Shown here piece after piece: positions 1 through 64,000 of a stretch of 64,000 nucleotides of DNA; the first letter of the stretch is position 1, and each line of letters starts with the position of its first letter. The notes under the pieces are model-generated. The model was not told the DNA's origin, did not search any database, and saw only the letters and a list, made by a program, of their open reading frames with translations. Source of the stretch: Erysipelotrichaceae bacterium (lineage in GTDB: Bacteria; Bacillota_I; Bacilli_A; Erysipelotrichales; Erysipelotrichaceae); assembly GCA_030694975.1 (NCBI GenBank), contig JAUYTU010000020.1, positions 62,001 to 126,000 of the forward strand. The letters are read 5' to 3'. The translations under genes were made by a program, and so were the position numbers.

Positions 1-1186
1 ATTGCTTGCCTTGAATCTTCAATACAGCATTGATCCCCGCAATCAGACCTTGACCGGCCGCTTCTTCATATCCTGAAGTACCATTGATCTGACCGGCACA
101 GTACAATCCTTCTACTATACGCGTTTCCAAACTTGGATAAAGCTGTGTCGGTTCGATCGCATCGTACTCGATCGCATACGCATACTCCGTGATTACACAA
201 TTTTCCAGTCCCGGTAATGTTCGAATCATCATCTCCTGCACCTCAATTGGAAGTGAAGTTGAAAATCCTTGAACATATATTGTATCGAGTGACTTTGATA
301 TCGGTTCAAGAAAAATTTGGTGTCTTTCTTTGTCCGAGAACCGCACGACTTTATCTTCAATTGACGGACAATATCTTGGTCCAACCCCTTCCACAACACC
401 GGAATACATACTTGAACGATGTAAGTTCAACTGAATGATGTCATGGGTAGGTTTTGCTGTGTACGTAAGGTGGCAAGGCCATTGTTCGGAAATAACATCT
501 TCTTTATTTGTGGTTGTTGAGAAGAAATACGGGGCAATGTCTCCAGGTTGGATCTGCGTTTTAGAGAAGTCGATGGAATCACGCTTGACCCTTGGCGGAG
601 TTCCGGTTTTGAGTCGAAAAGTCGTAAATCCTAAATCACGGATGCTTTGAGATAGTTTGTTCGTTGTTGGTTGTCCCTCCGGACCACTGCTTTTTACGTT
701 GTCAGAAATCATGATTTTAGAACTCATATAGGTGCCTGTGGTCAAAATGACGGCTTTCGCTTCAATCATTGTCCCATCAGCCATCAACACCCCAACAATT
801 TTATTTTGATCAGCTACAACTTTTTCGACCATAGCTTCGATAACTTCAAGGTTTTCTTGTTTTTGGATAACGTCAATCATCATCTTACTATACGCAACTT
901 TGTCGGACTGCACGCGTAGAGATTGCACACCCGGACCTTTGTTGGTGTTTAACATCTTAAATTGAAGGGCTGTCAAATCGGCTGTGATCCCCATTTGTCC
1001 ACCCAGAGCATCTATTTCGCGCACGACAATACCCTTCGCCGGACCACCTACGGAAGGATTGCACGGTTGCGAAGCTATCTTCTCTATGCTGATTGTTATT
1101 AATGCGGTTTTACTACCCATTCGGGCAGAAGCTAATGCGGCTTCAACGCCGGCATGTCCACCGCCAATGACCAATACATCGTACAT
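1..1186 (-). CDS. mnmG: tRNA uridine-34 carboxymethylaminomethyl modification enzyme MnmG (GidA), C-terminus cut by window edge
   Basis: FAD-dependent enzyme that works with MnmE to install the carboxymethylaminomethyl group on U34 of certain tRNAs. The protein starts MYDVLVIGGGHAGVEAAL, a dinucleotide-binding GxGxxG-type motif, followed by the conserved CNPSVGGPAKG segment and, near the window edge, SGYEEAAGQGLIAGINA. About 395 residues are visible; the family is about 620-630, so the C-terminal helical domain lies left of position 1. The ATG at 1186 is preceded by a strong GAAGGAGGG ribosome site. In many Firmicutes rsmG and parA/parB (soj/spo0J) follow mnmG, so they may lie just outside this window; that is inference. 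Confidence 0.97.
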   Translation of the reverse strand, partial: MYDVLVIGGGHAGVEAALASARMGSKTALITISIEKIASQPCNPSVGGPAKGIVVREIDALGGQMGITADLTALQFKMLNTNKGPGVQSLRVQSDKVAYSKMMIDVIQKQENLEVIEAMVEKVVADQNKIVGVLMADGTMIEAKAVILTTGTYMSSKIMISDNVKSSGPEGQPTTNKLSQSIRDLGFTTFRLKTGTPPRVKRDSIDFSKTQIQPGDIAPYFFSTTTNKEDVISEQWPCHLTYTAKPTHDIIQLNLHRSSMYSGVVEGVGPRYCPSIEDKVVRFSDKERHQIFLEPISKSLDTIYVQGFSTSLPIEVQEMMIRTLPGLENCVITEYAYAIEYDAIEPTQLYPSLETRIVEGLYCAGQINGTSGYEEAAGQGLIAGINAVLKIQGKQ

Positions 1187-1292
1187 AACTGCCCTCCTTC
1201 GCGTTGTCATTTTATCATAAAGATGAGTATTTTGCTCAAAATAGTGCTTTTATCAATGATACTTGTGATATCATTTTATAGAGGTGAAACCT

Positions 1293-2171
1293 ATGACACA
1301 ATTAAGTAAAGAAGTAATTGATAAAATCAAGGTATTACAAACCAATGAAATCACTGAATATGTTGTTTACTCGCATTTAGCCAATAAGCTTAAAGACGAA
1401 CATAATAAAAACATACTGCTTAAAATCGCTAATGATGAGCTGGCACACTCCAACATTTGGAAAAGCTTCACCAATGAAGAGATTAAACCGAAAAGACTGA
1501 CCATTCTTTTTTATGACATTCTCAATATCATCTTTGGATATACTTTTACCCTAAAAATCATGGAAAAAGGCGAAGATAAAGCAAATAAATATTATGATGA
1601 AATCGCTGAGGTGCTCCCTGTGGCAAAGAGGATTGCGGATGAGGAAGAAGAGCACGAACATTCTTTAATTGCCATGCTCGATGAAGAACGCTTACAATAT
1701 GTCGGAAGTATGGTTCTAGGGCTAAATGATGCGCTGGTTGAGTTAACAGGAACCATTGCCGGACTCTCTTTCGCCTTACAAAACACTAAACTTGTGGCAC
1801 TGTCGGGGTTGGTAACCGGAATCAGCGCAACTCTCTCTATGGCTAGCAGCGAGTTTCTCTCGGCGCGCAGTGATGGAAATGCCAACGCTATGAAATCCGC
1901 ATTCTATACCGGTATCATGTATATCGTTGCGGTATTCTTACTTGTGCTCCCTTATTTATTACTTCCTGAGGATGCCTACCTTCCCGCATTGATTATTATG
2001 TTGGTCATTGTACTTACAATAATTTTTGTTTTTACCTTCTATATTTCGGTCGCAAAGGATTTACCTTTCAAACAAAGATTCTGGGAGATGGCGATCATCA
2101 GTTTCTCGGTTGCCGGCTTTGCATTTATCATTGGATTGCTTATCAAACAAGCATTAGGTATCGACATCTGA
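1293..2171 (+). CDS. VIT1/CCC1-family Fe2+/Mn2+ transporter with N-terminal ferritin-like domain
   Basis: 292-residue membrane protein. Residues about 1-130 form a helical ferritin/rubrerythrin-like domain with Glu and His residues typical of metal ligands (NEITEY, DELAHS, DEEEEHEHSL). The rest is a VIT-type transporter with the signature VLGLNDALVELTG and about five membrane helices. The family moves ferrous iron or manganese out of the cytosol; the fused ferritin-like domain is thought to sense or feed iron. A GTG at 1284 extends the frame, but GAGGTG at 1281-1286 is better read as the ribosome site for ATG 1293. The stop codon lies inside a terminator hairpin. It is a plus-strand gene in a mostly minus-strand region. 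Confidence 0.88.
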   Translation: MTQLSKEVIDKIKVLQTNEITEYVVYSHLANKLKDEHNKNILLKIANDELAHSNIWKSFTNEEIKPKRLTILFYDILNIIFGYTFTLKIMEKGEDKANKYYDEIAEVLPVAKRIADEEEEHEHSLIAMLDEERLQYVGSMVLGLNDALVELTGTIAGLSFALQNTKLVALSGLVTGISATLSMASSEFLSARSDGNANAMKSAFYTGIMYIVAVFLLVLPYLLLPEDAYLPALIIMLVIVLTIIFVFTFYISVAKDLPFKQRFWEMAIISFSVAGFAFIIGLLIKQALGIDI

Positions 2172-2187
2172 TTCGTCAGATGTTTTT
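2165..2187 (+). terminator. Rho-independent terminator of the VIT transporter gene
   Basis: Perfect 7-bp stem (CATCTGA / TCAGATG) closed by a TTCG loop and followed by five T. The stop codon of the transporter is part of the left arm. Confidence 0.85.
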
Positions 2188-2189
2188 AA

Positions 2190-2236
2190 TTGACAAATCC
2201 TGTGAACTGTATTATTGTATTAGTGTAATTAGTACA
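2190..2236 (+). promoter_or_regulatory. Promoter and probable GntR (YtrA-type) operator
   Basis: A consensus -35 TTGACA (2190-2195) is followed after 17 bp by a weak -10 TATTGT (2213-2218). An imperfect 21-bp inverted repeat with TGTA and TACA ends (2216-2236) overlaps the -10 and probable start point. YtrA-type regulators commonly bind such TGTA..TACA repeats in front of their own operon, so autoregulation is inferred. Confidence 0.55.
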
Positions 2237-2252
2237 GTGAAAGGAGGATTCG

Positions 2253-2630
2253 ATGTTCACGCTCAATTATAAGAGCCGTCTTCCGATTTATGAGCAGATT
2301 CAGGGACAGGTGATTGAGTTTATCGCCTTAGAGCTGTTGAAACCCCATCAGCAGCTACCCGCTGTACGACAATTGGCCAATGACTTAGGAGTTAATCCCA
2401 ATACCGTACAAAAAGCTTATCAAGAATTGGAACGTCTAGGCTACATTTATTCCCAAGTGGGAAAAGGATCGTTTATCAATGAGAGACAAAACACCTTGTT
2501 GCTAACACGCAAGCAGAGGTTTGATGAACTTTGTGATCTTTTAACCCAAATGAAACAGATTGGCATCGAGTATAGTGAGATTTTGGGCTGTATGACCCAA
2601 ATATATGAGAAAGGAGTTAATGTCCAATGA
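2253..2630 (+). CDS. GntR family transcriptional regulator, YtrA subfamily
   Basis: 125 residues. Residues about 10-75 are a winged helix-turn-helix of the GntR type (LPIYEQIQ, LPAVRQLANDLGVNPNTVQKAYQELERLGYIYSQVGKGSF). The C-terminal part is only about 45 residues, as in the YtrA subfamily, which lacks a large effector domain. It heads an operon with an ABC ATPase (ATGA overlap at 2627) and a large permease, and probably represses this operon through the inverted repeat at 2216-2236. Effectors of related systems include cell-wall antibiotics; the effector here is unknown. The start at ATG 2253 has an AAAGGAGG ribosome site. Confidence 0.92.
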   Translation: MFTLNYKSRLPIYEQIQGQVIEFIALELLKPHQQLPAVRQLANDLGVNPNTVQKAYQELERLGYIYSQVGKGSFINERQNTLLLTRKQRFDELCDLLTQMKQIGIEYSEILGCMTQIYEKGVNVQ

Positions 2631-3517
2631 TACAACTAACCAGCGTAAGCAAATCTTTTGAAAGCAAACTGGTATTGGACCACATCGACTGGACCGTTAA
2701 AAAAGGCAGTGTCTTTGGATTGGTCGGACCTAACGGGGCTGGCAAATCAACATTGCTACGAATCATCAGCGGAGTCATCAAAGCCGATTCCGGACAGGTA
2801 ACTGTCGATGGGGAGTTTGTATATGATGAACCCATGGTAAAAAGACGTATTTTGTTTTTAGCGGATGAACCATTCTTCTTACATCAATCGACCTTACGGG
2901 AAATGAAGGAGTTTTATAAAATCTTCTATCCTTCGTTTGATGAAACGATGTATTCAAAGTTGCTGAATAACTTCCCAATCCCGGAAAACGAGAAAATCAA
3001 TACATTCTCAAAAGGCATGAAACGTCAGACCGGCTTAATTTTGGCCCTCTCTGTTAATCCTGATGTTCTGTTACTTGATGAATCATTTGACGGATTGGAT
3101 CCGGTTATGCGACTGACATTGAAACGTTTTATTTCCCGGGAAATATTGAATAGAGATATGACTGTCGTTATTTCATCCCATAACCTACGTGAACTTGAGG
3201 ACATATGTGATCAAATCGCATTGATCGACAACAGAAAAGTCGTAATGAGCGGTGATGTTGATACAATCAAGGGAGATTTCCATAAAATTCAAGTCGGATT
3301 CTCGCATGATGTCAACGAAGATATCTTTGCATTCTTAAATCCATTACACGTAGATAAGATGGGAAATGTATTTATGGTGGTAGCGAAAGGCGAAATTGAG
3401 GGAATACTTGAAAGTATCAAGAAACTCAACCCAGCCTTAGTCACAGAGTTACCATTAAACCTTGAAGAAATCTTTGTTTATGAAATGGAGGGACGCGGAT
3501 ATGGCAAAACTATTTAG
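2627..3517 (+). CDS. ABC transporter ATP-binding protein (GntR-linked exporter)
   Basis: 296 residues. Walker A GPNGAGKSTL near residue 38, an ABC signature variant FSKGMKRQ near 125, Walker B LLLDESFDGLD, and the H-loop VISSHNL. The KGM/KGN type of signature is usual in exporter ATPases of the ABC-2 class. It overlaps the regulator by ATGA and runs 17 bp into the permease gene, so the three are translated together. The last about 80 residues form a regulatory tail. It energises the membrane protein encoded next; substrate unknown. Confidence 0.93.
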   Translation: MIQLTSVSKSFESKLVLDHIDWTVKKGSVFGLVGPNGAGKSTLLRIISGVIKADSGQVTVDGEFVYDEPMVKRRILFLADEPFFLHQSTLREMKEFYKIFYPSFDETMYSKLLNNFPIPENEKINTFSKGMKRQTGLILALSVNPDVLLLDESFDGLDPVMRLTLKRFISREILNRDMTVVISSHNLRELEDICDQIALIDNRKVVMSGDVDTIKGDFHKIQVGFSHDVNEDIFAFLNPLHVDKMGNVFMVVAKGEIEGILESIKKLNPALVTELPLNLEEIFVYEMEGRGYGKTI

Positions 3518-5681
3518 TTTCAGAATCAATGGTGCTTACCTTCGCTTCCTACTAAAACGTAACAGCCGCTTTATGATTCTAACCGGTATCGCAATGACAG
3601 TATTATTCCCAATCCTTGCTTTCACCAACTATCTGATTGACGGCAGTTACAATCAATTCGTATTTACGACCGGACGTGTATTTATCTTAATATTGCTTGT
3701 CCTGTCTATATTCATCGTTCCCTTCTTGCTCTTCTCCTATCTGAACAGCAAGAAAAATCTGGATGTTTACCATGCCTTACCCATTAAGCGTCGCGATTTG
3801 TACTTCACGACACTCTTGGGAGCCTTTGCGATCATCCTGATCCCTTACACCCTTGTATTCATCATTGGTAATGTTTATTACTTTAGCGTTATCCCCGATG
3901 TTGATACTATCTTACTGATTAAGCAATACTACTTCTCCGTTGCTCTAACCTTATCCATTGTGACACCGATTTTGTTCGCCATGATGAATACCGGTACTGG
4001 AGTTGATGGATTACTCTACGGATTACTGCTACACATTATACCTAGCATCCTTTACGGTGCGTATGTCACTTTTGGAAGTGCGGTTTTATTGGGGTTCTCG
4101 GTGGCAGATCCGTCACTCTTCTTACTGTATGCTTCGCCGATTTGGGCCATCTTTGAATTAACGTTCAACACAACAAGAATCTTCCCAAATCCGATGCTGA
4201 TTTCCTTATACTGGATTGCTTTTGGATTGATTACCTCGTGGGTCGTTCTGTATTTCTATCAGATTCGACGCTCCGAAAAAGCTGAAGAACCGTTTACAAA
4301 CAAGTGGTTCTTCCCGGTTATCAGTTCATTCTTTACCTTCATCGTTCAATTCTTCCTCTATAGTGCATTTATTACACTAAGTGGCCGCGGATTGGATTTC
4401 CGAACTTTGATCTTCCCTTTCTTCTTGACCTTCGTCATGTATCTGATTCTTGATGTCATTGCCAATCGCGGATTTAAGCATTTGATTCGTGGCATCATCA
4501 ACTTTGCGATCATCGGAGCTCTCTCCTTGGGGACATTTACCTTTGGAACCTTGTTTGACGGATTCGGTTATATTACCCGCGTCCCTGATGCAAGTAACGT
4601 TGAGAAGGTCGAGTTAGAATATTATGATCCATATGGTTACTTATATCAATCGTACTACTATGATCAAACGACTTTCCCTGTTCAGACGATGTATACGGAC
4701 GCGGAAGATATCGAGACAATTATTAATACTCATAAAATCATTTTAGAAGGGTTCAAGGCAATCGACTATAAAAAGTGGGACGGTTATACAGAACTCACGT
4801 CGACACCTCGAACTGATTTGGATTCAAGTTTATTCCAACAATCATCGAATATCAGAATCGTCTATTATCTTAACTCCGGAGCAAAAATTGCTCGATCTTA
4901 CACAGTGCCCTTTGGTTGGACGACTGACTTATTAAATCTGGTCAACAGCGAGAATGTATTTAAAAATCGTTATCCGATGTTGGCCAATCCAGATGCTGTT
5001 GTAAGAAATACAGTATTTGAAATCTTTGATCCGTTGATGAGCAATGCTGTTACACTCAGTGGCAAAGTCAACTTCAAACTGTTCGCTTCTGCTTATAAGA
5101 GTGATTATCTGTCGCTCAACGAGCAACAACACAACCAACCGGATACCCCAATTTTGGGAATCATCAATCTGACATCCTGTACGAGTACGGATATGTGCGT
5201 TACTCGAGGAATACCGATCGACGCACGTTACACTCAAACACTGTCATTATTAGCATCTTCAGGTGTTACACTACCAGCGTTAACCACACTTGAGTCTATA
5301 CCATTCATTATTCTGCCGGATGCAACCAATGAAAAAGCACCGTTCTTCCATATTCAGTCACTGTTTGGAAACACAGACTTCTATTTCCAAGAATATTATG
5401 ACGAATCAAAACCTGGACCAACGGAAGCTGGAACGGTTGATTATGTGGAAATTCCTCAAGAAAGAATTGCTGAGTTACTTCCGTACATTCGGATCAACGC
5501 AATCAGCAAGAAGGCAATTGGTGTCTTAATTGTTAAAACATCCGTTGTTCTCAATGAACGCAACACACCGCATATATACTATTTACTGGATGAAGCCGCC
5601 TTACCATTGTTACAACAGTGGCGCAGCGAATTTGAAGTAAAAAGAGATAATTTCTCGAATATACTTATGAAAGTTGAGTAG
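3501..5681 (+). CDS. Large ABC transporter permease (YtrA-linked type)
   Basis: 726 residues. The N-terminal about 350 residues hold roughly nine to ten hydrophobic helices in the style of ABC-2 permeases; the remainder is a large, mostly soluble, probably extracytoplasmic region rich in Tyr and Asp. A big permease of this build after a YtrA-type regulator and an ATPase recurs in Firmicutes. ATG 3501 follows GGAGGGACG and is preferred to an upstream in-frame ATG at 3462 that lies inside the ATPase gene. Substrate cannot be predicted; an antimicrobial or lipid-II-linked role is only a family-level guess. Confidence 0.85.
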   Translation: MAKLFSFRINGAYLRFLLKRNSRFMILTGIAMTVLFPILAFTNYLIDGSYNQFVFTTGRVFILILLVLSIFIVPFLLFSYLNSKKNLDVYHALPIKRRDLYFTTLLGAFAIILIPYTLVFIIGNVYYFSVIPDVDTILLIKQYYFSVALTLSIVTPILFAMMNTGTGVDGLLYGLLLHIIPSILYGAYVTFGSAVLLGFSVADPSLFLLYASPIWAIFELTFNTTRIFPNPMLISLYWIAFGLITSWVVLYFYQIRRSEKAEEPFTNKWFFPVISSFFTFIVQFFLYSAFITLSGRGLDFRTLIFPFFLTFVMYLILDVIANRGFKHLIRGIINFAIIGALSLGTFTFGTLFDGFGYITRVPDASNVEKVELEYYDPYGYLYQSYYYDQTTFPVQTMYTDAEDIETIINTHKIILEGFKAIDYKKWDGYTELTSTPRTDLDSSLFQQSSNIRIVYYLNSGAKIARSYTVPFGWTTDLLNLVNSENVFKNRYPMLANPDAVVRNTVFEIFDPLMSNAVTLSGKVNFKLFASAYKSDYLSLNEQQHNQPDTPILGIINLTSCTSTDMCVTRGIPIDARYTQTLSLLASSGVTLPALTTLESIPFIILPDATNEKAPFFHIQSLFGNTDFYFQEYYDESKPGPTEAGTVDYVEIPQERIAELLPYIRINAISKKAIGVLIVKTSVVLNERNTPHIYYLLDEAALPLLQQWRSEFEVKRDNFSNILMKVE

Positions 5682-5684
5682 ACC

Positions 5685-5712
5685 AAAGGAGCGAGTTATC
5701 GCTCCTTTTTTA
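5685..5712. terminator. Bidirectional terminator between the ABC permease and racemase genes
   Basis: 10-bp perfect stem (AAAGGAGCGA / TCGCTCCTTT) with a 4-base loop and a T-run on the plus strand. The minus-strand racemase gene ends at 5710, so the two genes converge on this hairpin. Confidence 0.85.
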
Positions 5713-6399
5713 TTGGATTGCTAGTTGAACCAGCGTTTCACAATGAATCTGTGTTGTATCAAACAATGAAATATCAAGATCTTCGGGTTTAACAAGCATT
5801 CCAATCTCCGTGCAACCCAAGATAATTCCCTCACACCCCTTACTTACTAAATCGTTGGCAATAGCTATAAAATTTTCCTTTGATTGTTCATCAATGATTC
5901 CATGGACCAGTTCATTGAAAATAATATCGTTGATTACTTTTCTTTCATTTTGATCTGGAAGAACGACTTCAAGATCGAACTTTTTCAGTCGTTCAACATA
6001 GAAATCCATCTCCATGGTGTATCGAGTCGCCATCAACCCTACTTTTTTAATATTTTTACTACAAATTCTTCTCGCTGTCACATCCGCAATATGTACAAAG
6101 GGAATATAAATGTTCTCTTGTATATCATCAGCTACGATGTGCATAGTATTGGTACATAGTGCGATCATATCTGCTCCGATGGACTCTAGCTTCACAGCCG
6201 CATCAATCAAGACGCGTGCGCTCTCTTCCCATTTTCCTTCGCTCTGATATCGCTCGATCTCACCAAAATCCACACTGTACAACACGATTTTCGCGCTTGT
6301 ATGCCCTCCATAGTGCAGATTGATCAATCGATTAATGATTTTATAGTAATCCGCTGTACTTTCATAACTCATGCCTCCGATTAGTCCGATTGTTTTCAT
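5710..6399 (-). CDS. Aspartate/glutamate racemase family protein
   Basis: 229 residues from the ATG at 6399, preceded by GGGAGGATGTT; an upstream in-frame ATG at 6477 lacks support. The start MKTIGLIGGMSYEST is typical of the YgeA/RacX-like aspartate racemase branch. Both catalytic cysteines are visible, in ALCTNTMH (about residue 83) and in GIILGCTEIG (about residue 197). The family interconverts L- and D-amino acids without cofactor. D-aspartate can be used in peptidoglycan cross-bridges, but amino-acid specificity cannot be told from the sequence. It is a single-gene unit ending at the shared terminator. Confidence 0.87.
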   Translation of the reverse strand: MKTIGLIGGMSYESTADYYKIINRLINLHYGGHTSAKIVLYSVDFGEIERYQSEGKWEESARVLIDAAVKLESIGADMIALCTNTMHIVADDIQENIYIPFVHIADVTARRICSKNIKKVGLMATRYTMEMDFYVERLKKFDLEVVLPDQNERKVINDIIFNELVHGIIDEQSKENFIAIANDLVSKGCEGIILGCTEIGMLVKPEDLDISLFDTTQIHCETLVQLAIQ

Positions 6400-6509
6400 A
6401 ACATCCTCCCTAGAATCATATTTATCAACATCATACCACCCCAAGGTACATTTGCATATCCATTGAAACTCATACAACCATCGACTAAAATGAACACGGA
6501 GGAATTCAT

Positions 6510-6902
6510 ATGGACTTCAATTTACAAACCCCAACATTGCTGTTTTCAGCTATTTCATTACTAATGCTTGCGTATACCAACCGATTTGTGGTCATTGCAA
6601 ATCTAATTCGCGATCTCTATGACCGGCATCAGAAAAATCCTACACTCATCACTGAGCAACAGTTGGTTAACTTGCGAAAGCGCATGTCTATTATTCGAAA
6701 CATGCAGGTTTTCGGTGCTTTCTCCTTCTTTTTCAGTGTACTGAGTCTGTTGTTACTGTTTGCATCGGCCATCTTGCTTGCGAAATGGAGTTTTGGCATC
6801 AGTTTAATACTGCTTCTGATATCCTTAGCCTTATTAATCGCTGAACTTCAGATTTCCGTAAATGCACTCAACATTCAGTTAAAAGATTTTAAGGAAAAAT
6901 AA
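6510..6902 (+). CDS. DUF2721 family membrane protein
   Basis: 130 residues with an N-terminal membrane helix (LLFSAISLLMLAYTNRFVVI), a charged cytoplasmic segment containing RDLYDRH, and two closely spaced C-terminal helices. Length and pattern match the DUF2721 family, whose function is unknown. CACGGAGGAATTCAT gives a good ribosome site for ATG 6510. It is divergent from the racemase gene and convergent with the glycosylase gene; no clear terminator separates it from the latter. Confidence 0.8.
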   Translation: MDFNLQTPTLLFSAISLLMLAYTNRFVVIANLIRDLYDRHQKNPTLITEQQLVNLRKRMSIIRNMQVFGAFSFFFSVLSLLLLFASAILLAKWSFGISLILLLISLALLIAELQISVNALNIQLKDFKEK

Positions 6903-6918
6903 AAGCAGAAGTTACCCT

Positions 6919-7530
6919 CTACTCTTTAAATCCAGCAATCTCCCAAAGCCAGAACGATGCCAATGTCAGATGCGGCGACAATTTTAACTTAACTTGCTCA
7001 TAGCACTTTTGATCCAAGGTATCTATACCATACAACCGGCAAATTCCTTTTCGGATACCAAAGTCCGGGAAACTAAGTACATCTTTTCGAAAGAATGTAA
7101 ATATCAACATCATATCGACGGTCCATGGACCCACACCCTTCAATTTAAGTAAGTAATTCGCGATCTCCTGATCGCTTTTTTCATGCAATTGCTCAAATGG
7201 AACGGTCTTATCCAACCGTGCTTTCGCGATGCCCTGAACATATTTTGCTTTATTAGAAGATAATCCGCAAGCCCGCAAGTCTTCAATTGAAGCACTCACA
7301 ATCGCTTTGGGTTCATAGTTAAATTTATCCGCAAACCGCTTTGTTATCGATGCGGCAGCACTTCCTGATACTTGCTGAGCAAGAATGCTATCCATCAGTG
7401 ATGTATAAGCATTGTCATTGCCATTACGAACAACTCCACCTATTTTTGCTATCCACGGCAGAAAAAGCGGTTCCTTCTGTAATAACTGTTCTATCTCATG
7501 AGATTCAAAGCTGATTGACCGGTTCATCAT
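6919..7530 (-). CDS. DNA-3-methyladenine glycosylase, HhH-GPD superfamily (AlkA-like)
   Basis: 203 residues from ATG 7530 (AAAGGAGAC just upstream; a second ATG at 7527 is equally placed). The helix-hairpin-helix LKGVGPWTVDMML is followed by SFPDFGIRKG, whose Asp is the catalytic residue of HhH-GPD glycosylases. No Cys-rich iron-sulphur tail is present, which argues for an AlkA-type alkyl-base glycosylase rather than EndoIII or MutY. It would excise alkylated purines in base-excision repair. The start overlaps the end of the upstream membrane-protein gene by 26 bp, so they are probably translated together. Confidence 0.88.
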   Translation of the reverse strand: MMNRSISFESHEIEQLLQKEPLFLPWIAKIGGVVRNGNDNAYTSLMDSILAQQVSGSAAASITKRFADKFNYEPKAIVSASIEDLRACGLSSNKAKYVQGIAKARLDKTVPFEQLHEKSDQEIANYLLKLKGVGPWTVDMMLIFTFFRKDVLSFPDFGIRKGICRLYGIDTLDQKCYEQVKLKLSPHLTLASFWLWEIAGFKE

Positions 7531-8383
7531 GATGTCTCCTTTGAATCTTCCAAGATTCTGCCAAAAGATTGATCTGTTGCATTGAAGCATAAAATGTAGC
7601 TTTGTACTTTTTAAAATACACCGTCACTCTATTCTCATAGAAATGCACTTCCCTAATTTCATCTATATTTAAGATTTTTAAAGTCTTTCCATGATAAATC
7701 AAATGCCTCTCACCCACAGTCCAAGATTTATCTGAATAAAGAATATTCAAATAATCCAAATCATAGTCCAAAACAACAGATTCATCTTTGTCAGAGAATA
7801 TACCCAGTCTCAATCGGAGTGATTTATAGAAGAACAACAACATAACAAACAACAGGAATCCCCATATCAAACCAAAAGCCAAGGATGATTGTATGGTGTC
7901 TTCAACATTCAAGAATACTTTTGAAAATATCATATTTTCAACTTCATCTTTCGTGTAATCTGAAGAATTGGTTAAATCATCGACGACCATTTGTCGAAAG
8001 ACATCCATACTATCGGATTGAGACCACCATTTACTTAAGATTAAATTTTCTAAAGGTATATCACTCCCTTTAGAACTGAAGAAAAGAAAGTATTTATCAT
8101 CCAGTTGTGCGATGTATCCATAATAATTCTTTTCCCCAAACCATTCATCTATAGTTACATATATCTCAGTATTTACAATATTCGTCGATCGAATAAATGC
8201 AAAACTCTTCTCTGAATGAGAATATGAGATCAATTGTTGAAATGATTGAATTCTGTCTAGAGCTAAAAGATGCAATGCGTCTCGCCCGTAAAAAACACCA
8301 AAAATCAACATTATCAAAAGACCCAGCGAACTAGTCATAAGCGAAATATTGGCTGTCCTTGATAACTTCTTACGTACGCTCAT
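7505..8383 (-). CDS. Two-helix membrane protein of unknown function
   Basis: 292 residues starting MSVRKKLSRTANISL at ATG 8383 behind AAGGAGAACACC. One membrane helix lies near residues 18-38 and a second near 170-192. The roughly 130 residues between them would be extracytoplasmic; the C-terminal about 100 residues are cytoplasmic, beta-rich, and reminiscent of PH-like domains of Firmicute membrane proteins, but I do not recognise a family. It lies directly downstream of the metG terminator and overlaps the glycosylase gene. No catalytic motif is visible. Confidence 0.7.
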   Translation of the reverse strand: MSVRKKLSRTANISLMTSSLGLLIMLIFGVFYGRDALHLLALDRIQSFQQLISYSHSEKSFAFIRSTNIVNTEIYVTIDEWFGEKNYYGYIAQLDDKYFLFFSSKGSDIPLENLILSKWWSQSDSMDVFRQMVVDDLTNSSDYTKDEVENMIFSKVFLNVEDTIQSSLAFGLIWGFLLFVMLLFFYKSLRLRLGIFSDKDESVVLDYDLDYLNILYSDKSWTVGERHLIYHGKTLKILNIDEIREVHFYENRVTVYFKKYKATFYASMQQINLLAESWKIQRRHHDEPVNQL

Positions 8384-8402
8384 GGTGTTCTCCTTAGAAA
8401 AA

Positions 8403-8434
8403 AGCATTGTGCGAGCTAATTATCGCACAATGCT
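8403..8434 (-). terminator. Strong terminator of metG
   Basis: 12-bp perfect stem (AGCATTGTGCGA / TCGCACAATGCT) with an 8-base loop; the metG stop codon (8420-8422) is inside the loop and stem. A T-run follows on the minus strand, immediately before the ribosome site of the next gene at 8383. Confidence 0.88.
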
Positions 8435-10342
8435 GCCCTTCGGTAAATGTTGGATGCTCACAACCTCAAGGGATTTCCCCTCTTCTGCCACAAGAATCAT
8501 ACCTTCCGAAGTTACTTTACGAATGACCGCAGGTTTCAAGTTGGTCACAACGATGACCTTCTTTCCAACCATATCCTCCGGCTTCACTTGTGGGGAAATA
8601 CCGCTAACGATTTGACGGACTTTATCCCCGGTATCGATTTGACTGACCAATAGTTTATCGGCTTCCGGATGTTTTTCACACGACAACACCACACCAACCT
8701 TCAACTCTACCTTGCCAAACTCATCGAAACTAATTTCAGGTTTACCGGGTGTAACTTCAATCTTTTTTGGTTGAGTCAACTCTTCAAAAGCTGTCAATGT
8801 TTCTTTAACATCCAAACGTCCAAACAAAATAACATTATCCTTGCTTAGCGAGTGATTGGATTCTAATAACCCGAAAGAACGAGCACTATCCAAACTCCGT
8901 TCGCTTGTATTCAGTAAGTTAAGAATTTTTTCTGAAGTTTCAGGAATAAACGATCCCAACGCAACACCGCATATACGGATGCTCTCCAACAGATGATAAA
9001 GCACCGACTTCAAACGTGGTAAATTCGCCTCATCCTTCGCAAGCCCCCAGGGGGTTGTTTCATCAATGTATTTATTACAACGACGAAGCACCGTAATGAT
9101 CTCATCAATCGCATCCGCCACATGCAATCCTTCCATCGCTTCTTCAACTTTACCAATCAACGCAGATGCCAATTCAATCAACTCATCATCTTGTGACTCA
9201 CGTACTTCTGTATTCTCTACAACTCCGCTAAAATACTTCTGACTCATTGCCCATGTACGATTAACAAGGTTCCCCATGATGTTGGCTAAATCACTATTCA
9301 CTCGTTCGATCATTAATTCCATCGTCACGGTTCCATCCTGAGCAAACGGCATTTCATGCAACATAATATAGCGCACCGCATCAACCCCCAGTAACTTAAT
9401 CAAATCGTCCGCATAAATAACATTGCCCTTCGACTTGCTCATCTTACCCTCACCCACCAACAGCCACGGATGACCAAACACTTGTTTCGGTAATTCAACA
9501 TCCAAAGCCATCAACATAATCGGCCAATACAAGGTATGGAAACGAAGGATATCTTTACCAATCAGATGAACATCGGCTGGCCAATACTTTTTATACAAAT
9601 CCCCGTGATTACCATCCACATCATAACCAAGACCGGTAATATAGTTACTTAATGCATCAATCCAGACATAAACGACATGTTTCGGATCAAAATCGACCGG
9701 AATTCCCCATTTAAACGATGTACGAGAAACTGCCAAGTCATTCAACCCCGGTTTTAAGAAGTTATTAATCATCTCATTCTTACGTGATTCCGGCTGAATG
9801 AAATGAGGATTGTCCTGAATATACTTCATCAAGCGATCTTGATATTTCGATAAGCGAAAAAAGTACGACTCTTCTTTCTCACGATGAACCTCTCTTCCAC
9901 AGTCCGGACATTTTCCATGATCCAGCTGACCGTCGGTATAAAAGGATTCACACGGCGTACAATACCAGCCCTCGTAGATACTTTTATAGATATCCCCTTG
10001 ATCAAAGAGTTTCTTAAAAATCTTTTGAACTTGTAACTGATGATAATCATCGGTTGTGCGAATGAACTTATCATAAGATGTGTTAATCGAATCATACGAA
10101 CTTCGAATAACACCGGCAATCTCATCCACAAACTGTTGTGGAGACAGTCCTCTTTCCAATGCTTTTAACTCATTTTTCTGACCGTGTTCATCTGTTCCGG
10201 TTTGAAAAAAGACGTCAAATCCCTGGGCACGTTTAAACCGAGCAATACTATCTGCCAATACAATTTCATATACATTGCCAATGTGCGGCTTGCCTGAGGT
10301 ATAAGCAATTGCTGTGGTTATGTAATAAGATTTCTTTTCCAT
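8420..10342 (-). CDS. metG: Methionyl-tRNA synthetase with C-terminal tRNA-binding domain
   Basis: 640 residues. Class I synthetase: the HIGH motif appears as PHIGN near residue 19, and KMSKS as GKMSKSKGN near residue 300. A single zinc knuckle CTPC..CPDC lies near 126-146. The last about 105 residues are an EMAP/Trbp111-like OB-fold for tRNA binding, as in many Firmicutes MetRS. It charges tRNA(Met) and initiator tRNA. Expression is under a T-box leader (10361-10572). Start ATG 10342 has an AAGGAGGAG ribosome site. Confidence 0.98.
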   Translation of the reverse strand: MEKKSYYITTAIAYTSGKPHIGNVYEIVLADSIARFKRAQGFDVFFQTGTDEHGQKNELKALERGLSPQQFVDEIAGVIRSSYDSINTSYDKFIRTTDDYHQLQVQKIFKKLFDQGDIYKSIYEGWYCTPCESFYTDGQLDHGKCPDCGREVHREKEESYFFRLSKYQDRLMKYIQDNPHFIQPESRKNEMINNFLKPGLNDLAVSRTSFKWGIPVDFDPKHVVYVWIDALSNYITGLGYDVDGNHGDLYKKYWPADVHLIGKDILRFHTLYWPIMLMALDVELPKQVFGHPWLLVGEGKMSKSKGNVIYADDLIKLLGVDAVRYIMLHEMPFAQDGTVTMELMIERVNSDLANIMGNLVNRTWAMSQKYFSGVVENTEVRESQDDELIELASALIGKVEEAMEGLHVADAIDEIITVLRRCNKYIDETTPWGLAKDEANLPRLKSVLYHLLESIRICGVALGSFIPETSEKILNLLNTSERSLDSARSFGLLESNHSLSKDNVILFGRLDVKETLTAFEELTQPKKIEVTPGKPEISFDEFGKVELKVGVVLSCEKHPEADKLLVSQIDTGDKVRQIVSGISPQVKPEDMVGKKVIVVTNLKPAVIRKVTSEGMILVAEEGKSLEVVSIQHLPKGSIVR

Positions 10343-10360
10343 ACTTTATTTCTCCTCCTT

Positions 10361-10572
10361 AAATAAAAAAACGCCAGACCAAGGACGACGTTGCGCGGTA
10401 CCACCTTAGTTCACTTGCGTGCTCTTTGACCCTTAACGCGGGAAACGTCTTGTCTTACCTATCAGACAAACAGCTCCAAGACCATCTTCACCAACTGTCC
10501 CTATACATTTCCACCAACCATGCACTCTCTGAAACGGACCATTGATTACTCTTCTTTTCTAAGCTTTCGAAT
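10361..10572 (-). ncRNA. T-box riboswitch leader of metG
   Basis: Reading the minus strand, the leader contains an AGAGAG stretch, a GGTTGGTGGAA distal-loop-like element, and the diagnostic T-box AAGGTGGTACCGCG followed by a G-U-containing terminator stem and seven T before metG. The T-box bulge pairs with the NCCA end of uncharged tRNA. A candidate AUG specifier sits in a GAAG-AUG-GU context at 10483-10485, fitting tRNA(Met), but the stem I fold was not computed. High uncharged tRNA(Met) should favour read-through into metG. Confidence 0.9.
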
Positions 10573-10578
10573 GCCATA

Positions 10579-10606
10579 ATTATAACATTCTAAAGTTAAA
10601 TGTAAA
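10579..10606 (-). promoter_or_regulatory. Promoter of the metG T-box transcript
   Basis: Minus-strand -35 TTTACA (10601-10606), 16-bp spacer, perfect -10 TATAAT (10579-10584). It abuts the terminator of the upstream rsmI operon. Confidence 0.75.
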
Positions 10607-10608
10607 GC

Positions 10609-10628
10609 AAAAGCGCCGAAGCGCTTTT
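10609..10628 (-). terminator. Terminator of the tmk-holB-ricT-rsmI operon
   Basis: 8-bp perfect stem AAAAGCGC / GCGCTTTT with a tetraloop, overlapping the rsmI stop codon (10627-10629). The trailing T-run is short. Confidence 0.7.
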
Positions 10629-11493
10629 AGTGATTCACATTATTCTCATTATGATACATTGTATAAATTTCGTTTTTTGACATTCCGGTCATTTTGGCAA
10701 TTTGCTTAATTGCATCTTTCGTCGACAACCCCGATTGAATCAATTCTTCAATATGAGTTCGGATGTCCATCATACTGATATCCGGCTCTTTCTCTGCTTT
10801 ACTACCCTCGATAATTAAAACCATCTCACCTTTTAAATCTTTAACCTCTTCAACTAACTCAAACAACGTTCCGCGCAGAAACTCCTCGTGCTTTTTTGTC
10901 AATTCCCTGGCAAGTGTTGCCTTTCGATCGCCCATGACTTCAAAACATAACTTCAGCGTCTTCTCTATGCGATGCGGCGCTTCATACAACACGATGGTCG
11001 CTTCATAATGACGGATACGCGTCAAAACTCCTCGAGCTTCTTTGTCGTTGGTCGGTAAAAACCCTTGAAAAAGGAAGGGCTGTGTTATAAGTCCGGACGC
11101 AACTAACCCGGCCAGCAATGCACTGCTGCCACTGATGGGAACAACATTGAATCCGTTAGCAGTTATGGATTCTACTAACAAGTATCCGGGGTCAGAAATT
11201 AGCGGATACCCCGCATCACTGACCAAAGCAACACTATTGCCTTGCATTAATAACATCAAGATACCTTTTGCGCTTTCACGCTCATTGTGATCATGATGAG
11301 AAATGATTTTATTCTCAATATTGAAATGCTTCAACAGTTTTTGAGTATGACGAGTATCCTCACAGGCAATGACGTCGACATTCTTCAAAATATCGATCGC
11401 CCGGGGTGTCATTTCATCAAGATTACCAATCGGTGTTGCCACGATATAACAGGTAGGCATTTCATTTTCAAAACTCTTCTGACGTTTCAACAC
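10627..11493 (-). CDS. rsmI: 16S rRNA (cytidine-1402 2'-O)-methyltransferase RsmI
   Basis: 288 residues. Tetrapyrrole-methylase fold with IVATPIGNLDEMTPRA near the start and the conserved VIACEDTRHTQKLL and LVSDAGYPLISDPG segments. RsmI 2'-O-methylates C1402 of 16S rRNA in the decoding centre. Start choice is uncertain: GTG 11493 is 5 nt from AAGGGAG; TTG 11490 or GTG 11499 are alternatives. It is the last gene of tmk-holB-ricT-rsmI, 10 bp after ricT. Bacillus has yabA and others between ricT and rsmI; these are missing here. Confidence 0.95.
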   Translation of the reverse strand: MLKRQKSFENEMPTCYIVATPIGNLDEMTPRAIDILKNVDVIACEDTRHTQKLLKHFNIENKIISHHDHNERESAKGILMLLMQGNSVALVSDAGYPLISDPGYLLVESITANGFNVVPISGSSALLAGLVASGLITQPFLFQGFLPTNDKEARGVLTRIRHYEATIVLYEAPHRIEKTLKLCFEVMGDRKATLARELTKKHEEFLRGTLFELVEEVKDLKGEMVLIIEGSKAEKEPDISMMDIRTHIEELIQSGLSTKDAIKQIAKMTGMSKNEIYTMYHNENNVNH

Positions 11494-11503
11494 AACCACT
11501 CCC

Positions 11504-12379
11504 TTATTGTTTATTCACATAACTGGTATCATTACGAAGTTCATTGAGTGTAAGTGTCAACGACTCTTCGCGATTCTCCAGACGTGCTGTACCGCTAAGC
11601 ATATTCATCGATGATACACGGTATTTCTTTCCTTTATACTCCAAAAGTTCATTCATCTTGGGTAGATTTGCCCGTAGTTCTTTGTATTGCTCATCTTCAT
11701 ATTTCAAACAACAAAGTAACTTCCCGCATTGACCCGACAACTTCTGAATATTCAAAGCTAACAACTGATTTTTTGCCATATTGATCGAAATAACATCAAA
11801 ATCAGGTAAAAATCTTGAACAGCATGTTTCCATACCGCAAGTACCCAATCCGCCAATGAATTTCGCTTTATCACGTGGTCCGATTTGACGTAGTTCGATA
11901 CGACACTTAAAAATTGATGCCAATTCTTTCAGTAATTCTCTAAAATCTACACGTTCATCTGCAACATAAGAAAAAATAACTTTCGATCGATCCAATGTGT
12001 ATTCCGCACTGATCAGATGCATATCCAATTTCAATTTTTGTATGCAATCATCACATGTCTTCAATGCTTCCACCGACATGGCTTTATTTCTTGCGAAATT
12101 GTCCAAGTCTTGCTTGGTTGCTTTACGCAAGACCGGTTTTAACGGTGTTGACAACGATACATTTTCCAATGGTCTTAATTCGGCAATGACTTCGCCAAGT
12201 TCTAAACCGCGTATCGTATCCACAATCACTTGATCGCCCGTTACATACTGTGAATCATTGGTTCCAAAGGTATAGGCTTTCTTTGCGCCTTTAAAACGAA
12301 TGGAACAAGCATAGGTATACGTCTGAGCATTCACTTGCTCATTCGACTCTCCATTAAACTCTTTAACGTGTTCTTCCAC
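11504..12379 (-). CDS. ricT: RicT/YaaT, PSP1-domain protein of the Y-complex
   Basis: 291 residues with the PSP1 C-terminal domain. The conserved cysteine groups CGMETCCSRFLPDF and SGQCGKLLCCLKYE are present; in Bacillus RicT related cysteines hold an iron-sulphur cluster in the RicA-RicF-RicT complex, which promotes RNase Y-dependent mRNA maturation. The start is a GTG at 12379 behind AAGGAGGGA. It is encoded between holB and rsmI as in Bacillus. No ricA or ricF is seen in this window. Confidence 0.92.
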   Translation of the reverse strand: MEEHVKEFNGESNEQVNAQTYTYACSIRFKGAKKAYTFGTNDSQYVTGDQVIVDTIRGLELGEVIAELRPLENVSLSTPLKPVLRKATKQDLDNFARNKAMSVEALKTCDDCIQKLKLDMHLISAEYTLDRSKVIFSYVADERVDFRELLKELASIFKCRIELRQIGPRDKAKFIGGLGTCGMETCCSRFLPDFDVISINMAKNQLLALNIQKLSGQCGKLLCCLKYEDEQYKELRANLPKMNELLEYKGKKYRVSSMNMLSGTARLENREESLTLTLNELRNDTSYVNKQ

Positions 12380-12403
12380 GAATAAATCCCTCCTTTTTGC
12401 TTT

Positions 12404-13432
12404 TTAGCGTTTTGCTAACTCGATAATCATCTGATCCAATAACAGACTCAGATTTACATTGCGCCAGATTTTATCCTTGCCCTCACTGAAGACGCGCATG
12501 GCAGCGGGGGCAATCGATTGATAGCGTGCCGATGCGATGTGATGATTCCACCATGTGTCCCCAACAGTCTTCCCTTGGGATGCGTCTTTAAAGAATACTT
12601 GTGCAATGTCTAAAAATAAGGAAAACAGTTCTTTTGGATCCTTTTCCGGGGTTTTCTTTTTACCTTTCGGTTCGTCAGAATCTTTATCTTTTTCCTTTGA
12701 TGCTTTCGTCAGAGTTCCCTCTTTTTGCAAGTAAACCAATCCGTGATAAAGACCCGGCCTAGCTTCATCGATAAACCCTGCAAACAAATCAAAGGCTGTT
12801 TGATATGCCTCACTTTGCGTTAATGTTAGAACAATATCGACATCTTTGGTAAACTGCGAAGTAATATACGCATGTAACGGTGTTGCTCCGTTAGCAATTG
12901 CCTCACTTTCACAAAGTTTAGCACTTAATGAAGCAAATGTTAAGACCTGACAACGTGAAATAATCGTTGGTAGCAGTCGATCAGCGTTTTCACTGATCAA
13001 AATAGCCGTCGTATCTTCACCCGAAGGCTCTTCTAGAAACTTTAATAAGCTATTTAAAGCTTCCGGAGTCGCCCGATCGGCATGTTCAATGATATAAATT
13101 TTCTTGTTATACATCTCCAGACCTGTTTGTATGAACTGATGTTGCAAGTCCAGAATCTCTTCTTTTTTAATCGTGCGATCCTTACCGTTGATTACAATAA
13201 GATCAACATACGTTTCCTCTTTGATCCTCCGACAAACATCACACTGTTCACACGCAAAGTCTTTACGGTTTGGACAAACCAACGTCTGCGCAAGCAAAAT
13301 CGCTGCCTCTTTCATTCGAGACCCGCGTTGACCACTGAACAAATAGGCATGAGCCAGCTGCTTTGATTTTAATGAATTCAATAAGATCTGATAAATGATC
13401 GGCTGTTGTTCTTTCAATAAATCCTTAAACAT
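12404..13432 (-). CDS. holB: DNA polymerase III delta' subunit
   Basis: 342 residues from ATG 13432, which overlaps the end of tmk by 8 bp; a TTG at 13441 is less likely. It has a DnaX-like AAA+ fold with a zinc module CPNRKDFACEQCDVC and the SRC motif in PTIISRCQVL. The P-loop position reads GQRGSRMKEA and lacks the GKT of an active ATPase, as expected for delta'. It is part of the clamp loader with tau/gamma and delta. An unusual Lys/Glu/Asp-rich stretch lies near residues 240-270 within the collar region. Confidence 0.93.
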   Translation of the reverse strand: MFKDLLKEQQPIIYQILLNSLKSKQLAHAYLFSGQRGSRMKEAAILLAQTLVCPNRKDFACEQCDVCRRIKEETYVDLIVINGKDRTIKKEEILDLQHQFIQTGLEMYNKKIYIIEHADRATPEALNSLLKFLEEPSGEDTTAILISENADRLLPTIISRCQVLTFASLSAKLCESEAIANGATPLHAYITSQFTKDVDIVLTLTQSEAYQTAFDLFAGFIDEARPGLYHGLVYLQKEGTLTKASKEKDKDSDEPKGKKKTPEKDPKELFSLFLDIAQVFFKDASQGKTVGDTWWNHHIASARYQSIAPAAMRVFSEGKDKIWRNVNLSLLLDQMIIELAKR

Positions 13433-14057
13433 TGGACTCAATCCTCTTCAAAATAACAACAAGCGCATCTTTCACAATATCTTCAACTGGTCGATTGGCA
13501 TCGACAACGGTCATTCGATGGCGATACTTGCTCAAAACTTCAAGATACCCTTGAGCAACCCGCATGTGAAACTCCTGGGTTTCCCTGTCCAAACGATCAC
13601 GGTAATGACGGTTAGAAATGCGACTTAACCCCTCCAATGGATCAATATCTAAAAAGATCGTACAATCAGGATAGTTGCCCTCTATTGCAAACTCATTAAT
13701 CGCCAAAACAGCATCTAATCCGATTTGACGGCCGATGCCTTGATAAGCCAATGAACTGTCGATGAAACGATCACAAATAACGATTTTGCCTTCAGCAAGT
13801 GCCGGAAGCACCTTTTCAATCAGATGTTGCCGTCTTGAAGCAGCATAAAGCAAAGCTTCGGTTTTAACATCCATCGCTGTATTTTTAGGGTCAAGAATAA
13901 TACGTCGAATTTGCTCGGCAATATCGATTCCGCCCGGTTCTCTTGTATAAATAACATCATAGCCCTCGGTTAACAGCTGTTGATACACATTGGTACTGAT
14001 TGTGGTTTTCCCGCTGCCATCCGGACCTTCGAATGTAACAAACAATCCTTTTCTCAT
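13425..14057 (-). CDS. tmk: Thymidylate kinase
   Basis: 210 residues from ATG 14057 (GAGGGAG lies 11 nt upstream). P-loop FEGPDGSGKTT at the N-terminus, DR motif in CDRFIDSSLAYQG, and the DRLDRE lid region. It phosphorylates dTMP to dTDP. First gene of tmk-holB-ricT-rsmI. In Bacillus darA (yaaQ) and yaaR sit between tmk and holB; here tmk and holB overlap directly and darA is at 62139. Confidence 0.97.
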   Translation of the reverse strand: MRKGLFVTFEGPDGSGKTTISTNVYQQLLTEGYDVIYTREPGGIDIAEQIRRIILDPKNTAMDVKTEALLYAASRRQHLIEKVLPALAEGKIVICDRFIDSSLAYQGIGRQIGLDAVLAINEFAIEGNYPDCTIFLDIDPLEGLSRISNRHYRDRLDRETQEFHMRVAQGYLEVLSKYRHRMTVVDANRPVEDIVKDALVVILKRIESNV

Positions 14058-14087
14058 AAAAATAGCGACTCCCTCTAATGTAGTACT

Positions 14088-14096
14088 ATTATACCA
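14088..14096 (-). promoter_or_regulatory. Extended -10 promoter element of the tmk operon
   Basis: On the minus strand TGG directly precedes a perfect TATAAT, forming an extended -10. No convincing -35 is seen. It lies about 30 bp upstream of the tmk start. Confidence 0.6.
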
Positions 14097-14108
14097 TTGA
14101 AACCTCAA

Positions 14109-14131
14109 ACAAAAAAGGAGCGTTGGCTCCT
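14109..14131 (-). terminator. Terminator of the deacetylase-like gene
   Basis: Stem AGGAGC / GCTCCT with a 4-base loop (14116-14131) followed on the minus strand by a long T-run. Confidence 0.8.
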
Positions 14132-14139
14132 AATTGACC

Positions 14140-15417
14140 TTATTGAAATACCGGTCGGCGTGAGTCGTAAACCTTGTCAACGTCAAAGAAATGCTCGGTA
14201 ATATACGCTTTATCCCGATTCATAACAAATCCATCGAGATTGATACGAGGCATAAGTACACTTTTCCCTAAAATCTTCGGTTGAGAACGACGATCGACAT
14301 TGAGATAGAACGAATATCCTTCATCAATAAAATACTGATACAAATCACCTTTCACCGTAACGCCAAAAGGTGCAATGAAAACATTGGAATCTCCGATAAT
14401 CGGAACAATCCACTTTTTAAACAACTCCGTATCTTCCTTTACTCCTTCAAGGGTTGATGTTTCACTAAAATACTTCCCTGCCGCATGCGTGTAACTGTGA
14501 GAGACAAACTGCCATCCCGTTTCCCTCATGCGATTGGCTATTTTCTTTGCTTCAGCCGCTTCAGAGGCAATTTTGGGATCGTATCCCATAACACCCCAAC
14601 TGCCGGTTATCCCTACCATTCCTTTAGCTCCTCGATAAGAGAATTCCGGGTTGGCTTTTACGAAATCATCCACAATCGGAAATACCTCACCCGTTCTTGA
14701 AACAACTTCAACACCTTCAAGATTTCGAATGACCGCGGTCACTTCCCCTTTATCATCAAGAATCAATTTCGATGCAAATCCATCCTTCTTCCTTGACTCC
14801 GGATATCCGACATTATCGATAGATATTAAGAGCGGGCGCTTCCCTTCAGGAAGATACAACTCTTTTTCGGTTACATTTCCTTGAGCATCCACATCATACA
14901 AATCACCGATATGAACCAAAACATAACCTCTTTCCATCAATAATGGTAACATTCTTTGAAATTCCAACTCCGTCGTCATCCAATAGTTATATCCTTGCGG
15001 TTCCGCACTGGTTGGACCAAAGGCCAACTGTGGATAAACGATTAAACTATGGAAAAACACTTGTTCGATTCGACCGGTATACGGTTGAAGATCAGCTACG
15101 AAATCCTCTATCTTCTTAACCTCACCCTTCATTTTGTCATTATAAATATCCGAATCACTCTTTAGCAGTTCGATGGCTTCTTCATAAAAGTAACCCGAAA
15201 CAAGCACACCCGCCTTGCTGATTAATTCCACACGTTTTACTTCACGAGCCTTTTCCTTTTCGATTTCTCCCTGATTGCCATTATTATTGTTATTGTTCTT
15301 CTTATCGAGTTCATATTTAATCCAAAAGAAACCTCCGATAGTCGTGGTTATAATTAAGAAGATCAGTATGATTACCCAAGTGACTTGACGTTGGGTATTG
15401 CTTGTTTTTTTGCTCAT
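14140..15417 (-). CDS. Membrane-anchored polysaccharide deacetylase-like protein
   Basis: 425 residues from ATG 15417. A short cytoplasmic tail is followed by a signal-anchor helix (about residues 12-32) and an Asn-rich linker, so the catalytic part is outside. The NodB-type fold is supported by LLISIDNVGYPE near residue 200 and HSYTHAAGKYF, the H-x3-H metal site. In active enzymes the first motif carries two adjacent Asp; here the second is Asn (codon 14812-14814). The region with DGFASKL and YRGAKGMVGITG matches a Firmicutes deacetylase branch. Likely acts on, or binds, cell-wall glycan. Stands alone before the tmk operon. Confidence 0.82.
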   Translation of the reverse strand: MSKKTSNTQRQVTWVIILIFLIITTTIGGFFWIKYELDKKNNNNNNGNQGEIEKEKAREVKRVELISKAGVLVSGYFYEEAIELLKSDSDIYNDKMKGEVKKIEDFVADLQPYTGRIEQVFFHSLIVYPQLAFGPTSAEPQGYNYWMTTELEFQRMLPLLMERGYVLVHIGDLYDVDAQGNVTEKELYLPEGKRPLLISIDNVGYPESRKKDGFASKLILDDKGEVTAVIRNLEGVEVVSRTGEVFPIVDDFVKANPEFSYRGAKGMVGITGSWGVMGYDPKIASEAAEAKKIANRMRETGWQFVSHSYTHAAGKYFSETSTLEGVKEDTELFKKWIVPIIGDSNVFIAPFGVTVKGDLYQYFIDEGYSFYLNVDRRSQPKILGKSVLMPRINLDGFVMNRDKAYITEHFFDVDKVYDSRRPVFQ

Positions 15418-15487
15418 GTTATCACCTGAAATTATCATATTATTTTTCACCCAAACAGTAAAGGATGTTTATCTATCAAAAAGCGGG

Positions 15488-15493
15488 TATAAT
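15488..15493 (+). promoter_or_regulatory. -10 element of the Nudix gene
   Basis: Perfect TATAAT 18 bp upstream of the start codon; no clear -35. The leader is very short, so the ribosome site GAGGTG at 15501-15506 lies close to the transcript start. Confidence 0.5.
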
Positions 15494-15511
15494 ATTAACA
15501 GAGGTGCATGT

Positions 15512-16054
15512 ATGACATTTTTTGAAGAAACAATCTCATCAAAGGAGAAATTCAAGGGTAAAATCGTACGTTTACGTCATGATGAAATCCTGGTCAACCA
15601 TCGATCGGGATTTAGGGAAGTCGTTGAACATCCCGGTGGCGTGTGCGTGCTGGCCATCACCCAAGACAACCATGTATTGACTGTCGATCAATTCCGTTAT
15701 GCTCAAAAAGAGGTTCTTAAAGAACTTCCAGCGGGCAAGAAAGAACCCAATGAAGAACCTTTGTTCACCGCCCAACGAGAATTATTGGAAGAGACCGGAT
15801 ATACTGCATCCTTATGGCAGGATTTTGGTGTCGTCTATCCTTCTCCTGCCTATTTGGATGAGGTGATCCACTTGTATGTAGCAACAGATCTGACCTATGT
15901 CGGTCAACACCTTGATGATGGTGAGTATCTTTCGGTCTATATGACACCGATTATTGAATTGCTTAAGGCGATCGTCAGTGGGCAGATAAAAGATAGTAAA
16001 ACTGCTGTTTTAGTCATGCGATATGCTTTACAGAATGGAATTTCAATTGGATAA
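15512..16054 (+). CDS. Nudix hydrolase, ADP-ribose pyrophosphatase type
   Basis: 180 residues from ATG 15512, with GAGGTG upstream; upstream in-frame codons overlap the divergent gene and are not supported. The Nudix box reads G-KKEPN-E-...-RELLEETG with its metal-binding glutamates intact near residues 76-98. Resemblance to YqkG/NudF suggests hydrolysis of ADP-ribose to AMP and ribose-5-phosphate. Followed after 24 bp by a small membrane-protein gene, probably in the same transcript. Confidence 0.9.
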   Translation: MTFFEETISSKEKFKGKIVRLRHDEILVNHRSGFREVVEHPGGVCVLAITQDNHVLTVDQFRYAQKEVLKELPAGKKEPNEEPLFTAQRELLEETGYTASLWQDFGVVYPSPAYLDEVIHLYVATDLTYVGQHLDDGEYLSVYMTPIIELLKAIVSGQIKDSKTAVLVMRYALQNGISIG

Positions 16055-16078
16055 TACCATGAAAAGGGAGGTTCTTTT

Positions 16079-16306
16079 ATGAATAGAGTCAAAGCTTTAA
16101 GAGTCGTTAATGTATTGCTGTTTCTTGTGTTTCTTGGTATCGCAATTTCAGGATTGACTGCTTTTCTTTTCCCGGGATTGATTCCCTACTCAACATTTAG
16201 GTTAGCCCATCCTCTAACCGGAATCGCCTTAATTGCCCTGGTCATTGTACACCTTGTCCTAAACTTTAATTGGATCAAGGCAAACTATCTTAAAAAAAAG
16301 AAATAG
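16079..16306 (+). CDS. Small membrane protein, DUF4405-like
   Basis: 75 residues with two hydrophobic helices (about 8-31 and 44-63), the second containing HPLTGIALIALVIVHLVLN with spaced His residues, and a Lys-rich tail. The His-containing helix pair resembles DUF4405 proteins, which look like half of a cytochrome b-type four-helix unit. Heme binding is inference only. GGGAGG precedes ATG 16079. Last gene before a bidirectional terminator. Confidence 0.75.
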   Translation: MNRVKALRVVNVLLFLVFLGIAISGLTAFLFPGLIPYSTFRLAHPLTGIALIALVIVHLVLNFNWIKANYLKKKK

Positions 16307-16313
16307 CATGAAA

Positions 16314-16344
16314 AAACCAGGAAATCCGTAAGACTTCCTGGTTT
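16314..16344. terminator. Bidirectional terminator between the small membrane gene and gpmI
   Basis: 10-bp perfect stem AAACCAGGAA / TTCCTGGTTT with an 11-base loop. Genes converge on it; A/T flanks fit termination on both strands. Confidence 0.8.
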
Positions 16345-16347
16345 AAC

Positions 16348-17919
16348 TTATTTAGTGAGTAAACTTTCTTCCCAAATCGATAACGGTTGGTACCCCATCA
16401 ACTCAACCAACGTCGAAGCAACATTGGCTAAGCCGAAATTTCCTTCTTTAAACTGAACATCCGCATTAAGTATGATAAACGGTACCGGATTCAATGTGTG
16501 TGCCGTTTTTGGCTTTGGCAGTGCAAGTGGATCTTTGCTCTTTTCAAACATTTCATCCGCATTACCGTGATCCGCCGTAAGAATCAAAATACCATTGACC
16601 TTATCAACGGCTGTTTTGATCCGTCCAATGGCTAGATCAACCGATTCTACTCCAATTTGTGTAGCTTGGAAGTTGCCGGTATGACCGACCATGTCACCGT
16701 TCGGAAAGTTGACACGATAGAAGTCGTGTTCACCTTTTTCGATGGCTTCAACTAACAAATCCGTAATCTGAGCCGACTTCATCCACGGACGTTGTTCGTA
16801 AGGAATGATATCCGATGTAACTTCCACAAATGTTTCTAGTTCATCATCAAACTTTTCCGTACGATTACCGTTCCAAAAATAAGTCACATGTCCAAATTTC
16901 TGGGTTTCGGAAATGGCATATTGTTTAACACCTAGCTGAACCAAAAATTCTGACATCGTATTTTTAATTCGCGGAGGTGTTACTAAGAATTTATTAGGAA
17001 TCTGTAGGTCTCCGTCATATTGTAACATTCCGGCGAACATGACTTTCGGACGGAAAATTCTGTCAAATTTCGTGAAATTGTCTTCTTCAAAGGCACGTGA
17101 TAATTCCAATGCACGGTCTCCTCTAAAGTTAAAGAGTACAACGGCATCGCCATCAACGATCCTGCCGACAGCTTCACCCTTTTCACCAATGACAAACGGC
17201 TCTAAGAACTGATCTGTCACATCGGTTTCAAAACGTTGTGTTTCGATAGCCTCTTTTGCACTGGCAAATTGTCTTCCAATCCCCAGGACATGAGTTCTCC
17301 AACCGATATCGACCATACCCCACTCAGCTTCATACCGATCCATCGTAACTTTCATACGCCCACCACCACTGGCGATTCGGGCATTGAAGGTTAAGTCATT
17401 CAATCCAGCCATAAACAATTCGATATCTTCAATATAAATCAGTCCAGATTTCTGCGGTACATCCCGACCATCCAACAAAGCATGAATGCGAACATTTTTG
17501 ATGCCAGCCTTCTTGGCTTGAACAATGAGTGCTTTTAGGTGATTGATATGAGAATGAACGTTTCCATCCGATAATAATCCGATAAAATGCATGGTGTTGT
17601 TTTTTGAAAAATCGACAAGCTCACGCCACGTTTGAGAGGTGAAAATATCTCCGGTATTAATGGAATGATTAACTAATTTTGCACCTTGCGCATAAATCTG
17701 ACCGCAACCCAATGCGTTATGTCCGACTTCAGAGTTGCCCATATCTTCATCACTTGGCAGCCCAACAGCTGTTCCGTGTGCTTTTAGTTGCGTCATCGGT
17801 GAATCTTTCATAAATTTGTCTAAATGAGGTTTATAGGCGGCCGCTACTGCATTACCCACTAGGTTGTTGGATAAGCCAATACCATCCATAACCACAAATA
17901 CTAAAGGTCTTTTTGACAT
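16348..17919 (-). CDS. gpmI: 2,3-bisphosphoglycerate-independent phosphoglycerate mutase
   Basis: 523 residues, close to the family length of about 510. It interconverts 3- and 2-phosphoglycerate in glycolysis using two manganese ions. The N-terminal metal site VVMDGIGLS, the catalytic serine in DMGNSEVGHNALG near residue 61, and the C-terminal TADHGNADEM are all intact. CGGAGGAAG precedes ATG 17919. It is monocistronic here rather than in a gapA-pgk-tpi cluster. Confidence 0.97.
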   Translation of the reverse strand: MSKRPLVFVVMDGIGLSNNLVGNAVAAAYKPHLDKFMKDSPMTQLKAHGTAVGLPSDEDMGNSEVGHNALGCGQIYAQGAKLVNHSINTGDIFTSQTWRELVDFSKNNTMHFIGLLSDGNVHSHINHLKALIVQAKKAGIKNVRIHALLDGRDVPQKSGLIYIEDIELFMAGLNDLTFNARIASGGGRMKVTMDRYEAEWGMVDIGWRTHVLGIGRQFASAKEAIETQRFETDVTDQFLEPFVIGEKGEAVGRIVDGDAVVLFNFRGDRALELSRAFEEDNFTKFDRIFRPKVMFAGMLQYDGDLQIPNKFLVTPPRIKNTMSEFLVQLGVKQYAISETQKFGHVTYFWNGNRTEKFDDELETFVEVTSDIIPYEQRPWMKSAQITDLLVEAIEKGEHDFYRVNFPNGDMVGHTGNFQATQIGVESVDLAIGRIKTAVDKVNGILILTADHGNADEMFEKSKDPLALPKPKTAHTLNPVPFIILNADVQFKEGNFGLANVASTLVELMGYQPLSIWEESLLTK

Positions 17920-17995
17920 TTTTTACTTCCTCCGTAATTACGCTACTACTATACCATTGTTTGCGAAATTTTGCACTTACAATAAACCAACAAAA

Positions 17996-18015
17996 AACAA
18001 CGGTTTCCCGTTGTT
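17996..18015 (-). terminator. Terminator of divIC
   Basis: 8-bp stem AACAACGG / CCGTTGTT, 4-base loop, then a T-run on the minus strand; it touches the divIC stop codon. Confidence 0.75.
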
Positions 18016-18331
18016 ACTCGTCCTTTTGTTTTTCTGGAAGATAGAAAATTTGCTCGCCCTCTTTAGAGAGCATGTACCCGAAGCGTGCATAATTTTTAAC
18101 ATACTCAGGATCGTTTAATTTGTCCTTTTGCTCCGTAAGAAAGTCGTTCTCACTTTCAAGAATCGTCATTTGCTCTTGAACACTATTCAATCGAGCCGTC
18201 ATATTGACAGTCTCTACGATTTGCAAGGAAACCTGATAAAGAAGTACCAACGATACCCCGAATACGACAAATGCGATGATATTTAATACGAACCCTTTGA
18301 GTTTTAAGCGCGATTTCTTCTCTTTTTTCAT
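18014..18331 (-). CDS. divIC: Septum formation initiator DivIC/FtsB-like protein
   Basis: 105 residues: a basic cytoplasmic N-terminus, one membrane helix (about 12-32), a coiled coil (about 40-70), and a short extracytoplasmic end with the EYVKNYARFGYML motif typical of DivIC/FtsB. It works with FtsL and DivIB in the divisome. Location next to the S4 protein RqcP matches Bacillus yabO-yabP-yabQ-divIC with the sporulation genes yabP and yabQ absent. Confidence 0.88.
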   Translation of the reverse strand: MKKEKKSRLKLKGFVLNIIAFVVFGVSLVLLYQVSLQIVETVNMTARLNSVQEQMTILESENDFLTEQKDKLNDPEYVKNYARFGYMLSKEGEQIFYLPEKQKDE

Positions 18332-18357
18332 TAAAACACCAACCTCTTGAGAATTTT

Positions 18358-18385
18358 ATTATACTGCCATTTCAAAAAAATGCAA
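18358..18385 (-). promoter_or_regulatory. Promoter of divIC
   Basis: Minus-strand -35 TTGCAT (18380-18385), 16-bp spacer, perfect -10 TATAAT (18358-18363), between rqcP and divIC. Confidence 0.65.
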
Positions 18386-18401
18386 GAGTTGTCACAAAAA
18401 T

Positions 18402-18671
18402 TCACTCTGTGGGTGTGTTGGTAATGGTCTCTTCTAACACTTCATAGAGCATCGCGGCATCTTTTTTACTTGGATGCGCTGTGACTGCCAGGATTTTTAT
18501 TGTAAGTTTGCGATGTCCGAAAACAATCTCGACGATGTCATTCTCTTTAATCTCCGCGGAAGGTTTTACCGTTTTCCCATTGATGACAATGCGTTGATGA
18601 TCCGCAAGTTCTTTAGCCACTGTACGCCTTTTTAATACGCGGGCAACCTTCAAAAATTTGTCAATTCTCAT
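18402..18671 (-). CDS. rqcP: S4-domain RNA-binding protein RqcP (YabO/Hsp15-like)
   Basis: 89 residues, nearly all one S4 domain: MRIDKFLKVARVLKRRTVAKEL followed by INGKTVKPSAEIKENDIVEI. In Bacillus this protein binds stalled 50S subunits with RqcH and supports alanine tailing in ribosome quality control. Starts 11 bp after mfd and belongs to pth-mfd-rqcP. Whether rqcH exists is not visible here. Confidence 0.88.
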   Translation of the reverse strand: MRIDKFLKVARVLKRRTVAKELADHQRIVINGKTVKPSAEIKENDIVEIVFGHRKLTIKILAVTAHPSKKDAAMLYEVLEETITNTPTE

Positions 18672-18681
18672 GTTATCTCCT

Positions 18682-21600
18682 TTAGCTGCTCTTCTTAACC
18701 AGCTTTTTGGTTTGCATCAATACCTGCGTAACCTCTGATAGCCATCTCGGATGTTTTTTAAACTTCAGCATTATCCGTCTCTGTATGTATTTTAACTCAA
18801 TATCCCTTGAAACTTGATTAACCAGCGTGAACAAGGCTACTCCATCGATCGTATCACTGTACTCCTTCGTAAATACGAGCTCAATCGCCATCGAATGCTC
18901 TTTAAAAGAATGAACACGCTGTTCACTTAACAGAATCTCCAAACGTTTCTTCTCGAATAACAGCGCAACCACCGCAGGCAAATGTCCGTATACATCAGAT
19001 ACTTCATCGATAAGTTCATTAAGTCCCTTTAAAGTACGTATGGCATCGACTCGCTTGTACATATTTATCTTTTCAAGATCTTCAGGGGCAAAGTTTTTAG
19101 GAATATAAGCATCTACTTTCATCATGACTTTGGGTAAAGCCTCGGGTTCCGGTTCTACAACGACTCCCTGTTTTTCGGCAATCGCTTTTTGTAACATTTC
19201 GATATACATATCGATGCCAACTGTGTCAATAAATCCTGATTGATCGGGACCTAACAAGTCTCCCGCTCCACGGATCGTCAAATCGCGCATCGCTATTTTA
19301 TAACCGCTGCCGAGTTCTGTGAATTCTTTAATTGCACCTAATCTCTTAGAAGCAATTTCAGACAGCTGTTTTTTAGGTTCATACATTAAATATGCATAAG
19401 CTAATCGATCTGAACGTCCCACCCTCCCTTTGATTTGATATAGCTGTGATAAGCCGAAAGTATCCGCACGATCAATGATCATGGTGTTGGCATTGGGTAT
19501 ATCAATCCCCGTTTCGATGATTGTCGTGCATACCAAGACATTGCACTCATTCTCAGTAAATTGAAACATAACATCTTCAATCTCTTCACGATTCATCTGC
19601 CCATGGGCTACTGCGACTTTCGCATAAGGAATATCTTGTTGTAACCGGTAAGCATGTGAGAAGATCTGTTCGACATTGTTGAAGAGGTAAAACACCTGAC
19701 CCCCTCTGGCGAGTTCTCTTTCAATTATCTCTTTGATCAAACTTCGATTCTTTTCGATAATGTATGTTTGAACAGGCAAACGGTTGGATGGTGGAGTGTT
19801 TAACTGGGACAACGATCGAAGCCCAATCAATGACATCTGAAGTGTTCTTGGAATTGGAGTTGCACTTAACGAAAGGACATCAATGGAATTGCGTAATTCC
19901 TTAATTTTTTCTTTGTGTTCTACGCCAAAACGTTGTTCTTCATCAATAATCAAAAACCCCAGATCCTTGAACTTAACATCCTTTGAAAGAATTCGATGAG
20001 TTCCAATCAGAATATCAACTTTTCCCAATGTAACATCTCGTAATATCTCTTTCTGTCTGCTCTCGATCACAAAGCGGTTGAGAACTGCTATATTGACCGG
20101 GTAGTTTTTAAACCGTTTCAAAAATGTTTGATAATGTTGTCTGGATAACACCGTTGTCGGGCAAAGAAATGCCACCTGTTTGTTTTCACTAATTGCCTTG
20201 AAAGCCGCTCGAATAGCTACTTCCGTCTTACCAAAACCGACATCACCACACAACAATCGGTCCATTGGCTTAGCCTTCATCATATCATCCTTAATTTCAA
20301 TGATGGCCTGCTTTTGATCGTCGGTGAGTTCATACTCAAATTCGTTCTCAAATTCCAATTGCATCATCGTATCTTCTTTGTAAGCATATCCAATATGTTC
20401 ACTGCGAGATGCATAGAGTCCAATCAGCCTGTCTGCAAGCTCAGCAATATTCTCAGATAATCTCTTTTTAGTTTTTGACCATTCATTTGAACCAAGTTTG
20501 TTTAACTTGGGAGATGCCCCTTCTCCAGATACAAACTTACGAACCAGTCTGAATTGTTCTAAGGGAACAAAAAGGACATCGTCTCCCCTGTATGCTATAT
20601 GAAGAAAATCCTTATGCACTCCATCAATTAATTGGGTGGTTAGGCCCATATACTTACCTATGCCGTGTTGTTGATGTACAACATAGTCTCCGGTCGACAG
20701 TTCATCATAATTACTGAGAACTTCGGCTTCTTTGAAACGGTTGACAAAGCGACCTAGGCGTACGGTCGTTGAAAACAATTCTTTTGATGTATATACGATC
20801 AATCTTTCATCGATTGCCTCAAATCCCTCATCGTATTGACCGTGAATAATCGTAATCCCAGGATGAATTACACTTCCATCCGACATCTTGTATGGTGTAT
20901 TCTGATTGATAAACTGTTCAATCATCAATCGGATTTCACTTTCCTGCAATATTAGAACAACATCTGATGATTCTGATTGTTGTTTGATTCTTTGACTAAG
21001 CATAGGTAATGGCTGATTCATCTTGCTTAATGCATGCCAAGACAGTTTTATCTCATCTTTCACATCAAACTGATGGATAAAAAGTGGGTTTTTAGGCGCA
21101 AGTATTGTCATTGCATCAAAAAATACATCAAAAGCCGCCAACGCACGATGATCTTGAGCCAACTCCTGAATATATTCGACCGTATCACTAATGATATGGT
21201 GCTGTTGTTGTTTAATCTCCTCAATGCTTGAAACAACAACCTTTGCATCACACAGATCAAGAAGACTGCCAACATCATCCGATAAACCGAAGTAACGATA
21301 GAGCCTTGGCTCTTTAATAAACTTTTTTATGTATGACAAATCTTGATTGATGATCTCCTGCAGTGCTGCCAGTTCCATTGTATCTCGCTCAGTCCCCGAT
21401 ACCTCAAGTTTCGTATGAATTTTTAACTCAATTTGACGGATGGACTCCTCTGTAAAAATAACATCGGTAGCCAATGGTATGCGTATTTGAGCAACATTTT
21501 GAATCGTGCGCTGTGTGTGAATATCAAATGTTCGCACACTTTCTATTTCTGTATCAAAAAACTCGATTCGAATCGGGTGTTCATAGTTAATGGCATATAC

Positions 21601-22131
21601 ATCAATGATCCCTCCTCGCACCGCAAATGTGAGTGGCTGATCGACACGATTGACTTGAGTATATCCCATTTCTCTCAATTTGTTGATGATGTTTGCTGGT
21701 GGATTGTTTTCCCCAACACATACATCGAGAACTAGTTTGATTAAGGTGTCTTTTTTGGGTATTTTACGAATAATTGCGGCTGTGTGGGTAATGCATAATG
21801 GGTTTTCAACGGTGATCAGCTTCATTAATGCTTCCATTTTTGTTGTATGCATTTGTGGTGATGACGCAATGGCCTCCACGCGCAGCGATTCTTCTTGCGG
21901 ATACAAAAAAGCGTGATCCGGATGTCCTAGTAAAACCGCAATTTTCTCGTAGAGTTGTTGTGCCTGAAACAAATTGGACTTAACAATGATCAACGGTTGC
22001 GGATGAATTCTGTAAAAAGACGCTATTAAAATTGCTTCTTGGGCTAAAGAAACATTCGCAAATCGTTCAATGTGCCGGCTATATGCCTCAATCGCCGGAT
22101 GATGGCTTAATCGTTGGAGTATTGCTTGCAT
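18682..22131 (-). CDS. mfd: Transcription-repair coupling factor Mfd
   Basis: 1149 residues, full length. N-terminal UvrB-like region, RNA-polymerase interaction domain with [14 protein letters not shown] near residue 490, translocase with Walker [23 protein letters not shown] box and the [13 protein letters not shown] motif, then the TRCF C-terminal domain. It removes stalled RNA polymerase and recruits UvrA. ATG 22131 overlaps the end of pth by 44 bp and has no strong ribosome site, pointing to coupled translation. Confidence 0.97.
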
Positions 22132-22693
22132 TATTTTTACCGTTATTCCGATCGACGGCTTCTTTTACTCCGCCTTTGATAAATAATAAGGCCGTATCTG
22201 CTGCCTCATGGATGCTTTGTTGATATAAGTCCCGATTTTCCGGTTCTACTTTACCTAAAACATAGTCGACTGTATCAATTTGTGGATTTTTTCCGATTCC
22301 TACTCGAAGTCGCGGTATATTTAAATCACTTAAGTGATCCATGATACTTTTCAATCCTTTTTGCCCTCCGGCACTGCCACTCGCTCTAACGCGGATTTTT
22401 CCAACCGGTAAATCCAGATCATCTGTGATAACCAATATATCTTCGTGCTTAATTTTGAAAAAACGTACGGCTGCACTGACGGCTTCACCCGACAAATTCA
22501 TATAGGTTTGTGGTTTTAATAACATCACTTGTTCGTTATTAAACACAACAACCGTGTAAAACGAATGAAATTTGGTCTGACTGAATTGGGTGTTCAATTT
22601 TCCAGCTACTATATCAATGACTAAGAACCCGGTATTATGGCGGGTTTGTTCATATTTTTTTCCTGGATTCCCTAATCCGACAATTAGTTTCAT
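22088..22693 (-). CDS. pth: Peptidyl-tRNA hydrolase
   Basis: 201 residues from ATG 22693 behind AGGTGATGAT. MKLIVGLGNPGKKYEQTRHNTGF carries the catalytic His of RHNTGF, and the substrate-binding Asn of LLKPQTYMNLSG and the Asp of DDLDLPVGKIR are intact. It releases tRNA from drop-off peptidyl-tRNA. First gene of pth-mfd-rqcP, with a TATAAT just upstream on the minus strand. Confidence 0.97.
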   Translation of the reverse strand: MKLIVGLGNPGKKYEQTRHNTGFLVIDIVAGKLNTQFSQTKFHSFYTVVVFNNEQVMLLKPQTYMNLSGEAVSAAVRFFKIKHEDILVITDDLDLPVGKIRVRASGSAGGQKGLKSIMDHLSDLNIPRLRVGIGKNPQIDTVDYVLGKVEPENRDLYQQSIHEAADTALLFIKGGVKEAVDRNNGKNNASNTPTIKPSSGD

Positions 22694-22738
22694 ATCATCA
22701 CCTACTTTTCTATTATACACATGTTTTTTGAAGAAAAA

Positions 22739-22759
22739 ACTTTTCCTTTTGGGAAAAGT
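22739..22759 (-). terminator. Terminator of the rpmH-rnpA-yidC-jag unit
   Basis: 8-bp perfect stem ACTTTTCC / GGAAAAGT with a 5-base loop and T-run on the minus strand, right at the jag stop codon. Confidence 0.8.
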
Positions 22760-23373
22760 CAGTTTTTGTTTTTATCGAATAAGATGCGTAAGCGGCGATG
22801 ACTGCCATCCCCTTCACTTTCCGTACGAATGTTTTTCATCTCTGTTAACATTTGGTGAATCACTTTGCGCTCGTCATTGGGCATCGGATCTAGCACTGCA
22901 CTGATTTTCGTCCGTTGAACGGTGCGGGCAATTCTCGTTGCCATTGCTTTTACTTTATCATAGCGATCATTTTTATAATTGTTAATGTCAACTAACACTT
23001 GAAAACGACGTTTAAAATAAGAATTAACAGCGCCACGAACCACGGTATTGATTGCTTGAAGCGTTTGACCGCCTCGTCCAATCAAAATAGCATTATTTTC
23101 GGCATTAATCATTACTTTAAAGGATTCGTGTTGGCGTTCTACGATTACTTCGATTGATTGTTCAATGTTTTTAAAGAAAGTTTCAAGATAAGTTTTGAGA
23201 AATTCACTTACATCGTTTAGGCAATAGACTTCTGCCGTTACCTGAGCTCCAAACCCCAAAAATCCTTGCTTTTCTTCAAGCACGTAATAAGTAAGTTCAT
23301 CGACCCGTACACCTTTTTCCTTAGCGACTTTATCGAGTAACTCTTCTAAGTTTTTAGCGGTATACTTTTTCAT
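22759..23373 (-). CDS. jag: RNA-binding protein Jag (KhpB/EloR)
   Basis: 204 residues from ATG 23373. Three parts: Jag-N (about 1-55), a KH domain with IGRGGQTLQAINTVV near 115, and a C-terminal R3H domain (RIARTVQRTKISAVLDPMPNDERKVIH). In other Firmicutes it pairs with KhpA and affects cell elongation and small-RNA biology. Encoded 2 bp after yidC as usual. Confidence 0.94.
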   Translation of the reverse strand: MKKYTAKNLEELLDKVAKEKGVRVDELTYYVLEEKQGFLGFGAQVTAEVYCLNDVSEFLKTYLETFFKNIEQSIEVIVERQHESFKVMINAENNAILIGRGGQTLQAINTVVRGAVNSYFKRRFQVLVDINNYKNDRYDKVKAMATRIARTVQRTKISAVLDPMPNDERKVIHQMLTEMKNIRTESEGDGSHRRLRILFDKNKN

Positions 23374-23375
23374 AA

Positions 23376-24245
23376 TCACTTCGCTCCTGCAGGAGTATCG
23401 ATATACTTCCATTGAATAAATAATGTCTGTGCAACTTGAGCAAATGCGCTAACTAACCAGTACAAGGACATTGCGGTCGGCCAGTTGATCGAAATAAACA
23501 TAATCATTGCAAACATACCGTACATCATACCTTTTTGGCTGTTGGGTGCCGGCTTGTCACCCGGACGGTTCTTCGCGGCCTTTTTTGCCAAATACTGAGG
23601 AAGCATCATGGATGCGAATTGGAAAGCGCCCATCAGTAAGAAGATAATAATATAAATAAAATTCATTTCAAGAAAGCCTGTCATTGGCGTTACTCTTAGG
23701 CTTGCCCCAAACAATGTGCCATTAAGAACTGATTCAGAACGTTGAACTGCTTGCCACATAGCTAATATGATGGGCAACTGAATGAAGGTAACCAAAATCG
23801 TTCCTAGAGGATTGACGTTGTGCTTTGTGTATAATGCTTGCATCTCTTGACCCATAGCCATACGTGATTGGTCGTCCTTTTTACCTTCATACTTCTTTTG
23901 AATTTTGTTGAGTTCCGGTTGTAACACTTGCATTTTTTGGGTAGCGACCGTTGATTTGATTGTAAATGTCAGTGTCAGCAGTTTAATAAAAATCGTAACA
24001 GCCGCAATCGCTAATGCAATACCTAAGAAAGGTTGCAGGAAATTGATGGCTTTTGCCAGCGGGAATACGAATAAAGCAGAAAACCAGCTTTCATTCTTCC
24101 ATATTTCTGCCAGTGTCGTCGTCGAGGAAATAATCTTGTCCGGCAGTACATTGCCATTCTTATCCAGGACGCTTGTGCATCCGCTTAAGAATAACAGCAG
24201 TGCCCCGCCTCCGATAAGTGTCTTGCGTTTTTTAAATACGTTCAT
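23376..24245 (-). CDS. yidC: Membrane protein insertase YidC (SpoIIIJ/OxaA type)
   Basis: 289 residues. The signal peptide ends in LFLSGC, a lipobox giving a lipid-anchored Cys near residue 23, as in Gram-positive YidC1. It is followed by five membrane helices, with a charged cytoplasmic loop (KIQKKYEGKKDDQSRMAMG) after the first. Inserts membrane proteins alone or with SecYEG. AGGAGATTAAAG precedes ATG 24245; the start overlaps rnpA by 14 bp. Confidence 0.96.
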   Translation of the reverse strand: MNVFKKRKTLIGGGALLLFLSGCTSVLDKNGNVLPDKIISSTTTLAEIWKNESWFSALFVFPLAKAINFLQPFLGIALAIAAVTIFIKLLTLTFTIKSTVATQKMQVLQPELNKIQKKYEGKKDDQSRMAMGQEMQALYTKHNVNPLGTILVTFIQLPIILAMWQAVQRSESVLNGTLFGASLRVTPMTGFLEMNFIYIIIFLLMGAFQFASMMLPQYLAKKAAKNRPGDKPAPNSQKGMMYGMFAMIMFISINWPTAMSLYWLVSAFAQVAQTLFIQWKYIDTPAGAK

Positions 24246-24603
24246 CTTTAATCTCCTTCATAGATTGTGCGTCATAGTATATTTTAATCTTTTTTAACAA
24301 TGTTTCCAACTCTTTTTTGTTTTGATGGTAACTTTGACTAAGATAGCCGCCTCTTACAATACAAATCAAATCAAATCCCTCATCAAATGTCAGTAATTCT
24401 TGCATCATCATCCGACATTGTCGCTTAATTTTGTTTCTTACCACGGCATTGCCTAATTTTTTTGATACAGTGATACCAACTCGAGCCAGATCGGTCGATC
24501 GTTTCACATGATAAAGGACAAAACACTTGTTGGTAAAAAAGTGCCTTTTGCCAATAATCGATTGAAATTCACGTGCATCTTTGATGCGTAGAGTTTTTCT
24601 CAT
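24232..24603 (-). CDS. rnpA: Ribonuclease P protein component
   Basis: 123 residues. The RNR-type signature is seen as KKLGNAVVRNKIKRQCR near residues 46-62. It binds the RNase P RNA for tRNA 5' maturation. No strong ribosome site precedes ATG 24603; a hairpin with T-run ends only about 12 nt upstream (24615-24636), so rnpA may be limited by termination or depend on RNA refolding. Confidence 0.95.
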   Translation of the reverse strand: MRKTLRIKDAREFQSIIGKRHFFTNKCFVLYHVKRSTDLARVGITVSKKLGNAVVRNKIKRQCRMMMQELLTFDEGFDLICIVRGGYLSQSYHQNKKELETLLKKIKIYYDAQSMKEIKDERI

Positions 24604-24614
24604 AAAACTTAAAA

Positions 24615-24636
24615 AAAGTCACCCGAAGGTGACTTT
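24615..24636 (-). terminator. Terminator-like hairpin between rpmH and rnpA
   Basis: 9-bp perfect stem AAAGTCACC / GGTGACTTT with a stable TTCG loop (minus strand) and a run of T, placed directly after the rpmH stop and before rnpA. It probably lets much transcription stop after rpmH, balancing abundant L34 against scarce RnpA. Confidence 0.82.
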
Positions 24637-24771
24637 TTACGCCGACAAGATCTTTCTGCCTTTTGCGCGACGACGGGCCAACACTTTGCGACCTCCGACC
24701 GTTTTCATACGGGCTCTGAAACCGTGGACCTTTTGGTGTTTTCTTTTGCTCGGTTGATAAGTTCTTTTCAC
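24637..24771 (-). CDS. rpmH: 50S ribosomal protein L34
   Basis: 44 residues, starting with GTG 24771 behind [33 protein letters not shown] followed by [18 protein letters not shown] and KILSA. It is short and strongly basic, as L34 always is. First gene of the left-facing rpmH-rnpA-yidC-jag unit next to oriC, the conserved Firmicutes layout. Confidence 0.98.
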
Positions 24772-25340
24772 AAGAGCCACCTCCAGTTCTTTATACAATA
24801 TTGAGCAATTGCTAGTAGATTATACATAATTCTTTAATTAAAGTCAACAAAAGCATGTGAATATAAAGGTATCGTTCGCATAGATAACAACTTATCATGT
24901 GGAGCGAAAGATTATGTGATGTTTTTATTGTTGTGAACAACTGTTTTTCCACACAAAAACATGTGGACTATCAAACACTTTCTCACATATTTATCAACAA
25001 CTGTATCGGTTGTTTAATCAACATTTGTGATAAGTGTTAAAAAACATTATAAACGTACTGTTTAAGCCTTATTTGTGTGTTGAATATCTGTGGGAAACTT
25101 TTAAATGATCGAGCAGTAGTACACAAATTCAACAAGTTCGCTATCCACACTGATTTACCCACATTTTATCAACAATCTTTAATTTGTTACTTATTATGGA
25201 AAACTATGTATAAAGGCTTGATTAGTACGTTTTCAACTATTTGTTTTGTGGAGAAAATTGTTACATTGAAATTAGGTGTGGAAATCTTGTGGATATTTAT
25301 GTAAAATGAGTTCACAGAGAAGGGTTTGGGGCAGAAGTGT
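24772..25340. other. oriC: Chromosomal replication origin, rpmH-dnaA part
   Basis: 570 bp without a gene, AT-rich, between rpmH and dnaA. Near-consensus DnaA boxes (TTATNCACA, one or two mismatches): 24945-24953 (+), 24962-24970 (-), 24991-24999 (+, TTATCAACA), 25089-25097 (-), 25141-25149 (+, CTATCCACA), 25155-25163 (+, TTACCCACA), 25166-25174 (+, TTATCAACA), 25277-25285 (-), 25288-25296 (-, ATATCCACA). The three at 25141-25174 form the densest group. Those near 25280 overlap the likely dnaA promoter and fit autoregulation. Coding strands diverge here. Confidence 0.88.
24819..24847 (-). promoter_or_regulatory. Promoter of rpmH
   Basis: Minus-strand -35 TTGACT (24842-24847), 17-bp spacer and perfect -10 TATAAT (24819-24824), reading away from oriC into rpmH. 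Confidence 0.8.
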
Positions 25341-26696
25341 ATGACTTACGTAGAGACATATCTTGAGGATATCTGGAGCAAGACAAAACAGTTCATGAAA
25401 AACAGTGGGTATGTAGATGCAATTGTATATGATACCTACTTCGATGAATCCTCTTTAAAGGATCTATCTGAAAGCAAGGCTGTTATTGTTGTTCCAACAC
25501 AGATTCAAAAGGTAATATTATTGCAGGAGACCGGTTTTATTGTGTCTTCTCTTAAATCTGTTTTAGACAAAGATGTAGACTGTGATATTTATACGCAATT
25601 TGAGTTTGCCAAGCGTCCGTCAGCATCCTTGGTCCACCCAAACATTATAGATAATTTAGATGAAGATGGTGTCTTGTCTTTTTATACATTCGATAATTTT
25701 GTGGTAGGTCCAAGCAATAAAGAGTCTCATTCAGCCGCTTTGGCTTGTGCATACAACCCTGGTAAATTTTATAATCCTTTGTTTATTTTCGGTAATTCCG
25801 GTTTGGGTAAGACTCACTTACTAAATTCAATTGGAAATTATGTTAAGAAAAACTATCCTGATAAGCGTGTTTTATATACTTCTGGGGCTGATTTTGTAAC
25901 TCGTGTCGTAAGTTCGATTAAAGATAACTCCATAGAAGAATTTAAATTAAGCATGCAAATGGTTGATGTATTATTGATGGATGACATTCAGTTTTTAGCT
26001 GGCAAAGAAAAGTCTCACGAGATATTTTTCTATATCTTTAATGATCTTGTTAATAATCGCCGACAAATTGTGTTAACTTCTGACCGGCACCCTCAAGAAA
26101 TCAAAGGTTTGGAAGAACGACTGATCAGTCGTTTCTCATCCGGTTTGTCTGTTGGAGTTGATTCACCTGAATTTGAGACATCGTTAGCTATTTTGAAGAA
26201 AAAAATGGAGTATCAGAGTGTTGATCCTACATTTATCGAAGATGATGTACTTGCCTATATTGCAACAAACTTTTCCAAAGATGTCAGGAAATTGGAAGGT
26301 GCGTTAAATCGTTTGCTTTTTTATTCCATAAATTTCTCAAATAGTGGCCGAATTGACTTTAAAACAGCTGTGAGTGCTTTTAAAGGACAAACAGCCGTCA
26401 GTGATAAAAACGAGCTCTCAGCAAATAAAATTAAAAGAGTGGTCGCTGATTACTATGGTTTAACCAAGCAGCAACTTATATCAAAATCAAGAACAAAAAA
26501 TATCGCTAACGCCCGACACATTGCTATGTATTTATGCAGAAAACACTTAGATTTGCCTTTTATTAAGATTGGTGAAGAGTTTGGTAAGCGCGATCATTCA
26601 ACAGTTATAAGCTCTTGTGACAAAGTTGATAAGCAATGTAAAAATGATGAAGTATTTCTACTGGCGATCAAAGAGATAGAACGTTCCTTAATTTAG
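25341..26696 (+). CDS. dnaA: Chromosomal replication initiator DnaA
   Basis: 451 residues from ATG 25341; an in-frame TTG at 25326 lies too close to its ribosome site. Domain I about 1-75, a short linker, AAA+ domain with Walker A GNSGLGKTH near residue 150 and Walker B LLMDDIQF, then the DNA-binding domain IV with ARHIAMYLCRKH and the DnaA signature GKRDHSTVISSCDKV. It binds the boxes at 24945-25296 and 26697-26791 and opens the origin. A DnaA box follows its stop codon directly. Confidence 0.98.
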   Translation: MTYVETYLEDIWSKTKQFMKNSGYVDAIVYDTYFDESSLKDLSESKAVIVVPTQIQKVILLQETGFIVSSLKSVLDKDVDCDIYTQFEFAKRPSASLVHPNIIDNLDEDGVLSFYTFDNFVVGPSNKESHSAALACAYNPGKFYNPLFIFGNSGLGKTHLLNSIGNYVKKNYPDKRVLYTSGADFVTRVVSSIKDNSIEEFKLSMQMVDVLLMDDIQFLAGKEKSHEIFFYIFNDLVNNRRQIVLTSDRHPQEIKGLEERLISRFSSGLSVGVDSPEFETSLAILKKKMEYQSVDPTFIEDDVLAYIATNFSKDVRKLEGALNRLLFYSINFSNSGRIDFKTAVSAFKGQTAVSDKNELSANKIKRVVADYYGLTKQQLISKSRTKNIANARHIAMYLCRKHLDLPFIKIGEEFGKRDHSTVISSCDKVDKQCKNDEVFLLAIKEIERSLI

Positions 26697-26837
26697 TTAT
26701 CAACAGATTTATTCTCTTTATTTTAACAGGAAAAAGTGGTAAAATAATATAGTAAATAATAGGCTTTTTGGATTTTGTCAACTTTTCCACAGGCTTAATT
26801 ATAATTATCTTAAAGAAGATAACAGGAGGTCAACAAC
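26697..26837. other. Origin part between dnaA and dnaN, with dnaN promoter
   Basis: 141 bp, very AT-rich. DnaA boxes TTATCAACA at 26697-26705 (starting right after the dnaA stop) and TTTTCCACA at 26783-26791. An A/T stretch at about 26735-26760, read on the minus strand, has a CTA/TTA-like trinucleotide rhythm that could be a DnaA-trio unwinding element; this is tentative. A TTGTCA (26775-26780) and TATAAT (26800-26805) 19 bp apart may be the dnaN promoter, with a DnaA box between them. Confidence 0.7.
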
Positions 26838-27959
26838 ATGGATTTCAGAATTTCTAAGAGGGCTTTCTACAATGCCTTGTCTGCAGTAGCAAGAGCTATC
26901 TCCGCAAATTCGCCATTGCCGTCATTATCCGGTATAAAGATCGAAGTATCCAGTGAAGAAATCGTTCTGACTGGCAGCGATTCGGAAATTTCGATTCAAA
27001 AACGTTTACTCAAAGGTGAAGATGATTTTGTATTGGATATCAAAGAACCGGGATCTATCGTTATTGAAGCAAAATACATATTGGAAATTGTTAGAAAAAT
27101 CGATGCTGATGAGATACATGTAGAGATTATTGATGGATCTCTGACAAAAATCAGCGGACATTCAGCTGAATTCAATATCAATGGTATGAAAGCTGTGGAT
27201 TACCCGATGATTGATTTCTCAAAACCGCAAAAGCAATTTACGATTGAAGCGGATGTATTAGCAAAAATTATAAATCAAACATCCTTTGCTACCAGTGACA
27301 AAGAAACCAGACCGGTATTAACCGGCGTTAATTTCAAAGCAGAAGGAAACCGTTTGGAATGTGTTGCTACTGACAGTTACAGATTAGCTCGAAAGATCGT
27401 TTCTTTGTCTGAATCAAATCATTTCAACATTACAATTCCATCAAAAGCGTTAAGTGAGATTGTTAAAACCATCGAACGTGACAGCAACGTTCTTGTTTGT
27501 GTTTCAGATAAAAAAGCTCAATTTTGGATTGATCACACAGTTATTCAAACCCGTTTGATTGATGGTGTTTATCCAGAAACCGGCCGTTTGATTCCGAGTG
27601 AATTTATGTATGAATTGACGGTCGATACCAGAGATATGTTAAATGCCATTGACCGTGCATCATTTATAAAAAGTGAAGGTATATCCATTATAAAACTTTC
27701 TGCATCTGAAAAAGAAATTGTAATTTCCAGTAAATCACAGGAAGTAGGATCATCAACAGAAAAACTTACAGCGATTCAGTATAAGGGAAAACCTTTAGAA
27801 ATATCATTCAGCGGACGTTATGTTTTTGATGCCATCCGCGTTTTAAATGGACCAATCGTTAAAATTGAGTTCTGCGGTGAAATGAAACCTTTCATCATTC
27901 GGAATATGGATGATGATTCAGTCTTACAATTAGTTTTACCAGTGAGAACGTATTCCTAA
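26838..27959 (+). CDS. dnaN: DNA polymerase III beta subunit (sliding clamp)
   Basis: 373 residues, standard clamp length, three similar clamp domains. The C-terminus ends VLQLVLPVRTYS, the usual MPxR-like end that forms the client-binding pocket. It encircles DNA and tethers the replicase and repair proteins. ACAGGAGGTCAACAAC gives a strong ribosome site for ATG 26838. Confidence 0.98.
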   Translation: MDFRISKRAFYNALSAVARAISANSPLPSLSGIKIEVSSEEIVLTGSDSEISIQKRLLKGEDDFVLDIKEPGSIVIEAKYILEIVRKIDADEIHVEIIDGSLTKISGHSAEFNINGMKAVDYPMIDFSKPQKQFTIEADVLAKIINQTSFATSDKETRPVLTGVNFKAEGNRLECVATDSYRLARKIVSLSESNHFNITIPSKALSEIVKTIERDSNVLVCVSDKKAQFWIDHTVIQTRLIDGVYPETGRLIPSEFMYELTVDTRDMLNAIDRASFIKSEGISIIKLSASEKEIVISSKSQEVGSSTEKLTAIQYKGKPLEISFSGRYVFDAIRVLNGPIVKIEFCGEMKPFIIRNMDDDSVLQLVLPVRTYS

Positions 27960-27970
27960 AAGTGATAAAC

Positions 27971-27986
27971 GGCCCTTAGGGGCCAT
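27971..27986 (+). terminator. Weak hairpin after dnaN
   Basis: 5-bp GC stem GGCCC / GGGCC followed by ATTTTC. Probably only partial termination, since S4 protein, recF and gyrB follow on the same strand. Confidence 0.4.
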
Positions 27987-28031
27987 TTTCATGAGTGTGC
28001 GTTTTATATTTAGTATGAAAGAAGGAAGTTT

Positions 28032-28231
28032 ATGGTTAAAATCGACACCGAATATATTACTTTAGGACAATTACTTAAAATGACAAACGTTATCAATTCA
28101 GGCGCGGAAGCGAAGATGGCCGTTAAGGAAATGAAGATTTTTGTTAACGCTCAAAAAGAAGACCGCAGAGGAAGAAAACTGTATCCGGGCGATGTTGTAA
28201 ATGTTGATAAAAAGATATTTAAGGTTGAAAA

Positions 28232-28235
<4 letters not shown>
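28032..28235 (+). CDS. yaaA: S4-domain protein YaaA (RlbA-like)
   Basis: 67 residues. A small S4-like RNA-binding fold (YITLGQLLKMTNVINSGAEAKMAV followed by GRKLYPGDVV). Always found between dnaN and recF in Firmicutes. In Bacillus it is linked to ribosome assembly. Its last codon overlaps recF by ATGA, so translation is coupled. Confidence 0.9.
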
Positions 28236-31254
<3,019 letters not shown>

Positions 31255-31267
31255 AAGGAGGTAAATC

Positions 31268-33730
31268 ATGGAAGATTATAGTGGACAAAAAATCAGACAA
31301 GTCAATATAACATCAGAGATGAAGACCTCGTTTCTTGATTATGCCATGTCTGTAATCGTAGCAAGAGCATTACCGGATGTCAGGGATGGATTAAAACCTG
31401 TACATCGTCGGATTTTGTATGCAATGAACGATTTGGGAATGCACAGTGACAAACCTTTTAAGAAATCAGCCCGTATCGTTGGTGAAGTTATCGGTAAATA
31501 TCATCCGCATGGAGATGTTGCTGTTTATGACACGATGGTGCGCATGGCTCAAGATTTTTCCTATCGGTACATGTTAATCGACGGGCATGGAAACTTTGGT
31601 TCCATTGATGGGGATGGTGCTGCAGCTATGCGGTACACGGAAGCCCGTATGTCGAAAATTGCCATGGAACTTTTGCGCGATATTCAAAAAGATACGATTG
31701 ATTTTATGGATAATTATGACGGCGAAGAACAAGAACCTGTCGTTATGCCTGCGCATTTTCCAAATTTACTTGTCAATGGTACTACTGGGATTGCGGTGGG
31801 AATGGCCACCAATATTCCGCCACATCATTTGGGTGAGACGATTGATGCTGCGATTGCAGTCATGGAAGATCCATCTATTTCAGTTGTTGACTTAATGGAA
31901 ATTATTAAAGGGCCTGATTTTCCAACAGGAGCTTATATTTTGGGGCGGTCAGGTATTAAACAAGCCTATGAAACCGGTCGAGGTTCAATCCTTGTACGAG
32001 CTAAAGTAGATACAATAGAAATGGCAAACGGGAAAAAGCAGTTGATCGTTTCTGAAATTCCCTATCAAGTAAATAAAGCCAATCTCGTTGAGAAAATCGC
32101 GCAATTGGTCAGAGATAAGTTAATTGAAGGCATTACCGATTTACGTGATGAATCAAACCGTGATGGGATTCGTGTGGTTATTGAATTACGCAGAGATGTG
32201 CAAAGTGAAGTTATTTTAAACCAATTATACCGAATGACAGCATTACAGACGACATTTGGTGTCAATATGCTGGCTTTAGTTGATAATGCACCTAAGCAGC
32301 TGTCCATTAAAGAAGTGTTGAATCATTATATTGATCATCAAGTAGATGTAGTCGTCAGAAGAACGAATTATGATTTAAACCGGGCTAAAGACCGGGCTCA
32401 TATTTTGGAAGGACTACGAATTGCTTTGGATTTTATTGATGAAGTTATCGCGATTATCCGTTCTTCGAAAGATGATTCTACTGCGATGTTTTCGTTAATT
32501 GAGCGATTCGGTTTGACTGAAATTCAGGCAAAGGCGATATTGGATATGCGTTTGCGCCGGTTAACCGGATTAGAACGTTCAAAAATTGAAGAGGAATATG
32601 CGCAATTAATGTCAGCAATTGCTGATTTCGAGGATATTCTTGCCAATCATTGGCGAATCATGGCTATTATCAAAGATGAATTGATTGAAGTTAAAACCCG
32701 ATTCAAAGATTTACGTCGTACGGAAGTTATTGAAGCGGATCTGGATATGCAAGATGAAGATTTGATTCCGGTAGAGGATGTCGTAATAGCAATGACGCTC
32801 AACGGATATATCAAACGCACAACGATCGATACTTTCCATGTTCAAAATCGTGGCGGTAAAGGTGTTAAGGGAATGGCGACCCATTCAGACGATATTGTTG
32901 ATCAGTTCATTACGATGTCGACCCATGATTATTTACTGCTATTCACTAATTTTGGCAAAGTGTATCGCATTAAGGGCTATCGCGTGCCTCAAGCGAGTCG
33001 AATTGCCAAAGGAATACCGGTGGTTAATCTCTTGAATTTGGATAAAGAAGAAAAAGTTAAAGCAATGTCAGCGGTCAGTACCGACTCTACAAATGCATTC
33101 TTTGTATTCTCAACAAAAGAAGGATTGGTTAAGCGAGTAGCTGTGTCAGAGTTTGAGTCGATTCGTCAGACCGGTAAGATAGCGATTTCGCTGCGTGATG
33201 GTGACGAGTTGATTGCTGTTAAGCAAACAACAGGGGATGATGAAATCATTATCGCCGGAGCCAATGGAAAAGCGGTCCGATTCAACGAAAACGATGTTCG
33301 TCCGATGGGACGAAATGCTGCTGGTGTTCGTGGATTCAATGTCGATGGCAGTGAGGTCATTGGAATGACAACAGATAAAGAAGGTGAGTACATTCTTGCG
33401 GTTACTCAAGGCGGATATGGTAAGAAATCAGCTCTAGTGGACTACCGACTCACTAACCGAGGTGCAAAAGGTGTTAAAACCATCAATATTACGGAGAAAA
33501 ACGGTCCGTTGGTATCTATGCGTGCAGTTACAGGAAGTGAAGAATTGCTAATTGTTACAGATGAAGGAATCGTAATTAGAATCTCATTGAAAAATGTCGG
33601 AACTTATGGGCGTAATACCCAAGGAGTTAAATTAATCCAACTGGGTGAGGGGCATAGTGTTTCCTCGGTTGCGGTTATCCCGGTAGAAGAAAGTGAAGAT
33701 TCACAAGAATCAGAAGAGCCTAAATCATAA
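31268..33730 (+). CDS. gyrA: DNA gyrase subunit A
   Basis: 820 residues. Catalytic Tyr in [10 protein letters not shown] near residue 123. The C-terminal beta-pinwheel opens with [11 protein letters not shown] near 527, the GyrA-box that distinguishes gyrase from topoisomerase IV. The quinolone region reads [10 protein letters not shown], with Val at residue 84 where Escherichia coli has Ser83 (codon 31517-31519). An acidic tail ([12 protein letters not shown]) ends the protein. AAGGAGG precedes ATG 31268. Confidence 0.98.
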
Positions 33731-33733
33731 AAT

Positions 33734-33759
33734 ACGGCGAGCTCATGCGGGCTCGCCGT
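33734..33759. terminator. Bidirectional terminator after gyrA
   Basis: 9-bp perfect GC-rich stem ACGGCGAGC / GCTCGCCGT with an 8-base loop and T-rich flank; the convergent EamA gene stops inside it (33743). Confidence 0.88.
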
Positions 33760-34597
33760 TTATTTTGTAGTTTTCTTTGGTTTTCGTAATGTTATATATT
33801 ACGATCGTAAGCAAAACGATAGAACCGCCAAACAAAGATAGTATTCCGGGTATCTCACCGATTGCCAGAAATACCCAAATTGGATTCAAAATAGGCTCTA
33901 TGGTTGCTATTATTGAACTTTTAACGGCTGAAGTCTTTTTTATTCCTAATGAGAATAAAATGTAGGGCACACCCAGTTGTAAGGTCCCCATAAGCAATAT
34001 AACAGTCCAGTTGATTGCACTGAAAGTAAGAAAGTTTTTGTCAAAAAACAGAAACGGCAATAAGAATATACTGAATAAATTACCTAATAAAGAAGCATCA
34101 ACGGGATTTGCGTTAGGTAGTTTATTAGCAAAAAACACACCGGCAAAACTTACACCGGAAAGTAGACCAATGAAATCACCAAGCCAGTAGCCGGTTTGAA
34201 GTCTTTCGATAAAGAAAAGCGAAATACCAAACAATGTTAATGTAACCGCAATTACATCTTTACGTGAAGGGGTATATTTTTGAAATATAAATGAAAATAG
34301 CAGAATGAATACAGGTGCAGAATATTGAAGGACGATTGCATTGGCTGAAGTGGTCAGTTTATTGGCTAACATAAACAATGTAGTCGTTAAGGTTAAGGAA
34401 ATTGCCGATAAGATCGTTGATTTCGAGAATGAAACACGCATTTTACCGCGATATATTAAGATTACAACAAAAGCTATCAGACCCCGAACGCAAGCAATTG
34501 AGAAAGCGTTCCAAGTTAAAATTTTTGCGGCAAGTCCACCAAAACTCCACATAACCGCGGCTATAAATATTAACAGTGATCCATCGCGTTGTTTCAT
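33743..34597 (-). CDS. EamA/DMT-family transporter
   Basis: 284 residues from ATG 34597 (GAAGGAACC upstream); in-frame ATG 34627 is less likely. Ten hydrophobic helices in two EamA repeats; MWSFGGLAAK in the first and LLSGVSFAGVFFANK in the second are typical of RhaT/YdcZ-like metabolite exporters. Substrate unknown. It points toward oriC, against the main orientation of the right arm. Confidence 0.9.
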   Translation of the reverse strand: MKQRDGSLLIFIAAVMWSFGGLAAKILTWNAFSIACVRGLIAFVVILIYRGKMRVSFSKSTILSAISLTLTTTLFMLANKLTTSANAIVLQYSAPVFILLFSFIFQKYTPSRKDVIAVTLTLFGISLFFIERLQTGYWLGDFIGLLSGVSFAGVFFANKLPNANPVDASLLGNLFSIFLLPFLFFDKNFLTFSAINWTVILLMGTLQLGVPYILFSLGIKKTSAVKSSIIATIEPILNPIWVFLAIGEIPGILSLFGGSIVLLTIVIYNITKTKENYKINGEPA

Positions 34598-34641
34598 AGA
34601 GGTTCCTTCTTTACTAGGTTTATGCATGCTATTCTACACTA

Positions 34642-34668
34642 AACACAGGTATTTTAACACAGGTATTT
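34642..34668. repeat. Two 13-bp direct repeats upstream of the unknown gene
   Basis: AACACAGGTATTT occurs at 34642-34654 and 34656-34668, a 14-bp period. They lie between the divergent EamA gene and the unknown gene at 34730 and could be a regulator binding site or a small slippage duplication. Confidence 0.6.
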
Positions 34669-34729
34669 AAAATATTGTATAAGTCATTGGTCTGTGAGAA
34701 AATAACAACAATGTATTGGAGGCAATTAC

Positions 34730-35299
34730 ATGGAAACAATCTATTATTGTTGTAGTATAAGTGGATTGAAAGTGATAACTCCACATTTGGATGCGTTTGA
34801 GAAACTTAAAATCGATGGAAATAGAGGTAAAATTCCAAGTTTATTAAATTACATCGCACATAACAATGAGTTTAAGTTTTCTGTAGGGAAAGACTCGAGA
34901 AATGGACAATATTTTATTTGTGAACGGATTCAAGATAGCCTTTATACAGCTCTTAAAGGTAACAGAGCATCTATTTATGAGTTAAAAGGTTCTTTTTCAC
35001 TATGTGTGGATATTTTAGCGGTAGATCTGCCTTGTGAAGTAGCCGACGAGGAAATAATTAATGACATGTTTGATTACCTATTTGAGTTAGTGGAAAGAGG
35101 ATTACTCAAAGTTTGTCTCTATCCCGATAGAATTAACGGTATTCCTGAAGATGACCTAGATTTGGTCAATCGTGCCATCTTGCAGTATCGCATGTATGGA
35201 GAATGTGTCTTGAAAGAGATAGCAATTTATCATCCTCAATTACTCACTCGCGTAAAACAAGGCATAGAATCGGATTTATTCAAGGATTATGGCATCTAA
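34730..35299 (+). CDS. Protein of unknown function
   Basis: 189 residues, no signal peptide or membrane helix. The start METIYYCCSISGLKVITPH has paired Cys; later parts include FICERIQDSLYTAL and a mixed acidic helical C-terminus. I do not recognise a family. TTGGAGGC precedes ATG 34730. It stands alone between EamA and the serS promoter, whose -35 begins 6 bp after the stop codon, so read-through into serS is possible. Confidence 0.65.
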   Translation: METIYYCCSISGLKVITPHLDAFEKLKIDGNRGKIPSLLNYIAHNNEFKFSVGKDSRNGQYFICERIQDSLYTALKGNRASIYELKGSFSLCVDILAVDLPCEVADEEIINDMFDYLFELVERGLLKVCLYPDRINGIPEDDLDLVNRAILQYRMYGECVLKEIAIYHPQLLTRVKQGIESDLFKDYGI

Positions 35300-35304
35300 T
35301 CATG

Positions 35305-35333
35305 TTGACAATGTTTGTAGACACTATTAGAAT
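35305..35333 (+). promoter_or_regulatory. Promoter of the serS T-box transcript
   Basis: Perfect -35 TTGACA (35305-35310), 17-bp spacer, -10 TAGAAT (35328-35333). Confidence 0.8.
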
Positions 35334-35339
35334 ATACCT

Positions 35340-36863
<1,524 letters not shown>

Positions 36864-36869
36864 AAACAT

Positions 36870-36952
36870 GCTATCACAACGTTACCTACTGAACCAGGTC
36901 AGGGTCGGAAGACAGCAGCCTTAAGGTGGCTCTGACGTGTGTGATAGCTTTT
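36870..36952 (+). ncRNA. ffs: Signal recognition particle RNA, small bacterial 4.5S-like type
   Basis: The conserved apical part AGGTCAGGGTCGGAAGACAG followed by CAGCC forms the Ffh-binding hairpin with GGAA tetraloop. The ends GCTATCACA and TGTGATAGC pair, closing a single rod-like helix of about 80 nt. It lacks the Alu domain of the long Bacillus scRNA. It sits between serS and tadA, close to dnaX, as the Bacillus scr gene does. T-rich sequence follows. Confidence 0.93.
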
Positions 36953-36971
36953 ATTTTACAAAAGGAGCCTT

Positions 36972-37433
36972 ATGAACGATAAAGACTACATGAATCTGGC
37001 TATAAATGAAGCAAAAGCCGCATTTCAGGAAAATGAAGTGCCAATCGGCTGTGTCATAATACATAAAGATAAGGTAATTGCTTCCACACATAACCGCAAA
37101 GAACAATTAAATCGTGCAACAGCCCACGCAGAGATATTGGCAATCGAACAAGCATGTATGGTGCTAAACGATTGGCGATTGGATGATTGTGCGTTGTATG
37201 TTACCTTAGAACCGTGTCCGATGTGTGCTGGCGCAATATTTCTGTCAAGAATCAAAAGGGTCGTCTTTGGGGCATTTGATCCCAAAGGAGGCGCATATGG
37301 TTCGAATTTTGATATGAACTCTGTGCCGCGACTTAATCATTACCCAATGATTACTAGTGGAGTTGAGAAAGATATGTGTGGCGAATTGTTAAAAGATTTC
37401 TTTAAAGTCAAAAGGCAAAAAGATCGTGAATAA
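36972..37433 (+). CDS. tadA: tRNA-specific adenosine deaminase TadA
   Basis: 153 residues. Zinc and catalytic motifs HAEILAIEQA (near residue 52) and PCPMCAGAIFLSRI (near 81) are intact; GAFDPKGGAYGS is the typical TadA segment. It makes inosine at position 34 of tRNA(Arg). AAAGGAGCCTT precedes ATG 36972. Confidence 0.95.
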   Translation: MNDKDYMNLAINEAKAAFQENEVPIGCVIIHKDKVIASTHNRKEQLNRATAHAEILAIEQACMVLNDWRLDDCALYVTLEPCPMCAGAIFLSRIKRVVFGAFDPKGGAYGSNFDMNSVPRLNHYPMITSGVEKDMCGELLKDFFKVKRQKDRE

Positions 37434-37436
37434 ACC

Positions 37437-37456
37437 AAGAGGAGATGTCTCCTCTT
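37437..37456 (+). terminator. Terminator after tadA
   Basis: 8-bp perfect stem AAGAGGAG / CTCCTCTT with a 4-base loop, then TTCTTTAT. Confidence 0.78.
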
Positions 37457-37488
37457 TTCTTTATATTGAGTATAAAAGTCGCTGGTTA

Positions 37489-37497
37489 TGGTATAAT
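37489..37497 (+). promoter_or_regulatory. Extended -10 promoter of the GNAT gene
   Basis: TGG directly before a perfect TATAAT (37492-37497), 33 bp ahead of the start codon. No good -35 at the right distance. Confidence 0.55.
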
Positions 37498-37530
37498 AAG
37501 TAAGACAACATTGAACAAAAAGGAGATATC

Positions 37531-37995
37531 ATGAAAGTAATCTCAGTGAGAAATCAACCAGAAACGGTTGATTCTGCTATCTCATACATACAGTCAACGT
37601 GGGCAAGTGAGCAAAGTAAGGCTGTTTATCAAGATTGTATATTTCACTCTTTGAGTACACCATCTGCGCTCCCTCGGTGGTACTTATTGTATGATGAGGA
37701 TAAAATTATCGGATGTGCAGGTTTGGTAACGAATGATTTTATTAGCCGAATGGATTTGTATCCTTGGGTATGCGCGCTATTTGTTGAAGAAACCCATCGA
37801 GGTAGAAATTTAGGAAAACTGCTCATTAATGCGGCGATTAGCGATGCAAAAGAGGGTGGATTTGAGAGTTGCTATTTATGCACAGATCATATTGGTTATT
37901 ATGAAAAATTTGGATTTATAAAGATTGGTGTTGGATTTCATCCCTGGGGAGAGACTTCTTCAATTTATCAAATTTCAACGAATAGAGGAATTTGA
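37531..37995 (+). CDS. GNAT-family N-acetyltransferase
   Basis: 154 residues. Acetyl-CoA motif A is seen as LFVEETHRGRNLGKLLINAA near residues 89-108, followed by CYLCTDHIGYYEKFGFIKIG, the usual motif B region. Substrate cannot be told. AAAGGAGATATC precedes ATG 37531. Stands alone between tadA and dnaX with its own promoter. Confidence 0.88.
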   Translation: MKVISVRNQPETVDSAISYIQSTWASEQSKAVYQDCIFHSLSTPSALPRWYLLYDEDKIIGCAGLVTNDFISRMDLYPWVCALFVEETHRGRNLGKLLINAAISDAKEGGFESCYLCTDHIGYYEKFGFIKIGVGFHPWGETSSIYQISTNRGI

Positions 37996-38065
37996 GCATA
38001 TAGTTCGATAATCTTTCAATAAATTGTTTGATTAAGTACAAATAACATGGAAAGAAGGGCTTATT

Positions 38066-39889
38066 ATGGCATATAAAGCATTATACAGAACATATCGCCC
38101 AACATCATTTGAAAAAGTGGTTGGTCAGCAACATATCGTTAAGACCCTGCAAAATGCGGTTTTGAAACATAAAATAGCCCATGCTTATCTTTTTTGCGGT
38201 CCACGCGGAACGGGTAAAACAACGGTTGCGAAACTGATGGCTAAAGCAGTCAATTGTCCAGTTACTGACAAAGCTCCATGCAATGTATGTGACAGTTGTT
38301 TATCGATACAAGCTGGAACACATCCGGATATTATTGAAATCGATGCTGCCAGTAATAATGGTGTCGATGAAATAAGAGATTTGATTGAAAAGGTAAAATA
38401 TTCACCAATTGAAGGTAAATACAAAGTATATATCATTGATGAAGTACATATGCTCTCACAAGGAGCTTTTAATGCTCTTCTTAAAACACTGGAAGAACCA
38501 CCTTCTCATGTTATTTTTATCTTAGCAACCACAGAACCTCATAAGGTATTGCCTACAATCATCAGCAGATGTCAACGTTTTGATTTTACCAAGGTACCTC
38601 AAATGGAGATTGGGATTAGGGTCAAAGAGGTTTTAGATACCGAAAAAATCAAATATGAGGAAGGTGTCATTCGTCTGATCAGTCAACTGGCTGAAGGCGG
38701 ATTAAGGGATGCTTTAAGTATTTTGGAACAGTGCATTGCGTATGCACAAAATGATCTGAGAGTTCAACATGTTCATGATATTTACGGGATTACGACTGTA
38801 AGTGAGAAAATTGATTTGCTGGATGCGGTTTTTTCAAAAAATGTCGTAGCAATCCTGGATAATGTCCGATTTATCAGTGAAAAGAGTTTCGATATCAAAC
38901 GTTTGACCTCAGATATGATTGATTTATTAAAGGAGTGTATCATATTTCAATACACACGCGATGAATCATTGCTTCAAATAGCGACTGTGGATGAAGTGAA
39001 ACATATTCTTGCCAAAAGGAATGCAAATGATTTATTAAAGATGATTGATATCTTTATTGAAACTATGGACAAATATCGCAATGCCACTAATATTCACTCA
39101 TATTTTGAGGTTGCTTTGCTCAAAATGATGGCTATGGGTGATCAAGCAATTCCAGTAGTGAATAAGACTGAGAAACCAATGCCATTAAAACCGACACTGG
39201 TTACAAAACAAGTCAAGGAAGAAGTAGTTCCTGTTAAGCAACCGATCATTGAAAATACAGAGTCTTCAGAACATCTCTTCGATGTTGATGCAGAAGATGA
39301 AGAAATAGTAGAAGAGCCTGTTGTGTTAGAATCACCCGAGGACCAACGTCTATTGCAATTGGATATAGAAGTTGAAAATACTGAAACTGAGGACAATGAA
39401 GAGTTATTGTTGAGCGATTTTGATATCGTCCGCTTTATGGTTGCTGGCGATAAAGTCAGACGGACAAATGAAGCAACGCTTTGGAGTCGGGTTGACGATT
39501 ATATCAATGAAATTGAGTGGGCGAAAGTAGCTCGAATGATATCCGATGGATATATAGTCGTAACTAATGAACAATTTGTCGTATTATCTGTGCCCTACGA
39601 AGAGATTGCCAGAGAAATTAACGCAAAAGCCAATGAAATCGCCTTGCGAAGACTTATGGTTGAAATTGTGAAACAACCACGCAAGGTATTTGCGATTACC
39701 AAAGATCAGGAAGATCGTTCAATTACCATGTTTAAAGAATTAAGGAATGTTGGAAGATTGCCTGAACCAATGATTATCCACACAGAACCATTGCCTAAAA
39801 TAAGCAAACTGGAAGAAGAGGTCACTGTTGACCAACGGCTCGTGAGTTTATTTGGGGAAGGGAATGTGGATTTCATTCATGAGGAATAG
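38066..39889 (+). CDS. dnaX: DNA polymerase III subunits gamma and tau
   Basis: 607 residues. AAA+ clamp-loader ATPase: Walker A FCGPRGTGKTTVAK near residue 45, zinc module CPVTDKAPCNVCDSC, DEVHMLS box, sensor SRCQRF. An acidic linker (about 400-450) leads to a tau-specific tail that would contact DnaB and the polymerase. I saw no obvious slippery heptamer to make gamma. Starts the dnaX-recR-fhs cluster; recR follows after 2 bp. Confidence 0.96.
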   Translation: MAYKALYRTYRPTSFEKVVGQQHIVKTLQNAVLKHKIAHAYLFCGPRGTGKTTVAKLMAKAVNCPVTDKAPCNVCDSCLSIQAGTHPDIIEIDAASNNGVDEIRDLIEKVKYSPIEGKYKVYIIDEVHMLSQGAFNALLKTLEEPPSHVIFILATTEPHKVLPTIISRCQRFDFTKVPQMEIGIRVKEVLDTEKIKYEEGVIRLISQLAEGGLRDALSILEQCIAYAQNDLRVQHVHDIYGITTVSEKIDLLDAVFSKNVVAILDNVRFISEKSFDIKRLTSDMIDLLKECIIFQYTRDESLLQIATVDEVKHILAKRNANDLLKMIDIFIETMDKYRNATNIHSYFEVALLKMMAMGDQAIPVVNKTEKPMPLKPTLVTKQVKEEVVPVKQPIIENTESSEHLFDVDAEDEEIVEEPVVLESPEDQRLLQLDIEVENTETEDNEELLLSDFDIVRFMVAGDKVRRTNEATLWSRVDDYINEIEWAKVARMISDGYIVVTNEQFVVLSVPYEEIAREINAKANEIALRRLMVEIVKQPRKVFAITKDQEDRSITMFKELRNVGRLPEPMIIHTEPLPKISKLEEEVTVDQRLVSLFGEGNVDFIHEE

Positions 39890-39891
39890 AT

Positions 39892-40482
39892 ATGTATCCT
39901 AAAATATTGTTAAATCTTATTGAAGAGTTGAAGAAACTGCCGGGTGTGGGTTCAAAGACTGCTGAACGCTACGCATTTGAGATTATTAGCCGTGACCATC
40001 AAGATATTGAAGATTTTGCTCATGCGTTGTTAAAAATCAAGGACAGTTTGAAAGCATGCTCGATATGCGGAAATATCACAGAAGATACATTGTGTGATAT
40101 ATGTAAAGATAAGCATCGGGAGCGGTCGGTAATCTGTGTGGTGAGTCATCCAAAAGATATTATTGCTATGGAGAAGATGGGTGAGTTTCATGGGGTTTAC
40201 CATGTACTTAACGGGGTCATATCGACGTTCAAAGGGATTCTTCCTGAGGATATCAATATTGAGACACTGATCAATCGCGTCGATGATCAAATCAGTGAAG
40301 TTATTATTGCGACGAATCCGACAATCGAGGGCGAAACCACCGCTCTGTATATCGCAAAGAAACTTCAATTAAAAGGAGCGAATGTTACTCGTTTGGCATC
40401 TGGATTACCGATGGGCGGTCATTTGGATTATGCCGATGAGATGACGTTAATAAAAGCTATGGAAGGCCGAAAGAAAATTTAG
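39892..40482 (+). CDS. recR: Recombination protein RecR
   Basis: 196 residues. Helix-hairpin-helix LKKLPGVGSKTAERYAFEI near the start, four-Cys zinc finger CSICGNITEDTLCDIC, TOPRIM domain with VVSHPKDIIAMEKMG, and ASGLPMGGHLDYADEMTL at the end. Works with RecF and RecO in loading RecA. The small YbaB/EbfC gene usually between dnaX and recR is absent. Confidence 0.97.
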   Translation: MYPKILLNLIEELKKLPGVGSKTAERYAFEIISRDHQDIEDFAHALLKIKDSLKACSICGNITEDTLCDICKDKHRERSVICVVSHPKDIIAMEKMGEFHGVYHVLNGVISTFKGILPEDINIETLINRVDDQISEVIIATNPTIEGETTALYIAKKLQLKGANVTRLASGLPMGGHLDYADEMTLIKAMEGRKKI

Positions 40483-40490
40483 GAGGAGCC

Positions 40491-42155
40491 ATGAAAACAG
40501 ACATTCAAATAGCCCAGGAAAACGTAATGGAACCAATCGAGCGGATTGCCCGCAAAGCAAAGATTGACAATGAGTATTTGGAACATTACGGAAAGTACAA
40601 GGCAAAAATTGATTTAAAGATTATGGAAGGGTTAACCAATCAGAAAGATGGAAAACTGATTTTGGTAACATCCATCAATCCGACCAAAGCAGGTGAAGGC
40701 AAATCAACAACGACCGTCGGTCTGGCCGATGGACTGGCAAGACTCAATAAAATGGTTATCGGTGCCTTGAGAGAACCGTCTTTAGGACCGGTTTTTGGTG
40801 TTAAAGGTGGAGCGACAGGTGGCGGAATGGCCCAAGTAGTTCCTATGGAAGATATCAACCTTCATTTTAATGGAGATATGCATGCGGTAACGACTTCCAA
40901 TAACTTAATCAGTGCAGCCATCGATAATCATATGTATCACGGCAATGCATTGAACATTGACCCCGAGCATATCGTTTGGAAGCGTTGTATGGACATGAAT
41001 GATCGTGCCTTGCGTCAGGTTAAAGTCGCTTTAGGCGAGAAAAACGGAATTGAGCGCAAAGACGGCTTTAATATTACCGTGGCCTCTGAAATTATGGCCA
41101 TATTGTGCCTTTCTTCATCTATTCAAGATTTTCAACAACGAGTTGAACGTTGTGTTGTTGCTTATAATATGGATGGCAAACCAATTACCGTTAAGGACTT
41201 AAGTGTTGGTGGTGCTGTAGCAATGATCATGAAGGAGGCTATCAAGCCGAATCTTGTTCAAACTCTCGAAAAGACGCCAATTCTTATCCACGGGGGTCCC
41301 TTTGCAAATATAGCCCACGGATGTAATTCTATTTTAGCAACCAAAATGGCTTTAAAACTTGCGGACTACGTGGTAACTGAGTCGGGTTTCGGTGTTGATT
41401 TGGGTGCTGAGAAGTTTATGGATATAAAGTGTCAAGTGGCTAAGATCGTCCCAAATGCAATCGTGGTTGTTGCTACGATTCGTGCGTTGAAACTGCATGG
41501 CGGAATGGCTTATGACTCACTTAAAGAGGAAAATATTGAAGCTTTGGCTAATGGTGTTGAAAACTTAGCTAAGCATATTGAAACCATTAAGAAATATCGC
41601 GTTCCATATGTTATCGCAATCAACCGTTTTGTCAATGACACCTCTGCTGAATTGGAATGGCTAATGAATTGGTGTGAAACCCATGGTCATGACGCGGTTA
41701 TCAACGAATCTTGGGGTAAGGGCAGTGCCGGAGCTGAAGATTTAGCAAAAGCAGTTATTTTGGCCAGTGAACAGGAAAGTCTATTTAAGCCATTAGTTAC
41801 AGAGGCAGATAGTGTAGAAGAGAAAATCGATCGAATCTGTAAAGAAGTCTATGGTGCAAATGGTGTTATTTATTCAGAAAAGGCAAAAGAGCAATTAGTT
41901 CGATTGACTGACAACGGTTGGAGTCACTTATCGGTTTGTATGGCTAAAAATCAATACTCGCTGACGGATGATCAAAAGAAATTAGGACGTCCGCGTGATT
42001 TTCAGATTCACATTTCTGAACTTCGCATCAGTGCCGGGGCAGGATTTGTCGTTGCTTTGACTGGCAGTGTTATGACAATGCCTGGACTACCAAAAGTACC
42101 AGCTGCAAACAATATGGGAATTGATGAGAAAGGGAATATCTACGGATTATTCTAG
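40491..42155 (+). CDS. fhs: Formate-tetrahydrofolate ligase
   Basis: 554 residues, family length. P-loop-like SINPTKAGEGKSTTTVGLAD near residue 62, and REPSLGPVFGVKGGATGGG. It joins formate and tetrahydrofolate with ATP to give 10-formyl-THF. FolD at 59864 would interconvert its product with methylene-THF, so both halves of the C1 route are in this window. AGGAGGAGCC precedes ATG 40491. Confidence 0.97.
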   Translation: MKTDIQIAQENVMEPIERIARKAKIDNEYLEHYGKYKAKIDLKIMEGLTNQKDGKLILVTSINPTKAGEGKSTTTVGLADGLARLNKMVIGALREPSLGPVFGVKGGATGGGMAQVVPMEDINLHFNGDMHAVTTSNNLISAAIDNHMYHGNALNIDPEHIVWKRCMDMNDRALRQVKVALGEKNGIERKDGFNITVASEIMAILCLSSSIQDFQQRVERCVVAYNMDGKPITVKDLSVGGAVAMIMKEAIKPNLVQTLEKTPILIHGGPFANIAHGCNSILATKMALKLADYVVTESGFGVDLGAEKFMDIKCQVAKIVPNAIVVVATIRALKLHGGMAYDSLKEENIEALANGVENLAKHIETIKKYRVPYVIAINRFVNDTSAELEWLMNWCETHGHDAVINESWGKGSAGAEDLAKAVILASEQESLFKPLVTEADSVEEKIDRICKEVYGANGVIYSEKAKEQLVRLTDNGWSHLSVCMAKNQYSLTDDQKKLGRPRDFQIHISELRISAGAGFVVALTGSVMTMPGLPKVPAANNMGIDEKGNIYGLF

Positions 42156-42165
42156 CAGGTAGAGT

Positions 42166-43083
42166 ATGGCTTCGATTGCTTATGTGACCGACAGAAAAAT
42201 GATTGAGTTTCATCGTGCTTATGGTAATCAAATGATGAATTTTTGGCGTCCAAGCAGCATGAAGCAATTCTCTCAGTTTAATCCCGGTGATTACTTGTTC
42301 TTCCTTGCCAAGGGAACTGAACGTTTTAATGGAAAAGAAAAAGGAATCGTCGGTTATGGTAAGTACAACAGTGCCCACACCATGTCATTACGTCAAATGT
42401 GGAATCAGTATGGCACTTACAATGGTTACAGTTCGAAAGATGAATTGGCAGAAGCAATTTCAAGGGTTAATAAGAATCACGAAGTAGGTAAAAGCATACA
42501 TTGTTTACTATTGAAAGATGTGGTTTTTTTCCAAGCACCGGTATATCCGAGCGAAATTGGCATTCAAATTCCGTCAAATTTAGAAAGTTATACGTATCTT
42601 GATAAGTTTGGGGTTGATTCGACGGTCAAAATCTTGCAAAAAGCGCAAGAAACCGGAATTGATGCTTGGCAGTCTGCCATGGATCACACGATTAACAAAG
42701 ATATCTTTAAAGACGATGTCGTCAGTCATATTTTAGCTAAACAAGTTTCGCAAGTGATTGATCCGACGAAACCGGCATCAAAGATTTTAAAGCGTTATAT
42801 GCTAAGCCAAACTGATTCTATTGAATATATCAAAGGAAGCAAACAGGCATTATTGAAACAATTACCGCTCACCGTCTATTTACCTTTGGAAGCAAGTCAT
42901 AAGAGCAAAGAACAAGTCCTCTTTGAATTAATAGGGAAAATCAGCGTGTTGAAGGACAGTTTAAAAAATGAGCCAGAATTTGAAAATTCTGAAGTTATTT
43001 ATTGTATTATTAGCGAAATTAAACTATCATCTGAATGGTTGGATAAAATCCAACGGATGTACATTCAAGTAATCGAGGGATAA
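42166..43083 (+). CDS. Unknown protein with possible PUA/EVE-like N-terminal domain
   Basis: 305 residues, soluble. Residues about 20-140 have the feel of a PUA/EVE/ASCH-type beta barrel: FNPGDYLFFLAKG, then GIVGYGKYNSAH, then IHCLLLKDVVFFQAPVYPSEIG. Such domains bind modified bases in RNA or DNA. The second half is helical, without recognisable motif. It begins 10 bp after fhs and ends 2 bp before the aldo/keto reductase gene, so it belongs to the dnaX-recR-fhs transcript. The assignment is pattern-based and uncertain. Confidence 0.6.
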   Translation: MASIAYVTDRKMIEFHRAYGNQMMNFWRPSSMKQFSQFNPGDYLFFLAKGTERFNGKEKGIVGYGKYNSAHTMSLRQMWNQYGTYNGYSSKDELAEAISRVNKNHEVGKSIHCLLLKDVVFFQAPVYPSEIGIQIPSNLESYTYLDKFGVDSTVKILQKAQETGIDAWQSAMDHTINKDIFKDDVVSHILAKQVSQVIDPTKPASKILKRYMLSQTDSIEYIKGSKQALLKQLPLTVYLPLEASHKSKEQVLFELIGKISVLKDSLKNEPEFENSEVIYCIISEIKLSSEWLDKIQRMYIQVIEG

Positions 43084-43085
43084 AA

Positions 43086-44075
43086 ATGCAAGTATCGAGT
43101 GATCGTTATTCGAAAATCACCTATAACCGAGCAGGAAAAAGCGGTATACAGTTACCGCTAATTTCTTTGGGCTGTTGGCACAATTTCGGAACGAACGAGT
43201 CTTTTAAGAATATGCGTGAAATGGTATCATTCAGTTTCAATCATGGGATTGTACACTTTGATTTAGCAAACAATTATGGACCACCAGCAGGAGCTGCGGA
43301 GATAAATTTCGGTAAGATTATGCAAATGGATCTTAAATCATATCGAGATGAGCTTCTGATTTCGACAAAAGCTGGCTATGGAATGTGGCCAGGTCCCTTT
43401 GGGGATTGGGGAAGCAAAAAATACCTTATCGCAAGCTGTGATCAAAGCTTAATTCGGCTGGGTCTGTCATATGTGGATATTTTCTATCACCATCGTTATG
43501 ATCCGCAGACATCTTTGGAAGAAACGACCAGCGCACTGGCTCAGCTTGTTCACCAAGGGAAGGCACTATACGTGGGTTTGTCAAATTACCCTAAAGAGCC
43601 TCTTAAGCAAGCTGTCAAATTACTTCGCGAGCAAAATGTTCCGATCGTTTTAGGTCAATACCCTTACAATATGATGGATACTCGCTTTGAGACAGATGGA
43701 GTGAAAGGTGCATTGGAAGAGTTGGGAGTAGGTTCGATCGTTTTCAGTCCATTGGCACAAGGATTATTGACTGATCGATATTTCAATGGAATACCTGAGG
43801 ATTCACGCATTAAAAAAGGCACGGGATTTTTGAAGGAAGAAAGACTGACCCCCAAACTTAAAGAACAATTGTTTCAACTGAATAAAGTCGCTGAAAAGCG
43901 AGGTCAAAACTTAGCACAAATGGCTGTTGCCTGGTTGGTTAGTAAGGATGTAACTTCCGTGCTAATCGGTGCAAGCAAAGTAGAACAAATTGAAGATAAT
44001 CTTGATGCTCTAAATCATACTCAATTCACAAAAGAAGAGCTCCGAATTATCAGTGACATCCTAAAAAATGACTAA
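43086..44075 (+). CDS. Aldo/keto reductase, YghZ-like
   Basis: 329 residues. Catalytic tetrad visible: Asp and Tyr in HFDLANNYGPPAGAAE, Lys in LISTKAGYGMWPG, His in IFYHHRYDP. The segment PFGDWGSKKYLIASCDQSL is typical of the L-glyceraldehyde-3-phosphate reductase group. NADPH-dependent reduction of small aldehydes such as methylglyoxal is likely. Last gene of its transcript before the terminator. Confidence 0.92.
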   Translation: MQVSSDRYSKITYNRAGKSGIQLPLISLGCWHNFGTNESFKNMREMVSFSFNHGIVHFDLANNYGPPAGAAEINFGKIMQMDLKSYRDELLISTKAGYGMWPGPFGDWGSKKYLIASCDQSLIRLGLSYVDIFYHHRYDPQTSLEETTSALAQLVHQGKALYVGLSNYPKEPLKQAVKLLREQNVPIVLGQYPYNMMDTRFETDGVKGALEELGVGSIVFSPLAQGLLTDRYFNGIPEDSRIKKGTGFLKEERLTPKLKEQLFQLNKVAEKRGQNLAQMAVAWLVSKDVTSVLIGASKVEQIEDNLDALNHTQFTKEELRIISDILKND

Positions 44076-44096
44076 AGATCGTTATTCACGATCTTT
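44074..44096. terminator. Bidirectional terminator between aldo/keto reductase and CYTH genes
   Basis: 9-bp perfect stem AAAGATCGT / ACGATCTTT with a 5-base loop and T-run; both convergent genes end inside it. Confidence 0.85.
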
Positions 44097-44630
44097 TTTA
44101 TAGTTTAGCATACGCTCAAACTTAGTTTTCGCTTGCGTATATTCGACTTTACATGATTTGAGTACTTCTGTAAATCGCTGTTGAGCTTCCGGTTGATACT
44201 TAAATAACTCATATTCAATCTCATAATCGAAAATCCCATCAAATTCGTTATAATCCAAACACCATTCGCCATATTCATCCACAAATTTCCTGCGATGAGT
44301 CGTGGTATTACCCAATGTATACAAGGGTGGATGAATATTTGATTTGGCAAAGAAATCTAAAATCACAGGGTCGTGGATATCATGCTCTTCAAGTGAGCAT
44401 TCAAACTCGTTATGTCCTCCATCACCAGGTGTCTTAAGTGTAAATTCGTATTTATTCACTATCTGTCGTATGCGACACATCCAAAATCGCTGCTGTAGGT
44501 CACCGTTTTGGGTGTCGTAATACGTATTTATCTGAATCTTGGGCACAGAAAAATTCATTTTACCCAAGAGACATTCAAATTGGTTTTTATTCAGTAAACA
44601 CTTAAGCTCAATTTCCAAGTTTTCCTTCAT
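44082..44630 (-). CDS. CYTH-domain protein (YjbK-like triphosphate-binding enzyme)
   Basis: 182 residues. N-terminal ExExK signature EIELKCLL and later strands with alternating basic and acidic residues (CRIRQIVNKYEFTLK, DYNEFDGIFDYEIEYEL) build the triphosphate tunnel. CYTH enzymes hydrolyse inorganic or organic triphosphates. Divergent from nadK; in Bacillus yjbK also lies near a NAD kinase gene. Actual substrate unknown. Confidence 0.88.
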   Translation of the reverse strand: MKENLEIELKCLLNKNQFECLLGKMNFSVPKIQINTYYDTQNGDLQQRFWMCRIRQIVNKYEFTLKTPGDGGHNEFECSLEEHDIHDPVILDFFAKSNIHPPLYTLGNTTTHRRKFVDEYGEWCLDYNEFDGIFDYEIEYELFKYQPEAQQRFTEVLKSCKVEYTQAKTKFERMLNYKKDRE

Positions 44631-44688
44631 GTTCTCAACCCCTTATCGTTATGATACAATAGAGTCATATGAAAAGGAAGTGTTTGCC

Positions 44689-45471
44689 ATGGAACGATTC
44701 ACAGTTGTAACCCGCGAAGATGAGTTATCGCTTTCATTAGGTGAAAAAATCATCGATCGCTTATCGGTCAAAGGTCTGATTTTCGATGATGAGAACCCTC
44801 AGATTGTAATCAGCGTCGGTGGCGACGGAACGATGCTTCATGCGTTGCATCAACGCATGCATCAGATAGAAGACGTTCATTTTGTTGGTATCCATACCGG
44901 TACACTTGGTTTTTTTACAGATTATGAAGAGGGAGAAGTCGAATTATTACTTGAAGACTTAATTCATCATCAACCGATTACAGAAGAAGTTCAATTGCTA
45001 GAGGTTAAGCGTTTTAATGGGGAAAGTTTTGAAACACTTTATGCAATCAATGAAGCACGTGTGGAAAATATCATAAAAACGATGCGTATTGAAGTTCTGA
45101 TTGGTGATGAGTATCTGGAAACCTTTCGCGGTAATGGTTTGTGTGTAAGCACACAGATTGGTTCAACAGCCTATAATCGTTCGCTACGCGGGGCCGTACT
45201 GTTGCCTTCGATTCGAGCCATACAATTGACTGAAGTTGCGGGTATTCACCATAAACTCTCACGCTCGCTATCAACTTCTCTAGTAATACCGGAAAGTAAC
45301 GTCATTCGCTTCGAAAGCAATTCATATAACGATTCAATCCTTTGTTACGATCATTTGCATGTGCGTCTCGATGGGGTAGATGCGGTTGAGTTTCGACTAT
45401 GTAAAAAGGCCGCCCGGTTTGCCAGGTATCGGCCGACATCATTTATTAAACGCTTAAATAACTTATACTAA
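44689..45471 (+). CDS. nadK: NAD kinase
   Basis: 260 residues from ATG 44689 (AAAGGAAGTG); the upstream in-frame ATG at 44539 lies in the divergent CYTH gene and is rejected. Motifs SVGGDGTMLHAL near residue 44, HTGTLGFFTDY, INEARVEN and GSTAYNRSLRGAVL are those of NAD kinases. It makes NADP from NAD and ATP. Confidence 0.96.
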   Translation: MERFTVVTREDELSLSLGEKIIDRLSVKGLIFDDENPQIVISVGGDGTMLHALHQRMHQIEDVHFVGIHTGTLGFFTDYEEGEVELLLEDLIHHQPITEEVQLLEVKRFNGESFETLYAINEARVENIIKTMRIEVLIGDEYLETFRGNGLCVSTQIGSTAYNRSLRGAVLLPSIRAIQLTEVAGIHHKLSRSLSTSLVIPESNVIRFESNSYNDSILCYDHLHVRLDGVDAVEFRLCKKAARFARYRPTSFIKRLNNLY

Positions 45472-45488
45472 CCCTCTGTTTGAGGGTT
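45470..45488. terminator. Terminator between nadK and the SEDS gene
   Basis: AACCCTC / GAGGGTT stem with a 5-base loop and six T on the plus strand; the convergent SEDS gene ends at 45491. Confidence 0.8.
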
Positions 45489-45490
45489 TT

Positions 45491-46681
45491 TTAGTGGATT
45501 GTTTTGTTTTTGTTTACACTGCTCATATGATAAACGATGGCAAATGGAATCATATAGGATAATAGAGAAGACCCTCCAGCTGAGATCATTGGTAATGTAA
45601 TTCCGGTGATTGGTAATAATCCGACGATCATACCCATGTTTTGAAATTGTTGAAACAACAGCATCCCTAACAATCCTGCGACCATGTAACGTTCGCGTGG
45701 CTGTTCATAGGCTAAGGCAATAGCCAATAACTTTAAGTCGAGCAGCAAATTAACAATTAGGACGGTGGCGGTTCCAATGAAACCGTAATTTTTCCCTATG
45801 ACCGCGAAAATAAAGTCGTTTTGTGGTTCCAACAGCGTAATCAAAACATCCTCATTGCCCTGACCAGTCCAACCGGCCGAGCCTACGGCTATAAGTGAAG
45901 TATAAAGTTGATTCCCCCAAGAATATATGTATTTGTCCGTTGCCAGCCATCCGTGAAATCTATTTAAGCGGTAAGAGTTTCCCAAAATACTTGCCAATGT
46001 TTCGGGGGAGTTTCTGTATAGGAAGACCGCTCCGCCTAAACCAACGATCATAACCATCAATCCTGCCCAAATCCACTGATGCTTGATACCTGAAATAGCA
46101 AGTATAGCCAGAATTGTAATGATAATTACAATCGGGATCCCGGTGTCGGGTTGAAGGATGATCATGACCAGTGGTGGCAGTACATACTTAGCAACATTAG
46201 CAAAAAGTAACATATCGGTCTTAAAACTGATGATCGTTCGATTGCGGTTGTGCTCATCAACCACATTTGCCGTGATGATGATCAATACGATTTTCATAAA
46301 TTCACTTGGTTGCAAGGTACCGATTCCAGGTAAGATAATCCATGCTCGTGTTCCATTCAGCGGTCGGATAAAAGGTAAATCGATAAAACGGTCAAGAAAC
46401 AGCAATAAAAGCAAAAACATCAGAATCCAATAGAAGACTTTTGCGCCGGTGAAAAGTCGGTCAATGCCAAATAAAAGTAATCCGGCAAGCAGTGAAAAGC
46501 CAAGGACAAACCATATGCCTTGTTTAATAAGAATATCTTGACCATTGACCGTGCTGGATGTTAATGGGATGGCCCCTTGAATTGCGACGATGCTAAAAAC
46601 AGCCATCGTCAGTAAAAGGATAGTTAATGTTATGTCTATTTTAAAGGATTTCTTTGTTTTTTCTAGTTTTTGGATTGTCAC
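45491..46681 (-). CDS. rodA: SEDS-family peptidoglycan glycosyltransferase, RodA type
   Basis: 396 residues from a GTG at 46681 behind AAGGAG; longer in-frame starts overlap the divergent gene. About ten membrane helices. IIQPDTGIPIVIIITILAI with the catalytic Asp of the QPDTG segment, AVGSAGWTGQG, and the end LPITGITLPMISAGGSSLLS are SEDS hallmarks. It polymerises lipid II together with a class B PBP. RodA is favoured over FtsW because divisome genes are not adjacent; FtsW remains possible. Confidence 0.88.
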   Translation of the reverse strand: MTIQKLEKTKKSFKIDITLTILLLTMAVFSIVAIQGAIPLTSSTVNGQDILIKQGIWFVLGFSLLAGLLLFGIDRLFTGAKVFYWILMFLLLLLFLDRFIDLPFIRPLNGTRAWIILPGIGTLQPSEFMKIVLIIITANVVDEHNRNRTIISFKTDMLLFANVAKYVLPPLVMIILQPDTGIPIVIIITILAILAISGIKHQWIWAGLMVMIVGLGGAVFLYRNSPETLASILGNSYRLNRFHGWLATDKYIYSWGNQLYTSLIAVGSAGWTGQGNEDVLITLLEPQNDFIFAVIGKNYGFIGTATVLIVNLLLDLKLLAIALAYEQPRERYMVAGLLGMLLFQQFQNMGMIVGLLPITGITLPMISAGGSSLLSYMIPFAIVYHMSSVNKNKTIH

Positions 46682-46759
46682 TGCAATACTCCTTGATGAA
46701 TTGTTTCCTTCGTTGTGTATAATTAAATATAATGGTATCATAGAATCCGAGGTGAGTGT

Positions 46760-48373
46760 ATGCGGAGATGGCATTCTTTATTAGAAATCGTACAATTCCC
46801 ATTAAAAACCCTGTTCGTCTCTACCATTTTCATGGGTTTAGGCGGACTGTTGTTAAATCCAAACTTAGTTACAATCGTTTCGGTTGAGAACCGTTGGATT
46901 TTGACATTTGCAGAATTGTTACGTTATTTTGGTGGCATGATGATCATGCTTTTTCCTTTGTTGTTACTAATCAAGGCCTTATCCAAGCGATATGAAGACT
47001 CAGTGCCTGTATATATTGGTATCGTGGGCTATGTCGCTTTACATATTACCACAATGTTCTTCTCTTTGGGAGAATTACTGCCATCGGCTTATTATCCAGT
47101 ATTAGGAATTTCAGTAAATTTAACTGACATTTTTCTTCCGGGGAGTGGCGTGATTTATCCGATTCAAACGGGCATCTTATCGGCTATATACCTGATTAAT
47201 ATTACCCGATTCTGCTATCATCGCAGTCGTGTTGCTTCTGATCACGGGTTGTTGCCTTTTGTTGATAAAGATACCTGGGCGGCTATTGAAGTAATTTTCT
47301 TTAGCATTTTAGGAGGCATCGGAATCAGTTATTTATGGCCGTTTATTATGCAGATAACCGATTTTATTTTTAAGTTTATTGCCTCGGATATTACTAACCC
47401 CGTAAATCTATTCTTTTATGGTATTACTGAGCGGATTTTAAGTACAATAAGCTTGAGTCGTTTGATTCGGGAGCCGTTTTGGTTCGGGATTTTCGGAGGC
47501 TCCTGGATTGATGGTCTTGGAAATAATTTTGTGGGTGATGTGGCTGTTTGGACAGCACAAAGAGCCAATGGGGTGTATTCACTTGGGTTTGGCCGTCTGA
47601 TCACACCGTATTATGTACTCAATATATTCGCTGTACCAGCCTTCTTGATTGCTGCGTATCAGACATATACAGATAAAATCAATAAAAGAAGATACTTTTC
47701 GTTTTTACTCTTCGCGATTTTCTTATCCATACTATTTGGTACGTTATTGCCGGTAGAGATTTATATGCTGGTGGCTACACCCCTGTTATATGTAATCCAC
47801 CTTTTCACAACGGGTCTGCTATTTGCGACTTTTGAAGCGTTCAGCGTCTCGGTTGGTTATACTTACTCGGGTCTTGAGTTAGTTGCAACACCCGCCAGTC
47901 TGATCGATTTGGCTATATTTTGGCGAAATCCGGGTATGCAGCGTAGTTTGACTGTTATATTGATAGTCGGCATCTTAATGTTTGTATTCTATTATTTTAT
48001 CACCCGAACCTATTATCGACGGATTGCTGTGGATGCAATGAATATCGGGGTAAAAGCCGAGAAAGTACAGACTATCATACAAGCGTTTGGCGGTTTAGAT
48101 AATATTCGAATGGCACACTCTACACCCAACCGATTAACCATTTTGCCTTATGACAAAACGTTGGTCGACTTTAAGCGAGTCCATTTGGTCGGCCTTCATA
48201 AAATCGTTGAAACACGGGCAGGATATTCTATGGCGTTTGGCGCTTGTTCATTTATGCTTCGGAGTGATTTGGTGAAAATGATGCGAGATCAGCAACGGCA
48301 GTTACTCGATAATACGCAGGCTTTTGAAACCATTACCGATGAAATGTTGGCAAAAGCTGATCAAAAACCATGA
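46760..48373 (+). CDS. PTS glucose-family EIIC permease with degenerate EIIB domain
   Basis: 537 residues. N-terminal EIIC with about ten helices; REPFWFGIFGGSWIDGLGN aligns with the substrate-loop region of glucose/maltose EIIC. The last about 100 residues match an EIIB fold (IIQAFGGLDNIRMAHSTPNR), but the usual ACITRLR has become AHSTPNRLT near residue 451, so the phosphorylated Cys is missing. It may use an EIIB from another protein, act as sensor or facilitator, or be decaying. No EIIA is nearby. CGAGGTGAGTGT precedes ATG 46760. Confidence 0.8.
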   Translation: MRRWHSLLEIVQFPLKTLFVSTIFMGLGGLLLNPNLVTIVSVENRWILTFAELLRYFGGMMIMLFPLLLLIKALSKRYEDSVPVYIGIVGYVALHITTMFFSLGELLPSAYYPVLGISVNLTDIFLPGSGVIYPIQTGILSAIYLINITRFCYHRSRVASDHGLLPFVDKDTWAAIEVIFFSILGGIGISYLWPFIMQITDFIFKFIASDITNPVNLFFYGITERILSTISLSRLIREPFWFGIFGGSWIDGLGNNFVGDVAVWTAQRANGVYSLGFGRLITPYYVLNIFAVPAFLIAAYQTYTDKINKRRYFSFLLFAIFLSILFGTLLPVEIYMLVATPLLYVIHLFTTGLLFATFEAFSVSVGYTYSGLELVATPASLIDLAIFWRNPGMQRSLTVILIVGILMFVFYYFITRTYYRRIAVDAMNIGVKAEKVQTIIQAFGGLDNIRMAHSTPNRLTILPYDKTLVDFKRVHLVGLHKIVETRAGYSMAFGACSFMLRSDLVKMMRDQQRQLLDNTQAFETITDEMLAKADQKP

Positions 48374-48374
48374 T

Positions 48375-48396
48375 AGAGCGCTCATCGGAGTGCTCT
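48375..48396 (+). terminator. Terminator of the PTS-like gene
   Basis: Stem AGAGCGCT / AGTGCTCT (one G-T wobble) with a 6-base loop and T-run. Confidence 0.8.
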
Positions 48397-48403
48397 TTTT
48401 TTG

Positions 48404-48412
48404 TGTTATAAT
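48404..48412 (+). promoter_or_regulatory. Extended -10 promoter of the mutS operon
   Basis: TGT immediately before a perfect TATAAT (48407-48412), about 20 bp ahead of the mutS start; no clear -35. Confidence 0.5.
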
Positions 48413-48432
48413 AGGTACAATTGAGGTGGCTT

Positions 48433-50964
48433 ATGGAAAAATTGACCCCAATGATGAAGCAATATTTCGATGTTAAAAACAATTATCCAGACGCTTTGTT
48501 ATTCTATCGTCTGGGAGATTTTTATGAATTATTTTACGAAGATGCAAAACTCGTTTCTTTAGAGTGCGATTTAGTGTTGACTTCACGTGGCGCAGGTAAT
48601 GATCAGAAAGCGCCGATGTGCGGCGTACCTCATCATGCGGTAACACCATATATTCAGAAACTGATTGGCAGAGGCTATAAAGTTGCAATCGTTGAACAAT
48701 TGGAAGATCCGGCACTTGCCAAAGGTTTAGTGAAAAGAGATGTTATCCGCATAATCACGCCGGGTACAGTCATGGATGAGAATGCGGATGAAAAAAGTGA
48801 AGTTTACATCGCTGCAGTTGAAGATGATATTACGGGTTATGCGATTGCTGCTTGTGAAATGGCGAGTGGAAAAACAGTGGTTAGAAGAATCGAACATTCA
48901 CGATTTGAATTGATACAATATTGTCTTAGAAACAACATTCGGGAAATCGTCTTTCACAATTTGATCGGCGAACGTGTTTTAAAGCGCATTCGAGAAATCC
49001 CGAATCTGATGATTTCGTTCTGTGACGAATATCAAGCGGATGATTATTATCAACCGTTAATCGAGCACGTTCAACGCGAATCACTTCAAAAAGCATACGG
49101 ACGGTTGGTCAATTACTTACAGTCTACACAGTTTAAAACATTAACACATTTACAAAGAGTCGAAGTCGACGATGTACAAACATACTGTGAGTTGGACTTT
49201 TCAACAATAACCAATTTGGAATTAGTCTCTCCGCTTCGATCCAACGGTAAGAATCTGACATTATTCAGCTATCTGGATCAATGTAAAAGTACCATGGGCA
49301 GTCGACTGTTGAAAAGTTGGATTGAAAAACCGTTGACTCAGATATCAGAAATTCACTATCGACAACATCAAGTGAAAACATTAGTTGAGGATTTTTTGTT
49401 AAGGGATCAATTGATACAACACTGTAAAGGTATATATGACTTACAACGGATTTGTGCAAAAATTGCTTTTCGAAGTGCGATACCCCAAGACATGATGCGA
49501 CTCATGCGATCATTGCGACAGATTACACCTATGAAGGAGTTGCTGCTTACTGCGGATTCATTTGGTTGGGTGGATAAAATTGATCCGTTAGGGGAGCTGC
49601 TCACAATATTGGAAAATTGTTTAGCTGAAGAAGTTCCGATAACCGCAAAAGAGGGTGGTATATTCTTGGACGGATTTAACGAATTGTTGGATCATTACCG
49701 GGATGTTACAACGGGTGGAAATCGTTGGTTATTAGAATTTGAAAGCCGTGAGAAAGAGCGTACGGGAATCAGAAACCTGAAAGTCGGGTACAATCGCGTA
49801 TTTGGCTACTATATCGAAATATCCAAAGGCAATATGGGGCTGGTCAAAGATGAGTTTGGCTATATTCGCAAACAAACCCTGACCAACGGAGAACGTTATA
49901 TATGTGAAGAGTTGAAAAGCAAAGAAGATGAACTTTTACATGCTAAGGAAAGATCGATTCGACTCGAGGAAGAATTGTTTAATAAACTGACTACGGAAGT
50001 ATCAGCTTACTTACCCAAAATTCAAATTGTCGCTGCTTTTGCGGCAACCGTGGATGCATTAGTCGCACTTGCTCAGACCAGCAGTCAAAGTGGGTTTGTG
50101 CTGCCAACCTTTAGTGAAGAAAGAGCGATTCATATTGAGGAAAGTAAACATCCGCTGTTGGCTTCGTCTCAACTAAAACATGAGGTTGTTTCTAATTCAT
50201 TAGATATGAATATAGAAGACATCGTATTTGTTTTAACTGGTCCGAATATGGGCGGTAAAAGTACGTATATGAGACAAGTTGCTCTAGCAGCTATCATGGC
50301 GCAGATGGGGTGCTATGTCTTAGCTAAAAAAGCAGTTATGCCGGTTTTTGATCGTATATTTACACGAATGGGAGCAAGCGATGATATTTTAGGTGGGAAA
50401 TCAACGTTTATGGTTGAGATGAATGAGGCAAACACAGCGCTTCAGAAAGCAACCCCATCTTCTTTAATCTTGTTTGATGAAATCGGTCGAGGCACTTCAA
50501 CCTATGATGGAATGGCTTTGGCTCAGTCAATTATTGAATATATAGCGACGATTACAAAAGCAAAAACGATATTTTCTACGCACTATCATGAATTGACTGC
50601 GCTTGCGGATTCTTTGACAGGGGTAGTCAATGTTTTTGTTCAGGTATATGAAAAAGATGAAGAAATTACCTTTTTGTATCGAGTAAAAAGAGGCAAGGCG
50701 GATAAGTCTTATGGAATTAATGTGGCAAGGTTGGCGCATTTGCCGGATGCCGTCATTCATCGCGCCAAAGATTTGTTAAAGCAGCTCGAGAGTCGCCGGC
50801 GTGTTGTCCAACAATCCATGGATGTGGTTGAAATTGTTCATGTTCCTAAACATTTGGAGGAAATACAACGTATTTTGGATGCTATATCGATTGATACAAT
50901 TACACCTCTTCAAGCGTTGACTTTGCTTGATGAACTTAAAGAGAAGTCGAAAGGGGTGAAGTAA
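48433..50964 (+). CDS. mutS: DNA mismatch repair protein MutS
   Basis: 843 residues from ATG 48433 (GAGGTGG). Mismatch-binding FYRLGDFYELFYEDA near residue 26 with its Phe and Glu (wedge FYELF), connector and lever domains, and ATPase with Walker A TGPNMGGKSTYMRQ near residue 605 and LILFDEIGRGTSTYDG. It detects mismatches and loads MutL. Its stop overlaps the mutL start (TAATG). Confidence 0.98.
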   Translation: MEKLTPMMKQYFDVKNNYPDALLFYRLGDFYELFYEDAKLVSLECDLVLTSRGAGNDQKAPMCGVPHHAVTPYIQKLIGRGYKVAIVEQLEDPALAKGLVKRDVIRIITPGTVMDENADEKSEVYIAAVEDDITGYAIAACEMASGKTVVRRIEHSRFELIQYCLRNNIREIVFHNLIGERVLKRIREIPNLMISFCDEYQADDYYQPLIEHVQRESLQKAYGRLVNYLQSTQFKTLTHLQRVEVDDVQTYCELDFSTITNLELVSPLRSNGKNLTLFSYLDQCKSTMGSRLLKSWIEKPLTQISEIHYRQHQVKTLVEDFLLRDQLIQHCKGIYDLQRICAKIAFRSAIPQDMMRLMRSLRQITPMKELLLTADSFGWVDKIDPLGELLTILENCLAEEVPITAKEGGIFLDGFNELLDHYRDVTTGGNRWLLEFESREKERTGIRNLKVGYNRVFGYYIEISKGNMGLVKDEFGYIRKQTLTNGERYICEELKSKEDELLHAKERSIRLEEELFNKLTTEVSAYLPKIQIVAAFAATVDALVALAQTSSQSGFVLPTFSEERAIHIEESKHPLLASSQLKHEVVSNSLDMNIEDIVFVLTGPNMGGKSTYMRQVALAAIMAQMGCYVLAKKAVMPVFDRIFTRMGASDDILGGKSTFMVEMNEANTALQKATPSSLILFDEIGRGTSTYDGMALAQSIIEYIATITKAKTIFSTHYHELTALADSLTGVVNVFVQVYEKDEEITFLYRVKRGKADKSYGINVARLAHLPDAVIHRAKDLLKQLESRRRVVQQSMDVVEIVHVPKHLEEIQRILDAISIDTITPLQALTLLDELKEKSKGVK

Positions 50965-52703
50965 TGGGTATCATATTAAAACTGGATGATCATCTTACCA
51001 ATATGATTGCGGCGGGTGAAGTTGTTGAGCGTCCAATGGGTGTAGTGAAAGAATTGGTTGAAAATGCCATTGATGCTAAGGCCACACGAATTGAAATTTC
51101 TGTAACTGAAGGTGGATTACAATCAATTGTGGTCAGTGATAACGGTTTGGGGATGGATCCGCAAGATGCCAGCCGTGCATTTGAACGTCATTCAACCAGT
51201 AAAATCAAGCAATCGCAAGACTTGTGGACGATTTCAACATTGGGTTTCCGCGGGGAAGCATTACCATCGATTGCTTCGGTTTCTCGTGTCGTATGTATGA
51301 CGAATAATGGTGAAGCCGCAACGCGGGTCGAGATTCATTTTGGCAAGTTGGTCAGTGTAACGCCGTATGCATGTGCTTCAGGCACACATATTTCGGTTGA
51401 GGGTTTATTTTTAAAAACGCCGGCACGATTGAAACATATGAAAAGTGTTCAGTATGAAACTGCGATGATTGTTGATGTTGTGGAGAAGTTCACGTTATGT
51501 TATCCGGATATTGCGTTTGTTCTGACGTGCGATCAAAAATCGGTCGTTATGACCAATGGCAGTGGCTCGCTGAAAGAAGTTATATATCGTAAGTATGGCA
51601 GTGAAATCGCCAGAAATGTAGTCGAATTTTCAAAGACAAGTTACGACTTCTCTTTGTCGGGAGCCATTGTTTTACCTCACGTTTCACGTTCGTCCCGAAA
51701 TGACATGATTTTGTTTGCTAATCGGCGTCTGATTCGTTCCATTCGACTTCAACGTGCGATTATGCAGGCTTTTAAATATTATTTGCCAGATGATCGTTAT
51801 CCCATCGTCATATTGAATGTAAATATGGATCATCAACTGGTTGATGTGAATGTTCATCCGTCAAAATGGGAAATTCGTCTATCAAAAGAACAGCAGGCTG
51901 AATTGTTCATTACGGAAACGATTGAGGAATTATTGAAAGTACATATGAATGTGGCGTTGGCACGTGAGCAAGTTTTCCGCCCGACGGTAACGGAGATCAT
52001 TTCATTATTTCCGACTGTGAACGAAACGCCGGTGGTAATGATTAAGGAAGATGAAAATCACTATGATTCTGATTCGTTGGATGAGGAAAAGAGTTCGAAT
52101 GTACAGAACTCAAATCCAACGTTCAATGTATTTTCTGAAATGATCGCACTGGCGCAACTCCACCAAAAGTATATTTTAGCTCAAGGGGAGGCAGGACTCT
52201 ATATATTGGATCAGCACGCTGCGATGGAACGAATTCGTTATGAACATTTTCAAAAACAGTTGTTGCATGGTGATCAAAGCATGCAACCGCTACTTCTGCC
52301 AGTGATTATTGAGGGTAGAAAAAAGTCGCAAATGCGTTTTGACGAGCTGGTCAGGATGTTATCGACTGTTAAAATTGAGGTGGAATTATTTTCTGACTCA
52401 CAGTTTATCATCCGTCAGCTCCCGGTTTGGATGAGTGAAATTGATGCACAAGCAGCCATCGAGGATCTGTTCGAGTCATTTGAAAATGATGTTTGGCAAG
52501 ATGAAGAGTCTTTACGTAAGGCTGCAATTGCCTCGTTGGCTTGTCATAGTTCTGTTCGGTTCAATCAAAACTTAAGTGTCGAGCAGATGCAAACGATTAT
52601 TGACGGATTAGGTCACTGTCAACAGCCGTATCATTGTCCCCATGGTCGTCCGACCTTTGTTTTAATTGATGCGAACCGACTTTTGAAGGAGTTTAATCGA
52701 TGA
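50964..52703 (+). CDS. mutL: DNA mismatch repair protein MutL
   Basis: 579 residues. GHKL ATPase with IAAGEVVERPMGVVKELVENAIDA and GFRGEALPSIASVS. The endonuclease motif DQHAAMERIRYE near residue 417 (DQHAxxExxxxE) shows that this MutL nicks DNA itself, as expected where MutH is absent. CPHGRPTF at the end belongs to the zinc site. It overlaps mutS and miaA. Confidence 0.98.
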   Translation: MGIILKLDDHLTNMIAAGEVVERPMGVVKELVENAIDAKATRIEISVTEGGLQSIVVSDNGLGMDPQDASRAFERHSTSKIKQSQDLWTISTLGFRGEALPSIASVSRVVCMTNNGEAATRVEIHFGKLVSVTPYACASGTHISVEGLFLKTPARLKHMKSVQYETAMIVDVVEKFTLCYPDIAFVLTCDQKSVVMTNGSGSLKEVIYRKYGSEIARNVVEFSKTSYDFSLSGAIVLPHVSRSSRNDMILFANRRLIRSIRLQRAIMQAFKYYLPDDRYPIVILNVNMDHQLVDVNVHPSKWEIRLSKEQQAELFITETIEELLKVHMNVALAREQVFRPTVTEIISLFPTVNETPVVMIKEDENHYDSDSLDEEKSSNVQNSNPTFNVFSEMIALAQLHQKYILAQGEAGLYILDQHAAMERIRYEHFQKQLLHGDQSMQPLLLPVIIEGRKKSQMRFDELVRMLSTVKIEVELFSDSQFIIRQLPVWMSEIDAQAAIEDLFESFENDVWQDEESLRKAAIASLACHSSVRFNQNLSVEQMQTIIDGLGHCQQPYHCPHGRPTFVLIDANRLLKEFNR

Positions 52704-53602
52704 AGAAGGTGTTGGTCGTTGCCGGGGTAACCGGCGTCGGTAAAAGTGCTTTCGGAGTTGAATTGGCGAAACTTTTCAATGGGGAGATTATTAGCGGTGA
52801 CTCTGTTGCTTTATATAAAGAGTTGACAATTGGCAGCGCAAAAATCCATTCAGATGAGATGGATAATATTAATCATCACGGAATCAATCTTCTGACGTTA
52901 AAGGATACGTTTAATGTGCGTGATTTTCAGAAATATGGCCGAGAGAAAATTGATGAAATCATTGAACGTGGTAAACTTCCGATTATTGTGGGCGGTACCG
53001 GGCTGTATATCCGAGCGCTACTGTATGATTATGAATTTCAAGATGAGCAGGAAGTTGATCTTGATTGGATGGAAACATTGTCAAACGATGAATTACATCA
53101 AGAGTTAAGCATCGTTGATCCCCAACAAGCGGCCTTGATTCACAAAAATAACCGAAAACGTGTAATTCGGGCACTCTCGATTACCAAATCCAGTCAAAAG
53201 AGTAAGACTGAACTTATTTCAGAACAGTCACATTCGTTGGTTTACGATGCATTCATACTGTCTTGCATGATGCCAAGAGAACATTTATATGAGCGACTAA
53301 ATCTTCGGGTTGAGAAAATGATGGAAGCGGGGTTGCTTGAAGAGGTCAGACAGGCAATAACTATTGCCGGATGGGATCATCCTGCGATGGCTGCGATTGG
53401 ATATAAAGAGTTTAAGTCCTTTTTTGAGGGTGATAGTGATTTAGGAACTGCCGTTGGCTTGGTCAAACGCAATACACGCAGATTTGCGAAGCGCCAGATC
53501 ACGTGGTTTAAACACCAAATGTCTTGTCGTTGGGTGGATATGAGTAATGAAAATGATGTGAGTCAAACAATAGAAGAGGTAGATGTATGGATGAGTCGTT
53601 AG
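52700..53602 (+). CDS. miaA: tRNA dimethylallyltransferase MiaA
   Basis: 300 residues. P-loop VAGVTGVGKSAFGVEL, SGDSVALYKELTIGSAK (the usual DSMQVY region is varied), VGGTGLYIRALLYD, and the KRNTRRFAKRQITWFK C-terminal motif. It adds the isoprenyl group to A37 of UNN-reading tRNAs; DMAPP would come from the MEP pathway to which ispF (63441) belongs. ATGA overlap with mutL. Confidence 0.96.
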   Translation: MKKVLVVAGVTGVGKSAFGVELAKLFNGEIISGDSVALYKELTIGSAKIHSDEMDNINHHGINLLTLKDTFNVRDFQKYGREKIDEIIERGKLPIIVGGTGLYIRALLYDYEFQDEQEVDLDWMETLSNDELHQELSIVDPQQAALIHKNNRKRVIRALSITKSSQKSKTELISEQSHSLVYDAFILSCMMPREHLYERLNLRVEKMMEAGLLEEVRQAITIAGWDHPAMAAIGYKEFKSFFEGDSDLGTAVGLVKRNTRRFAKRQITWFKHQMSCRWVDMSNENDVSQTIEEVDVWMSR

Positions 53603-54312
53603 CAAGGATTCGTTTGTTAATTGGAGATGAAAACACAAAGTTCATATCTGAAAAATGTGTGATGGTCGTTGGTTTGGGCGGTGTAGGTGCTATTGCCGCA
53701 GAATCTTTGGCTCGTTTTGGCATCGGAAAGTTGATTCTGATCGATCATGATGTTGTGGTCAATAGTAATCTGAATCGTCAGATGCATGCCACATTGGAAA
53801 CAGTTGGAATGAAAAAAGTGGATGCAATGATTAATAGGATTCATTCAATCAAGTCGGACTGTAAATTGGTTGGGTTGGATTTGTTTGTATCCAAGGAATC
53901 ACTGGATTTAATGTTTGAACATAACGTAGATTATGTCATCGATGCGATTGATACCGTTGGGAGTAAATGTGATCTGATTGAACATTGTCAAAAGAATGAA
54001 ATCAAAATAATCAGTAGTTTGGGAATGAGCAATCAGATGGATCCTACTCAGGTAAAAATCGTGCGATTAAAGGATACCTTTGAAGATCCGCTTGCGAAAG
54101 TAGTGCGTTATCAGATACGTAAGCGAGGTCTTAGTGATAAAATAGATGTAGCTTTCTCAGAGGAGAAACCCATCAGACAAACGGTAGAACTTAATGACAG
54201 TGAAGTCCGTAAGGTACGGATGCCACCGGCCAGTTCGCCTTTTGTACCCAATGCGGCAGGGTTAGCTTGTGCGTCCTTTGTAATCAGAAAGCTATTGGAG
54301 GAAACAATATGA
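53587..54312 (+). CDS. tcdA: tRNA threonylcarbamoyladenosine dehydratase TcdA (ThiF/E1-like)
   Basis: 241 residues. Adenylating E1 fold with MVVGLGGVGAIAAESLARFG near residue 21 and LIDHDVVVNSNLNRQMHA. TcdA cyclises t6A37 to ct6A in tRNAs reading ANN codons. The MPPASSPFVPNAAGL end matches TcdA/YgdL. Overlaps miaA by 16 bp and msrA by ATGA. Confidence 0.92.
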   Translation: MDESLARIRLLIGDENTKFISEKCVMVVGLGGVGAIAAESLARFGIGKLILIDHDVVVNSNLNRQMHATLETVGMKKVDAMINRIHSIKSDCKLVGLDLFVSKESLDLMFEHNVDYVIDAIDTVGSKCDLIEHCQKNEIKIISSLGMSNQMDPTQVKIVRLKDTFEDPLAKVVRYQIRKRGLSDKIDVAFSEEKPIRQTVELNDSEVRKVRMPPASSPFVPNAAGLACASFVIRKLLEETI

Positions 54313-54815
54313 AAGAAATCGTGTTAGGTGGCGGATGTTTCTGGGGAGTCCAGGAGTATTACCGTCGTACCAAAGGAATCTTAGAAAGTAAAGTCGGTTA
54401 TGCACAAGGGTCCAAAGATAACCCAAGTTATCAGGAAGTGTGCACAGGAATGACGCATCACGCTGAAGTTGTTTATTTACAATACGATGAAACCGTCATC
54501 GAATTGCCAAAAATACTTGAACATCTGTTTCGGATGATTGATCCGACTTCATTGAATAAGCAAGGTGGGGATATTGGAACTCAATATCGTACCGGTGTGT
54601 ATTTTGTGGATGATGCGGATGAGGTAGTGGTTCGTGATTATTTGGCTGAGCAACAACCGAAGTATAAAAAGCCAATCGTTGTGGAAGTATCCAAATTGAT
54701 GAAGTTTTACAATGCAGAGGATTATCATCAGCTGTATCTGGTTAAAAATCCGACCGGTTACTGCCATATTAATATGGGATTATTGAAACCAGAAGAGCGA
54801 AAAGATGTATTCTAG
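54309..54815 (+). CDS. msrA: Peptide methionine-S-oxide reductase MsrA
   Basis: 168 residues from ATG 54309 (GGAGGAAACA). The catalytic site GGGCFWGVQEYY near residue 10 is intact, as is GDIGTQYRTGVYF. It reduces the S-epimer of methionine sulfoxide in proteins. No msrB domain is fused. Last gene of mutS-mutL-miaA-tcdA-msrA. Confidence 0.96.
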   Translation: MKEIVLGGGCFWGVQEYYRRTKGILESKVGYAQGSKDNPSYQEVCTGMTHHAEVVYLQYDETVIELPKILEHLFRMIDPTSLNKQGGDIGTQYRTGVYFVDDADEVVVRDYLAEQQPKYKKPIVVEVSKLMKFYNAEDYHQLYLVKNPTGYCHINMGLLKPEERKDVF

Positions 54816-54829
54816 CAGCGAAAGCTGCT
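54814..54829 (+). terminator. Terminator of the mutS-msrA operon
   Basis: 6-bp stem AGCAGC / GCTGCT with GAAA loop and six T; overlaps the msrA stop. Confidence 0.82.
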
Positions 54830-54879
54830 TTTTTGTTGGAGAAAAGCAAATCACATCGTATAAGTTAAGGGGTGATTGA

Positions 54880-55749
54880 ATGCTAGAAATAGAAAGACTG
54901 ACAAAACTGTTTTCGTTGAATAGTGGTTGTGATAACGTTTCGCTAATGTGCAGAAAAGGCGAGATTCATGGTGTATTGGGTAGAAACGGCAGTGGTAAAA
55001 CGACGTTATTTCGTTGTTTACTCAAATTAATACCTTGTGACGATGGTGAGGTGAGGCTTGATAGTTCAATGCCTGCGATTCGTCAATATGGATATCTTCC
55101 GGAAGAGAGAAGTGTAATTTCTGATTTGCGCGTTACTGAGATGATTGACTTTTTTGCTTCATTGAAACAGATGAGTAAAAATGAGAAAAAAGATGAAAAA
55201 GCGGTGTGGCTACGGAAATTGGAATGTGAACATTTGGAGTTTAAGAGATTACGAGAATGTTCAAAGGGAAATCAACAGAAGGTACAATTGATTTGTTCGC
55301 TCATTCATCGTCCGGATGTTTTGATTCTGGATGAACCGCTGACTGGATTGGATGTTTCAAATGTCCGATTGTTTAAGCAGGTGATTGCTGATTATGCTCA
55401 TCGTGATAAAATCGTTTTGTTGTCCAGTCATCAGTACGAAGAAATCGAACCTCTTTGCGATTATCTGACAGTACTAGATAAGTCCAAAGTAATCCTTCAA
55501 GGGAAACTGCGAGATATAAAAAGGAATCATCCGACCAAGACGGTGTCAGTAAGTGAAGATGCTCATATGATTTATGCATTGCAAAAGGGGGTCGTCGATG
55601 TTCGTCAAGAAGGGAATACGACGAAGTATATATGCAAAAATGAGTCCGATGCGCTTAACATTGCGACTTTAGCCCTGAAGAATCGAGATGGCAGGACAAT
55701 TAAGGTGGAGTCACTGACTCTTAAAGAATTGGTAGGTGATCAACATTGA
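54880..55749 (+). CDS. ABC transporter ATP-binding protein (NatA-like)
   Basis: 289 residues. Walker A LGRNGSGKTTLFR near residue 34, signature variant CSKGNQQKVQLI near 128, Walker B VLILDEPLTGLDVSN, H-loop LLSSHQYEEIEPLCD. This signature and the short regulatory tail resemble NatA-type exporters. Start ATG 54880 behind AAGGGGTGATTG. It overlaps the permease gene by 4 bp. Confidence 0.9.
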   Translation: MLEIERLTKLFSLNSGCDNVSLMCRKGEIHGVLGRNGSGKTTLFRCLLKLIPCDDGEVRLDSSMPAIRQYGYLPEERSVISDLRVTEMIDFFASLKQMSKNEKKDEKAVWLRKLECEHLEFKRLRECSKGNQQKVQLICSLIHRPDVLILDEPLTGLDVSNVRLFKQVIADYAHRDKIVLLSSHQYEEIEPLCDYLTVLDKSKVILQGKLRDIKRNHPTKTVSVSEDAHMIYALQKGVVDVRQEGNTTKYICKNESDALNIATLALKNRDGRTIKVESLTLKELVGDQH

Positions 55750-56939
55750 AAGCATTGATAGCTTTTTCGTTGAATCGGCGCTTGAATAATCCGGTGTCAT
55801 GGATGTTATTTGCCTTTAGTTTCATCCTGTTCGGAGTGGTCTTGTTCGCTGACATTTTACTCGTTTCATTGGCTCCTGCACTCGTAGTGCCACGTTCAAT
55901 TCACATGAATTGGCAGATGCTCGAGGTAGTAGGTGAATACTTACCTGCTAACTTCATATATCAGTCAGATCTGATGAAGGCAGATATTCAGATTCAATTA
56001 AAGGATGATGGATATTTAGTTGTTGGACATATTAGTGTTGAGGATAAGCAATTTATTGATCACTTAATTCATGGCTATCACAGAATTTCGATGGTAGAGA
56101 AAATGCCCGATCATTTGGTTTCTTTGCTTGATCAAGTGATGATTGCAAATATTGAGTGGGAGAATATCGTTGAAGAGCCACGTAATCATTTAGGGTTTAT
56201 GGTTATTACATCGATTTACTTCATGTTGTTGAGTTTTTCGACGGCGGTTGCCAATGAAGTTGTTAATGAGAAAACTTCAAATGTCATTGAGGTCATTCTT
56301 ACTTCAGTAAGCCATAAAGAGCATTATTACAGTAAGCTTTTGATTGGTTGGTTCACGATGTTATCTCAGTTGGTGATTCATGGTTTTGGTCTGATCTTTT
56401 GGTTGATGGTTCGCGTTGCGTTTGATAGTGGAGGGGGTTTGCTAGAGCTGCTTTACCGATGGCAATGGATATTGGTTCAATATCAATCCATCGAAGAATG
56501 GTTACATTCGTACAATATTGGAATAACGGAAATAAGCACGGTTATTCTGTGTGCGATCTTTTTGATGCTGGGGATATTGCTTGTTCAGTTGTTAATGGTT
56601 CTGGTTTCGGTTCATATAAACAGCATTGAAGAAGCTGCAGCAATTCAAGGTCCGTTCTATTTGGGGATGCTTATCGTATATTACATGGCTATTTTTATAA
56701 ACTCATCTGAACAACTAAATCAAGGATGGGGTTACCTATTTTCATATACACCAATCCTATCGATGTTGTTTATGCCATCGAGATTACTAAGCACAAATGT
56801 CACGATTTCCGAGTTAGTTTTATCATTAGGGATAGCCCTTTTAACACTTATAATATTCTTAATTCTAGGGGAAGATTACTATCGTAAGAACTTACTTAAA
56901 GGCAGTACGAAGAGCACATTTGTGAAAAATGAAGTATAA
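55746..56939 (+). CDS. ABC-2 type permease (NatB-like)
   Basis: 397 residues starting with TTG 55746 (TAGGTGATC upstream). One N-terminal membrane helix, an extracytoplasmic domain of about 130 residues, then five to six helices. VANEVVNEKTSNVIEVILTSV is the conserved NatB/ABC-2 amphipathic segment. With the ATPase it would form an exporter of unknown substrate; NatAB exports sodium. Confidence 0.86.
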   Translation: MKALIAFSLNRRLNNPVSWMLFAFSFILFGVVLFADILLVSLAPALVVPRSIHMNWQMLEVVGEYLPANFIYQSDLMKADIQIQLKDDGYLVVGHISVEDKQFIDHLIHGYHRISMVEKMPDHLVSLLDQVMIANIEWENIVEEPRNHLGFMVITSIYFMLLSFSTAVANEVVNEKTSNVIEVILTSVSHKEHYYSKLLIGWFTMLSQLVIHGFGLIFWLMVRVAFDSGGGLLELLYRWQWILVQYQSIEEWLHSYNIGITEISTVILCAIFLMLGILLVQLLMVLVSVHINSIEEAAAIQGPFYLGMLIVYYMAIFINSSEQLNQGWGYLFSYTPILSMLFMPSRLLSTNVTISELVLSLGIALLTLIIFLILGEDYYRKNLLKGSTKSTFVKNEV

Positions 56940-56961
56940 TGTTCACAATATAATATAATAA

Positions 56962-56986
56962 TCACAAGTTATTAAATAATTTGTGA
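56962..56986. repeat. 25-bp near-perfect palindrome upstream of the lipoprotein promoter
   Basis: TCACAAGTTATT, a central A, then AATAATTTGTGA; the arms match at 11 of 12 positions, and the single mismatch can pair as G-U in RNA. No T-run follows, so an operator is more likely than a terminator. It ends 28 bp before the -35. Confidence 0.6.
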
Positions 56987-57014
56987 AATGTAGGACAATT
57001 GTCTTACGAACTCA

Positions 57015-57043
57015 TTGACACTTGTTTCATTTGTGTATATAAT
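57015..57043 (+). promoter_or_regulatory. Consensus promoter of the repeat lipoprotein
   Basis: Perfect TTGACA (57015-57020), exactly 17 bp, perfect TATAAT (57038-57043): the ideal housekeeping promoter and the best in the window. Confidence 0.92.
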
Positions 57044-57067
57044 TCACATTGCAAGGAGGAAATTTAG

Positions 57068-58051
57068 ATGAAGAAATTATTATTATTAGCTATTGTTGCA
57101 ATAACCGTTTTGGCTGGATGCACCAAGGCACCTGTTTACAAAGTCGGTGTAGGAAGCGTTACTACCGTACAACCGCGCGCTGCAGTTGTTGAAACTGCTG
57201 GTCGCATTCGTGTTAACACAACCATTGCTACCGTTGTCTTAGACAAAGATGGCAAATTCGTATCCGTAGAAATCGATGTTGCTCAACAAGATGGCACATT
57301 CGATGTAGTTGGTGCTATTGTTAAAGCTGAGGCTGCTCCTACCAAAAAGGAAAAAGGCGCTGCTTATGACATGAAAAAGGCTTCGGCTATCGGTAAAGAA
57401 TGGGACGAACAAGTCAAGGCATTGGAAGCTTGGATGATCGGTAAAACGTTGGCAGAAGTCAAAGCATTACCATTAACCGAGGGTAAGGTCAAAGACGGCG
57501 AAGATTTGAAGTCTTCCGTAACTATCACTGTTACTGATTACTTGGCTGCAGTTGAAAAAGCTGTTGCTAATGCTGTTGAATTAGAAAATGTTGCTAAAGT
57601 TGGTGGTGCTTCCGTATCTTCCATTCAACCGCGTGCTGCTGTTGCTGAAACTGCTGGTCGTATCCGCGTTAACGTAACTTTTGCAGCTGTTGCTTTGGAT
57701 AAAGACGGTAAAGTCATTGCTGCTGTGGTTGACACTGCTCAAAACGATGGTACTTTCGATATTCTTGGCGTAATCGTCAAAGCTGAAGCTGCTGGCACCA
57801 AAAAAGAAAAAGGCGCAGCTTATAACTTGAAAAGTGTGTCGGCTATTGGCAAAGAAGCGAACGAACAAATTGCTGCTCTTGAAGCTTGGATGGCTGGCAA
57901 AACATTGACAGAAGTCAAAGCGTTGCCGTTAACCGAAGGCAAAATTAAAGACGGCGAAGATTTGAAATCTTCCGTATCTGTAAATGTTACTGACTACTTG
58001 GCTGCTTTCGAAAAAGCGGTCGGCGTTGCTAAAGATTTAGCTGCTAAATAG
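57068..58051 (+). CDS. Lipoprotein with two tandem repeats of about 150 residues, unknown function
   Basis: 327 residues. Signal peptide with lipobox LAGC, lipidated Cys at 18 and no other Cys. Two diverged copies follow (about 26-172 and 179-324): PRAAV.ETAGRIRVN, then LDKDGK, an AQ.DGTFD segment, TKKEKGAAY, LEAWM.GKTL.EVKALPLTEGK.KDGEDLKSSV and VTDYLAA.EKAV. Strong promoter, AAGGAGG site and Ala codons biased to GCT suggest very high expression at the cell surface. The KDGK and KGAAY patterns recall periplasmic ligand- or FMN-binding modules, but I do not recognise the family. Confidence 0.85.
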   Translation: MKKLLLLAIVAITVLAGCTKAPVYKVGVGSVTTVQPRAAVVETAGRIRVNTTIATVVLDKDGKFVSVEIDVAQQDGTFDVVGAIVKAEAAPTKKEKGAAYDMKKASAIGKEWDEQVKALEAWMIGKTLAEVKALPLTEGKVKDGEDLKSSVTITVTDYLAAVEKAVANAVELENVAKVGGASVSSIQPRAAVAETAGRIRVNVTFAAVALDKDGKVIAAVVDTAQNDGTFDILGVIVKAEAAGTKKEKGAAYNLKSVSAIGKEANEQIAALEAWMAGKTLTEVKALPLTEGKIKDGEDLKSSVSVNVTDYLAAFEKAVGVAKDLAAK

Positions 58052-58058
58052 TTTACTC

Positions 58059-58084
58059 AAAAGGAGAGAATCATCTCTCCTTTT
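58059..58084. terminator. Bidirectional terminator between lipoprotein gene and rarA
   Basis: 11-bp perfect stem AAAAGGAGAGA / TCTCTCCTTTT with a 4-base loop and T-run; rarA stops inside it. Confidence 0.88.
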
Positions 58085-59333
58085 TTAATGCTCTGATTTG
58101 ATAACTACGTTTTCTCTTTCTTAGTTCATCAAGATTTTTTGTTAACATAATTTCATATTGACTGGAGGATTCGGGTTGAAAAAAGCGGACATCTTGGATC
58201 TTTTCCGGTAAGTATGCCAGTTTAGGCCAAACATCCGGACGATCATAAGGATACTTGTCTTCTTCTTTTAAATCAAGGGGAGTCAATCGAAGATACTTTG
58301 GAATCTGATGGTTTTCTTTTTCAATCAAACGTAGGGCGGCATCAATTGCGTTGATGCCGCTTTTTGATTTTGGCGACAGACACAAATCAATTACCGCAAC
58401 ACTTAGCGGAATCCTTGCCTCAGGAAAACCGACTCGACGGGCCGTATCACAGGCGGTGATCGTTCGTGCCACAATCGCAGGGTTAGCCAATCCGACATCT
58501 TCATAGGCGGTTACCAACAGTCTGCGTTCAATAGAGTCGATATCGTTGGCTTGAATGAGTCTTGCCAAATAATACATAGCCCCTTCAACATCACTGCCAC
58601 GAATGGATTTCTGAAAGCCGGAGAGCAAGTCGTAGTATCCATCGCCTTCATCCTCGCTGGCACTGGATACAATTCGTACATACTGCAAGACAATTGGTAA
58701 GGTTATCTTACAATCAACAGCCGCAGTTGCTGCTATCTCTAAAACATTGAGTGCGTAACGAATATCTCCATTGCAAGCCCTGACGATGGCATCGGCAGCA
58801 TCTTCATCAAGGGTGTATTCATTGTTCAATCCTTCAGGGTGAGTTAACGCACGGGTAAGAGCATCTTTACATTGAGATTCAGTCAGCGGATAGAATTCAA
58901 AAATGTGACAGCGAGAACGAATGGCGGCGTTAATCGCAAAATAAGGATTAGCAGTGGTGGCACCAATTAATGTAATCGTTCCATCTTCAATATGAGGTAA
59001 CAGATGATCCTGCTTATCACGGTTAAGACGATGGACTTCATCCATTATGACAACAAGTCCATCGGTCATCTTGGCCTCCGCAAATATCTGGTCCAACTCT
59101 TTTTTATTGCCTGTTACCGCATTGAACATGCGATACGGCCGCTTGAGCTGTTTTGCCATAGCGATAGCAACGGTTGTTTTGCCTGTACCTGGAGGACCAA
59201 AGAAGATCATTGAAAACAATTGGGATGAAATCATGCAACGGCGAAGAACGCCATCACCTTGAACCAAGTGGTCTTGTCCGATGATTTCATCGATATGATT
59301 CGGTCGAATTCGATAGGCTAAGGGTTGTTTCAT
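58071..59333 (-). CDS. rarA: Replication-associated recombination protein RarA (MgsA)
   Basis: 420 residues from ATG 59333 (TAGGAGTG). AAA+ ATPase with GPPGTGKTTVAIAMA near residue 50, VIMDEVHRLNRD, and the C-terminal tetramerisation domain with YLRLTPLD..KYPYDRPD. It acts at stalled forks and in replication restart. Minus strand, against the right-arm direction. Confidence 0.95.
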   Translation of the reverse strand: MKQPLAYRIRPNHIDEIIGQDHLVQGDGVLRRCMISSQLFSMIFFGPPGTGKTTVAIAMAKQLKRPYRMFNAVTGNKKELDQIFAEAKMTDGLVVIMDEVHRLNRDKQDHLLPHIEDGTITLIGATTANPYFAINAAIRSRCHIFEFYPLTESQCKDALTRALTHPEGLNNEYTLDEDAADAIVRACNGDIRYALNVLEIAATAAVDCKITLPIVLQYVRIVSSASEDEGDGYYDLLSGFQKSIRGSDVEGAMYYLARLIQANDIDSIERRLLVTAYEDVGLANPAIVARTITACDTARRVGFPEARIPLSVAVIDLCLSPKSKSGINAIDAALRLIEKENHQIPKYLRLTPLDLKEEDKYPYDRPDVWPKLAYLPEKIQDVRFFQPESSSQYEIMLTKNLDELRKRKRSYQIRALKKER

Positions 59334-59410
59334 AAAAATCACTCCTATAAGTATTTTAACAGAAGCGAAAAGATAGTAAAATGAAGATACGGAAATTAAC
59401 GAGGTATATC

Positions 59411-59851
59411 ATGCAGATCGTATTACAACGAGTCAAAGGTGCTAGTGTTTGTGTCAATAAACAGATTGTTGGTTCGATTGACGCCGGTTTTTTACTTTTG
59501 GTCGGAATCGAAAATACGGATACTGCGCAAATCATTGAGAAAAATGCGCGAAAGATAGCGAATTTTCGGGTATTTGAAGATGAACAAGGTAAAATGAATT
59601 TAAGTATATTGCAATCAGGCGGGGCGATACTGAGTGTTTCACAGTTTACCTTATGTGCAAACATGGATAAAGGCAACCGTCCGGGTTTTGATCAAGCAGC
59701 CCTTCCCGAAGCGGCTATACCGTTATTTGATTTATTTAATGAGCACTTAAAATCATTTGGAATTAAGGTTGAAACCGGTACATTCGGTGCACATATGGAA
59801 GTTACGCTGGTCAATGACGGACCCGTAACTTTCATCATCAATCATAAATAG
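59411..59851 (+). CDS. dtd: D-aminoacyl-tRNA deacylase
   Basis: 146 residues from ATG 59411 (GAGGTATATC). MQIVLQRVKGASVCV start, SVSQFTLCANMDKGNRP near 78-94 (the SQFTL motif), and the NDGPVTF end motif that places the cross-subunit Gly-cisPro site (GPVT). Removes D-amino acids mischarged on tRNA. folD follows after 12 bp. Confidence 0.96.
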   Translation: MQIVLQRVKGASVCVNKQIVGSIDAGFLLLVGIENTDTAQIIEKNARKIANFRVFEDEQGKMNLSILQSGGAILSVSQFTLCANMDKGNRPGFDQAALPEAAIPLFDLFNEHLKSFGIKVETGTFGAHMEVTLVNDGPVTFIINHK

Positions 59852-59863
59852 GAGGAAACAGAC

Positions 59864-60709
59864 ATGTCAGAAATACTTGATGGAAAGTGGTTATCATCCA
59901 CGATCAGAGAAGAACTTAAAGAAAAGGTCGATCAGTTGAAAGGTGTTCGTTTGCCAAAACTGGTAGTTGTTTTGGTTGGCGATGACCCAGCATCGCATAC
60001 GTATGTTAATGCAAAGGAGAAAGCATGCAAAGATGTAGGTTTTGTCTCTAAGGTTCATCGGTTAACTGTTGAAACGACCAATGAAGAGCTATTGGCGTTA
60101 ATTCAAAGTTTAAATGAGGATGAAACCGTGGACGGTATTTTGGTTCAGATGCCGATTCCAAAGCACTTGGACAGTAAAGCGGTGATTATGGCGATTGACC
60201 CAGAAAAGGATGTGGATGGCTTCCATCCGATCAATGTCGGTAAATTACATAGCAATGAAAGAACGTTTGTTCCGTGCACACCACTGGGTGTTATGAAGTT
60301 GTTGGAAGCTTATAATATCGATGTTGCCGGAATGAATACAGTCGTTTTAGGAAGAAGTCATTTGGTGGGCCGCCCGATTGCTCAGCTATTAGTTAACGCG
60401 AATGCGACGGTAACTATTTGTCATTCACGATCAAAGCACATTGATGAAATTTGTCGACGTGCAGATTTGATCGTTGCAGCTGTTGGAGTGCCTCACTTTG
60501 TTAAAAAGGATTGGATTAAAAAAGGCGCGGTTGTGGTTGATGTGGGTATTCATCGCAGTGAAGATAATAAAATCATCGGTGATGTCGTTGCGGATGCAAT
60601 GGAATCTGCTTCTTTTATGACTCCAGTTCCAAAAGGTGTCGGACCGATGACCATTGCTATGTTGCTGTCAAATACGTTTGATGCGTACCAACAGCATTTG
60701 AAAGGATGA
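59864..60709 (+). CDS. folD: Methylenetetrahydrofolate dehydrogenase/cyclohydrolase FolD
   Basis: 281 residues. YVNAKEKACKDVGF carries the catalytic Tyr and Lys near residues 50-55; PEKDVDGFHPINVGKL and VVLGRSHLVGRPIAQLL (NADP site) are intact; PVPKGVGPMTIAML ends the protein. Converts methylene-THF to formyl-THF, complementing Fhs (40491). GGAGGAAACAG precedes ATG 59864. Confidence 0.97.
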   Translation: MSEILDGKWLSSTIREELKEKVDQLKGVRLPKLVVVLVGDDPASHTYVNAKEKACKDVGFVSKVHRLTVETTNEELLALIQSLNEDETVDGILVQMPIPKHLDSKAVIMAIDPEKDVDGFHPINVGKLHSNERTFVPCTPLGVMKLLEAYNIDVAGMNTVVLGRSHLVGRPIAQLLVNANATVTICHSRSKHIDEICRRADLIVAAVGVPHFVKKDWIKKGAVVVDVGIHRSEDNKIIGDVVADAMESASFMTPVPKGVGPMTIAMLLSNTFDAYQQHLKG

Positions 60710-60714
60710 TGTTT

Positions 60715-60921
60715 ATGATTGAGTATGGGTTGGATGATGTTGTTGAGATGAAAAAAGAGCATCCGTGTTATAAGTCGAAACAATGGAAGATTATCCGCAT
60801 GGGTGCAGATATCAAGATAAAATGTCTCGGCTGTGGAGCTGCAATCATGTTTGATCGTAGTGAATTTGAGAAAAAGTTAAAAAAAGTCGTGAAAAGAGCA
60901 TCGACAGAAAGCAATGATTGA
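60715..60921 (+). CDS. DUF951 family protein
   Basis: 68 residues from ATG 60715 (AAAGGA 8 nt upstream); an in-frame ATG at 60706 overlaps the folD stop. DVVEMKKEHPCYKSKQWKIIRMG, then IKIKCLGCGAAIMFDR. The CxxC suggests metal or nucleic-acid contact. DUF951 genes regularly precede ychF, as here. Function unknown. Confidence 0.88.
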   Translation: MIEYGLDDVVEMKKEHPCYKSKQWKIIRMGADIKIKCLGCGAAIMFDRSEFEKKLKKVVKRASTESND

Positions 60922-60973
60922 AGTTTGCTTGGATATTGTGTAAACTATAGAAGTTGTTTGAAAGGATGATCTT

Positions 60974-62074
60974 ATGCCTCTAACTGCTGGAATCGTCGGT
61001 TTGCCCAATGTCGGTAAATCCACACTGTTTAATGCCATTACGCAATCTCAAGTCGAAGCTGCTAACTATCCCTTTGCGACGATAGCACCCAATGTCGGTG
61101 TTGTGGAAGTTCCGGATGACCGCTTGGATTTTTTAACGAAACAATTTAATCCAAAGAAGACGATATTTACAACCTTTGAGTTCACCGATATTGCTGGTCT
61201 TGTCAAAGGTGCTTCCAAAGGGGAAGGTCTGGGAAATCAGTTTTTGTCGCATATTCGTGAAGTGGATGCGATTTGCCATGTCGTCCGTTGTTTTGAGGAT
61301 GATCAAATCACGCATGTTGAAGGTAAAGTAGATGCTATCCGTGATATTGAAATCATTCACCTCGAACTGGCGTTAGCCGATTTATCTACGGTAGAAAATC
61401 GGATGGGCAAAGTTGAGCGTAAAGCTAAGACCAATGACAAGGAAGCTATTTTAGAACTTTCACTTTTAAAACGTCTTCAAGAGCTTCTTTTAGCCGGGCT
61501 AATGGCTAGGAGTATGGATCTGACACAAGAAGAAGAGAATGTCTTAAAAAGTTTCCATCTGCTGACCGCGAAACCGGTTATCTATATAGCCAATATGTCC
61601 GATGAGGATATCGTTGATCCAAATACCAACAGTCATTATCAGAAAGTCGTTGAGTATGCTCGCTTGGAGAATAATCAAGTCATTCCCATTTGCGCTAAAA
61701 TTGAAGAAGAATTAGCGATGTTGGAAAAAGATGAAAAGCTAGTTTTTCTTCAAGAGTTAGGTATTCAACAATCCGGTTTGGATAAAATCATTTGGTCAGC
61801 GTACAAACTGTTGGGATTATGTACATTTTTCACTGCCGGTCCTCAGGAAGTTCGCGCGTGGACATTTATTAAGGGGACTAAAGCACCTGCCGCAGCTGGC
61901 ATCATCCATTCTGATTTTCAACGGGGGTTCATCAAGGCTGAAACTTACTCTTTTGAGGATTTTGTGGTTTATAAAGCGGAGTCAGCATTGAAAGAGGCTG
62001 GGAAATTACGGATTGAAGGTAAAGAATACATGGTTCAAGATGGAGATGTCATGCATTTTAGGTTTAATGTGTGA
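60974..62074 (+). CDS. ychF: Ribosome-binding ATPase YchF (EngD)
   Basis: 366 residues, family length. Obg-family P-loop GLPNVGKSTLFNAITQ, switch DIAGLVKGASKGEGLGNQFL, the YchF-specific specificity segment NMSDED in place of NKxD, which favours ATP, and the C-terminal TGS domain ending FRFNV. Binds 70S ribosomes and affects stress responses. Confidence 0.97.
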   Translation: MPLTAGIVGLPNVGKSTLFNAITQSQVEAANYPFATIAPNVGVVEVPDDRLDFLTKQFNPKKTIFTTFEFTDIAGLVKGASKGEGLGNQFLSHIREVDAICHVVRCFEDDQITHVEGKVDAIRDIEIIHLELALADLSTVENRMGKVERKAKTNDKEAILELSLLKRLQELLLAGLMARSMDLTQEEENVLKSFHLLTAKPVIYIANMSDEDIVDPNTNSHYQKVVEYARLENNQVIPICAKIEEELAMLEKDEKLVFLQELGIQQSGLDKIIWSAYKLLGLCTFFTAGPQEVRAWTFIKGTKAPAAAGIIHSDFQRGFIKAETYSFEDFVVYKAESALKEAGKLRIEGKEYMVQDGDVMHFRFNV

Positions 62075-62138
62075 TTTGATTGGATGAAGTTTTCCAATAT
62101 CTGTGCTAAAATGAATGTACAGATAAGGAGGAGTAATC

Positions 62139-62462
62139 ATGAAATTAATCCTGGCGATTGTATCCAACGACGACAGTTCTAGCGTTTCTGCAGCTTTAAC
62201 GAAAGAGAATTATTCCGTAACCCGATTGGCTACGACCGGCGGTTTTCTGCGATCTGGAAATACGACGATCATCGTAGGGACAGAAGATGACCGTGTTGAA
62301 CATGCCATCGAACTGATTGGCAATGAAAGTAAACGCAGAACGGAAATTGTTCCCTCCACGGCTTCGTATGATATTGGACGATATGCTTCATTTCCTGTTG
62401 AAGTACAGGTTGGCGGGGCAACGATATTTGTGTTAGATATTGAGCAATACGTAAAATTATAA
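62139..62462 (+). CDS. darA: PII-like cyclic-di-AMP receptor DarA (PstA/YaaQ)
   Basis: 107 residues. The DUF970 fold with LATTGGFLRSGNTTIIVGTED near residues 30-50, the c-di-AMP-binding region, and ALTKENYSVTRL. In Bacillus darA sits beside tmk; here it is 48 kb away across the origin. An extended TGC-TAAAAT lies upstream; ATAAGGAGGAG precedes ATG 62139. Downstream partner unknown. Confidence 0.95.
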   Translation: MKLILAIVSNDDSSSVSAALTKENYSVTRLATTGGFLRSGNTTIIVGTEDDRVEHAIELIGNESKRRTEIVPSTASYDIGRYASFPVEVQVGGATIFVLDIEQYVKL

Positions 62463-62466
62463 TAAC

Positions 62467-62488
62467 AAAGGCGGAAATTTCCGCCTTT
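62467..62488. terminator. Bidirectional terminator between darA and the PfkB-like gene
   Basis: 22-bp perfect palindrome (stem AAAGGCGG / CCGCCTTT with AAATTT loop) and T-rich flank. Confidence 0.85.
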
Positions 62489-62491
62489 TAT

Positions 62492-63277
62492 TTATCTTAG
62501 TTTTAGTTCGAAATCGAGGATGGCTTCTTCGATTTCTTTTTCTTGAAGTTTCTCGAGTAATGCCAATAGAAAATCATTTCGCTTTTCCTCGTTTGCTCCA
62601 TAGTTATCTAACCCCGCAAACGTGTCATCCGCTTTACTTGTATAATACATGATATCGCCATTATCCATCAGTACAATTAACCAACGAACACCAATGCTTG
62701 TAATCATTAAACCCATTAATTCTAGGGAATACCCTTTATTCAGAACATTAAACTCGCCTTCGTTAAGTACAACGCCATGGACGGTACGTAATAAATTAGC
62801 ATTGGGGAAGGTGTGATTGAAGATCCACTTTACTTGCGGCGCTCTGCGAAATACTCCGTCAATGAACTTTTCATTATGTTCGTTTAGTATGCCGTAATCA
62901 CAATGAGCGATTGCGGAAAGGGGTAAGTCATCGTCCATGCTGAAATCAGAAACAGAATCATAGAGTGACAATACATACTCATGATCGATCGTGCGGATAA
63001 CCGTTTCTCTGGTTAAAGGGATGTCTTCTTGCTTGGCATACACAAAGCAACCGTTTTTTTCCAACTCATCTTGGCATGTTAAAGATGCGATATCATTGCC
63101 AAGTTTAGTCATGAGGTGTGTTTGCCAGCCCTTGGCTAAAAAACTGTTAACCAAATGCGTTGTTGATCCACCGGTTTCGGTGAAAATCTTGGCTGGTTGG
63201 TAGGGAAGAAGCGCTGAATGTTGCGTGCTGAAGATCTGTCTTTGGGCAAAAGTTCCGAAAATTACAATTGATTTCAT
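62492..63277 (-). CDS. PfkB/ribokinase-like protein with degenerate active site
   Basis: 261 residues from ATG 63277 (AAGGAGGCGC). Ribokinase-like: ETGGSTTHLVNSFLAKGWQTHLMTKLGND near 30-62 and VVLNEGEFNVLN near 175. The C-terminal signature, normally DTTGAGDxFxG, reads DNYGANEEKRNDF, with the catalytic Asp position changed, so sugar-kinase activity is doubtful. It may be a diverged kinase, nucleoside-binding or regulatory protein. Confidence 0.72.
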   Translation of the reverse strand: MKSIVIFGTFAQRQIFSTQHSALLPYQPAKIFTETGGSTTHLVNSFLAKGWQTHLMTKLGNDIASLTCQDELEKNGCFVYAKQEDIPLTRETVIRTIDHEYVLSLYDSVSDFSMDDDLPLSAIAHCDYGILNEHNEKFIDGVFRRAPQVKWIFNHTFPNANLLRTVHGVVLNEGEFNVLNKGYSLELMGLMITSIGVRWLIVLMDNGDIMYYTSKADDTFAGLDNYGANEEKRNDFLLALLEKLQEKEIEEAILDFELKLR

Positions 63278-63338
63278 AAGCGCCTCCTTGTAAATGTATG
63301 ATAACATACCGAAAATCTTTTTTGTGAAAAAAATAGAA

Positions 63339-63366
63339 AATGTTGGATTTTCAATGTTGGATTTTC
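63339..63366. repeat. Two tandem 14-bp repeats
   Basis: AATGTTGGATTTTC is present twice head to tail between the PfkB-like gene and ispF; a third copy begins with AAT only. Possible slippage product or binding site; it is 39 bp from the ispF -10 (63405-63410). Confidence 0.7.
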
Positions 63367-63404
63367 AATCATTGTTGTGTGATGTGAAAAAAATCTGAAA
63401 ATGT

Positions 63405-63410
63405 TATAAT
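63405..63410 (+). promoter_or_regulatory. -10 element of ispF
   Basis: Perfect TATAAT 30 bp before the GTG start of ispF; -35 not clear. Confidence 0.5.
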
Positions 63411-63440
63411 AGAAACGAACTGAATGAATGAGGTGATATT

Positions 63441-64000
<560 letters not shown>

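Follow-up and report, generated by a model that had tools for sequence, protein, structure and literature searches.

What is the function of the unannotated gene that lies between fhs and an aldo/keto reductase gene, downstream of dnaX and recR, in an Erysipelotrichaceae genome? The window, by which we mean the whole stretch of DNA analysed here, comprises 64,000 nucleotides, and the gene encodes a protein of 305 amino acids. The first-pass annotation had described the product as PUA/EVE-like, possibly a base-modification reader or a restriction-like factor without a partner nuclease. The ORF coordinates agree with the place it gave for the gene, which starts 10 bp after the end of fhs (42155) and is followed by the reductase gene after 2 bp. 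The sequence pattern that it quoted is likewise present, with PGDYLFFLAKG at residues 40-50 and GIVGYGK at residues 60-66. The locus has the following features, where counts refer to the 37 other loci defined below.

38066..39889, + strand: dnaX, upstream of the gene; also seen in 31 of the 37 other loci
39892..40482, + strand: recR, upstream of the gene; also seen in 33 of the 37 other loci
40491..42155, + strand: fhs (formate-tetrahydrofolate ligase), directly upstream; same in 14 of 37 other loci
42166..43083, + strand: unannotated gene, 305 amino acids, ATG to TAA; predicted PUA-like N-terminal half and possibly PD-(D/E)XK-like C-terminal half
42166..42690, + strand: predicted PUA-superfamily domain of the N-terminal half (EVE/ASCH-like, about residues 1-175), from the model, fold searches and conservation
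42706..43080, + strand: C-terminal variable domain, about residues 181-305, from the model, VIA-align and conservation
43086..44075, + strand: aldo/keto reductase (PF00248), 2 bp downstream; similar gene in 2 of 37 other loci
44074..44096, no strand: two-way terminator-like hairpin of 9 pairs, on which the reductase and CYTH genes converge

The existence of homologues of similar length in other genera indicates that the ORF is more than a chance reading frame. The hairpin at 44074..44096 is a possible end of the transcript; judged by consensus match only, such hairpins occur at 12 sites in the region against 4.8 expected, and the consensus scan found none on the + strand between fhs and the gene. 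Further along, ahead of mutS, the window carries a 537-aa membrane-type ORF (46760-48373) that has a relative in 15/37 loci. Pfam is blank for it at E 0.01, and its end resembles a PTS IIB remnant by eye.

Searched as a single sequence, the 305-aa protein matched no Pfam family and none of the PADLOC defence profiles at E values up to 10, and gave chance-level rows only in NCBIfam, PHROGs and PDB. The weak rows, to YciT (E 0.066), two PHROGs (E 0.025 and 0.055) and PDB entries (E 0.21 and 0.46), were dismissed as chance, as was the single row returned by the family profile against PDB (E 0.66). Pfam searches with 24 family members returned 17 scattered weak families, none of them PUA-like and neither EVE nor ASCH among them. 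The EVE domain (PF01878) had no match in the 305-aa protein at E up to 10 and none in its own genome; the ASCH domain (PF04266) had none in the protein, the 24 members or that genome. The HNH Pfam profile was absent from the protein and from the families listed for the 24 members. YTH, PUA and SRA profiles were covered via the Pfam scans only. The comparison with EVE, ASCH, YTH and PUA families that the first-pass annotation had proposed thus yielded no Pfam match.

Structure prediction points to a PUA-like barrel in the N-terminal half. A full-length prediction from six rows modelled this half poorly, so the domain was predicted alone; the model of residues 1-176, built from 10 sequences, reached a moderate pLDDT of 63 and a pTM of 0.61. 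With these residues as query, the first 12 Foldseek rows comprise five proteins at E 4.5e-05 to 6.5e-02, namely 2kku, ZmASCH (eight rows), PF0455, THYN1 and the N-terminus of S. marinus McrB, with one row below E 0.001 (4.5e-05). In VIA-align, two proteins only, 2kku (Z 8.6) and ZmASCH (8.2), reach a Z of at least 8; they are followed by PH0355 (7.0), S. marinus SmMcrB (6.3), YqfB (6.2), 2eve (5.8) and THYN1 with 5mC DNA (4.8). We take 2kku, PF0455 and PH0355 to be ASCH-type. Profile comparison by hhalign against four EVE proteins gave, in the best of three runs, a probability of 44 (P 2.3e-4, 38 columns) and in the two others 19 and 2.4, against at most 2.3 for two ASCH sets. The fold matches favour ASCH and hhalign weakly prefers EVE, so that the two do not single out one family. 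The N-terminal half is nevertheless very likely a PUA-like barrel: the model, at its moderate confidence, and both fold searches agree with what had been read from the sequence pattern, and the predicted fold is not one unrelated to PUA barrels.

Conservation was assessed in 62 distinct ORFs of at least 270 aa, out of 115 found (many of them the same gene found twice). Conserved residues of the N-terminal domain include W27, W79, Y144, H16-R17 and E58-K59-G60, and four polar residues are near-invariant, H16 (62/62), K59 (61/62), E140 (60/62) and S141 (61/62). According to an excerpt of PMC7897488, W26 and Y82 are emphasised as pocket residues in 2eve, and the base bound by VcaM4I stacks on W82 and Y130. 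The similar numbering suggests, by analogy, W27 and W79 as candidate pocket residues.

The closest sequence relatives reveal a further connection. Searches with the profile built from 24 family members bring up two HNH proteins, G098 (E 2.5e-14) and G374 (E 3.4e-10). In these proteins, of 314 aa (L071, in G374) and 527 aa (L070), the same N-terminal domain is followed by an HNH nuclease. Aligned by hhalign with four HNH endonucleases, the family scores a probability of 98.2 (E 3.4e-14, 116 columns), and with larger sets 98.7 (E 2.5e-16). In the window's genome, the HNH-family profile has this gene as its sole match (E 5e-16). Of the positions with a conservation of 85% or more across the window family, all 8 HNH rows keep D9, F26, W27, G41, F46, G63, W79, G87 and L116, 7/8 keep Y144 and 6/8 keep F122, while H16, E58-K59-G60, P125, E140 and S141 are conserved in the window family only. 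The N-terminal half and the HNH-family domain almost certainly share ancestry.

Homologous N-terminal domains occur in HNH endonucleases of Mesorhizobium amorphae (WP_006205527.1) and Deinococcus psychrotolerans (WP_124875929.1) and in L071 and L106-L109. The window protein differs from these enzymes in having no HNH and another C-terminal half. The setting differs too: the window family occupies a chromosomal operon, whereas the HNH relatives are seen on plasmids or viral contigs. Scans of viral contigs with the HNH alignments found L106-L109 and a decayed copy, L113, which was excluded from the alignments; the same scans with P0002 and P0003 found none, and with P0004 only itself. The HNH part of L071 resembles a phosphorothioate-DNA restriction family below the cut-off (82.7 vs 180 bits) and also matches VcaM4I; the term 6yex occurs in an excerpt of the VcaM4I paper (PMC7897488).

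A restriction gene is found in one of the four annotated plasmid regions around HNH relatives (H2, type ISP). It is absent from the H1 plasmid, H3 carries integrases and a transposase, and H4 has a HipA gene and the homologue in two pieces. In the type ISP case, on a Mesorhizobium plasmid (L103:465-4915), the restriction-modification gene is immediately followed by the HNH endonuclease with this domain. A viral-contig protein of 451 aa (L109:2584-3939) has, in this order, an additional N-terminal stretch judged PUA/EVE-like by eye, the studied domain and HNH_2, and the next gene on that contig encodes an NgoFVII-type enzyme. L106 is flanked by an N6/N4 methylase gene and a ParB-like ORF; by eye, L113 is flanked by a recombinase-like ORF and L070 by conjugation-type ORFs. 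Downstream of the HNH relative in G374, the stretch L071:4731-5474 encodes an MrfA zinc-binding domain (PF09369, E 5.9e-09).

The C-terminal half is harder to place. In the full-length model, ten-residue pLDDT means over residues 201-305 range from 47 to 82. VIA-align of residues 193-305 ranks XisH (Z 6.7), Cdn1 (6.2) and Card1 (6.0) at the top, all under Z 8, with Bse634I (4.6), Avs3 (4.3) and LlaBIII and LmuA (both 4.0) in lower rows. All of these have the PD-(D/E)XK fold, but the unrelated folds CpaE (5.1) and CheY3 (4.6) score above or level with Bse634I. The best Foldseek row (E 0.033) is an unrelated protein and not significant. A C-terminal profile, from an alignment of 47 of the 62 sequences, had prefoldin alone as a PDB match (E 0.69), which was dropped. 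The motif [E/D]-x-K occurs at columns 238-242 in 0/62 sequences, a position that depends on the uncertain fold assignment; L065 has a D-x-K a few residues beyond these columns. At the expected E-x-K strand, P240 is found in 47/62, and G257 is kept in 58/62. Residue 228 is acidic in 38/62 and Ala in the window protein. Our best guess from the model is a catalytically dead nuclease-like fold. Nuclease catalysis is somewhat more plausibly lost than retained, and this half is probably a scaffold for DNA binding or dimerisation. There is no HNH here, but the description as lacking a partner nuclease may overlook that the protein's own C-terminal half weakly resembles a degenerate nuclease fold.

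How widespread is the family, and does it travel with mobile elements? A scan of genome contigs found five relatives; the records of four are titled Erysipelotrichaceae and that of the fifth Firmicutes. Within the window's GTDB family, 135/195 genomes have profile matches, as do 94/124 of the better ones; the HNH fusion G098 contributes one to each count, and removing it leaves 134/195 genomes that carry the family proper. Each of the 134 has one copy, except the fragmented G191 with two partial pieces on separate contigs, and the copies in G112, G167 and G190 are marked with in-frame stops. At class level, 15/198 genomes matched, 14 from the same GTDB family and one other, an HNH fusion, and at phylum level 31/392, all from the same GTDB family. 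Phage records held no family match, and a pattern scan of viral contigs found no member of the recR-linked family. The plasmid search gave three weak matches, the best (E 4e-5) being an annotated HNH endonuclease.

Gene order was compared in 37 loci: L005 and 36 loci from 34 genera, of which g19 and g46 contribute two each. This count does not include L001-L004, which belong to the window genus, or L028, whose genome also holds L082; L150 of the window genus was kept. The gene lies directly 3' of recR in 11/37 loci and directly 3' of recR-fhs in another 11. One gene separates it from recR in 5/37, and two to ten genes do so in 5/37. In one locus the gene adjoins fhs and recR lies further upstream, in two a contig edge hides the rest, and in two no recR is seen. 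The next gene upstream has the same orientation in 34/37 loci and is at most 24 bp away in 21/37. In 16/37 loci dnaX and recR are separated by an ORF of 98-111 aa; an ORF of this type in a gene-less genome is YbaB (PF02575). The junction in the window (39889-39892) has no ORF of ybaB size.

When 18 genomes of the family without the gene were searched, recR was found in 16, and the gene was missing from those recR regions; the recR region of 4 genomes of another family is likewise without it. The idea that gene-less genomes retain a truncated version at this site was rejected, as the ORFs seen there look unrelated. A different conserved protein of 181-243 aa is encoded downstream of recR in 7 of the 16 gene-less family genomes with recR. 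By eye its start is HTH-like and its tail coiled-coil-like, with FFYRL-T/L-HK at or close to the end, and one example is without a Pfam match at E 0.01. Its loci are:

L121:9915-10490
L122:7559-8113
L125:9963-10529
L126:7235-7834
L127:3248-3793
L129:7214-7894
L130:5250-5981

The gene is vertically inherited, and its N-terminal half is under purifying selection. Pairwise identities were compared across 30 loci, selected because both dnaX and recR are seen there. The N-terminal half correlates with RecR at a Spearman coefficient of 0.64 and with DnaX at 0.70 (Mantel p 0.001), and RecR and DnaX identities themselves correlate at 0.75. For the C-terminal half the values are 0.09 with RecR and 0.08 with DnaX, which are rough, as some pairs score near zero. 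Compared with L001-L004 of the window genus, the N-terminal half is 98, 97, 96 and 94% identical, at or above the 98, 95, 96 and 92% of Fhs. The C-terminal half is 85, 72, 75 and 65% identical and lies below DnaX (86, 83 and 81%) in the three pairs that have DnaX. Between genera, the median identity of RecR is 0.556 and that of DnaX 0.433; the N-terminal half stands at 0.465 and the C-terminal half at 0.236. The dN/dS of the N-terminal half is 0.005 (L001), 0.008 (L003) and 0.018 (L004); these are rough values from three same-genus pairs, with dS at 1.45-2.50, and the ratio was not computable for L002.

We favour the reading that the protein is a housekeeping nucleic-acid reader, a relative of modified-base readers within a recombination and repair operon, and give it a probability of roughly 0.37. 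Its PUA-superfamily barrel, kin to the N-terminal domain that would serve as the specificity domain of the HNH endonucleases, would capture a base that is modified or damaged in an aromatic pocket, for which W27, W79 and Y144 are candidates. Recognition of the base may be coupled to RecR-dependent recombination or gap repair. The gene is probably co-transcribed with recR, and the C-terminal half, possibly PD-(D/E)XK-like without the catalytic motif, could act as a scaffold. We lean towards DNA, and not RNA, as the ligand, and regard the functional tie to RecR as tentative. A reader domain that hardly varies inside the genus, a second half that varies much more and a position by recR kept throughout the family would suit recognition of a common chemical feature, either damage or a widespread modification, during DNA work near RecR. 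It is conceivable, if rather unlikely, that a restriction-type base reader and its dead nuclease partner have become a settled part of the dnaX-recR operon and act as a sensor of lesions or modified bases for RecFOR/RecR. We know of no dedicated sensor of such a kind in that pathway. A resident 5mC mark was considered as the target and ruled against, because C5 methyltransferases show no association with the gene (48/134 genomes with it vs 22/61 without, p 1.0, assuming that both genome lists drew on the same 195 genomes). N6/N4 methyltransferases are found in 154/195 genomes at E 0.001, 100 of them over the cut-off. Against the repair reading, gene order is no proof of joint function and 2/37 loci show no recR nearby. 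The N-terminal half is also less conserved between genera than RecR, which we counted against a housekeeping role in repair.

A defence role would predict patchy, mobile and defence-linked genes, and the family shows the reverse. One alternative is that the protein is a type IV restriction enzyme of the EVE-PD(D/E)XK kind, still active on modified DNA. Such architectures are reported in an excerpt of PMC7641849, the N-terminal domain is common to HNH endonucleases, and restriction enzymes are among the lower C-terminal fold rows. With E-x-K missing from its expected place in every sequence, a fast-drifting C-terminal half, a conserved chromosomal place with a vertical pattern and one copy, and no match in PADLOC, phage records or, by pattern scan, viral contigs, we regard a working enzyme as very improbable. 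The earlier suggestion of a restriction-like factor finds support in the kinship with the N-terminal domain found in HNH endonucleases, but the gene behaves as a vertically inherited part of an operon and not as a stray factor. Alternatively, the barrel may itself be catalytic and act on a base or nucleoside, for example as a glycosylase feeding RecFOR repair. The near-invariant H16, K59, E140 and S141, which are not kept in the HNH relatives, would fit an active site, and BapA, an ASCH-like protein that acts on 5hmC bases according to an excerpt of PMC13160076, offers a precedent for a catalytic barrel. The same four residues may, however, be structural or form a protein interface, and we hold an enzyme of this type to be improbable.

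Two further readings detach the gene from repair. If the protein were an RNA-directed PUA/ASCH protein that binds or processes RNA, its operon place would reflect co-expression with growth genes. The fold matches include YqfB (Z 6.2), an ac4C amidohydrolase. They also include ZmASCH, the best-named match, which is an RNase for single-stranded RNA according to an excerpt of PMC5615036 and would make RNA as possible a ligand as DNA. Broad occurrence and strong conservation would suit an RNA ligand, and tadA (29/37 loci) and serS (24/37) accompany the gene. But tadA also accompanies dnaX-recR where the gene is absent (tadA in 18/20 gene-less regions, dnaX and recR in 20/20), and the closest sequence relatives are HNH endonucleases and not RNA enzymes, which leaves the RNA reading somewhat unlikely. 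The function may instead belong with fhs, in one-carbon or nucleotide supply, or with another pathway. The genes are directly adjacent here and in 14/37 loci, and fhs is present in 20/37 regions with the gene vs 1/20 without it (related genomes, not independent). This difference points to fhs no less than to recR, and because of it we weighed the repair and sensor readings down and this one up. An excerpt of PMC7641849 describes a parallel, in that proteobacterial EVE genes adjoin another folate gene, ygfA. Yet recR and not fhs is the direct neighbour in 11/37 loci, and fhs is not seen in 17/37 regions; a link to fhs in place of recR is distinctly unlikely in our view.

The housekeeping reader proposed here would be composed of parts of known kinds, namely PUA-like readers and the reader-nuclease fusions of type IV restriction described in an excerpt of PMC7641849. 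As far as the excerpted description in PMC7897488 goes, the family is like VcaM4I (EVE-HNH, 6yex) in its PUA-superfamily barrel and reader-plus-nuclease layout; it differs in having neither a sequence match to VcaM4I nor an HNH. Compared by description with the EVE-PD(D/E)XK restriction proteins excerpted in PMC7641849, it is alike in the PUA-like barrel and possibly in a PD-(D/E)XK-like half. It differs from them in being without E-x-K and an EVE Pfam match and in being fixed in the recR operon. The ASCH proteins ZmASCH and YqfB are among the best solved fold matches of the N-terminal half, but the family is without an ASCH profile match and reaches a probability of at most 2.3 in hhalign against two ASCH sets. 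A literature search of limited scope brought up a YbaB review but, among the titles listed, no paper on this protein; in PMC7641849 'DnaX' is absent and the four strings 'recr' are forms of 'recruit'. What is new, as far as these searches go, is an unannotated family that is linked to HNH enzymes and has a conserved position next to recR.

If the favoured reading is true, a base-reading domain of the defence type would have turned into a housekeeping partner of recombination. It would also provide a short list of testable residues and a genetic prediction, namely an interaction with recR. The family supplies a profile that is missing from Pfam, and it ties a gene of most sampled genomes of this bacterial family to barely described HNH endonucleases.
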